Positions 1 to 64,000 of a stretch of DNA of 64,000 nt are shown here, one piece after another. Numbering within the stretch: the first letter of the stretch is position 1; each line of letters opens with the position of its first letter. The stretch comes from Pempheris klunzingeri (Eukaryota; Chordata; Actinopteri; Acropomatiformes; Pempheridae): NCBI RefSeq assembly GCF_042242105.1, contig NC_092029.1, positions 11,215,885 to 11,279,884 on the forward strand, given 5' to 3'. A program made the translations under genes and the position numbers. The notes beneath the pieces were generated by a model. That model was not told the origin of the DNA. It did not search any database and saw nothing but the letters and a program-made list of their open reading frames with translations.

Positions 1-357
1 TTTTATGGCTGTAAATATTTGTAACTATTTTCATGTTTTATATAACAGTAGTTCTCTTAATTTAAAATCCTCCTCTTTTCTGAACCCTTCCTCCACACTA
101 ATAATTTCCAAACACTCCCTTAGTTTTAAAAACAACAAACCTTATTCGAGCCTCTCCTTGGAACTCTCATAGCATGTTTATCAACCCTCTTAAATTAAGA
201 TTAATTGCCACTAAAAAAACTATCTAAGAGAAAAATGTGGGATGTTGACAGAGGAATGTTGAGTAATGATATATGAGCTCACAGTTATTATTCAACGATG
301 ACACACACAGCTACAAATCCACCAACCATCTCAAGATAGTGTTTAAACACGTCACGT

Positions 358-461
358 TATATAAAGAAGGGAAGAAAGTGTTATGCAAGTGCAATGATCA
401 AAATACACCTACTGTATTTCTTCAAGAAGGTAGCGGTTTCCTCCTATTTAGGCATGATTAA
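358..461 (+). promoter_or_regulatory. pomcb: Probable pomcb core promoter and non-coding exon 1
   Basis: A TATATAAA box lies at 358-365, just after a CGTCA (CRE half-site-like) motif at 352-356. About 95 bases further on is a strong splice donor, GTGAGT at 462-467. The first coding exon has its acceptor at 590-591, so the segment from about 390 to 461 fits the short non-coding first exon typical of POMC genes, followed by an intron of about 130 bases. The transcription start is inferred from the TATA spacing. No pituitary-specific sites were assigned. Confidence 0.5.
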
Positions 462-599
462 GTGAGTATTTGAGCCTGCAGGTACAGTTGTGTTATTAAA
501 GCCTTCTCTATGTTTTGAAGAGAGTTCCCCTCTTGTGGCTTCACTTTCTTTTAAGCTCATAGCCTCACTTGTCTTTCTGTCCCCCACATCAGGCAGGAG

Positions 600-3146
600 A
601 TGGTGCGTCTATGTTGGCTGTTAGTGGTGGTGATGGCAAATGTGTGCGTCCCCGGGTTTGGGTCGGTGTGCTGGGACAACTCCATCTGCAATGACCTGAA
701 CAACAAGGAAAGTATACTGGTGGGTCAAGAATCCTTTACTATCATCTAAATGGTTGCCTTCTTTTTATTTCTTCTCTGTTACTGTCATCACTTGGCAAAG
801 CTGGGCAACTTTATTTCTGTAAAAGATTCAATATAAAAAATCAAGAAAATAAGATAACATACAGTTTAGAGCATATACTTCCTCTCTTTACAAAATAATC
901 TGTCCTCAAGGTACATTTAGATTCGATTATGTGATATGATCGAAGAACAGCCACTAAATGGACCTTAAGAGATTGTTTTGTGACAAACAAAGTTTATTGT
1001 GCAGATCTTAAAACAGCTTTAAGTTTAATTAAAATCAATGGTAAACAGGGCATTAGATAGAAAATAGACAGGCTCTGACTGAATCTATCATGATCTAACA
1101 GATTAATATCAGATGGCTATAGAACCCTTAGACATCAAACAATAATTACTGCACTTTAAAAAAAAAAAAAACATATGTATTTCTATTCTACTCCCAGTTG
1201 AATTCTGTATATTACTGTACATTGAACAGATGTGGTTTTGAATTTAAGTACAACAACCTCCAGCAGCGTGCCCTGTTGAATAAATGTGAGTATCTGCATG
1301 GTCTTTGTTACAATATTCCTAAAGAAATACAGAAATCTTCACTTCAGCCCAAGAGAGATGTTCATGCATTTTAGCAGAACCCAGAATAAAAAACCTTCAC
1401 GTGCCACTTGTGTAGACCAGTTGCAGTTTTACTATATATACTGGAAAGCAATGATCCAGGTGAGACACAACCAAAGCTTGAGTTACTTGTTTTATAGTTT
1501 GTTATGTCAGATATTTTACAAATCTCTTAATTATAAACTGTTTCCCATTTTAGTTATCACTCTCTGAATGTTTGTCCCATGACAATTTAATATCTGTTGT
1601 AACTTCTTTCACCAGTTTTATTAACATGTTATTTATACAAAGATCAAGCTTTGATTTTGAACATGGAGAATTATTTTTTCCTATTACATCACTGGTTGTT
1701 TTATAGACATTTAAAATAAAGCTATTACTGTTGATCTAATCTACAATCAACCAACTCCTGATCTAGATTTGTAGAACCACTAATTGTTGCTTCTGCTAAA
1801 CATGTGGAATCATCAGCATACAGCATCAGATATATATATATATATATATTTTAACATCATAAGAAGATCATTTGTGAAAATTGTGTACAGGAGTGACCCA
1901 AGACAACTTCTCTGATGCACTCCATGTTTCACATATTTGACATCTAAATAACATCCAATAAAGTTTATTGTTTGCTTTCTATCGCTCAAATAATTATTTA
2001 TCCATAATAGTGCAGAATGAGAAAAACAATAACATTATACGTCGACTGTTGGATCTGAAAATGGAAACCTGTTATGTTTTGGTAAAGCAGATTAACCAAT
2101 AATTAAAGTAATTGTTGGTTGCAGCTGTAGAAGCAGGAGTCTGGATCTGGAGTGGTGTGTTCACCCTTAAACTTAAGAAAAGTCTTTGTTTTTATCCTGT
2201 TCATGTGAAATCACATCTAACGATGTAAAAAGCTTGTTATTGTCTTGATGTGGACATTTAGATCTGAATCCACGCCAACATCAAAGTTTGTGATTTGGGC
2301 TTTAGTTTGTAACACCAGAGAATTCGAATGAACACCAACAATCTTTCATTCTTGGTGCCAAAGTCTATTATTTTGTTTCAGATATATAAATGTGAGTGTC
2401 ATCCACATATTTATGATCAGAAACCTTGTCGTTTCCATAATGCAGGCATCTGCTACAATAGATCAAAAATGATACAGCCAGTTGTTCATTTGTGTATCAA
2501 CTCTTCTTGCTGTAAATGACTCACAGATGCGAGTTGTTTTAAGATGTTTGCTGGTGTCTCTGTGATCCCTTCCTCACAGGATTGTATCCACCTCTGCATG
2601 TCTGTGATGCAGACTAAATTCCCAGAGGTCAGTGCATTGGCTCTGAGGCTTAATAATGATGAGGATCCCTTCAACCTGGCCACCCTGGAAGACAAGATGT
2701 CAGAATCAGATGTGAAAACCCACAGCGACCAGCGACGCTCCTATTCAATGGAGCATTTCCGCTGGGGCAAACCTTCTGGCCGTAAACGTCGGCCTGTCAA
2801 GGTTTTTGCCTCATCTCTGGAGGGAGGGGGCTCTTCTGAGGGCAGTTTCCTCCCTCAGGCTCGCAGGCAGCTGACCAGTAACGAGGATGATGCAAAGGGG
2901 GACCTGAAGGGAGAAAGTCATCAAAACCAAGAATTGCTGAGGGGGAGGGTCAGCTCCAAGTCCCAAATCCAGTTGAGCCAGCAGGAGAGAAAAGATGGGA
3001 CCTATCGGATGAGTCACTTCAGATGGGGGAGCCCACCAGCCTCTAAACGCAACGGCAGCTTTATGAAGATGTGGGAGGAGAAACCACAGAGGCAGCTGGC
3101 CAAGCTCTTCAGGAACATTATGGTTACCAATGTACGGAGGATATAG
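600..3146 (+). CDS. pomcb: Pro-opiomelanocortin, teleost beta-type paralogue with degenerate endorphin
   Basis: Secreted prohormone cut by prohormone convertases into ACTH and MSH peptides that act on melanocortin receptors. Coding exons are 600-719 and 2580-3146; both junctions obey GT/AG and are phase 0, giving 228 aa. Residues 1 to about 21 are a hydrophobic signal peptide. Cys24, Cys30, Cys42 and Cys46 form the conserved N-terminal cysteine set. There is no gamma-MSH, as usual in teleosts. ACTH with a SYSMEHFRWG core follows an Arg-Arg site; a second HFRW core (beta-MSH) follows Arg-Lys; the endorphin region follows Lys-Arg but begins NGSFM instead of YGGFM. A poly(A) signal AATAAA is at 3341-3346. 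The gene converges on efr3b, as in mammals. Assignment to the beta paralogue rests on the divergent endorphin and is less certain than the POMC identity. Confidence 0.93.
1730..2040 (-). mobile_element. Non-LTR retrotransposon reverse transcriptase fragment
   Basis: Lies in the pomcb intron. On the minus strand, from about 2004 downward, the translation reads like the palm region of a LINE reverse transcriptase: a WINNYLSDRKQ segment, then GVHQRSCLGSLLYTIF (a decayed form of the GVPQGSxLGPLLF box). Across a short TA repeat (1831-1849) follows LYADDS, the YADD catalytic box, near 1810-1828. The frame shifts at the TA repeat. No 5' or 3' ends were found, so this is an old internal fragment; the family (L2/Rex-like) was not resolved. 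Confidence 0.65.
1831..1849. repeat. (TA)n microsatellite
   Basis: A pure TA run inside the LINE fragment in the pomcb intron. Confidence 0.9.
2739..2861 (+). other. pomcb: ACTH / alpha-MSH peptide region of pomcb
   Basis: Starts with SYSMEHFRWGKPS directly after Arg-Arg, followed by the Gly-Arg-Lys-Arg-Arg amidation and cleavage signal. Alpha-MSH is therefore 2739-2777. ACTH runs about 41 residues to the next Arg-Arg. The HFRW melanocortin pharmacophore is intact. Position 13 is Ser, where most vertebrate alpha-MSH has Val. Confidence 0.9.
2994..3044 (+). other. pomcb: beta-MSH peptide region of pomcb
   Basis: Seventeen residues, DGTYRMSHFRWGSPPAS, bounded by Arg-Lys upstream and Lys-Arg downstream. 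The HFRWG core is intact, so a functional melanocortin peptide is expected. Confidence 0.88.
3051..3143 (+). other. pomcb: Degenerate beta-endorphin region of pomcb
   Basis: Thirty-one residues after the Lys-Arg site, starting NGSFMKMWEE. The expected start is YGGFM. The N-terminal Tyr needed for opioid receptor binding is Asn, and Gly3 is Ser. The FM-x-x-W-(D/E) pattern, the length and the cleavage site persist. Confidence 0.88.
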
Positions 3147-4011
3147 GATGAATGGAGGATGGAGGAGAGAGGGCCGGGTAGTTGAAAGAGCCTAATTGCC
3201 ATTGCATGTTTATACCCCCAAGTCTTCATTTGAAATTACAGGAACTCGTCATAATTATTTGCATGTTGTTTAATGTCTTTTCTGTACCAAAAGTTTGTCT
3301 AAATATAACTTGAGATAAGAAACAAGGCAGTTTTATGTTGAATAAAAACTATGATGCACCCACCGACTGCCTTGACCTTCGAGGTCAGACTTGAAAGTTT
3401 TCTTAAGAGTATTTTTTTTTCTGGTGGGAAATGTCATTATTGATCTGTATGTTTTGCAATAGGAAGGAAGGAGAAAAATGGTACCACAGGGCAAGTCGTG
3501 GGTATAAAGGAAAGTACTTAAAAATCCATCCATTTCATCTACAGAGTGGTTATCTTTTTGTATATCAATATAATATTAAAGATGATTCTGTTTGTGGCAA
3601 ACAATAATGGTAACTGACGGACTTTATTTGATAACCTCCACAATTATACGGCTATATGATTAATGATAAACTATAAGGATTATTATTAATAATACAAGCC
3701 CTCTCAATGAAGGCCAGGAGATACAGCTGAAAGCTCTAAAAAGGAACATTTCCAGTAAGTGGACTGTGTGCCAAGAGCTGACTGAGAAACTACAGACCTA
3801 AGGCTTATTTTCAGGGGGTAGACTAAAGTGATAAAAACGTGTTGGAGATGAGACAAAACACAAACAAGTTGTCAGATCAACACGCTAGCCTGCTGCGAGA
3901 AAATTGCTGCACAGCTTCCTATATCACATTGCAAAACATTCTTCATCAGGACCGTCGCCGAAGACAAAATAAAATCAGAGACAGGAGAGAACCTTTATGC
4001 TTACAGACAAA

Positions 4012-6545
4012 TTTATTGTACAACACAGCAACATCACTAGCATGCAAAGTCAGGTATGACACTTATAAGGCATTTTCTCCATGTAAAAGCTGCCTTTGTC
4101 ACTAGGTAATCCAGTTTTTAAAGTGCAAAGTTCACAGAATGAATAGATTTGACCTACCGCACTATGATGTAAACATATCTATTAACCAGACACGTAATGA
4201 CAAAAGTAAGATTGGATTACCGGCCAGTTAATATTACATTACACTATGCAATGACAAGCACACTGGTAGATTTACACGTCTTCACTGCGAAGTTGCAAGA
4301 TGCTGAAAAGACAGTTTTACAAGGTGTCACTGGAAGGTTTAGACAGCTGCACGTTGCTCTTAGATAGTTTGCTCTCCATTAATGTCGTGGAAAGACTCAC
4401 CGGACAAAAACTGTAAACTGCGTTTGAAGATGTTTGGTCTTGGGTAGTGACGATAACTGACACAACTGAATGAATGTTCATATACACACACATGAACAAA
4501 TACACTCGCTCACACATGCCTGCACTGACAAAAAAGGTGAAAGTGAACAGACGATGATCCAGACTGACACACGGGCATGAGTGGCTATACATATACATAC
4601 AGAGGACACTACACTGTAAAAATAATAAAACAGCTGTAACACATGACAATCGTGGACAAAGCAGACACTGTTTACAGTAAACAAGATGGCTGCAACACGT
4701 TTCACGTCCGATGCAGTTAATTCACAGAAGCGGGAGGGGCGGTCTCTTACAACATCACACAACTGAACCATCACAGCACCACCACAACAACAGAGGGTAC
4801 AGTCTAAAAAACACACAGAAGGATCTGCTACCGACGGATGGGCTGTTAGCCAGGCTAGTGCCAAATTATTGCCATTATACTTTGTTTTTTTTTCTTTTTA
4901 TACCTGTGTGTGTGTGTGTGTATATATGTGCACACATGCACACACACAATGGCTTTTAGACTTTAAACTCTTGCTGAATGAGACAGATCCACTGCTTGGA
5001 GGCTACAGCAGCAGCAGCAGGAGCAGCAGCAGCAGCAGCAGCGGAAGCAGCGGCGGCGGTGGCAGTGGTAGCATGGTGTAAAAAACAGGGTGTAATGATA
5101 ACAACACAAGTCATGGCTGTGGTGCTAAAATCTGTGGCTAGAGTAACGTTCAATGCTGCTGTCTTCAAATGTTCTGACATATGGCCTCATTAATACTTTA
5201 GCAGGACATTTTCAGACTTCACTAGTGTGATCTACTGGCCTCGAGATTCCTACTGAGGGCTGTTCAGACCCTTGTTAATATATGTATTTGATTTCACGTG
5301 TTGCTTGTTACTTATTTGAAAACAAGAATTTAACAAAAGTATCTGAATACTAAGTAGCGTTCTCCCTCGTCTACGGACACAATCAGTGCAGTGGCAGTCT
5401 AAAATTGCAATTAATATACAGTATATATACACACACAAAAACATCCCTACTCTGTACATCAGCTTAAAGATTTATATATTTCTCTGTATATACACATTTA
5501 TATGGAAAGGAGAAAAATAAAGGATCCTTAATTATCTTCTAGAGTTTGATCTGGTAAACATCACCGTAAACACTTCAGATCTTTTGACGTTCAGTGTGGA
5601 TGTGACTGTGGCGCTGTGTGAGTTTTTGTGTACGTTTTAAGTTGAGTCACCTGTAAGGCACACTCACTTTGGAAGGACAGCACACAGATCGACAGTTACC
5701 TTTCATTTAACCCACTAAAAACTAAATACATTTTTAAAAAAAGTAGGTGTAGAAAATAAAATGCCCAAATTGAAAGAAAAAGCACTTTTGGCTAACACTA
5801 AAAAGGCAAAACAAGAAATGGTAAAGCATTAAATACTGAAGACAGACATTCTAGAGCAGACTGACATGGGAAATGGCTGGGAATGGCTGCGCATTTGTAA
5901 ATATCAATCTTCATTTAAACCAAACAAACACAAAAATACAAGTCAAGTAAATTAAAATGTATCTAATTTCGTTCCTGGCCATAAAATCAACAAACAATAA
6001 AACGGAGAAAATGGAAAATGGCATGAGAAACAAGCAATAAGCAAGAATGGTCAACCTACGCCTGTAATCGAGGGTTGTATGGCACCCTGTAAGGGACAAA
6101 CAGGTCGAAAGAATTGCAGTGCCATTAAAAATGTCCAGTTACAGGGCATGCAACTATCAATTCATGCTAATGCCGATGAAATAACTTTCAGTCAGTCACT
6201 TTTTTTCCTCACAGTTCTTGGCAATTTGTAATTCAAAGATCCAACCAGTGGAGTTTCTACAGGAGAACTGAGTGAGTGAAATGAAAGTTTCTTTTACTGC
6301 TGCATGTGGTGATTAGCTTGTTTTGGCTGTGATCACAGGGCCAAAGAATTGTCTGCTAAGTTAATCAAGAAGTGGCTTGTTCTTTAGTTCATACAACTGC
6401 AGTTTTCTCCTCATCCCCTGTATTTTTCTAGTCCATAATTAAGATGCCTTTACAGTGAGGTTGAGTTCCCACCCCCATAAAGGAATCCCCTTTCTGTCCT
6501 CACATGTTAATAACAGTTCTGTAACTGTGCTGTGGAGTTTCTGTT
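4012..6545 (-). other. efr3b: efr3b 3' untranslated region with poly(A) signal
   Basis: The stretch between the efr3b stop codon and the inverted AATAAA at 4012-4017 (TTTATT on the plus strand) has no supported coding exon on either strand. I infer a 3' UTR of about 2.5 kb. It contains a GT/CA repeat at about 4906-4948 and a CTG-type triplet run at 5003-5060 in the sense of the transcript. The UTR ends about 670 bases from the pomcb poly(A) signal on the opposite strand. Confidence 0.55.
5003..5060 (-). repeat. Interrupted CTG/CAG triplet repeat in the efr3b 3' UTR
   Basis: The plus strand reads GCA repeated with GGA and GCG interruptions. On the efr3b transcript strand this is CUG repeated, in two blocks of about four and six to seven units. 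Open frames across it (poly-Ala or poly-Ser) are repeat artefacts. Confidence 0.85.
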
Positions 6546-9500
6546 CTAGTACACACAAAGGTCAGGGAACTTCATCTCGTAGATGGGGACAGATCGACTC
6601 TGTGTTTGGCCGTAACCTGAAGAAATGGTTCCAGATGGACTGGGCGGGGGTCTGAGTGGGAAGTAGAAATAGTCAGCACAATGTTTCAAAAACGATTTAT
6701 ACAAATAATGTTCCAAAGCACCGTCTCTTACCTGATTGTAATCTCAAAGATCTGATTTAGTTTGCTCTGCAGTAGTGTGGCCTAGAAAAGACACGAAGAC
6801 ATATCACGTAAGACAACAACTGAAATCAGAAAAGTTATTCTAACAACATATTTAACACATTTTTTTTGTACCCTGGCACCGCAGTGGGCAGCTATCTCCT
6901 CAAAGGGGGCCTTCTGAAACTTCTCCACCACTTGTCTCCTCCGCTCCCTCTCCTGCTCCTCCATGCCCACACTGTCCACTAGAGGGAGACACAAACAGCA
7001 GGTTAAATTTCAATAAAGCTTCATGCTGCAGTGTAGTTATGTTTTAAAAGAGCGCTTGACTCTTCTTACAGCAGTAAGAAAAGTCACAATAAATAATTCA
7101 CCTGAATGTTGCTGCTCATTTTCACTGTTAATTTCATTGCAGCTCATTCATGTGACAAAAACATTAACATTTTATTGGTAAGATCTTATTTTCTTTGGTT
7201 TCAACATTGGAGGCTTGTCAATACAAATCAGGAGAAAGTTTCACGTATCAAGTGTGGCGATACTGTAATGATAAGTGCGTCGTTTCATGAATACTTCAAA
7301 ATACTTGTTAAGCTGATGGGTGAGTGGACTTACCGATGGCATTTTTCAGTGTTTCAAATGTGATCTCCTCTGCCGGTGTCCTCTGCAGAACAGAACAAGA
7401 CAAAGGTGCTACTATGCAGTAATGAGGGAATATGAAAAGCTGCTGTTGTAAATGTGTTTTGTCTTTACCTCCTCTTTCTCTGGACTGTTGCGGGACTCCA
7501 CCTCCACCTGCAGTGAGATGGTCTCCCCGATACTCTTCCTCTTGGACAAACGGTCTTCATCTAGGAAGAGAGTGCAGATATTCTTCTCATGTCAAACGTG
7601 TCTAATTGCAAAGTCTGATGGATTTATTGAATACGTAAAAAAAGGAGTGAGCCTAAAAAAAAATACAGAGAGACTTTTATGATCTGAAAAATTTATTTAA
7701 AAGGTGAACTGGCACCCAAAAAAAAAGGTTGTCAAAGTTAGAGAAGGATTCAATAATCCTGGCTCAAGTCCCAGAACTGGAAAAGGTTCAATAAACATTA
7801 CAATTATTTACTTGAAGAGAGGAGCATATTACTCACTTTAAGAGTTCCTCTACTTTACCACAGTAGACTTTTAAACTCAGTGATAGATTATAACAGAGGA
7901 GACGTATTGTTTGGGCTCCTTACCAGTGTACTGGGGGATATAAGGCGTAGCCAATCTCTCTGTGTTATAACCACTTCCTCCAAGGACCTCAGTGATCTTT
8001 GACTGGAGGAACAAAACATCCCCTTCTACCTTCTCCAGTGAAGAAGGCAGCCTAGGAAGAAAGGGAGAGTGGTGGTTTGTCTTTGTATAGTAAATAGGAA
8101 GAATTTATTGCCATTGCAGCATCTTTAAATATCACATTCAAAGTTGTTGTGGTTTGGGAGAAAGCAGAAATGAATGTGGATGGTACATACTTGGGATTAT
8201 CAATGAAAACATCCTCAGGCAAAAGGTAGGGACTTTCTTTCTGTCTCACCTCAATTACCTGAGGGGTAGAAGAAAAACTCTTTATTAAAAGAAGTTATTA
8301 GTATTCAGACACACACGCACATATATACACAAAGAAGCCTGGCTCCAGACCTCGTGTATGTGCTGGCAGAAGGCTGGGACGGTGGTGAGCTGGCAGATGA
8401 GGTTGAGGTAGGCGGCGGCGAGGGCATGAACAGCACAGCGGTTATAAACAGGCAGAGCCTCGTCTGTGGTTAGAGCCAGGTCCTGCACAGGAAACACAGA
8501 GGCATCAGCGACGACCTCGGCACTGTGACACACAGCCTCAGGAGATCGACCGCGACCAAATAAAACAAGTTAATGCAACACAGAGCGCGTATCAGTACCT
8601 GCAAGGCGACTGCCAGACGAATGAGGTCCACCACCACCTCTTCATTGGCCAGCTCCACGCTGAGAAGGCCCAGCAGAGCGAATAGGGTCTCGTAGTGCTG
8701 CCGACTGCTGCTCTGCTCCTTACAGCCCAAGTAGATGTGTCGGTACAGCTGCTGGCCGTGCTGTAAGGAGGACGCACGAGAAGAATGATGAGTACAAAGA
8801 CAGACAGACGGAGGGGTACTCTAGAGTTTAAGTACTCTAGTTTTCTGCAGTTCTATCACAAGTGTAATCATTTATATATTTAGAAATGTATTTGATGTGT
8901 AATGAATTTTTGATTTGTGATGATAGTACATTTGACTTATGATAATAAATCCTGGTTCATTTTCATTAGAAAGTAAAATGCTACATTCTATGTTTAATCA
9001 TGTGCATGAGGATGGGAATTTTTTCAAAATAGGAAAAGAGAGAGTGATACACAGTGATACACAACTCAGCTATAAATGGGGAGACAGACGTTGTACCTTT
9101 TTCATGAATAAGTTGTCCTGTCTGGAGCACTTGTCAACTTTGAGCTTGAGCACAGAGATGTCCGAGATGATGCTGAAAAACAAAGGCGGCACAGTGATTG
9201 ACACAAACTGCCAAGTGAAGTACAGCTGAGCCGAGCTCTGACACACTACACCTTAGGCCCCGCCATATATATGCAGATATGCCCGCCCACACACCTTATG
9301 TTGGAGAACTTGGGCGTGTTGTCGTGCCTGTCGATGAGACTGAGAAGGATTTGGAGCACCAGCAGCCGAACCTCTGGATCCTCTGTTAGAGAGAAGGACA
9401 GCAGCGGCTCAAGGAAAGAGCTGGGCAGTGCTGTCAGCATGTTGGTGGTCTGGAAACCTGCCGTCACCTGAGAGATGGAAGATCACAAACCAGTTATGAC

Positions 9501-12500
9501 TTGCAGATGTTCCAAAACATGAAGGAAGTTCATGTTGATCACAATGGGGCTGTGCTTTTGGCCTTCGTTGGCGATCAAGCAACAAATAACCTCTGAGGAC
9601 ATAATCAGAGGGTTCACTTGGTAAATACATGTACATTTCTACTCACCTAGTTTGCAGATGAAGTCTAAAGAGGCCACTGACTGAGCAGCTATGAGATGTT
9701 AGAAAGTTGCAGCAATTCTGAGGTTTGACTTTGTTGACATGATTTGAGATATTTTCAAATGTAAATAAATTACATTGTTGAGCAACTTCGATAATCTTCT
9801 GGTTTGGATTAAAGCGAGCATTCAGTCTACCTCCTGGCTGTATGGGTGCTTTCATCACCGGAAAAGTAGTCCTGCTCTATGATGCATGCAGAGCTTATGC
9901 TGAGATAGACTGCAGCTATTAACTGAAGTGAGATGTCACTGTGACTGATTAGACTTCATTTACTTCTTTTCTACAGGTATAACACTGTGTAGAACACAGG
10001 TAGTAGCGCCATTACACTAGCACCTTTCTTAAAATGATGAAATGCACTGGGAGCACAGATGGCACTGATGGACCCCGTCACTCTCTCTTCCACTCTGTCA
10101 CCTCTGCTGAGTCTCTTGTCTCTGCCATTTTAATCATCTAGCTCCGAATAAAAGCGATGGACTGACACCCACCCATTCTCTCTTCTTTTTTAATAAAAAG
10201 CAGTCATCATCGCTATCTGTGCTTGCTCCTTCTGCTTAAAAACTATTAAAAGAGCCACGTTTGTTAAATATCTGAATTAATAAGATTTAAAGAAAGTTGA
10301 AAACGTACCTGTACCAAGGACTTGAGTAACATAACCTGAATCATCCTGGTACCCTCAGGCCTGGAGATGAAAGCAAATTAAAGATACATATTATAATTCA
10401 CCAACACTCAGGTCGACACAGATTTGTTTCGTGCTGCCGACTGATGGGTGGAATAAAGTCAGACTGAGAATTGTCCTGGGCGTATGCTGCACAAAGGGAA
10501 CATGTGTTTGTGGGATTTGTGAGATAACTCACCCAGAGGGCAGAGCTGGATGAATCCCAGGGACGGGGATCTTGCCCATGATGAAGAGCATGACCTCTGA
10601 CCTCTGGTATGTTGGCAGAGTGTTGGCAAATGAACCTGAAAGAGAGAGACAGAAAAAGAGGGGCCAGAGAGATGTGCGTCAGATGGATAAGAAGAGGAAT
10701 TGGAGCAAAGGATATGTGTGGAGGGAAGAAAAAAGAAAGAAATACTAGTCTGCAGAAAAGTTGCACAAGTACACACACAAGCATAAATAGAGACACAAGT
10801 GCGGTAAACATAAGCCCCACGGACAAAATGTTCCAGTCAAGGAGTCTGTCTTACAAAGCCTCCCCCCCACACACAAACACACACACACACAGACACACAC
10901 ACTGTCCACAGACTCACCGATGGTCCTGATGACAGCCTCCTGCAGCTGCCTCTCCTCATGAGCTTTGATGATCTTGGTGCCGATGTTGGTGTTGCCATCG
11001 TAGGAGCCGGTCAACTCGTAGTCCACACTCAGACGGAGCTGCCGCAGCAGGGTGTTAAATACCTCCAACACTGTGGGACCTGCACACACAGACAGCGAAT
11101 AATCAGAAGAATAGATTATTACTTACAACACGTCAGCCAGTACCTTTGTTTGTGTGTGTGTGTGTGTGTGTGTGCGTGTGTCTTCTCACCTACAGATCCA
11201 CTGGCTGCAATGGCTGCTGCCTCCAGCAAAACCTCCACTATCCCAGCTCGCACTGTGGCAGAGTTCTTGCTGTTAGAATCCAGGTGACCGAGAAGCTGCT
11301 GGATTACCAAGTGAGAGTGCTGGGACTGAGGAAGAAGAGGGAGATAAGGATTTGAAGAAAGAGGGAGAAGCAGGTGGTAGAGAGTCATTCAACCAAGTAG
11401 CAAACTAAAGGCTTTTGGAAATAAAACACGTCTGAGTGCAGTTTTAATTCAGGTCTAAAATTAATCACAGCTATGGAGGAGAAGGGTTGACAACTAAAAG
11501 GTTTCTTCAAAGATCTTTAATTTTCTGAGCTATTTTTGGCTGTGAATCAGACCTTGAATACTGGAGCATGTTTCGACTTTGTGCCTACAAACAGTGTAAC
11601 AACACAGTTAAAACATAATACTGTGTAAATCGCACAAAATATTTTGAGATTCCACTTGGACCTGAATTTGAGGTCAGCAGGCTGAAAGAGGGAAAAAAAG
11701 AAGTGGTGATGAAGAGGTCTTTGTGGATACATCGCACTGTATGACTCACCTGGATGGAGTACATGATGATTTTGAAGCAACGCACTGCAAAGGTCTTCCC
11801 CTCCCATAGAGAGTGGTTATCTAAGTGCCTGAGGGAGCACAGACAGGGGGAGAGGGACGGCGAGGATACAGAAGATGTGATTATTCAGAGAGCAACAACA
11901 GAGTTCATAGTTCATGAATTCACAGTTCTCCAAACAGCCCAGACATCAAAACTTCATATGTATTTTTTACATTTAAGAATGATGCACACTTCTTAACGTA
12001 GGAGGTACTTCTGCAACAAAACATATGGACCACATGTGTTATGATGCACTGCAATGTTTAAAGTCCACAATCAAGAATGCAGAATCCTTAGATTCACACG
12101 GGGACAGAGAGGTGGCGACAGAGTAAATCTGGAAAGCATGACAGGGACAGAAGCAGAGACAGTGATGGATGGGCTCCCACAGCACATGACAAGTGAGACG
12201 AATTGAAGGGAGAATGGAGAGAAAACTGAAAACGGATAGCTTGAGAGTGTTAGATGGAAAGATAAATTTAATATATAGCTGCACAAGAAAATGGTAACCG
12301 GAGTTGCACAAAAAAAAAAATCAATAAAGGAATTATGGGCCTACAAGCCCCTGAAATCTTCCAAACTCCAACTCCACTGTGCTTTTTTGAAATTTATTTA
12401 GAAAACACAACATCTTACTTTGCATTTTGGTGACTTTTTTTGATGTTGTTATCCCTATCAGCTTTGAAAGTTGTAGCTGTATATTATAAAATATACTCCT

Positions 12501-15500
12501 GCAAGCAGGTGATAAATATATAAATACTTGTTGACATATTTTATCTACAGTATTCCTCTGCAGATGTCTGAACACATTTAGCTTTAAGTTTTAATGATGA
12601 GTTGCTCAGCCTGCTGCTCACATCACATCAACACCACCAGTGAAATATACAGCAGGAAGGATTACAAACACCAGCTGAGATGCAGGAAATGAAGCCAAGA
12701 GGGGCAAAGAAAAGGCTGATATACAACAAGCAAGCATTCTTAAGTCAACTCAGTATGAAAAGGAATAGACAGGCGCATGAGCCCGTGCAGTGTAAGGGAG
12801 CAGCTGAGGCAGACAAAAACAGAAGACAGATGACATGTAAGATGAATAGAGAGACAGACAACTAAAAAGACAACACTAATCACATCACACACAAGACCAC
12901 GCTCAGAGACAGACACTCAAAGTTAGATGAAAACATCATACAGATGACCTTAAAAGAACGATAAAGCTGCCTGCCATTGTGAAAAAAAGAGCTCCAACTG
13001 TGATAAAATTACAATCTTGCAAGGCAGACCTCCACATAAATGCACTAATATACAATTTAAATGTCCCACATGCAAATCGTGCACTCACAACTATGTAACC
13101 TTGCATTGACCTTGTCGCGCCCCCTCGGGCCAATCAGCGCACAGATAAAAATGCTGCAACACAGCACTAACCTTCAGGTTTGGTAAATACGTCAAGAAAA
13201 ACCCAAACAAATTCACACAGGCAGAAATCACAAAAACAGGATAGATCTCATGCACTGAGGAGTTGGCGGGGCTGTCTCACATTAGCACGGGGGTGACGGC
13301 GTTCTTGATGTTGCCATAGGCGGCGCGTCCCAGCAGCTCCCTGAAGCAGCGCTCCGTCAGCTCCACCGGGCTTTCCTTCTCCTTCTCTGACGCCTGCAGC
13401 GGCGAGGGGGAGCGGCTGGCGGGGAGCGGTGCAGGTGAGGCAGCAGAGGAAGAGGGAGAGGAGAGGAATGAGCAGCAAGGAGAGGGAGGGAGGGAGGGAG
13501 GGAGAGGAAGGCGAGGTGGGAGGGGTAAGAGAGGTAGAGACAGCGAGAGGGAGAAAAGAGACAAGAGTCAAGAGTTTGAAATCAATTTGATCCAATAACA
13601 CTAACATCTCCACAGAGGCTGAAGTGTTCGCACAAAAACTCTGTATTGCTGTGTCACTGCAGTCCTCGCTCCTGAGGTGACGTTTCTCTCTGCAGTTTGC
13701 CTGCAGTGAAAATTAAGCGACTGTGTTGGCCATCATGTGTGTATTGCACATGGGTTATTACCGCGGGAAACATGTCTGTGTCTAGGTTTGTATATGTAAG
13801 CAAGTGTGTGGGCACTCACACCGGGTCCAGCCTTTCTCTGCTCTCATGCATAGTTAAAACCTCCGCCATAACTCCATCTTGGTCATGCCTTGCCTCGGGT
13901 GGTCCACCAATGACGACATTATTTATTAACAGCCTGACTCTTTCATCTTGCCTGCTGCTGCTATGGAGGAAATGTGACTTCCTGCCTCTCAGTGGCTTCT
14001 CTAACTTCGTTCAAATCCAAAAAAGACTCAAACCAAGAAAAATGCAGGATTAATATAAAGGTTTAACTATAAGAGCAGCTTTAATGGAGCAATTTTCCAT
14101 TAGTGCTGCGAAAAAACTCGAAGCTCCTGTTGTTGAAAGGTTTAGCAGTAACAAATAATGCTTACAAAACCACTCTCATTGACCCCTGTCAAATTGAAAA
14201 GTGCATCTAAATCACTCACGGGGGACCTAATTCTGAGTTCACCCTACTAACCTCTCACTGCACAATTTTGCCTAATGATCTCGAAACATTTGGCATGAGG
14301 AGAAATCAGCATTGCCATCATCTCAAACACTACTTAGCTCTACTGCAAATCTGACCTCATGCCTGCCTTAAAAAAAAAAAAATTCCCAGGGGCCATTTCT
14401 GAGTCAGGGGAGTGTATAAAAGGCATGTTTAAGGTGAGGATCATTTCTGTTTAAATTTCCTGCTGAGGCAGTGCCTGGAGGGAAATTGCTTGGGGAACAC
14501 AGCGCCTTTGCAGGCACCTACAGACGACATAAAAACCCATCAATCATGATGATTATTTTTTTTCCAGGTATAAACTCACAAACTAGAGCCGAGAGAAAGA
14601 TTTTAGCATCTCCAGAAATACTCCTTCTTCAGAAATTAGTCTCGACTGTCAGGAGGCTTTGCTGTGCCTGAAGTTGATCTTTAGCTGAACTTTTACATGT
14701 GCGTGGGGCTTAATGTTGAGAAAAAGGCACCATCTGTGACTTTAATTAGACTCTGTACTGACTGCTGTGTCTGTGATGTCTGGTGACGACTGGCTAAACT
14801 CAATGTGGGGAGGAATGGAGGATGCACAGCAGGGGCAGTCCTCATAACACTAAGTCACACACACACACACACGGAGTGCGTCTTTCTATCTCAGTCTCTT
14901 TCTGTCCATCTGTCTCTCTCTTTCAATAACCTCCCAATTGCCTTCACTCTATTTTCTATTATCCACCCCCAACCAAATCCTCCAGAGTTCCTCTCGCTGC
15001 CCTCCCCTCTTTGCTCCCCTAACCTTCAGATATCAGCATTGACGTCAAAGTGAATTTCAGTATGTGGAACGCTGCCAAGAGAGGGAGGCTCCAGACTCTG
15101 CATCTCTCTCTCTCTCTCTCTCACTGGCACTCTGTCAGTTCTTGTGATGCTTTAATTCTCCACCCATTGCACTATTTCTGTTCATACTCTCCCCTTTTCT
15201 CCTTCAATCCCACAGCCCACATCTCCTGGTGTCTTTGTCCTTGGATGCTGCAGGTGGGCAAACACATGCCCATAAGAGGAGTAGAGCTGTCAGCGGGTTC
15301 ACTCAGCGATGATGATGATGATGAATGACATGGGTGATGGCTGACTAGACTGCCAGGACAAATATGGCCTAACATAAGAGAAGAAGCACCAGTTGGCCAC
15401 AACACATGGGCTCTGGACTGTGTGACCGCGGCATGGAGGGTCAACAGTGACCCATTTTGGGTCATCAACTTTCGCACCACACTACTGGCACAGCCTGATC

Positions 15501-18500
15501 TGATGTGTGGGGACAACATGGCAGCACTGCAGCCATATCTACCTGCTTTAAACTGCAGTCAGGACTTCTGTAACACTGTATGTGACATGCTCCTTCCAAT
15601 ATAATACAGTACCTAATGTTTATAACGATAAATATTTGCATCTGATGAACGGCAACATACAAAACCTTTTCTTTGTGGACACTCACCTCTCTGTACGCTC
15701 TCCACACTGCAGGTTGAAAAGCAGAGAGGGGACGATCTTGTCCATGTGCTGAGGGTCCCAGATGTTGGCCTGCAGTTCATCATTCACAGTCTTCCTCACC
15801 ACACCCTGCAGGCCCTTGATACCTGCCATGCGGATCCTGGGGGACACAGACATCAGAGATCATTTGACTGAGTCTATAAATGGATGATCAAATTTAGGAG
15901 ATGATATTTTCGTCTGGCTTTTAGTCTGTATCCATCAGTATCTGTCTGCTAACCTTTAATTCTGCAACGCTATATTTAACTGTTCAAAGATGTCACTTTT
16001 GTGTGTAGTCAGCAGATGACATCCATGACAACAAGATAACTTTTAAAGGGTTTCATTTTGTTTGAAGTATAAAAAGGGGCAGCAGTAGTCCAAAAAAAGA
16101 CTTTCAGAAGTAGTTTAAAAACAGAAAGTTACATAATAATTCTGCCTTTAGCGCAATCAAACGTCTGTCTACTCACTTGGTGCGGATGTCAGGGTCCTCA
16201 TAGCTGGAGTGGCACATCTCACTGAAGCGTGACACAAAGAAGTCGTAACTGCGGTGGTACGATGGTGTATCCTCCTCTATGTTGGCAAACTTCACAAACT
16301 GAGAAGGGAAGAAAGGACGGGGGGGAAATACAATAGATTACATTTTCTTGTCAAACTGTAACTCTGCAAGAGTTTCTAATACTACAGATGTACTACAGAT
16401 GTACAGCTCCTCAAAAGCCTCAGTTTAAGAGTTTATTTCAATTTGATTAAACACTTTTTAATGAAATAACTGTAAATCCCCGTGATGAATATCTCTTGAA
16501 TTAAAGTCAAACCACAGTGCCATACCATCTCATTAGGAGTGAAAAGCACAGGCAGAGGGAGGCTCTCCCACTGGGCCAGAAAATGTCACCATTTAAACAG
16601 GCTGACATTTAGCTTCACAACACTCTACAATTAATAAATTATGAAGAGGATTTCTGTACAAATCAAGACTAAAAGGATACTACCCAAAGTAAAAATTATA
16701 TAAGGTTATTCAGTAAAGCGGATGGTAATCATAGTACATAAAGTCCCCATTCAAAAACATAGGCTGATCAGCCCTTTAACCCAAAATGCTAAAATAATAA
16801 AGACTAGAGTTTATGTAGAAAATGAACATCTAAAGAAGCCTCTTGAGAACCTGATTCCTGTGTACAGAGTGAGTGTTTGGAGTGGTTTTGAAATTAAATG
16901 AAGTACCCCTGAGCAAATTAAATGAAGTGAACCCAAAGCTGCTCTTGTGAAGCTGCTCAGCTGCTGCAGTAAATTGCTGCAGCAGCAGCTGATACGCTGA
17001 CATTTTCCAGTATCACTGCCACCAACGCTGGCCAGCTTCAAGGCATAAATGAATCAACTCTGGCTCTGCTGAAACGGACTCTAAAACTGATTGAAAGCTT
17101 TAAAATAGGGTCTAAAGCCACAGGCGATTGAGATTATAAACGTTTTTGTTGCAACCAAAGACAATGCCAAGAGAAACAAACCTCTGCTGTATCTAAGTAA
17201 CAGCGAGTTGACAGAAACACTAACTCTGGTTCTGATGTGTTGAAGAGCTGCCCTCTGTTATAAAAAGGGCTCTGCAGCATAAGATTTTAGGTCAGTGAAA
17301 CAGAGTGTGAGAAGACCTGACCAGGCTCGAGTTCTGTGGTGATAAACTCTCTAATCCGTTCCTTTCACCTCCCTCTGACACCGGTCTGCTTCAGATGAGC
17401 TATACACTGCACACTAAGAGGGGAAGACGCTATGTGGTAGTTCCACTAGAACATAAAGCATCTGTGTGCACTGAAAGCCGCAGCATATGTACAGCTCTAT
17501 GTGTGAGGACGCTCAGGGTTCTGTCTGCATATAGTCTAACCAATTGCGGAGGAACTAATCCACATGTCCAACACTCTGAATGCAAAGTTTTACATTTTCA
17601 TATACTGCAAAATCAATCTACTGTTGATAGTGGTAAACAGGACTGCGCTGCACAATTTATTATACAGCACTGATATGTGTATGTATATAAGTGGATCAGC
17701 ATATGGCCTTTGTCCTAAATACACATGACTGTGTGCGAGGGAGATTGATAGCATAAAGATTATGAGTGAGAGTCTGCCGTACACGACAATCTGTATAGAC
17801 GACTGCAGAGCTTTGCCAGTGTGGGCTGCAGCTAATCTGATTTCCTTTATTTGTCCTCTGCTGACCCGGCCGACAATGTCGATAGCTGCTCCCCACTCAT
17901 CACTTCCACACCCTGTGCCCACCACTCTCTTGCTGAGCTCTGATCTTTCTCAAATACTAATGCAGTTTCCCTCTTAAGGTTAACATCTCTTACTTTGTGC
18001 CATCACAAGAGGAAAGTAAATGCGCCCTGTCAACTTTTGATTAGATAATACCCCTAAATCCACTGAAATGGGCAGAATTCCGTGCGACAGAAAAGCTTAA
18101 GAACTAAGGCACATTAGACACACATTAGTGACCAACAGTTTGAGAATGTGGGTATTTATCTAAATTTGGCCTGTTTAAATAAGCTGTCTTAGCTTTTCTA
18201 TGTTTCTTGTGACCAACAATGTGTGGGTAGGAAAATTATTTCTCTTATTAAATCATATTTATCTGATTTGGCTTTTACAGTCAACTGAAACTGCACAGTC
18301 TTTGAAAAAACGACCTTAATTGAATACAGACATCAAGCTGTGATAGTGTATTTACTGTCAAGACTCATAAAGTTATAGTTCTAGCTGAACAAAATACAAA
18401 ATGCTTATCGTAAAGGAGGAATGAAGCCACCAGTCGCCAAAAAGTACAGTGTTTTATTTGTTTTGTTGATTAATAGGTGCAAAACTCTTTAAACTAGTGA

Positions 18501-21500
18501 TATAATCCTGGAAACTCACGGAGTTGGTTCCTAGGATCTGCAGGCTCGGCTTGTCCGACTCCAGCAGTTTGCGCACCATCTTGAGGAAACTCTCCACAAA
18601 CAGGTTGATGCTCTGACAGTGGCAGGCCATCAGCAGCTGGTCCAGGGCTTCCATGGCAATGCACACATAACTGAACAGGGGAGAGAGACACACTGAAGCA
18701 TTTGGATGGCACCATTAGAAAATATAATCTGTAGGCAAATATAATCTGAGTCCGGAAATCTTATATGGATACTAAAATTAATCTATATATCCTAAATGAC
18801 TTACTGCACACAGCAACAGAATTCAAAAAGTCATAATCTCTGCCAGACAAACTCTGGAGACTAGCATACTGAGCAGACCGCCAGATGCTGCCAAGTGTAA
18901 ATGTAATATTTGCAGGCTGTTTGCATTGGGTGAGAATCATCACAGTGTGTCCTCGTCATGAGTCATAAATGACAACAACATTTCTGTGGCATATAAATTA
19001 AGTACAGAGAGTACAAAGACGTCCCCTTCAACAGCCCTGCACCAGCCATGTTATGTTTAAAAGACCAACCTGCCTCCATGTCTATTTGGCTAATTTGCAT
19101 GGAGTGCACTATAAATATTTTTTTATTATCCAGAAGGAAGTGTTACATTACACATAAATACTAGGTGTAAATGCAATGGCATCATTTTAGAGTTCCTAAT
19201 CCAGTTTGCATTTTTTTGGGTCTGTTTTTATACAGACCTACAGAGGGGCTCTTTGAATGGACAGTCCTTATGATGCAAGATGACCTCAAAATCTTCCCAG
19301 GGTTTTAATGTATTAGCTTTATGTAGAAGTTAAATGTGTGGCAATAAATAACACACACGATGCACAAACAGTATTTGCCTGCTGAGGAGACGGCTAAAAT
19401 GGTTTCCGAGAGCCTATTCTGAGTGGCGATTGACTGGCGATGCTCACCCGTATCTGTGTCGGGCTACATCCCTCGACAATCTCTCAGACAGGTAGGCTCC
19501 GATACGGTCGAGCTTCTCTGGAGCTGACAGGGCGTAGAACGTCAGCTTCTCCATGTTGGCCTTCACTAGCCCATCCTGAGAGGGTGACAGAGGGAGTTGG
19601 AAAGAAAGAGGGAAAACAAGACGGAGAAAAGAAGACAGTTTTAGGGTTTCATTGACATGGTTTAGGCCCTTAAAGGAGTAGTTCACCCAAAATGTAAAAT
19701 TCAGTCAGAAGGGATGTACACGAGGCTTGGATACAACAAAGAGGCGGATTGTTAAGACTGTCAAAAATAACTTCAGCAGCATTTTGACTGCCATCAGAGT
19801 ATATAGTAGATAATGACAAATTGATCTAGTATTCTAAAGCTTTTCCATAAACATTTCTGAACTACTGCAATGGTGCACACTGAAGTGTGTACTTCTCCTT
19901 AAAACCCATATTCTAAGAGTATAACTAGATCATCAAGTTTCACCTCCTATTTTCCCCCTTGACCTACTTGACTGCTCTTCAGTCTGGTCAGGAGGAGGAG
20001 AGAGCTAAAAACATCTATGGTCCATTGAGATCTGGTTTACATTCGGACAGAGAGCCAAAAGATGCAGTCAGTGAAGTAGCTCTCCCAATATGAACCAAAA
20101 GCTGGGGAAACACTGGAGTTATACACTCTACAGTAGCCTGTACATGGCTACGCAGGGCAAAATGACTCTAAAAATACATGGGCAGAATATCATTCATCAT
20201 TTACAAAGAAACCCAGCAGTGTTGAGATGTTGGAGGCAAAACTCAACGACATGTACTGACAGCAGGCAAATGGACGCAATGACAACTTAACCACCTCTGT
20301 CTCTAAGAGTTCAACTCAACACTTTATAGACACTTATTTTTATTTTATTAGTCAGCTCTATGAAGGTTTATTTGCTTCATAAAATAAATGGTTTGCAGTC
20401 GATGACCACTTTTATCAGAGAGGTTGAATACATTTAGCTCATATTACAGACGGTTCTCATACAATGTGGTCGTTCTAGTCTATAATATAAATATTACTTA
20501 TTTCATTCCTTATGAAGTGACGCTTAACCTTTGGTAAGAAGGATGTGAGGATTCGTCAAATATAAACAATGACTAATAATGATTATAGGAACAATTATTG
20601 AAGGTGAAAGCTGAATAGATTAGCCTGATAACATGTTATTACATTGGGATAAAATCTAATGGGATTTGAGTATTTCTGTCTGTAGCGTCTATTGCCAGTT
20701 TTCACAGCAGATATTTTGATACGTTATTGCAGGAAACACACAGGTAGAATTAACAACATTACCAATGGCTGCCTTGTTCAAAGATTTTCTGGTTCCTGAC
20801 CTTCCTATTGTGCATGCCCACTCACTGGCATGGCTTCCTGACACACCAAAATTAAATGGAGGCCTTATTAATGTTATTAGTTGCCTATGTGCTTTTCTTC
20901 CAAGGACAAGCTGTGAAAAAGGGCCTATTACTCCCATTAGAGGGTTATTTTCCAGGTCAGCACAGAGCGATACCTGTGCTTCTGTCTGCTCCTCTAAAAC
21001 ATCCTCTGGCTGGAGTCCATTATCGATCACACTGCCAGAATATTGCAGCTGGCTATAAAACACCACCCTCCAGTTGAAAAGCTGATTTTTGGTTTTTGTT
21101 CATTAGAGTCACTCATCTTGTAGCTCTGTAGACTCATGTTCCAGGCATCTGGACAACAATAACAGCAGATAGGAGACTACGAAGAGTCTCTCAGATGTTC
21201 CTTTTTTTACTCTGACAAACTCAGATGATAACTAATCCAATTTAAACTAGTAATGTACTGCGGGGACGTTTTCTGTGTTCAGGAGAAACACGCAGAGAAT
21301 ACAACATATATTCAGGCCCCTAACCAATTATCTGGGAAAAACACTGAAATACAGTAACTTTGGACACACACACCCACAAGCTCGCACAGTGTGACACAAT
21401 TTTGAGTCAATGTAATCAGACGGCTTCATTATTCCCATGCTGCTGGGACACCGTTAGTTACAGTCTCAGCCACAGCAGCTAGGAGCCAAACTTAGAAGCC

Positions 21501-23915
21501 ATTTTTTAGTGCACAATGAGCGGGAGCACATGCACGCACACACACAAAACAGGGAAATGAGGTCTGCGTGTACTAGTATGTCCTGTGTGTTGCAGTTTTG
21601 GCCCCAGATCTGACAAGTAAACTGGGTTACTGCAGTAGCACAGAGGCACTTATGTAAAGTTTCCTCTGCAACAAATCAGCTTTTTCTTCTCCACCCAAAT
21701 TAATTCACTTTATGAGTCATCTGTATCAGATCTCACATAATCAGAGAAAACGGCAGCAATGATGAGGTCTGTGGCTTGAGAGCCATCACAACAGTGTGGG
21801 GGATCTTTTGTCTGATTTTTGTGTTCAATCTGTTTTCTGATCCAGCACCTGTAGGAGTTTTTTGGATGTGCGCACTAGAGGCTGACATCTTTCCAGCAAT
21901 CCCGTGAAGCAGACGGACCAGCAAAAGTGATAACAACAGGTCTGTTGTATAAATAAATATGCAGTTCTAATATGAATTAACACCTTTTCTCTTCTATACA
22001 TTTTGCAGCGGCGGCTCAAAATGATTGCTGTCACTGCTTCAGAATTTCATGAACTGTCATGAAGCCGCGGTTATACGACTCTGCGGAGCAGTAAGCTCCA
22101 CTAAACTCTGAAGGATAGCCGTCTGCTCCTTCTCCACTTGGAGGATGAGCAACTGGAACATTGACAGGATGAATATCAATCGTTGTATCATGACAACCAA
22201 ATAAAGAGCAGCGCGAGTGCACCATTTTCTCCTCAGGGAGAGTGAAACTGGGAAGAGAATACCAGAGTACAAGAGGAAAGGTAGACTTAACAAGCTAACG
22301 TTTAAACAAACTTTTGCACTGAATTCTCTATGAATTTTCATGGTCAACAAAATAATAATAATTATTATTATTATTATTAATATATTGTGAAATAATGTTC
22401 CATTTAAAATACCAGTAAGGCATCATACAGTAAATTTTCTTGTGGCTTGTTCTTGTCTAAATTAAACTTAACATAATAAACTAATCTTTATAAAGTCTGT
22501 TTAAACAACAATTTACCTTGATTCTTGATTCTCCCCTGACTGTCTGACCACTGACTGACCAATAATTGAGCAAATGCACACAATTTCTATAAGCCATCAT
22601 ACAGACGAGACGAGACAAGACAGGACAAACAGGCATTACTAAAGAAACACAAAGTGTCACTTGAGCTTCTCACCTCTGGGTCTTCTGGAAAGATGTTGTC
22701 TACCAGTCTCTTGTACCGAGGCCTGAGTGCCCCGCAACAACCACAAACCCCTGAGGGAGGGAGAGAGAGAGAGAGAGGGAGGGAGATTCAGTAAGACACA
22801 GACACCTCCAGTATGATTGACAAAAGCCCAATAAAATCAAAGAGGAAGACAAATAATTAAACATGTTCCCTTTCCCCATCTCTGTTGTAGCACAGTTTGT
22901 CTGTTATGTGTAAGTCTGTGTGAATAAAAGAACACAGTGCCTTAGTAATAAAGTATGTGCTAAATCGGCCACTTGCTCTAAAATGTAATGTTAGAGACAA
23001 AACAGACCCTAGGTCAGGTTAAAATGACTACAAAGTGAATAGACCTTTTTGGCACTGAGTAATTAAAGTATTTCAGCTGATAATGACTTCACATTGACAA
23101 CCTACTGTATCACCACGGAGGTAGTGGTATAAAAGTTAAGGAATGCCAGGAAAACACAGCTGCAGCTAATAAAGTGATAACTGGAAAGCTAATGAGCAAG
23201 TACTGACAGTTCATTGTATCAGGGCAAAATAACACAGCAAGCATCTACAAAACTGCCAATACCCCCTGCAAGAACACCAAAAGTTGCCAAATGTTGACTG
23301 TCAGGCTCTGTTTATACACAATCACGTGTCTTGGGTGATTTGATCTCAAGAGAACAGCTCTCAGTACGCCAGTTCACTCCTGATATTAGAATGCATCACC
23401 AGTGATCACTTGCGATCGGATCTCATTTCCCCCTTTATATGCAAATAAACACTTTGCATCACTTGTTCAAACATTTACAAATAGTGGGAACATTATATTT
23501 AAAGTAGTTTTTAAATATTTAAAAAATATAAAATAGCAAGGTCTCCTCAATCAACATTTCCCTTTTAAAAGCCCATGTGTCGTTCTGTGCTACAATGTCA
23601 CAGCATCATGCTCCGCAGGCATATGGAGGGTGGTGATACGGGCTGTGAGATCCATGGAAAAGAGACATTAAGGATATAAAATCCACCCGTTCCTCATGCT
23701 GACTAACGGGGCTCAGCGGGCAGACATACAGCTCCACCAGAGACGTCTCTAAACGCACAGCAGGGTGCAGATTCTAGAGAGTGTTTTATAATGTCTTATA
23801 ATGTCTAGTAAGTTAGTTAAGATTACCTCAACAAAGCACTACTTTCCGTTTAAGCAGAGGACGAAAGTAGAGTAGGCGGTCGTTCATGCGGCACGACACA
23901 TTTGCAAGCACAATG

Positions 23916-23950
<35 letters not shown>

Positions 23951-24274
23951 TCATATGTGAAGCAGACCAACTCCAAACTCCGCTTCTTGGCTGCAGTCAC
24001 CTGTACTGTAACATGTACCACTTGTGATCGGACCACAAAAGAAACATGTCAATGCCAGGTCTGAGCAGGGCCTCAGTACTGGTGTGATGCTGTCATTTAT
24101 TGTATCCAAGATTAAAAACATTAAGATATGTTCATCTGGTAAAAAGAACCTTGGTTAAGTGAAGGTAACTGTGTTCATGACATTTGAGGAAAGCCAGATA
24201 TGGAAAGAATGTGGTCACAGGACAATTACAGTCGCAACAATGCTGCTCAGATGATAACACACACACGCACACGC

Positions 24275-24351
<77 letters not shown>

Positions 24352-27300
24352 CTCTCTCTCAATGCACTCAAGATAGCCTTGAAGAAAGAGGTGCAACACA
24401 CTGAAGAGTGATTTTTCTGACTTTGCATTGAGGAGAAGGCAGACTAGGCTGCAAAGCTGGATTCTGGGAGCTGGATTCTGATTGGTTGTGGGAATTCAGC
24501 AGTGGTGAGTCATAAGGGGACTCTGGGAGAATGAAGAAACAGTGAAAAGGGATAACCTCCAAAAACAAATCATACTGCTCAACATGACAATTCATGACCA
24601 TCTTCCTGTTTACATCAAACAAGCATTATGTGAGTTTAGGAGTCACAGAAGCCAATGAAAAAAGTAGGTCATTGTGTTGTCAGCAATGCGGCAGCAACAA
24701 AGGATATGATATACTGAAACTTCAACACGTTAGACAAAAGCAAAACAATCTGCAAAGAAACAGCTTTTCTACTTTCCGTCCTTCCTTCCGATCCTCCTGG
24801 TCATTTTCCTTCCTTCAATTCTCCCGAGAGGAAAAATGTCTCATTATTTACTGTTTTAGTTTGAAGCTTTCTTTGCTGATGTGGCACAAAAACCCATAAC
24901 CCATTCTGAGAGCAGACTGACCCGACATTAACGAGATTACCAGCTGCCCAGTTGCAACCCTCAAACCTCACAGTGTACTGAATCCGCCATACTGCAGGTT
25001 TTCCCTGGACTGATGAAAGCGAGACGACACATTTCATCTTTGAAATGCACCACCTGAAACGTACAAGAACTCTTCAACCAGCCAACACAGCCAGCGACGA
25101 GCCTTGTGCCCACCCTCCTACAGAGATCAGATTGCCCTAACCAGCTGTCAACTGTGCTACAAAAAAAAAAAAAAAAAAAATTCATTTTCTCAATACAACA
25201 TGGACCAACTGGGCACATTTCGCACAGATGATGGAGGGAATCAGCTGCCACGTGCCTGACTCAAAAAATGCAAATGAGCGCACTGAGTAATGACACTTTG
25301 CAACACACACAACAACCAGTTTCCAGTGCAAAACTGTTGATTTCTCAGTGATATACAGTGATAATAAATACAAAAATGAACAACTGCAGTAACAGGTGAC
25401 GTAAAGTAAGCTAGAGCTGAGGATCGAACCACCAACCCTGTGATTACTGGATAGAGCTATGTACTGATATCCACTAGCTTTCTGATATTTTATCAGTGAC
25501 CTGCAATTGGGAGAAGGGCAGCACAGACAGGATGTCCCTGAAAACCTTTTAATACAGTAAAGAGCATCTGAGGTATCTTAGCCACTTAAAAACTCATCTG
25601 GTTCAAGGCCTCTGTCTACTCTCTAAAAGTTCTGATGGACTCCGCAGCAGGAGCTCTGCTGGAGCTCAGGCTTATCTCTGAGACCTGTGGGTCTATTCAT
25701 AGTTCTGCTCCTCCATCACTTCAAAGACTAATGGGTGCTCTGCTCCCCTCTCTCCCACCCTCCCTCGCACTGTCCCTTCCTCCTACAGCCACCCAATCTC
25801 CCTCTACCAACTTCTCTCATCCTTGGCTTGAGGCCCGAGTGCAGGAGTCGCCACTGAATTAATGAAAATGCAGCGGGTCCCAAGTGTAAAGAGGTGAAAG
25901 GTGGAGGACGAAGAGTAGCAGAGACACAGGCAGCGAAAGAGAGACAGGGAGACTGAGAGACAGAGATGGAAGTGAGATGGGGGAGGTGGACTGTGATGGA
26001 CTGAATGAGTCACAGATTAGCGCTACTTATTGCATCTTCCCTGTCCAGTACAAATCTGGCCTGTCCTCTGCCAGCAGTAGGAGGAGAATTTGGGGAGTAG
26101 ATAGATAACATGAGAAAAGTTTTTTTTTTTGTTCTCTGCAGGGAAAATGTCAGCCGTGTTACTGTGACAAAAATCCACAGTAATATGAACAGCTCAGTGG
26201 GTGTAAGTTTACAGGTTATGCAGTGTTCACCATTTTCATTATCAAATAACATTGCTTGTTTTTAAATTAACTGATTAATTGTTACGTAATTTTTTGTTAT
26301 ATCTAAACAACAGTCCAAAACCCAAAGACATTCAGTTTAAATGACATGAAAACAGCAATTCCTCATATTTGAAGAGCTGGAACTAGAGATGTTTGCTTTG
26401 CATTTTTGCTTGATAAATGACCTCAATTATCAAAAATGTTGCAGCTTAATTGTTTCAGCAATGCAACTGCCATCATCTGCTTCTGAAAAGTGCCTAATGC
26501 AAAATGCGCTGTCATGTCATGTTTGTTTTGTTTCAGCTACCTCACAGCCACTCCGTGAGAATACGATACAGTTTCAGAGTTGTGTTGAGTGTGTGTAAAA
26601 TAAATAAATAAACATTGTTTTTTTTTTTTTATGTTTGTGGTGTTGTTAATGTGAAATAAGCCAAGAGAGAGAGCAACAAGGTGGGTGGACAAGAATTTGG
26701 ATGACAGCGGTGGAAAGCACACATAGGGGGTCTCACGACATCCACCCACTCTGCATGGCAAGCTGACAACACATTTAGGGGCTGGACACCACACTCCTCC
26801 ACAGCTCCACACACACACACACACACTCACACATAAACCCACACAAAGACATGCTCGCACATGCACCGACGAGCACGACATGGAGGAACAATTAATTACT
26901 GGTTGTTGGTTGACATAACTAGACAATGAAGAGAAGGCGGACATCTCTGAAGCCTGGTGCTCCAGAGTTGGGGAACTCTGGCCAGTGTGAAGCGTCTTAC
27001 TTGTTTCACTCATTGGATGCTAAGTAACACGTCCATGCACAATGAATTTATGCATGCATATGTGTGCACATGTGAAGGGTCTCCACCCCTCACATCAGCA
27101 CAGCAAGGAGCCAGCTAATCACAATGCTATTTTTATCCCTGTAACAATGGGCTGGTACATTAACAGATTACACTCTCCATTTCCCCCAGGATGCCAGCTT
27201 AACATTTCAACTTTAGGGTGAGAGAGAGATAGAGAGAGGGGAGAAAAAAATGCAAGCTGAAGTGAGAAAAATAGAGCCAAACAAAAAAATGCATGGCTAT

Positions 27301-29383
27301 GGAAGACACGTGAGTGCAATATTTAAAAAGAAAATCCCTTCACACACTTAGAAAAACATAATCAAGTGTTAATAGGAGCACATCACAGACCAAAAAGTTC
27401 TGCATTGATGACTGAGACAACAAGCAATATAACAAGGAATATAATAGTCAAACTAATTACAAAAGCACACACACAAGGCAGTGTGTGACAAGTGGCCCAG
27501 CACATCTTGCAGTGTCATATCTGCACCTGCTGTCCCAAAGCCGCTCTGCTGTACCCAAAGTCACATGGCTGACAAGAGACAGTAAATATAGTCCTGACGC
27601 CCCGCAACAAGAATATTAAAACACATTTAGGATCTGTGTGTTTGGGTGTGTATATCTGTGAGGTTGTGTCTGCAGGAGTGAGAGAGAGAGAGAGAGATGG
27701 AACAGTCAATACAAATTTAGACCTCACCTTCACCTGGGGTCATGATAAGCACTGGTTTTACAGGCCACACTCACACAAATACAAACACACAGTGTACACT
27801 CTGTAGCCGCCTACATATTGTGTGTATACCTACCAAAAAACATGACACTCATGACGGTTACAAAGCATGTTGCCCTTCGGGGGTATTATTACATCACAGG
27901 GAGGAGGGAGAGAGACCAAGTCTTGCTATTTTTACATCAGCCCACAAAGGAGGACAAAACATCCTTAAACAGTGGGTTACAGTGAAATGCAAGCAGAATG
28001 TACAAGCACACAGGAGAGGCCGAGACAACAGGCGAGGAGAGTGTAAGCAAATAATAAATAATGAGCAAGGATGATTCAACGGCCAACCAATTTGCACAAA
28101 ACCTGTCACTCAACGAGCTAAGGAGCTGAGGTGAGTGTCATGGAAAATAGGCTGATAGCATTAAGGAAACCGTAACAAGGAGCACGAAATGCGAATTTTT
28201 GCCACTAATGCATGCAGAGAATGACAGCTATTGCAAATATAACTACAACATCAACCTATCTCCCCCTTCTCTCTGTCATGACAAACCCTCAAATCCAGCT
28301 GGAGACTGCTGACGTGCATACACACCATGCACACACTTTACACAGGCATATATGCAACACATATTTCCCAGCCACCAATCCATGCAATATAAGTCAGATT
28401 CAAAGCAAACTTTCAAGCCAGCGTGGGTGGCCGTGAACACGGCTGATAAAATGCAACCAACATACTGATGTACAGACCCAACTGCCTACAAATCCTGGGG
28501 ACACAAGGCCAATCCGGCACACTATGAATCTCAGTCAAACAAGCGCTGAAACTGGCCAGTGTGGGACTCAGGCCCAGAGCACCATTTCCATACAGTAGCA
28601 CATCAATGCACTACACAGTGAAGCCTAACTGAGCTTGATCTTGCAGCGTGCCGTGTCTGTGTTTATAAGTCATTAGCCTACAAAGCAAAGTCTGTTCCCA
28701 TCAATAGTCTGCAAACTAAAAGCAAAGCCGCCTACATTTAATTAGCGTTAATCAATGAACCATATATCAGCATGTCACAGCAACACCAGAGCTAGAGTAC
28801 ACAAAAACATTTCCATCTGAAAATCTTCAGATGATGAGGATCTCAGAAAAGTATCCTGAATCTTTACTTTTAACAGCACGTGCTATCTCCCCTGCTGTCA
28901 CAGAAGCATAAATTTGTCATCTGCAACCTAAAATATTTAAGAGATTGTGAAAACCAGAACAGCAAGAAATTAAGGATCGAAACAGTGAGCTCCAAATCAT
29001 CTCATAGCCTCTATAGAAAACAGCTGAATGTTACAAATGCAATGTTACCATGTCAAATATAACAGACTGACACAACGAGTAAAAAGACCAAACAAGTCTC
29101 TGTTACCAAAAATAAACATCTTCGGAGTGGCGTGTCCTTGTAAGCCAATACTGTAATTTAGTAGAGCAGTATCCTCACAAGATTGCAAGTTCCCATAACG
29201 CGCTTTCAGGAGACATTACACTCACTGGTGACAGCTGCAGTGTATCACAAGAAAGAGGAAACGTGTTTGTAGAATGTAGGAAAACTGGCTGAACGCTGGA
29301 TGCTTCACATAACTCTCATGCTTACATAGCCTAAACACACACAAACACACAAAGGAAGAGTGCTTGTTATTCTTACCGTACAT
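6546..29383 (-). CDS. efr3b: EFR3 homolog B, plasma-membrane anchor of the PI4KA complex
   Basis: Palmitoylated peripheral membrane protein that, with TTC7 and FAM126, recruits phosphatidylinositol 4-kinase alpha to the plasma membrane. Coding exons from the 5' end: 29377-29383, 22674-22750, 19448-19575, 18520-18670, 16177-16298, 15687-15836, 13281-13415, 11750-11828, 11190-11325, 10918-11079, 10533-10635, 10309-10360, 9295-9467, 9097-9172, 8599-8760, 8351-8482, 8191-8258, 7924-8051, 7469-7560, 7334-7382, 6872-6978, 6732-6781, 6546-6651. All phases join into 814 aa; human EFR3B is about 817. The N-terminus MYGVCGCCGALRPRYKR has palmitoylation cysteines 5, 7 and 8. EFR3A instead starts with a CCCC motif, so EFR3B is chosen. 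Landmarks are SAPEKLDRIGAYLSERL, MEALDQLLMACH, NDELQANIWDPQHMDKI, ELANEEVVVDLIRL and the C-terminus MKFPDLCVY. The rest is an alpha-helical ARM/HEAT-like repeat protein with no catalytic site. It converges on pomcb. Paralogue suffix (ba or bb) was not decided. Confidence 0.95.
10866..10902 (-). repeat. CA/GT-rich repeat in an efr3b intron
   Basis: An imperfect CA run on the plus strand lies just downstream of the donor at 10918 on the transcript strand, where it reads as GT-rich. Confidence 0.75.
11150..11180 (-). repeat. (CA)n repeat next to an efr3b splice donor
   Basis: On the transcript strand a CA run starts about 10 bases after the GTGAGA donor of exon 11190-11325. The whole intron is 110 bases (11080-11189). 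CA-rich elements at such positions are known hnRNP L targets; use here is inference. Confidence 0.8.
14855..14872. repeat. (CA)n microsatellite in an efr3b intron
   Basis: A short pure CA run. The intron 13416-15686 otherwise has low-complexity pyrimidine/purine tracts and no supported gene. Confidence 0.85.
19669..19710 (+). repeat. Fish dispersed-repeat end (TTAAAGGAGTAGTTCACCC type)
   Basis: The stretch resembles a terminal sequence common in teleost genomes (AAAGG-n-n-AGTTCACCCAAAAT). The opposite terminus was not found within 700 bases, so the element may be truncated. It sits in the intron between efr3b exons 19448-19575 and 22674-22750. Confidence 0.4.
22343..22381. repeat. AAT/TTA trinucleotide-rich tract
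   Basis: AATAATAATAATTATTATTATTATTATTAA-like simple sequence in an efr3b intron. It is partly palindromic (AAT run then ATT run). Confidence 0.8.
23919..23946 (+). repeat. Poly(A) tract in efr3b intron 1
   Basis: A run of 28 A. It could be a retroposon tail, but I could not identify a retroposed body upstream. Confidence 0.9.
24257..24345. repeat. Long (AC)n microsatellite
   Basis: About 89 bases of AC repeat, with a few G interruptions at the left end, in efr3b intron 1. It is a likely length-polymorphic marker. Confidence 0.95.
25161..25180 (+). repeat. Poly(A) tract in efr3b intron 1
   Basis: A run of about 20 A, with no clear retroposed body. Confidence 0.85.
25405..25475 (-). repeat. 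Possible tRNA-derived SINE fragment
   Basis: On the minus strand, GGTTGGTGGTTCGATCC contains a tRNA T-loop / RNA polymerase III B-box (GGTTCGATCC at 25421-25430). It is preceded by a weakly tRNA-like segment. No intact cloverleaf or A-box was found, so it is not called a tRNA gene. Confidence 0.35.
29377..29383 (-). other. efr3b: Seven-base first coding exon of efr3b
   Basis: The minus strand reads ATG TAC G then GTAAG. Joined to the exon at 22750 it gives Met-Tyr-Gly-Val-Cys, matching the family N-terminus. Upstream sequence on this strand (29384 to about 29500) is 5' UTR or promoter. The intron that follows is about 6.6 kb. Confidence 0.85.
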
Positions 29384-29638
29384 CGATCGTGATGTTGGAG
29401 TCTCTCACTACAGACGCTTATGTTTCCTAATGCAGCTTCAGTCGCTCATACAGACTCACTGCTGTGCCACAAGGCACTGAAAACACACGCTCCCACACTC
29501 ACACACAACGCTCTCTCTGGGATAAATGCCTGCACATGTGCTTGGAGCTAAAATGCGCACCGTGATTGGTGCAGAGCGTGGCTCGATGCAATGAACTGCA
29601 CACACTCTTCCTGCCGTGCGGACACACATGCACACGCA

Positions 29639-29663
29639 CGCACACACACACACACACACACAC
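29639..29663. repeat. (CA)n microsatellite upstream of efr3b
   Basis: A pure CA run about 260 bases upstream of the efr3b start codon, inside its probable promoter or 5' UTR. Confidence 0.85.
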
Positions 29664-31537
29664 AGGCATATACACGCGTGCACAAAAGGGGGCTGAGAGG
29701 CAACGTCAGAGAGAAGCGTGCCGTGATGACCTTGGATTTTCCCGTTTGTCTTCCGCAACAGCGCTCTCTCTCAAGGGGGTAGTGCAGATTTCACATGCGG
29801 GCGCGCATACAAACACACCCACCTCACTTCTCATCATTTCTCTCAGTTGCAAAGAAAGAAACACAAAAAGCAGGGGAGTGAAAGAGAATGGGAGAGAAAT
29901 GTGCACCACAGGGATAGAAAGGGAGAAGACCTCCCACCCACGCAATCCCTTTTCCTCCCTCTCTCCACCCCCTGCCAGCATCACTCTTTCCCTCCTCTCC
30001 ATCCTTAATCTTCCCATGCCTTCTGCTTTCCTTCCTTTCAGTTTTTCCATCTCTGCTTATGCAACTTTCTACCATATTTCCTTCCATTTTCTAGCCTGAC
30101 ATGAAAATGTCTGTCTTTCCCCCTTTCTTAATTTTGCCAGGGCTGAAAATAAACTTCAAAAAAAATCTACAGTGGCTGCCTGGTGGATACCTCAAATATA
30201 CCAGCCATTGATTTATTTTCAACTAGGCACTATTTTAAATCAAATAAATAATAAAATGTGTGATTATATAACCGTCTTTAGTCATATTTGCAAAAATGCT
30301 GTGAAACTGTGAAATATGATCCTTTTCAAGATGTCATTCTCTTCCAGCTTTCATTTAAAAAAAAAAAACATTATGTGTAAAAGTAATAGTGCTCAGCCGC
30401 TGGCTCGCCCCTCACGGATGGCAGAGCTTCTCACCTGCACATTAATGCACTGCACAAGCCAAAAATTCAAATCAGTTCATGCTTTTATCTGCACTGTCAC
30501 ACAACTGTTAAACCAAACGCGATGCTCACATAATTGGGTCTAATGTCCAAGTTTGCAGTGAATCCATAAACCTGGTGATGCTGCAGCGTGCTTGAAATAA
30601 AATGTATTCGTACTTTTTGGCTCACAGTTTTCTTCCATTATTCCAAACATCAGTTTACAGATAACATTGTATGAACTTAGGTGACTGAATATCAGCATTG
30701 ACAAAGAGGTTGTGGAAACACCTAGGACAGACCCAGCTCATACTGTGAGAGAGAGCTAAGACCCATTATAGAGCTTGGTTTTGTAATTATAAAAAGTGCT
30801 CAGCTGTCATTGATTGGTGGTGAATTGTCCTCATTTGACGCCCTAATAAAAACAGATTCAGGCATAGCTGTCTGTTTTTGGGCTGCGTCCTTATACTGTA
30901 TTAAGCTGCCATCCACTGCATGTCCCTGCAGCTTGGAGCAGGTGTATTTGAAACCCTTATTTAAACTCCTTCAGGAAAAACTCATCTCTACACTTTGACT
31001 TTCCTTTTTATCGTTTTTAAATTGGATTGAAAAACAGGGATCTTGTTTGATATCACTTTGCTTGAACAATCATCAACGTCATTTACAAAGAAGCTTTGTT
31101 TTCCTCGTCCTCACATGCCTGAAAGCGAATGCGTCTGTTTGTGATAGAAGAGCAAACGTTCTTCTTATCCAACAGAGTACATTTCCTAAGTATGAGTTAG
31201 TCAACACTAAGACTCAGACAAAAAATGAATGAAATTTCCCCTAAATCAACACCAACTTGTGCCAAGTTCCAATCACAGCCAGTTCTTTTGATGTTGACCC
31301 ACTCAAGTGCTCAAAAACCCTTTTCAGACTATGAAATAAGCTGAATCAATCTTATGAGACAGGACCCAGCTCAAAGCAATTTAAACTCCAAACAGTAATT
31401 TCAACTTGCGGCGTGACATATTTTTGACGGGCATCATGGAAGAAAGGAACTTTTCTGTGAAATGATTCTCTATTCATGTGACTTCGAACCAGAGAAGGAG
31501 CCAGACAGAGAACAGAGGAGATGGTGTTGTCACTTAC

Positions 31538-31622
31538 CCTTGCCAACGCGATGGTCCAGAAGGGTACGACAGTCCAGTGCCAGCCTCTGAGAGGCTGGGA
31601 CATCAGGCGCAGGCAAGGGCAT
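31538..31622 (-). other. efr3b: Candidate alternative first coding exon of efr3b
   Basis: On the minus strand an ATG in a GCC-ATG context opens a 28-codon frame starting MPLPAPDVPA. It ends in AAG G followed by GTAAGT, leaving one base. That is exactly the phase required by efr3b exon 22674-22750, so splicing would give a longer N-terminus joined at Gly-Val-Cys-Gly-Cys-Cys. The phase match has a one-in-three chance by accident. Confidence 0.3.
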
Positions 31623-32839
31623 GGCCGGCAAACAAACACACAACAGCCCACAAACACACTCAAACACACACTACTCCTTTCATAGACACGGAAAAGCTCC
31701 TAACCAAAGCCAAAAACATGCATGTAACACTGCAAGCAGCAGCCTTAAAATCTATAAATCTTTGGTTATAATTTTTTTTGTACCTTTTGAAAAGTAAGTC
31801 TGCCAGTACACACAAAACTATAATCAAAACTCCTCGAGATAAGCTAAATGCATCCACAACTGCTCCGTCTGGCTGCAATACACACATGTACACACAGACA
31901 TACACTTTTCCTCCGTCAAGTTTGAGCAGAAAAGGCAACTCCAACTTCTGCGTGAAGTTGCACACTCGCACCAACAAGTCCCTGTTGAACACAAACTTCC
32001 ACGTCCCTGTCTTGAGGCTTCTTAGTAATTTATGTTAGTACATAGACAGGTTGACCGCATTAACGAAGAGATTAGTGATTAGTCCTTCAATCGCAGCTCC
32101 ACTCTCTGTGTGCTCCTCTCTCATTAATAAACATCTCACTGACACAATGGACCTCACTATCCAACCCCCAAGTCTCTCTCTCTCTCTGGGTGAGAGACAC
32201 AGTGAGACACAGAGAGCAGAGGGTGGAGAGAGGCAGGGAGAAAGGGGCACTGTGGGACAACCATTCAGTCAGTGGGCTAGAGGTTCAAGGAATGTGGCCA
32301 TCAGTGGATGCCAACACAGGCACAATGTCTGGTGAGTGATTTCTGTTCAAGTACACATCACATACTTACAAACACACATTTATCCAGAACACTGGAAACT
32401 GCAAAGTTTCTCTCACAAACCATTTCCACATTCAGCAGTGAGTTATGGATTTGGTTTATGCAGCTCACATAACTAGTTTTAATTATCTCAACTTCTTGTG
32501 CACTATCAATACAGTCAACGTTTGGAGGGTTTTAATTGTGTCTTCAGCCTTTGTACAGGTGCATAATAGTTTGGTGTTGCCCACCTGTCATGTTGGATGC
32601 TAGTCACAAGGCGGCGTTGCTCTTCCAGGTTCACAGAGTCAGGCAGATGAGTGGCACCTCAGCCCCGAACTGTGTCTCCGCCAACGGGGCTTGAAAAATC
32701 AGGAAAACCGCTGGACTGTCTTTGGCCTGTGGAAGTTGGTGTGTCAAAATTACGCGATGCGCTGACAAATATTGTTGATGTTTAGACATGTTTGAACATG
32801 TCAAAATACTTCTCCCACCTGGCCAATGGCAAGCAAATA

Positions 32840-33140
32840 GTGTAACGTTAACGTAGCATCTTATTTCATCCAGACAGAAACCCCAAATCATGACAGCTGC
32901 CGGTATATTAATTTAACGCTAATGTTAGCAATGCTAGCTGTCAAAGGTTTTCATCTAACTTTTGCCTCCTCGTGGTACTGTTTCGATACTTTCCCGTCAC
33001 CTCGACCAGGTTTACTCATAAACTTGAGGTTATCAAACCCTAACAATGCTAAGTCGTGTTAATCTAAGCTAGCATTAGTCCAGTCTGTACTAGTGGCTAA
33101 GCATGCTAACGTTAGCTAACGCTAACTGCTTTACTTGCCT
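32840..33140. promoter_or_regulatory. TAACGTTAGC-rich promoter-like block
   Basis: Repeated TAACG, GCTAGC and TAACGTTAGC words, for example at 33106-33127, in sequence richer in CpG than its surroundings by eye. A very similar word set occurs beside the lin9 first exon (63480-63950). It may be a distal promoter for efr3b or for an unannotated transcript. Confidence 0.3.
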
Positions 33141-36100
33141 AACGAGATCCCCCTAATTTGAGCAGCGTTAATTAGAGTCGGCGCCCATTACTTACCATGA
33201 AGTGAACAATATTAAAATCCTTAAAATCTGTGGCATACGGACACTTAACGTCGCCCGCCTTGACTGAAGTTCATCAATGCCAGGACAGCAAACATTTAGT
33301 TAAAACGCGTTACTGTGCCCCAAGCTACCAGCTGTAGCTGTAAATGTATGACAGCCCACCACTGGACAGGAGCTTATTAATCATGCTTGAACACATGCAG
33401 TACCAGACCCACCCCTGAATTACTGGAACAGCATAACTCTCAAATAGGTCAGATGTTTGACCACATAAACGCTTTAATATATAGGCATTTTGAGTGTATT
33501 GTGATGGTGTATTTTAGAAAAGAAAAAAATGTCTATAGATCCAAGAGTGATGCTGTTTCCAAAATCAGTGTTAATGTTTTGTTACCATGCATTGCTTACA
33601 GAGGTATCAAATCTGTGCAAGTATATTTTGATTACACTGTGTAGCTCGGCTTTGCTCCTGGGTCAAAGACAGCTTTCTTTGTCATTAATCAGCTGTCACC
33701 TATTTAGAGTCTGCAGTTCTCCTTTCATTTATATAATCCCTGATCATATATCCTAATTAATGCAGAACTGTAGCAGAGTTAGCCATTCAGACCTATGAAT
33801 TACTGCCCATATCTTTGATTTGCTCAGCTAAGCAATAATAAATGAAAATTAAAAATAAAAAAATAAAAAATAATGATTAGTGACATAGATTCAGTCAAAT
33901 CAATCTATCAGGCTGTAATAGAACTTCCCAAAACCATATTTAATGTATCTATGCCTGTATCTGTGGATGGGACATCCTGCTTTTGCAACAAGTTTTTTTT
34001 GCTACCAGTTGGTGACAGCAGTGAGTCAGGTGGATCTGCTCTGCAATCTTTGAGAGATTATTATCATGCAAAAACACAGTTTCATTGCCGTAAAAATGAT
34101 CTAAACCTAAGTATTCTTCAGGATAATATATCACAATTACTGTACACAACCTTGTTACATTATCTTGTCACTTGGTTCCTCTCAGTGGACCGTGCAGCAT
34201 GCTAAGACCTTTAATACCCAGGGTCTCTTATCTCCCCTAAGCCATCAGATCCCAGAGTCTTTTATGTTAAAGTATTTTTGTCCTCCTATATCACCTTAGT
34301 TATGTTGGGCTAAGAATGTCTGAGCTGAAGCTCAAGGCAAAGGGGTTTGGGAGGCTTTCACTTCAAGATATACTTGTAACTGCTAGGCGTTAATGTATTT
34401 TAGTGCAAAAGTAGAAAATCAGGTTCACAATCTTGTTTAAAATGTGAACCTCATAAAGCTGACAAGTATTTCAAGGTGGTTGCATGGATGGATTAGCAAA
34501 CATGCCTACTAGGGACGGGCTCAAGGGCCTGAGAACCCCCAAGCCAGGGCCTCTGTGTGATATAATTAATATTACTTGTCAGGCAGGCAAAATCCTTTTG
34601 ACACACCAGAGAAAAACATTCTGTTTGTGGATGTCATAACATTAAAGCAATCTTTACACCTTCTAACCCTCTATCTATTGGGGAGGGGGCTGCTTGGTAA
34701 GAGAAGAGGCCTTTTGGGACCCTAGCTGACCTTTAAACGTCTTCACTTTCAACAGCTTTGTACGATTGACAGCAAAAGCTAGCGCGCATCCGCCATCCAA
34801 GTATAGTATTACGCGCACACACACATGCTTACACAGCGCGCTCATGATACACACCAGCAGACACAAATAGGTCTCTGAGTCCGGCATAAGCGAAATGTTT
34901 GGCAAGTGCACAGGTCAGTTCTGATGGTTTGGCTTGAGTGCACATGAGAATCAGCTGAGGTCAGCCAAAGAAGTTAGCCTTCCTTCTAAGTAGCTTCTGG
35001 GGTTTTGTCCAAAGGGGACTAATTCATCCTTTCTCCTTCAGGTAGACTCAGGTTTACAGGCACTCCAAATAGAGTGGCTGAATAAAATTACAGATTGAAT
35101 GTGTACAGCAGACAGACGTTCACAAGCATTCAAATCCTACGTTTTGATCTACAATGATTTACTCATTCCCTGTCATCGTCAACAGTGACATCTCGTTAAA
35201 AATATTCAAGGGTGCTGTGTTGCATGCTTGCCAACTGTGAGAGAACTATGCTGAGGAGGTAGCAACTAATTACCTTAAACCTGGTGGCTATTTTTAGACG
35301 TACACTAATCAGCAAGAGGAGTCTGAGCTACACAATCTCTGTGAGACAGATGGGAACTCATTAGATCAGTCTTAGGGGTCTTGTGCGTTGCCTGGACACA
35401 ATTAGCTAAGCAAGTGAAAAACTTTAAACAGCTTACAACCACAGGGACCTCGGGCCTGCTGATGCTATCAGCCCAGTAAAAGGTCATCATCATCACGAGT
35501 GAGGTCTTTTGTCTGTTTCGGCACACTTGTTGTTCTGTTTCTGATTCTGCCTGAGAATTAAAATCCTCCTCTTGTTTCATTACCTTGTTCATTTACAGTA
35601 CATTTTTTCTCAGCATTGTGGTTATGTCATGTTTAAATAGGTAAATTGTTAACCTATTCTTTAGATCTGAATGAATTAAATTGGTAGTCTTCAACAGATT
35701 ACTATGTCACACGTATTTATTTTTTTTTTTAATGACATTGCAAAGGTCACACAATGTTTTACAACTGTATGAAACACAATAAAACATACAAAAAATATTT
35801 TTCAGCAAAGTATCAGGATGTTTTCTTCTTCAAATTGTTGGTGTGCAACAGTCCCTTTCACATTCTTAGAAACGCCTGAATTTAATTGTTTAATGAAAGC
35901 AGGTTCAGTTGCGTCCATGTGCTGTTGAATCACCTCAGGGTGCTTTTAACAGGTGGGAGATGATTCATCGTCCTTGCCCGTTTTTTAGGCTTTTAGGTAA
36001 TGTTTTAACTGTTCACCCTTTGGTCTCTAATTGCACCTGCCACACTGACATAACCAAGAGCACTAAGCCAATACAGAGGCAGCAACTCTGCTTTCCATTT

Positions 36101-37815
36101 CTATGCCAGCATCAGAGTGCGAGTAGATGAAAAAGAAAAATGCAGAGTATATGAAAGAGAGTATATGAATAAGCACTGACCGTGATGCTATTTAATGTAA
36201 GTGCCAACCCTGCTTTTAAATGTTTTGGTTTACTTGGCCAAAGGGTGAGTACGTTGAATTTGTCTTGGCATTGTCTTGGTGCCAATGATCTCACCTTTGC
36301 AGGTCAATGAGAGTGGTTGCTGACTAACTAATCCTCTTTGCACTCCTCACTCCTGCTGCTCTGCTTCGTGGCAGTTGCTGACTTCATTTCAAAACAGTCC
36401 AGGTGGTGACCTACAATCCTGCCGGAACGACTCCAAACATCTTGGCTGGATCTCTGTCCCCCATCTCAATCAGCTTTGGACTACTTCAAGTTTAATTTTC
36501 CCTTTCATGGATTATACCTTAATTTTCAGATCTGCATACAGTTCCTGTGCGATGGAAAAAGTGGATTATGATGGACTGGCTGAATGTGTCCAGCAGGGAA
36601 TGCTGAACCTGAGGAGTGCATGCATAATATGTAAAACAATACAGGTTAGTTCTTCTTTGTCAGACCATTGTGCTTCAGGGTAATCATGATCCAATTTCCA
36701 TGCACCTTGGACATAGGTGATGTGCCAGAAATCCTAGAATAAATGTATTAAAATGTAAAGAAGTCTGTTTTTATGATAATATTTTTACTCTTGGATGTTA
36801 TAATTGTCAGTGTGCCTGGAACAGCAGACCAACATGTGATTCCTCCACAGCAAAGAGACTTAAATACTGGCTGTGTGATCAACAAGTCCATGAAATGCGC
36901 TGCCATTTTATAGCATTCACTCACAGGGTGAATATTTTCATGAGCCATAATGTTAAAATAGTGGCTCTTCTAATATGAAGCATTTTATTATATCCAGTCT
37001 GTGCAGTGTGGATACATGGTCTCGGTGAGAATCAGACTGGTGACAGTGGACTGTGAGTGGGTGGGATGGCAGCATCTAGAGCCAGAAGGACCCGAAGGAG
37101 TTTAACTCTGGGCATTAACCAGCTCAGGTCTAAATCTGGCCAACAGATAATTTGTTGGAAAGCTGCCTTTCTTCTGGCACACACTGTGTCAACACGTGGA
37201 GCCTACCAGGTGGCTCTGTCCAACATGCCGAAAGTGTGCAGCATAACCACTTCTGTCCATATAAATTATCATTTTAAAGGGTTTAAGCATTAACAATGCT
37301 TTGATATGACTCTTTTTAGAAGATGTATACGCATTATTTGGACACATGTCCTGAGTCGCCCAAGTGGTAAATCAGGAGTCACAAATGCGATTAAAAATTA
37401 ATTGCTATATATTCACACTGACAAAATAAAAAAAGAGTGTCCTGATGTGGCATTTAACGCCAGTATATGTACACAATAGTAGTTGCCAACCTTATGGAAG
37501 ATTAAAAGATGATGCTGTGCTACTTAAGATCATCAAAAAGGAAACAAACAGCGATATGAACCAAATTCTTTCCTCATGAATTATAATAAAATTGAATTAT
37601 AATAAAGTATATTTTCTGAAAAGATGAGTGAAAGGGTTAAATATATATGTGTATATATATTTTGCATTGTAAACTTAATTTAATTGGAGTATGTTAAGAT
37701 AAAACCCAAAAGTATGATATTTATCTCACTTTTTGACATTTTCATATGGCTTTGTTATTATTTGGTCATTAGAAATGTTATTAAATTCATAAGTATCCTG
37801 AATTGGCTTAACAGG

Positions 37816-38184
37816 CTTAAAGGAACAATCCAACAACTGAACATTGCACTTCAATAAAGTTGGGGGACTCACAGGACTCAAAGGGAAAACTAATAAAGAC
37901 TGGAAAATACTGGATCATACATTTCCCATAATGCAACTGGGAAAGTGTCTTTCATTAGACCCTCATCCGCCTGGTAAACACTTACATCCTTTAGCACCAC
38001 ACTTCCAATTCGTAAGGCTTTCTACTATAAATGTGTAGTCCCCAAGCCCACGTTGATTTAACCCTGATGACATCACTGTGACATCATCTGGGTCCTTCAG
38101 AGCCAAAGAAGTCATGCAGCTGTTTTGACAAACTGAGTAGTACTACACATGAGTTGTTTACTGAACTTTATGTTCCCCTTTAAG
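37816..38184. mobile_element. MITE-like element with short inverted ends
   Basis: Starts CTTAAAGGAACA and ends TGTTCCCCTTTAAG, which are inverse complements apart from a two-base insertion. The interior of about 340 bases is non-coding and carries fish-repeat phrases such as TTTCCCATAATGCAAC. Probably a non-autonomous DNA transposon ending about 150 bases before the cyclase start codon. Confidence 0.5.
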
Positions 38185-38330
38185 AATAAATATTCATTAT
38201 GTTGATGGTGTGAGAAATGCACAAACAGCAGTGGCCTGAAGCAAGTCTGACTCCTCACTAACCATCATCACCAACCGTATGACCCTTCCCTCTTCAGGCT
38301 GCTGCCTGCCTCCTGATCTGAGACCAACTG

Positions 38331-41300
38331 ATGAGGTCAGCAGAGATCATCACCATGGTGACCTTCGCTGAGACAACACAGGTCTCTCATATGGACCTGT
38401 GTGAGCCGACGTGCATGACCGCAACCCTGTCGCCTGGGCTGAGGAGGAAAAAGATGCTGTGGCAGAATGCAGTAAAACACATCATCATCCAGCAAGAGCT
38501 CAGCGCCCAGGTGAGTGATTAGTCCACGATCATCAGTAGATTTGTTGAATCCACTTTATGAGGACTGTGTGTCCCGGAACAGATATGGTATCCTCTGAAC
38601 AATGGCCTCATTTTACCCAATTCACAGAAAACTATACAAAACTGAAACTCATGTTTGATTTCTGTGTCTGACAATGTTTGCACTGACAGCATGAACATGA
38701 TTTAGTGGGATATTACTGGATTAACTGAGATATCCGTCTGAGATTCCTTCTGTCACTCCAATGCAATGTAGATGAACAGATTTTCATGTGAGCTGTGCAA
38801 AGCTTTCAACACATAATAAAAATATAAACATGAAAGAAATTCAAATATAATTTTGTAATTTATCAAAATGTAATTCAATGCCACGAGAACTGAACTGCGT
38901 ATGAAATCCAGTTTGTTTTAGCTGTATTGTCATGTGGCCGAAATCAAGCAGATACATATAGAGGTCACACAATCTGATCTACCTGCATGGGTACCAATAG
39001 GCCTGGTGAGAGAATAATAAAGGATCAGTGCCCATAAATACAGTTCAGTGATGATTATTACCATTTCTATACTATACCATCCTAATGGCCACTTGTTAAA
39101 GGAATGGTGTGAAGTTCAGCGAAAAGAGTGGGGACAGGAAAAGTGCCTGACGCATTTGATTCTCTGTCATGTTTGATAGGTGGGTGTGGAGCCAGCAAGG
39201 AAAATCTTTGTTACAGATACCTACATAGAGGAGATCAACAAACAAATCCGCAGCAGGGCCTCACGCGGTGTCACAAAACGCCGCTCGTCCACGTTCAGAG
39301 TGCACCCTTCCCAGATCCGTGGCTCCACCAGCACACAATCCAGTGTCAGGGGCTCTTTTAACGACTACGCCAGCGATGCCGACTTTTTTCTTCACTGGGG
39401 CCACACGATTCGTGGAGTCTACATACCCAGCCTGAGGCACACCTTCAAGTCTCGTGATCTGGAGAAACTCTACCAGCAACACTACTCTCACCAAAGACGC
39501 AACTCTCTAGCCATCACCAATGTAATCGACGCAATGGCCAAGCTACACATATTGGTTCTGTACCTGGCACTGGCACCTGAGGCAGTCACAGACACCATTC
39601 GTTGTTGCCTGACTGGTATTTTCATGGTGTTAGCTATAGCCCTGTGCATCATAGTGTTAACTTGCAAAGACTCCATGTCCCCACGGTGGCTTCACTGTGC
39701 CGGCCTAGCTAGCTGGCTGCTGCAGACCACACAGGTGCTGGGAGGACTGGTGTACGGTCTGGAAAAAGATCCGTCGTGGTATGTTCTGTTCACACTGTTC
39801 TCCACTTACACGCTGCTGCCGTTACCGCTACTGTGGGCCATTTGCGCGGGCTCCCTCACCTCAGTGCTGCACCTTGTGGTGGAAATGGTGTGCTACTACA
39901 ATGATGCCATCCTTCTGAGAAGGGTGAGAAAATCAGCCGACTACACTGGCTTTAAATACACTGTCCCCAGCTTATATATTAAGTGTTATATCTGAAATTT
40001 ATATTAATTAATCAAACCATCTTTTATAAGATAACATCCCTTTTGTACATATTTTACTGTCAAAGTATATTATGCTATAAAGTTTTTAGTCCAATTCATT
40101 ACAGATGAAGATTCCCTCTTTTCGGACCTGGTTTCATACATATTTATATCATGCCCAGTTTTATGTTCCAGATCCTAAACAACTAGAGGTACTACACAGT
40201 TTAAGGCTTAATGAAACACCAGCTGTTTTTCCAGTTCTTTCAGTGAAAAGTGATTTGATTGATTTTACTTTTCCAATCATTATTCCTATCTGCAGCCCCA
40301 AATATCATCCCCCTGATAATCCCTCAAGTCAACTAAAAGAAGACTCAATTTCCTTCTTTCCCTCCTTTCTTATCCTCCTCTTGCATTGAATGCAAAATCT
40401 CTCTTGGATGCAGGTGTTTGCCAAAGGCCTGCTGTACTTAGGCATGAACACAGCAGGCTTGTTCATCCACTACCTGACAGACCACGCCCAGAGGCAGGTT
40501 TTCCTGGAGACACGGCGCTGCATTGAGGGTCGCCTCAAGCTAGAGCAAGAGAACCAGAGACAGGTACCGGTGCCTCTGCTGTTGTGTCATAGGTTAGACT
40601 TGAAGGAGCGTGAAGACGAATTGTATAATGACCACTGCTGACTGTTATCACTTGTCTTTGAACCTTGGTCGTTGATTGTCATCAATATTTATCACTTAAA
40701 GGATCAAAAAATGCCTCCTGACTCACTATTACCTTATGCTACCAAATGTATTTTAACACTTGGCCACTCAGGAGCGCCTGGTGCTGTCGATCCTGCCTCG
40801 CTTTGTTGCCTTGGAGATGATCGCTGACATGGGCTCTTTGGAGGATGAACTCAATCCTCAGGAGTTTCACAAGATCTATATCCACCAGTACAAAGACGTC
40901 AGGTACGCACACACACACAAAGTTAGTATGCATGTATTTCCAAGGGGTATAGAACCCTTATCCTGTTTTTATACTGTTATACTGTTTATACTTGGTGTCG
41001 CCCTTAATATGCTACTTCTCTCTCTCCTCTTTGCAGCATCCTTTTTGCAGACATCAAGGGCTTCACCCTGTTGTCCATGAACCTGTCAGCACAGGATTTG
41101 GTCCGAACCCTCAACGAGCTCTTTGGACGCTTCGACCGACTGGCAGAGGTGCGAATTTGGGCCCTTTGTTCTCTTTTTTTTTAGATAAAATATATTTGAC
41201 ACAACTTCCATCCATTGCCATCCATTTATTTTCTCTGTTCCCCGGTGTCGCAGGAGCACCACTGTCTGCGGATAAAGATACTGGGAGACTGTTACTACTG

Positions 41301-44300
41301 TGTGTCAGGGGTCCCCGAGCCGCAGCGCGCCCATGCCCGTCACTGCGTTGAGATGGGCCTGGCTATGATCAACACCATACAGTCAGTGTCAACTCGCTGG
41401 AGTTCTTTAGGGGCTATCATGCTCTCTCCTGATCTGATCTGAATTTCATTGATCATTTTGTTTTGAGAGTCGTGTGAAAATTAAAAGCATGGACCAAATC
41501 CTATTTTGAAAAAATCTGCAGCTCAGCTGTAGCATTTATGTTTATGTGCAGAAAGGACAATAGCCATTAGTCTAACATTGTCACTTCACTATCCACCATT
41601 ACTAGGCATGTGCGGCGGCAGCTGAACTATGACATGAACATGAGGATTGGGATCCACTCGGGCTCTGTCCTGTGTGGGGTGCTGGGCCTGCAGAAATGGC
41701 AGTTTGACGTCTGGTCCTGGGACGTAGGCATCGCCAACATGCTGGAGGCCGGGGGCATACCGGGGTCAGAGATCCAGCAGAGTACTCCTTTGATGCACAC
41801 ACACATTTGATCTCTGCCTGAGTTACCACATATTCTCATGTTAATTTTATGTTATTTTCATGTATAAAATTAGATCCTAAGTTTTATTTGATAGGATTTT
41901 AAATTTGAGGCAAAATTTGTGCTTTGAATCGAAGTGAAATCACATTTTTTTTCCTGAAACACAGCAAAGAACATAAACACATACCCTTTCTAGATTAGTT
42001 GATAATTGTCATGTGTAAAAAGTGAAACAAATTTCCTCATTCTGAAAAAAAATTCTAATTTTTTTCTTATCATGATTGGAGGGTTTTATCTTTGTACATT
42101 ACCAATAACTTTGTCTGCTTTTATTTTTTCTCATCCAGACGCATCCACATCTCTAGGGCGACTCTGGACTGTCTAGAGGGAACCTACAAGACCGAAGACG
42201 GTCATGGCCGTGACAGGAGCGAGTTTCTTCTCAAACACAACATCGACACTTTCCTCATCTGTCCTCAGGAGGAAGGGAACAAAGCCTCCCACGCTGAGCG
42301 TCCCAAAGTCAAGAAGACAAATCGAACGTGGAACCCAGAGCTGCCCTTAGGGATTGACATGAACAGTGTAGGTGCAGGCATACAAAAACTGAAGAGGGTG
42401 TTATCTTTAACACGTCCCACTTGTTAGCCCTAAGTAGTAAAATGTTTCAATCTTATCCGTATCCCCCTCTTGCAGATCCTGGCCTCCTTTACAAATGGCT
42501 CGCTCCCAAACATATGGCAGTCCACCTCCAAGGAGATCAACAAACGTATCAAACATGCCATCGAGGTTCGAAGCAGTGACCGTATGCACAGGGAGCACAT
42601 CACCCCCCTGGCGCTGGTGTTCAAAGACACACACATTGAGGACAAGGTCAGCAAGTACAGATGGTGGTTCAGAGGGCGTTTGGTAGGAGGGACGCCAGAG
42701 AGCAAATGATGATGACTGTGATCTTTCTTTGATCTCTTTTGGTTGGTCCAGTTCTCCCAGATGAGAGATGAGATGTTCAACTCCAACCTGGTCTGCTCCT
42801 TCATCATGTTCCTCTTTCTCATGGCTGCCCAGGTCCTCGTCCCTGCTCCCAGGTAGGGAGCAATTGTCCAGTTGAAGCTCACATTTTTAGCACCAGTAAA
42901 TTCAAAGATTTTAATGGGTTTATTTAAAGATATTGAACATTGTTAAATTCAGCTTTTTCTGACTGAAAACCTCAGATTTAAAGAAAATGTTGGTTTAATC
43001 CTATTGAGAAATGCGCTGTTTGTCTGGTTTTAAAGCCGGTGTGTGTAGGATTTGAATTTGTTGCTCCGGTGCCATCTGGAAATGGCACCAATCATTTAAA
43101 TCATTTAAAGTTCGTCCCACAACCCCGTAAATTCACACTTCTCAGAGCATTTGTCACACGCTTCTATATGTTCTATTCCACCCCGGATTAACATTTTCAC
43201 TACTTCCTTCTCCTTATCCTCCTCCCTTGTTCTCCTTCAGCAGGCTGTTCCCGGCCGCCCTCCAGTTTTCAGTCTGTCTACTGGCCTACATGATGCTGCT
43301 GCTGCTGGTCCTGGCTGAAGAGTTCAAGTGGGCTCCTGCACCGCTGCAGCAGTTCTGCTGCTGGATCCATGAAAACAACAACGCCCGCAACCTCCTCACC
43401 CTTACTGCCATCGCCATCAACTTTGGCCTGGTCTCTGCCGACATGGTGAGAGTCTGAACAATGCAGGGCCAGATTTATACACATAAAAACATTAATGAAA
43501 CTGGACCTTGAAAATTACATGAATGTTAGTAAGTGGAGTCTCTGTTATCATGTCTTCTGTTATTTGCATGATCGCTGAACTTTGCTCCAAAGCATTGATT
43601 AGCATGAATCTAAATATAACCAAAACATCTGAAAACCAGCTCAAATTTCAAATATGTCAGATAAGAATTGTGTATCTTTGTCCTCTGTCTTTCAGTGTTT
43701 GGTTGATTGTCTAAGGTTTTATGTGATTTGTATGTTTTTATGCTGTGTGCCTGCGTCCAGGTATGGTGCATTCTCACAGACACGCAGGTTGATGTAACGG
43801 ACAGAACCAACACAGCCTCCCGTCCGCACACTGCCTGCACTTACCCCGAGGTAAGGACCTCAACAGCCATTTAAAAGTGGAGATTTAACAAGTCACGACG
43901 ATTATCTGTCATCATAAACTTCTGGTCACTTTTCACCCCAAGAAAGCGATTGTCATCGCAATACATTCTTCTTCAGCATCTCTGAGGTGCCTTCTCTTCG
44001 CTCCCTCTGTCAGGTCTTTGTACTGAGCGGTGTGATTGCCATGGTGACTTGTGCCGTGTTCCTGCGTCTAAACTCTCTGCTGAAGCTGGCGGTGCTGCTG
44101 CTAGCAGTGGCTATCTACTCTTACCTCATCCACCTGGCCTTCCTCACACTCACGCACCACGATGTGCTGCACAGGTCAGTGCACACGATGACCTTTTAGG
44201 GTTCCTCTCTACATTCAGATGTTTATAATTGTTTTGCTAAGCTTTTCAGTGTATATATACTTCTACATATGCTTGATAATCTGGTTGTATTTTTTGTCAC

Positions 44301-47300
44301 ATTTTCCTGTCTTACATGCATCATTTCTATCTTCCTCCTCTCTTCATCAACTTGTGCACAGGTCTCACTATGCCAGGAGAAAAGGCATCTCTATCCTTCT
44401 CATGGCCATGTTTATTGTCGCTGTGTTCTATAATGGACGGCAGGTACAAATAAACTGACATTTATTAATTTGCAGTTTGGATATCATTTTTCTAACCTGC
44501 ATTACTGAGACCTAATCTGTAGATGATGGTTTTATCTCCCCTTTACTTTCCAGTGGGAGGCCACTGCCAGACTGGACTTCCTGTGGCGTCTGCAGGCCCA
44601 GCAGGAAGTGGAGGACATGAAGGAATTGCGGGAACACAACGAGTGTCTACTGCACAACATCCTGCCTGTGCATGTGGCGCGACATTTTCTGGACCGGAGC
44701 AAGAACGATGAGGTGCAGAAAACACGACCTCACCCCTGACTGTGTCGGCCTCCTCCTACAATATGTTTCATTGCTGTTACTAAGGGAGGAAAAACACAGG
44801 GAGAGAATAATCCTTTTGTATTTAAATATTCTTTAAATGCTGATTGGACTATTATAGAGATATGAAATATTAATATAATTTATTGACCTTCTTAACTTTT
44901 GGAGCTGGTTTCCTAGCTTCATAACTAAATGCTGTACTGAATAAATCAACATAAATACCAGTATGTTTTTGACAATACGCAGTCAAGATGAAAGTGTATG
45001 ACACAATTTTGATTTCAGGAGCTTTACTCGCAGTCCTACGATGAAGTCGGTGTTATGTTTGCCTCCATCGCTGGCTTCAATGAGTACTTTGAGGAGAAAG
45101 AGATCAAACATGAGGGAGTGGACTGCCTCCGACTTCTGAATGAGATCATTGCTGGCTTTGATGAGGTGAGCGTGGGCCTGGAAATTAAAGCGTGACCATG
45201 TGACTCTTTACATTACATCAAAATCTGAATAAAGTGACATACTCCAAGTATGGTACCGCTTTTGAAGGGTAGTAGATGCACAGTGTATTTCTGGGTACTG
45301 TCAATAAGATAATGAAGAGATTGAGTTATAATTCAGCTTTCAAATGCATGAATACATTTATCTGTGGCATTCTTCCTGTTGTTTTTTCACCTTTTCCATT
45401 TAGCTGATAAAAATAAGTTAAGCAGAGATAGAGGGGTTTAATCCAGGACGTGCTGTTGACAAATTGGATTGCTACCCTTTGCTTAACTCAGCTGCCATAT
45501 ATGAGACTGATGTATAACGTCACCTCTTTATCTCTAAATGTTTCCTCACAAGTTGCTGGAGGAGTCGTACTTTCACTATGTGGAGAAGATAAAGACCATT
45601 GGGAGCTGCTACATGGCCGCCTCTGGCTTAGCTCCAGACAAGCAGGTGGGATATGCTCCCTTGCACATTCAGCAATTTTTTTGTTTTGACTACATAATTT
45701 TTTTTGCCTTTCCGTCATTCATTCCTCCCTTCTCTCTCTCTCTGCATCTATCTGTCTGTCTCTGTCCATCTCTCAGGCTTCTTTAAATGAATGGAACCAC
45801 CTGAGTGAGCTGGTTTTGTTTGCTTTTGCAATGCAGGAGACCTTGAAAGAGATTAACAGGCACTCTGCCAAAAACTTTCAGCTGCGTGTGGGTAAGTGGC
45901 TTACCTCCCATACACACACAAACACACTCTGCAAGGATCTCTGGTGTCGTAGACTTAATACCAATTACTAATTGGTCTAAAGTGAATTAGTTGACTGTGT
46001 TGCACACAAACAGGCATTGCTCATGGGCCAGTGGTCGCAGGGGTGATCGGCGCCACCAAGCCGCAGTATGACATCTGGGGGTCAACGGTGAACCTGGCCA
46101 GCCGCATGGACAGTACAGGCGTGAGCGGGTGCATCCAGGTACCCGAGGCCACGCGCAGGATCCTGGCAGAATGGGGGTTTGTTTTGGAGCTGCGTGGAGA
46201 AATCTTTGTCAAGGGGGTGAGTGGCTGTACAGTTGATATTTTTACGTGCTACAGTAGGAAAAACACTTTTTAAGTATAACTAGTAACATTAAAGGTCCCA
46301 TATGTTGCTCCTTATCGATACGTTCATGCTAATATTTGCAGGTCCTACAAGAGCTGGTTTACATGGTTTAATGTTCAAAAAGCACATTATTCTACTCATA
46401 GCAGACGTGGACAGCGAGGTGGATTCAGGAGGTTTTCAGTGGGCGGGGACAGTCAGCCCGCTGAAGAGCTGGAGGAGGTCACATGATCAACAGATCCCCT
46501 TGTGACATCATAAGAGTAGCCAAATGTAAATGGAGCGTTTTTACACATCTTTGCGGGAAGATTTGGCAGGAGAACAGAGAGGAATGTATTTTTTTCTTAG
46601 AGTTCAGCAATCTCTAGGCACACCAGGGACACATTTATGTTGAAAAGACATTTAAAAGTGTATTTTGCGTAATATGGGACCTTTTAATGATGCCTCTGTC
46701 CAGTTTAAAGTGTCCCAGTAAAAGACTGACGCCTCAACAAATTCTAGCTGCATCTCACTTCAACCTGAGAATCTGCCAGAATAGCTGGAAATACGCGGGA
46801 TCAGGAGAGGACAGCTTTAAGCAGACTTAGACGCTGGTGAAAGCAATCACTAATTAGTTTGTAGAGTGTAGACATGTAGAAATGAACTAAAACAAGGGGG
46901 ACATCTAGTGGTGAAGAGAAACAACAGCCATTGGCATATACCGGTTTATGTGGTATGTTTTTATTACGTCTTTTTTTCTATTTTAAGCACTTTGAGCTGC
47001 ATTTTATCAATGAAAAGTGGCGTACAAATTATTATTATCATTATTTTTATTATTGTTGTTGTTGTTATTATTATGATTATTGTTCTGGAAGGGGAAATTT
47101 AGTGCATGAAATGTTTATATATTAATTCATTATAACTATATTTGTGAAGAGGTCTTGATAATAAAAGCCTTGAAGGTAACTTAGAAAGGATGGCTACACA
47201 TCGTGACCTCTGCTGTCATCTCAGGTGAGCGAACGTCAGGGGAAAGTGCGCACCTATTTCATCAGCACCATGCGCAGTAAGGGGGCCAACGCTGCAACAG

Positions 47301-47440
47301 ATGGCCGCCTGAGGGGGCGGACAGGAGGACGCTTGACGCTAGCAGAGGTGGTGTTTGGCCTCGTCCAAGCCAGACACAAGGAGAAGATCAGGGAGACCAA
47401 TGGGGGGTACGCTCTGGCTCCCTGCACCCTGCAATGCTGA
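38331..47440 (+). CDS. adcy8-like: Adenylyl cyclase, ADCY8-type, Ca2+/calmodulin-regulated
   Basis: Makes cAMP from ATP at the plasma membrane. Coding exons: 38331-38510, 39180-39923, 40414-40563, 40772-40902, 41037-41148, 41254-41381, 41606-41764, 42139-42367, 42476-42646, 42752-42852, 43241-43445, 43761-43850, 44014-44174, 44362-44443, 44554-44712, 45019-45165, 45553-45645, 45777-45891, 46014-46216, 47225-47440. All phases close into 1191 aa (human ADCY8 1251). Domains: calmodulin motif [13 protein letters not shown] (43-55), six-TM block (about 170-335), C1 with metal Asp407 and Asp451, six-TM block (about 680-890), and C2 with Lys997, Asp1072, Asn1079 and Arg1083. The C-terminal calmodulin helix [18 protein letters not shown] (1159-1176) is also present. 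The [30 protein letters not shown] and EEINKRI-like segments match ADCY8 rather than ADCY1 or ADCY3. An in-frame stop at 38319-38321 bounds the start; Met9 or Met21 are alternatives. Confidence 0.93.
46289..46687. mobile_element. piggyBac-like MITE between TTAA target sites
   Basis: In the last cyclase intron. The left end is TTAA then AGGTCCCATATG (46289-46304). The right end is ATATGGGACCTT then TTAA (46672-46687), so the termini are near-perfect inverted repeats. TTAA duplication is the hallmark of piggyBac transposition. The roughly 390-base interior has no coding potential, so it is non-autonomous. Confidence 0.65.
47029..47085. repeat. ATT/GTT trinucleotide-rich tract
   Basis: TTATTATCATTATTTTTATTATTGTTGTTG-like simple sequence in the last cyclase intron. 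Confidence 0.75.
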
Positions 47441-49380
47441 GGGGGCCTTTAAGGTCAGATGACGGCAGGGGGAGGAGGACACAGGGCGGCCACGTTGCTC
47501 CTACTGGTTTCCAGTTCTGTTTTTTGTGTCTCAGAGACGGAGAGGAAGCTACCAGAGGCTTTGTTCCCATTTCCTCCATGACCGTGTCCTCCTCCGCTTT
47601 CCTGTCCTCTAGAAAAGAAATGTAAAAGTTTTTGTGCAGTACTGCACATGGAGGAACTGATCCGTTGGCAGGTTTCACATAGTGCAGTGTGGTCTGGACG
47701 CTACTTAGAGAGGACCTGACTGTCCCACTGGCCTCTTTTACATTAAGTCTGAATAACCATCTGGAGAGTACTGCTTTTTTTTTATTGCCATATCTCCACA
47801 TCATAAGCGTTGTTTTTAGTTGTTACGTTCATTTTGTACAACGCAAACAAAGGCCAACATGTCTTTTGTCTTTCTTTTTGCTGTCAGCCCTCACACCTCT
47901 AAGCCAAAACACAGAATACCTCAAAGCAACCAGCTGAACCTCTCATAGACTACCAATGGCCTATACAAGATATTTTTTTAATTGTGTCACCTTGCAAAAT
48001 TCTCACAACTTTTCAGTGCATTTTGTGTTGTGAGTTGATGCATTATTTCTACTAAACTACTGTCCTGGCCAAGATTTTCAAAATAGTTTTAGTGGGACTT
48101 CAGTCACCGTATTTCACTTTATCAACATAATTCACCAAACAAAAGTCCCATTATTTACGAATGGACTGTTGCTTGGATTTATATTGTACTTCATTACATA
48201 TGTTTCTCCTGCATGTAGCTCCCACTTCTCGTCAGCTTTCTTATCACCGTCACTGTGGATTTCTGAGATTTGTCATTTGAATGTGACAAATCACACATAG
48301 CCAATTCAGTTTTGCCTCGTTGGATTATTACTCTCTCCTTCCATTAGTTAATTACAGTTGTACTGTATTTCCATCGTAGCAGTGGAACATGTGAGTGTTT
48401 ATTTGTTGAACTTTAATGCCAAAACCACCTCCCATGTCATTTCTCTTCTTCTGTACTGAAAGCAAAGTTTTCCTGTGTAATAATGATGTAGGCCTGATGC
48501 ATAATGACCCTGTGATAAAAAGAAAAAAAAAATTAATTGCAAGTAATCAGTTTTACCTGAAGGATGAGAAGCTCCTCTGTGGGACATCCTGGGGACTTTA
48601 TACAGTCATTGGGCACATATGAGCTTTCTAAAAAGTATGGCATTATTTATTGGAAATATCTGGAAATGTAACGTGTCACAGCAAAATGGTAACGTTGTGT
48701 TAAACTTTATTCCACATAGGCCTATAAAATGTGTTTTTTTCATAATTTTTACTGAAACATTTAATAGTCTACATTTTCTGCTATTAAAATCATTAATAAC
48801 AACACATCTGAGTGGTGTTATGTTATTTTAACTGAATCATTCTGATGCATTCAAGTAACTTGATTCCCAACAAGCAACATTTGCACTTTATGCACATCAT
48901 TTATACATAATTTATCCTTTCCTCCAGCTGGTCATATCTGCATTTCAGTTTTTTTTGTGGGGGTCTATCAGAAGGACTCGTGTTACTTTATTGTCAGTGC
49001 CTCTGCATATCAGAGGCAGGAATGTATGGTATATAATGTAATGTAATGATAACATGCCAGCAGCAGAGGCAGGATGATTTTTACTGCGCCACCTACAGGT
49101 TTAACAAGAAGCAGAGAGAAGATCTGGGCACAACCAAGCTTAAGTATGATTAAAATTTAACATACACAGAAATTAAAGAAGGCAAAGTGTAACAAGAAGA
49201 TTGTTCCCCTTGTTATGCAAAGCAGACAGTAATGATGAGCAGTGAATACAGGTAGAGACAGGCTTTGTCAGACTGGACTGCTGCACATTAATGGTTTTGT
49301 TTGAGTTTGAAATCTAAAATATTTCACCTTTAATAACAACAGTAATTTAATGTTCAGCCTCCGTCTGTAGCACAGAGGGT
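47441..49380 (+). other. Cyclase 3' UTR and downstream spacer
   Basis: Follows the cyclase stop codon. No canonical AATAAA close to the stop was identified; ATTAAA near 48783 is a possible poly(A) signal. No supported gene. Open frames are short and unrecognised. Confidence 0.4.
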
Positions 49381-49381
49381 C

Positions 49382-49647
49382 TATAAAGGTCTGGACGATT
49401 TCTCTTCACTCCATCACTCCTGGCTGCCACTCGCGCGGGTATTTCACTCCTCGATCGTCTATTAGAAAAGATGGATCACTCGGATTTGAAAAATGGCCTC
49501 GTCCTGGGCTCCACCTTCATATGCTCCATGGTTCAGATTTGTCAGAGGCAGATAGAGAAGAATAAACATAAATACTGCACAAATCAACTCATTAGGATGT
49601 TAAGGGCCCTGACACAACAGGCCAGCTGTGAAGATCTTGATATATAG
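49382..49647 (+). CDS. Unrecognised short ORF behind a TATA-like box
   Basis: ATG at 49471 opens 58 codons, MDHSDLKNGL onward, ending TAG at 49645-49647. A TATAAAGG box lies at 49382-49389, about 90 bases upstream, and the region between is locally CpG-rich (CTCGCGCGGG, TCGATCGTC). The predicted peptide is basic and helix-like in its second half. I recognise no family. It could be a small gene, the first exon of one with a downstream splice, or the decayed start of a lost gene. Only the ORF 49471-49647 is proposed as coding. Confidence 0.25.
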
Positions 49648-49744
49648 ATTATTAATTAATTTGAGAAACACTTGAAAAACAGTTCATTTTTCTGTGAAGT
49701 CTGCATCTTAATGCTGTTTCAGTGTCTCGATATCAGCATATGAT

Positions 49745-49790
49745 AGAATACTTTATTGATCCCTGGGGGGAAATTCGGGTGTTACAATAG
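49745..49790 (+). repeat. Fish dispersed-repeat tail (ACTTTATTGATCCC type)
   Basis: ATACTTTATTGATCCCTGGGGGGAAATT resembles a non-LTR or SINE-type 3' end that is very common in teleosts. The rest of the element was not recognised. Confidence 0.45.
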
Positions 49791-50661
49791 CATAGAAAGT
49801 TATATAAGGGGAGAAATGTGAAATCTATTCACGATATTTTAATTTACGTTGATTAATTGTCTCAAATGATCAAATTAAATGAACTTTACACTTAAAATCA
49901 TCAGAACCTGCCTTCATACACCACCATGGTTCCCCAACAACGGCATTTTGTTCATCAGTAGTTTATAAAGTAGGGGTGATTTGAGCCTGTGGGGAAGATG
50001 AGCCACCCCTTGTTTGCAGGAAATTGATCATTGATAAAATTGATCATGCGACCACACATTTTTGAAGAGTCACCCATTTTACTCCCCCTGTGATGGAGAG
50101 AGGCCTGTGGAATAAGTGGTAAGACCATTTAAATAAAATAAAAAAAGAGAAATATTTTGCCGTTCAAAGTGATTTTTTCTGTGTTCTAATAGGTCGTGTT
50201 GAAGACAACTTGCCACTGAAGTTGTAAACTTTATCTTTACTATGATAAAACCTTTAAGAAGCCACTTGGTATTGAACTTGTCTGTGATACAGCATTAGGC
50301 TTTATGAGGCGAAAATGTTCACGTTTACTTCCACATCAGGAGCAAGCTGTAATAAGAAAGATCCAAAGTGATTATTCCCAGGGATGCTGAGATATAAGTG
50401 CATATTTTAGCTGAAGACATTAATGTCACATCGCCATTGTAAAGGTCAACTCACCCCGCTCTCCCCTAGCTGTCTTTATCCCATTAAAGTCAAGGCTGGT
50501 GTCCCTGAGGTCTCATTCAGGTTAACTGGTGATTGTCAATAAAGAAAACTGTGAGTCTTTAAGATCTCTGAATGACCATGAAAAGTATTTCAAAGCTGTG
50601 CTATACATAACTAAGACTTTTCAATGCATAGTCCTGAAATTTAGACATGAATTAAATATTA

Positions 50662-50685
50662 GTGTGTGTGTGTGTGTGTGTGTGT
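50662..50685. repeat. (GT)n microsatellite upstream of parp1
   Basis: A pure GT run about 390 bases before the parp1 start codon. The 49648-51070 spacer otherwise shows only AT-rich unique sequence and, near 50940-51070, the probable CpG-rich parp1 promoter and 5' UTR. Confidence 0.9.
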
Positions 50686-51070
50686 CTGCAGCTGTCTCAT
50701 TTGGGTGTTTTTTCAAGGTCCACATTTGAGAGTTGAAACACAACGAGACCACATTTTTGTCTGCAGTGTGAGACTCTCCTCAGACTTATCAGAGCCTGAA
50801 GCTGGACACTCAGAAAACCCTTTAATTTTAGTTTAATGGTGATGTGTGATTGAGGGAGCTGCTGCTGCTGTTTTGTTGGTGTTGCTGTTTTTGGTAGCAG
50901 GAAACAGTGACAGAGTGAGAGCTCTTCACTTACGTCCTTTCTGCGTAACGCCGTGCAGGCACGCGGGCTCTGCTCCTCCGCCCGTGCATTGATTGTTGTG
51001 GCTCCTCGTCTTCCGCAGAAAGTTCTCCTCGCAGTCAATTCATCTTATTTCGCAGCAATATCGAAGAAGC

Positions 51071-61837
<10,767 letters not shown>

Positions 61838-63279
61838 GAGGGGCTGTTTGCCAACCCTCCTTGGTGAAAGCAAAAGACCACCGTTGCCTCCAAACGCCTG
61901 GGCTTCATTCTCTGCAGCAGAAAATGTTTGGCAAGGAGCGACACTAAACCACGCTTTACAATGGTCATTGGAAATCTCTAGTCACTTTATTGCTTTTTCA
62001 TCAGGTGTACTAGCTGGCAGCCTTCCTTAGTAATGCATTAGGTACTCAAATACCTACTTCAGAGTTGCTCACAGGACAGATACAGAAATCAGAGCTCCAT
62101 ATAGTGGTTGAAGCACATGATGCATATGACATAGAAAGGTTTTGGGTTTCAGACATTAGAAGTTTTCTGTCTCTCGTGGTAATCTTGATTTCAGAAGGAC
62201 TTTATTTCATCATTCTGTAATAAACCTGTAGTTAATAAGGCATAGACCTGCAAATCTAGAGGAGAGTTGAGTTGTGAGCAACCAACCTGCAGACATAAAC
62301 AAAGAAATGTTATTTTGCTAGGGTTCCTCACTAAAATGGCCGCTAAGATGAACATTTTGTAGACTGTTGGGTTCAGAGATACAGTACAAGGTCTGACATG
62401 TACATATTTGATTTGTTGTTTGTCTCTCAAGCTGTCTTCCTTGCCGTAAATAAAAATAAACCATGTGTTTAGTGTTTACGCAAAGTATTCTGTAAAAGAA
62501 ACGACTACCATGGTATGTGGTACACTTTTTTCTTAGTGTTTTTCTCGCTGACCTCAAACAAAATAAAACATTGAGAGTTCTCAAAATGCCAGTGTGTTGG
62601 AATTGCTTTATTTTCTAGTACTGCATGTTTGATCCAGGTTCAATTTTGGATCTGATTTCAGTGTGGAAATATGTACATTTGCATGCCAAGTTGCAAGTAG
62701 TTGGAAAAATCCCTTTTAGGCTTTCTCTGAGGCTGGTCACAAGTCTGGGTCAGCTCCTGATAAGTACTCTAGGAGCCAGAGGGATTTCTTCAGCTGGATA
62801 GTAACTTGTGCTTGAAGTTGGATTTTAACCCTCCTGCCCATACATAGAAATAAGAGTGTTTAATGACATTATTTTCCCATGTGAAAGAGTCTGGAAGTTT
62901 CCATTAAAGCCATTTTTCTACAAATCATTCGGTATTCTGGTGCTGTGTATAACTCCAGATAAAACTACTATAGTTGATTTAAGTTTTAATCTAACAAAAA
63001 CTACATCTATGTCTACCTGAGATGCTTTATGAAACAATGGAGGGACCCTGAGTGCCTATTGTGACTTCTTCTTTTGCATATGAAACAGTTTTCCCTGAAC
63101 GTTTTGCGCGATAAATTGGATTAATATAAAGATAACATAATTTTGTGTATGCATATGTAATACAAAATTATTCTAGGTCAATTATGGGATTTTTATTTCT
63201 CAAATCGCCCTCCAGACAGCGTCCCGACCCAGAATGCATTTTGACAAGGTCTTTGAAAAAGCGGCGCGGCTAATTCAAG
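61838..63279 (+). other. parp1 3' UTR and parp1-lin9 spacer
   Basis: The 3' UTR of parp1 probably ends after AATAAA at 62562-62567, where a GT-rich stretch follows. From about 62600 to 63200 the sequence is AT-rich with no supported feature. The last 80 bases are GC-rich and form the lin9 promoter. Confidence 0.6.
63252..63270 (+). promoter_or_regulatory. lin9: CHR-like and E2F-like motifs at the lin9 start
   Basis: TTTGAA (63252-63257) matches the cell-cycle homology region core. It is followed by AAAAAGCGGCGCGG, which resembles an E2F site. Both lie within 30 bases of the start codon. Functional use is inferred. Confidence 0.3.
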
Positions 63280-63310
63280 ATGGCGGAGATGGACCAGCTG
63301 TTAGACGAGA
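63280..63310 (+). CDS. lin9: lin9 first coding exon (MuvB/DREAM complex subunit), partial
   Basis: ATG opens MAEMDQLLDE and a split Ser codon, then a GTGAGT donor at 63311. Human LIN9 starts MAELDQLPDESS. LIN9 is the scaffold of the MuvB core that controls cell-cycle genes in DREAM and B-MYB complexes. Tandem order parp1 then lin9 on the same strand matches human 1q42, which supports the call despite the short exon. The remaining exons lie outside the window; 63311-64000 is intron 1. Confidence 0.75.
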
Positions 63311-63479
63311 GTGAGTAACAACACAAATTCAAGGAGTTTTGCCTTGTAAACACTCAGCGGTCCCGTGGTGATAGAATAAATACTCGGTGATAAGTTGCCA
63401 TCGTCGTCCATGTAATAAATACCGTACGTTTTTGGCAGAGTCCATAAAGTCATTTTTTAGAGGCAAAGAGACACCGGTC

Positions 63480-63950
63480 TGTCCAAGTCGGCTAACGCTT
63501 GTTAGCACTAGAGGCTAACCACAGCTAATGTTGGAGTTGAGCAAGTTACTGTAGCCAAACTGGGTAAACAAATAACGTTAGCTTAGCAACGAGCTAACGC
63601 CTGCTAACCTCACACGGCAAGCAACAATAACAATAGAACTTCCCAAACGCCTCTTCTGTCAAAGTGCAGACGGTAGCTGCTAGCCGTAGCTGTCTGTATT
63701 AGTCGACATGTTTCTTTTGGTCTCCGTGACACCCTCCGTGTATTTAACGTCCGTTAACGTTACACGGTACGGAGTTGGTGTCGTTTTGACAAGCTGGTGA
63801 AGGGAAACTAGCGGAGTTACTTGGCTATTAGGAGCGAAAAATAGTCATTTCAGTCGATGTGGACGTGGGTAATGTAACTGAATGTTATCTATGGGTCCTA
63901 ACACAGTGTAGCGTTAGCTTGTTTAGCTAATTTCGTTGGTAACGATCCGT
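63480..63950. repeat. GCTAACGTTAGC-type word cluster in lin9 intron 1
   Basis: Many copies of GCTAAC, TAACGTTA and GCTAGC words in both orientations, next to a CpG-rich promoter. The same word family occurs at 32840-33140. Confidence 0.4.
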
Positions 63951-64000
63951 CCAGCTGATGTTATGCCCGGGCTTGACAGCTTTAACTGGGGGATAAGGCC

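Follow-up and report, generated by a model that had tools for sequence, protein, structure and literature searches.

A pomcb-type gene of Pempheris klunzingeri with an endorphin segment that has lost the opioid core

The pomcb locus and its neighbours

The window, the whole 64-kb stretch of Pempheris klunzingeri DNA that was analysed, carries a complete pomcb coding region close to its left end (Table 1). Two coding exons join in phase over a GT...AG intron to encode an intact prohormone of 228 aa, with exon limits assigned manually, using GT/AG signals and phase in genomic sequence alone. The precursor opens with a signal peptide and a four-cysteine N-terminal region (MVRLCWLLVVVMANVCVPGFGSVCWDNSIC...DCIHLC), and its cysteines and dibasic sites are present, all as judged by eye. 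Pfam ACTH_domain matches two stretches of the coding frame (E 1e-19), and the ACTH and MSH segments contain HFRW cores flanked by basic sites, by which the POMC prohormone family is recognised. With ACTH-domain matches limited to two and a third HFRW absent from the precursor, the gene lacks an epsilon-MSH. Direct repeats of at least 15 bases between 560 and 3200 comprise three two-copy 15-base families. All copies are intronic, so at this setting there is no trace of an internal duplication of the kind that gives epsilon-MSH. A solved-structure search with the POMC exon returned five weak matches (best E 0.75), which were judged to be chance.

Table 1. Features of the pomcb gene and of the remaining window, with positions counted from the first base of the window.
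Feature	Position	Strand	Remarks
pomcb coding exon 1	600..719	+	Residues 1-40, with signal peptide and beginning of N-POMC; GT donor follows
Intron ORF	1813-2034	-	By eye like a LINE reverse-transcriptase fragment; no Pfam match at E 0.05
pomcb coding exon 2	2580..3146	+	Remaining N-POMC, ACTH/alpha-MSH, beta-MSH, endorphin segment, stop
ACTH(1-40)	2739..2858	+	36/40 identical to tilapia POMCb
alpha-MSH, SYSMEHFRWGKPS	2739-2777	+	First part of ACTH; GRKR follows
beta-MSH, DGTYRMSHFRWGSPPAS	2994..3044	+	15/17 identical to tilapia POMCb
Lys-Arg cleavage site (AAA CGC)	3045..3050	+	Ends beta-MSH and precedes the endorphin segment
Endorphin segment, NGSFMKMWEEKPQRQLAKLFRNIMVTNVRRI	3051..3143	+	31 residues, directly after Lys-Arg, then TAG stop
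Asn-Gly-Ser sequon, endorphin residues 1-3	3051..3059	+	Sole N-X-S/T (X not Pro) motif of the precursor
C-terminal Arg-Arg, endorphin residues 29-30	3135..3140	+	Lys-Arg at the same residues in tilapia POMCb
EFR3 gene	18457-19704	-	By Pfam EFR3_ARM; tail to tail with pomcb
Adenylyl cyclase gene	~39180-46270	+	AC_N and catalytic domains (Pfam)
PARP1 gene pieces	~53355-59843	+	Zinc finger (just below the Pfam cut-off), PADR1 zinc ribbon, WGR, regulatory domain
Adenosine receptor-like frame	53698-54903	-	402 residues, stop-free; best match A2a, E 2e-76

Further genes lie to the right of pomcb. One exon of the EFR3 gene scores well over the Pfam cut-off and a second below it, and the gene probably reaches to ~6900, judging by eye only. 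The catalytic fragment of the adenylyl cyclase gene finds its best match in type 8 among the 35 solved sequences listed; by neighbourhood the gene is probably adcy3. The arrangement resembles the EFR3B-ADCY3 neighbourhood of human POMC. Near the right end, a frame matching adenosine receptors, unbroken over the seven-helix region, lies on the opposite strand to PARP1 exons that flank it on both sides. Adenosine receptor genes usually carry an intron in the seven-helix region, so this frame may be a retrocopy-like receptor that lacks introns and sits within parp1.

Identity of the gene and of its endorphin segment

The reference peptides come from the Nile tilapia table of PMC7582737 (POMCb = MT740812), a comparison with one species and no tree. 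Residues identical to tilapia POMCb, POMCa1, and POMCa2, respectively, number 36, 24, and 21 in ACTH (40 compared), 13, 12, and 12 in the alpha-MSH within it (13 compared), 15, 12, and 11 in beta-MSH (17 compared), and 23, 12, and 12 in endorphin (31 compared). Every compared peptide is thus closest to tilapia POMCb, alpha-MSH by a single residue. By this sequence comparison with one species the gene is of the pomcb type, in agreement with the beta-type assignment made in an earlier sequence-only reading of the window. Within the endorphin, 10 of the 31 columns are invariant across the window and all three tilapia sequences. In nine more, including Asn1, the window shares the residue of tilapia POMCb against another residue on which POMCa1 and POMCa2 agree.

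Translation of the endorphin segment places NGSFM directly after Lys-Arg, where the opioid core YGGFM is expected. Two of the five core residues are changed, as the sequence-only reading had reported. The N-terminal Tyr-Gly-Gly-Phe by which opioid peptides are recognised is replaced by NGSF, and this loss of the motif supports the earlier prediction that the peptide should not be opioid. No stop interrupts the reading frame between 2520 and the TAG that follows the segment at the end of the coding exon, so the claimed absence of a stop or frameshift holds, as does the retention of the dibasic site immediately upstream. The FMK-x-W-E pattern that had also been pointed out is kept as well, within an FMK-x-WEEKPQ stretch common to the window and tilapia POMCb. 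The remark on a persisting 31-residue length stands for the segment itself but not as a conserved feature, since the tilapia POMCa1, POMCa2, and POMCb endorphins have 32, 35, and 33 residues (PMC7582737).

By profile, the segment falls on either side of the family cut-off, depending on its context. Against a curated cut-off of 23 bits, Pfam Op_neuropeptide (PF08035) scores the isolated window peptide at 27.6 bits (E 2.6e-6) and precursor residues 178-228 at 25.8 bits. The tilapia POMCa1 and POMCa2 endorphins reach 78.5 bits each, and that of POMCb 31. Embedded in the 208-aa stop-to-stop frame, the window segment reaches 22.5 bits, just below the cut-off. Judged by these scores, it is probably a genuine endorphin relative and not a chance match.

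The closest known counterpart is tilapia POMCb. It was cloned from brain cDNA, and its endorphin, printed as NGGFMKPWEEKPQGQLAKFFRNILVKDVKRIMG, begins NGGFM (PMC7582737). The two precursors share Asn in place of Tyr1, the pattern FMK-x-WEEKPQ-x-QLAK-x-FRNI, a dibasic pair at residues 29-30, and an identical alpha-MSH. In contrast, Gly3 of the tilapia peptide is Ser in the window, the NGG of tilapia leaves no sequon at Asn1, its endorphin ends in IMG, and the tilapia precursor has an extra epsilon-MSH. The cloned sequence also bears on whether YGGFM is really present in P. klunzingeri and masked by a fault in sequencing or assembly or by wrong exon calling. Such an error is conceivable for a single assembly read at the genomic level only. 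However, Asn at the same position in the tilapia cDNA largely refutes it for Asn1, and the stop-free exon carries on into the endorphin segment, which leaves this explanation extremely unlikely.

Loss of the opioid core in the window pomcb gene is real, but pomcb of other fish has already been described with it. According to PMC7582737, tilapia POMCb cannot yield bioactive beta-endorphin, its opioid motif being lost, and POMCa1 and POMCa2 keep YGGFM; the beta-endorphins of these two have a C-terminal segment homologous to that of the window but differ from it in their intact core, and the window matches only 12 of 31 residues of each. The zebrafish POMCb endorphin has likewise lost the YGGF core (review PMC9353172). 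That precursor differs in being described without N-terminal sequences, whereas the window gene has its N-terminal region. The endorphin region of POMC2 is described as degenerated across many teleost lineages (PMC4992253). Since epsilon-MSH is reported for both tilapia POMCb (PMC7582737) and cichlid POMC2 (PMC4992253), POMC2 would be the same copy as POMCb. The POMC2 of Astatotilapia burtoni thus resembles the window gene as a second-type POMC with an endorphin region reported as degenerated in many teleost lineages, but has the tandem duplication that gives rise to epsilon-MSH; the likeness is one of published description (PMC4992253). The proposal that the motif loss reflects subfunctionalisation also has a precedent, in that the title of de Souza et al. 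2005, cited in PMC4992253, speaks of subfunctionalisation, in both expression and peptide domains, following the duplication of POMC in teleosts. The available sections of PMC2865548, PMC8945561, and PMC5394176 make no mention of opioid-core loss in pomcb. Across the open-licence literature, the strings NGSFM, NGGFM, NGSFMK, and NGGFMK and six b-type peptide strings gave PMC7582737 as the sole relevant match. The window pomcb gene fits the statements printed for the teleost pomcb genes covered here and, on this evidence, confirms the published pattern.

Constraint on the endorphin segment

Whether the segment is held by selection was approached with a neutral simulation in which change accumulates on two lines starting from the window segment, with 4000 runs per distance. 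The probability of at least 23/31 identity with no stop is 0.86, 0.63, 0.31, and 0.11 at 0.05, 0.1, 0.15, and 0.2 substitutions per site, and 0.029, 0.004, and 0.0003 at 0.25, 0.3, and 0.4. This suggests that the endorphin segment may be constrained, depending on the real distance between the window fish and tilapia.

One extreme of the possible readings is pure decay, in which no constraint acts on the segment and its intact frame reflects nothing more than the short time elapsed. It would accord with the change of two of the five core residues, with a Pfam score below that of tilapia POMCb (27.6 vs 31 bits), and with the degeneration in many lineages (PMC4992253) and the loss in zebrafish (PMC9353172). 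The observed identity is also not improbable under neutrality at up to 0.15 substitutions per site. However, the Asn1 common to tilapia means that in each line the segment has probably stayed free of stops from the split onwards, and 23/31 identity becomes improbable past ~0.25 substitutions per site. Pure decay is considered highly improbable.

At the other extreme, the segment would be a basic peptide of ~28 residues with a new non-opioid target, held by selection after the loss of Tyr1. The segment matches tilapia POMCb at 23 of 31 residues and neither sequence contains a stop, which argues for this, as does the fall of the neutral probability from 0.86 to 0.004 between 0.05 and 0.3 substitutions per site. 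The dibasic pair at residues 29-30 is also kept, and it is absent from tilapia POMCa1 and POMCa2. Similar low rates of change are reported for every POMC copy of Amphiprion and its relatives, with differing beta-endorphin peptides (PMC7067429). Against a new function, the comparison covers a single relative at the protein level. Endorphin is moreover the least conserved of the compared peptides, though not significantly (23/31 vs 36/40, P 0.11; vs 51/57, P 0.074), and its helical moment is not above that of shuffled sequences (P 0.19, with 0.30 and 0.11 for the tilapia POMCb and POMCa1 peptides). A survey of the A. burtoni pituitary also detected no peptide exclusive to POMC2 (PMC4992253). On balance, a new function of this kind is unlikely.

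Processing and the role of the duplicate

The most probable explanation, held with good confidence, is that of an ordinary pomcb gene kept for its melanocortins, with an endorphin that has been non-opioid since the change of Tyr1 to Asn and an opioid role left to the pomca copies. The gene would be retained for ACTH, alpha-MSH, and beta-MSH, on which selection presumably acts. The Tyr1 change would have rendered the endorphin inactive at opioid receptors, most simply before the split from tilapia as both fish have Asn1, and opioid signalling in P. klunzingeri would fall to the pomca copies. Prohormone convertases should still cut at Lys-Arg, since the same cut ends beta-MSH, and a non-opioid peptide of 28-31 residues is probably released as a by-product.

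The sequence-only reading had listed the kept dibasic site among the persisting features and asked whether a non-opioid peptide is still released, but the site does not argue for a retained endorphin peptide. It also frees the C-terminus of beta-MSH, so its presence needs no explanation in terms of endorphin, and selection on beta-MSH alone can keep it. Cutting at Lys-Arg was deduced in flounder from the presence of beta-MSH, although beta-endorphin itself was not detected in the pars distalis (PMC3797980). In the A. burtoni pituitary, 164 detected peptides derive from POMC prohormones, none of them unique to POMC2 although its transcript is present there (PMC4992253). These two observations count against release of the endorphin peptide. 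Seven of the peptides have sequence common to all three POMCs, so processing of POMC2 is still possible in that species. A counter-point to the by-product view is possible selection on the endorphin peptide itself, should the divergence from tilapia exceed ~0.25 substitutions per site. Nor is pomcb function to be assumed in every fish, as the zebrafish gene has at times been termed a pseudogene (PMC9353172).

The Ser at residue 3 (AGC) turns Asn1 into an N-glycosylation sequon. Given Asn1 and Gly2, the composition of the precursor leads to an expectation of Ser or Thr at residue 3 in ~14 of 100 cases, so the sequon may be accidental. If used, a glycan at Asn1 could hinder cutting at Lys-Arg. 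This allows for a further reading, in which selection maintains the segment as a non-opioid peptide bearing, in this lineage, an N-glycan on its N-terminal Asn. Next to Lys-Arg, the glycan would slow the convertases and leave beta-MSH with a C-terminal extension that is glycosylated, and what was once an opioid hormone would have turned into a processing or sorting element. Such a role is considered very doubtful. No mention of a sequon at Asn1 was met in the subset of listed open-licence papers on POMC endorphin that was consulted, with glycosylation queried only in PMC3797980, in its available sections.

The preferred explanation, an ordinary pomcb gene kept for its melanocortins, would make this gene a further example of duplicated hormone genes splitting their peptide products, with pomcb keeping the melanocortins and dropping the opioid. 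If the remaining segment is under selection, it would offer a clean case for asking what role the endorphin tail has without its opioid head.
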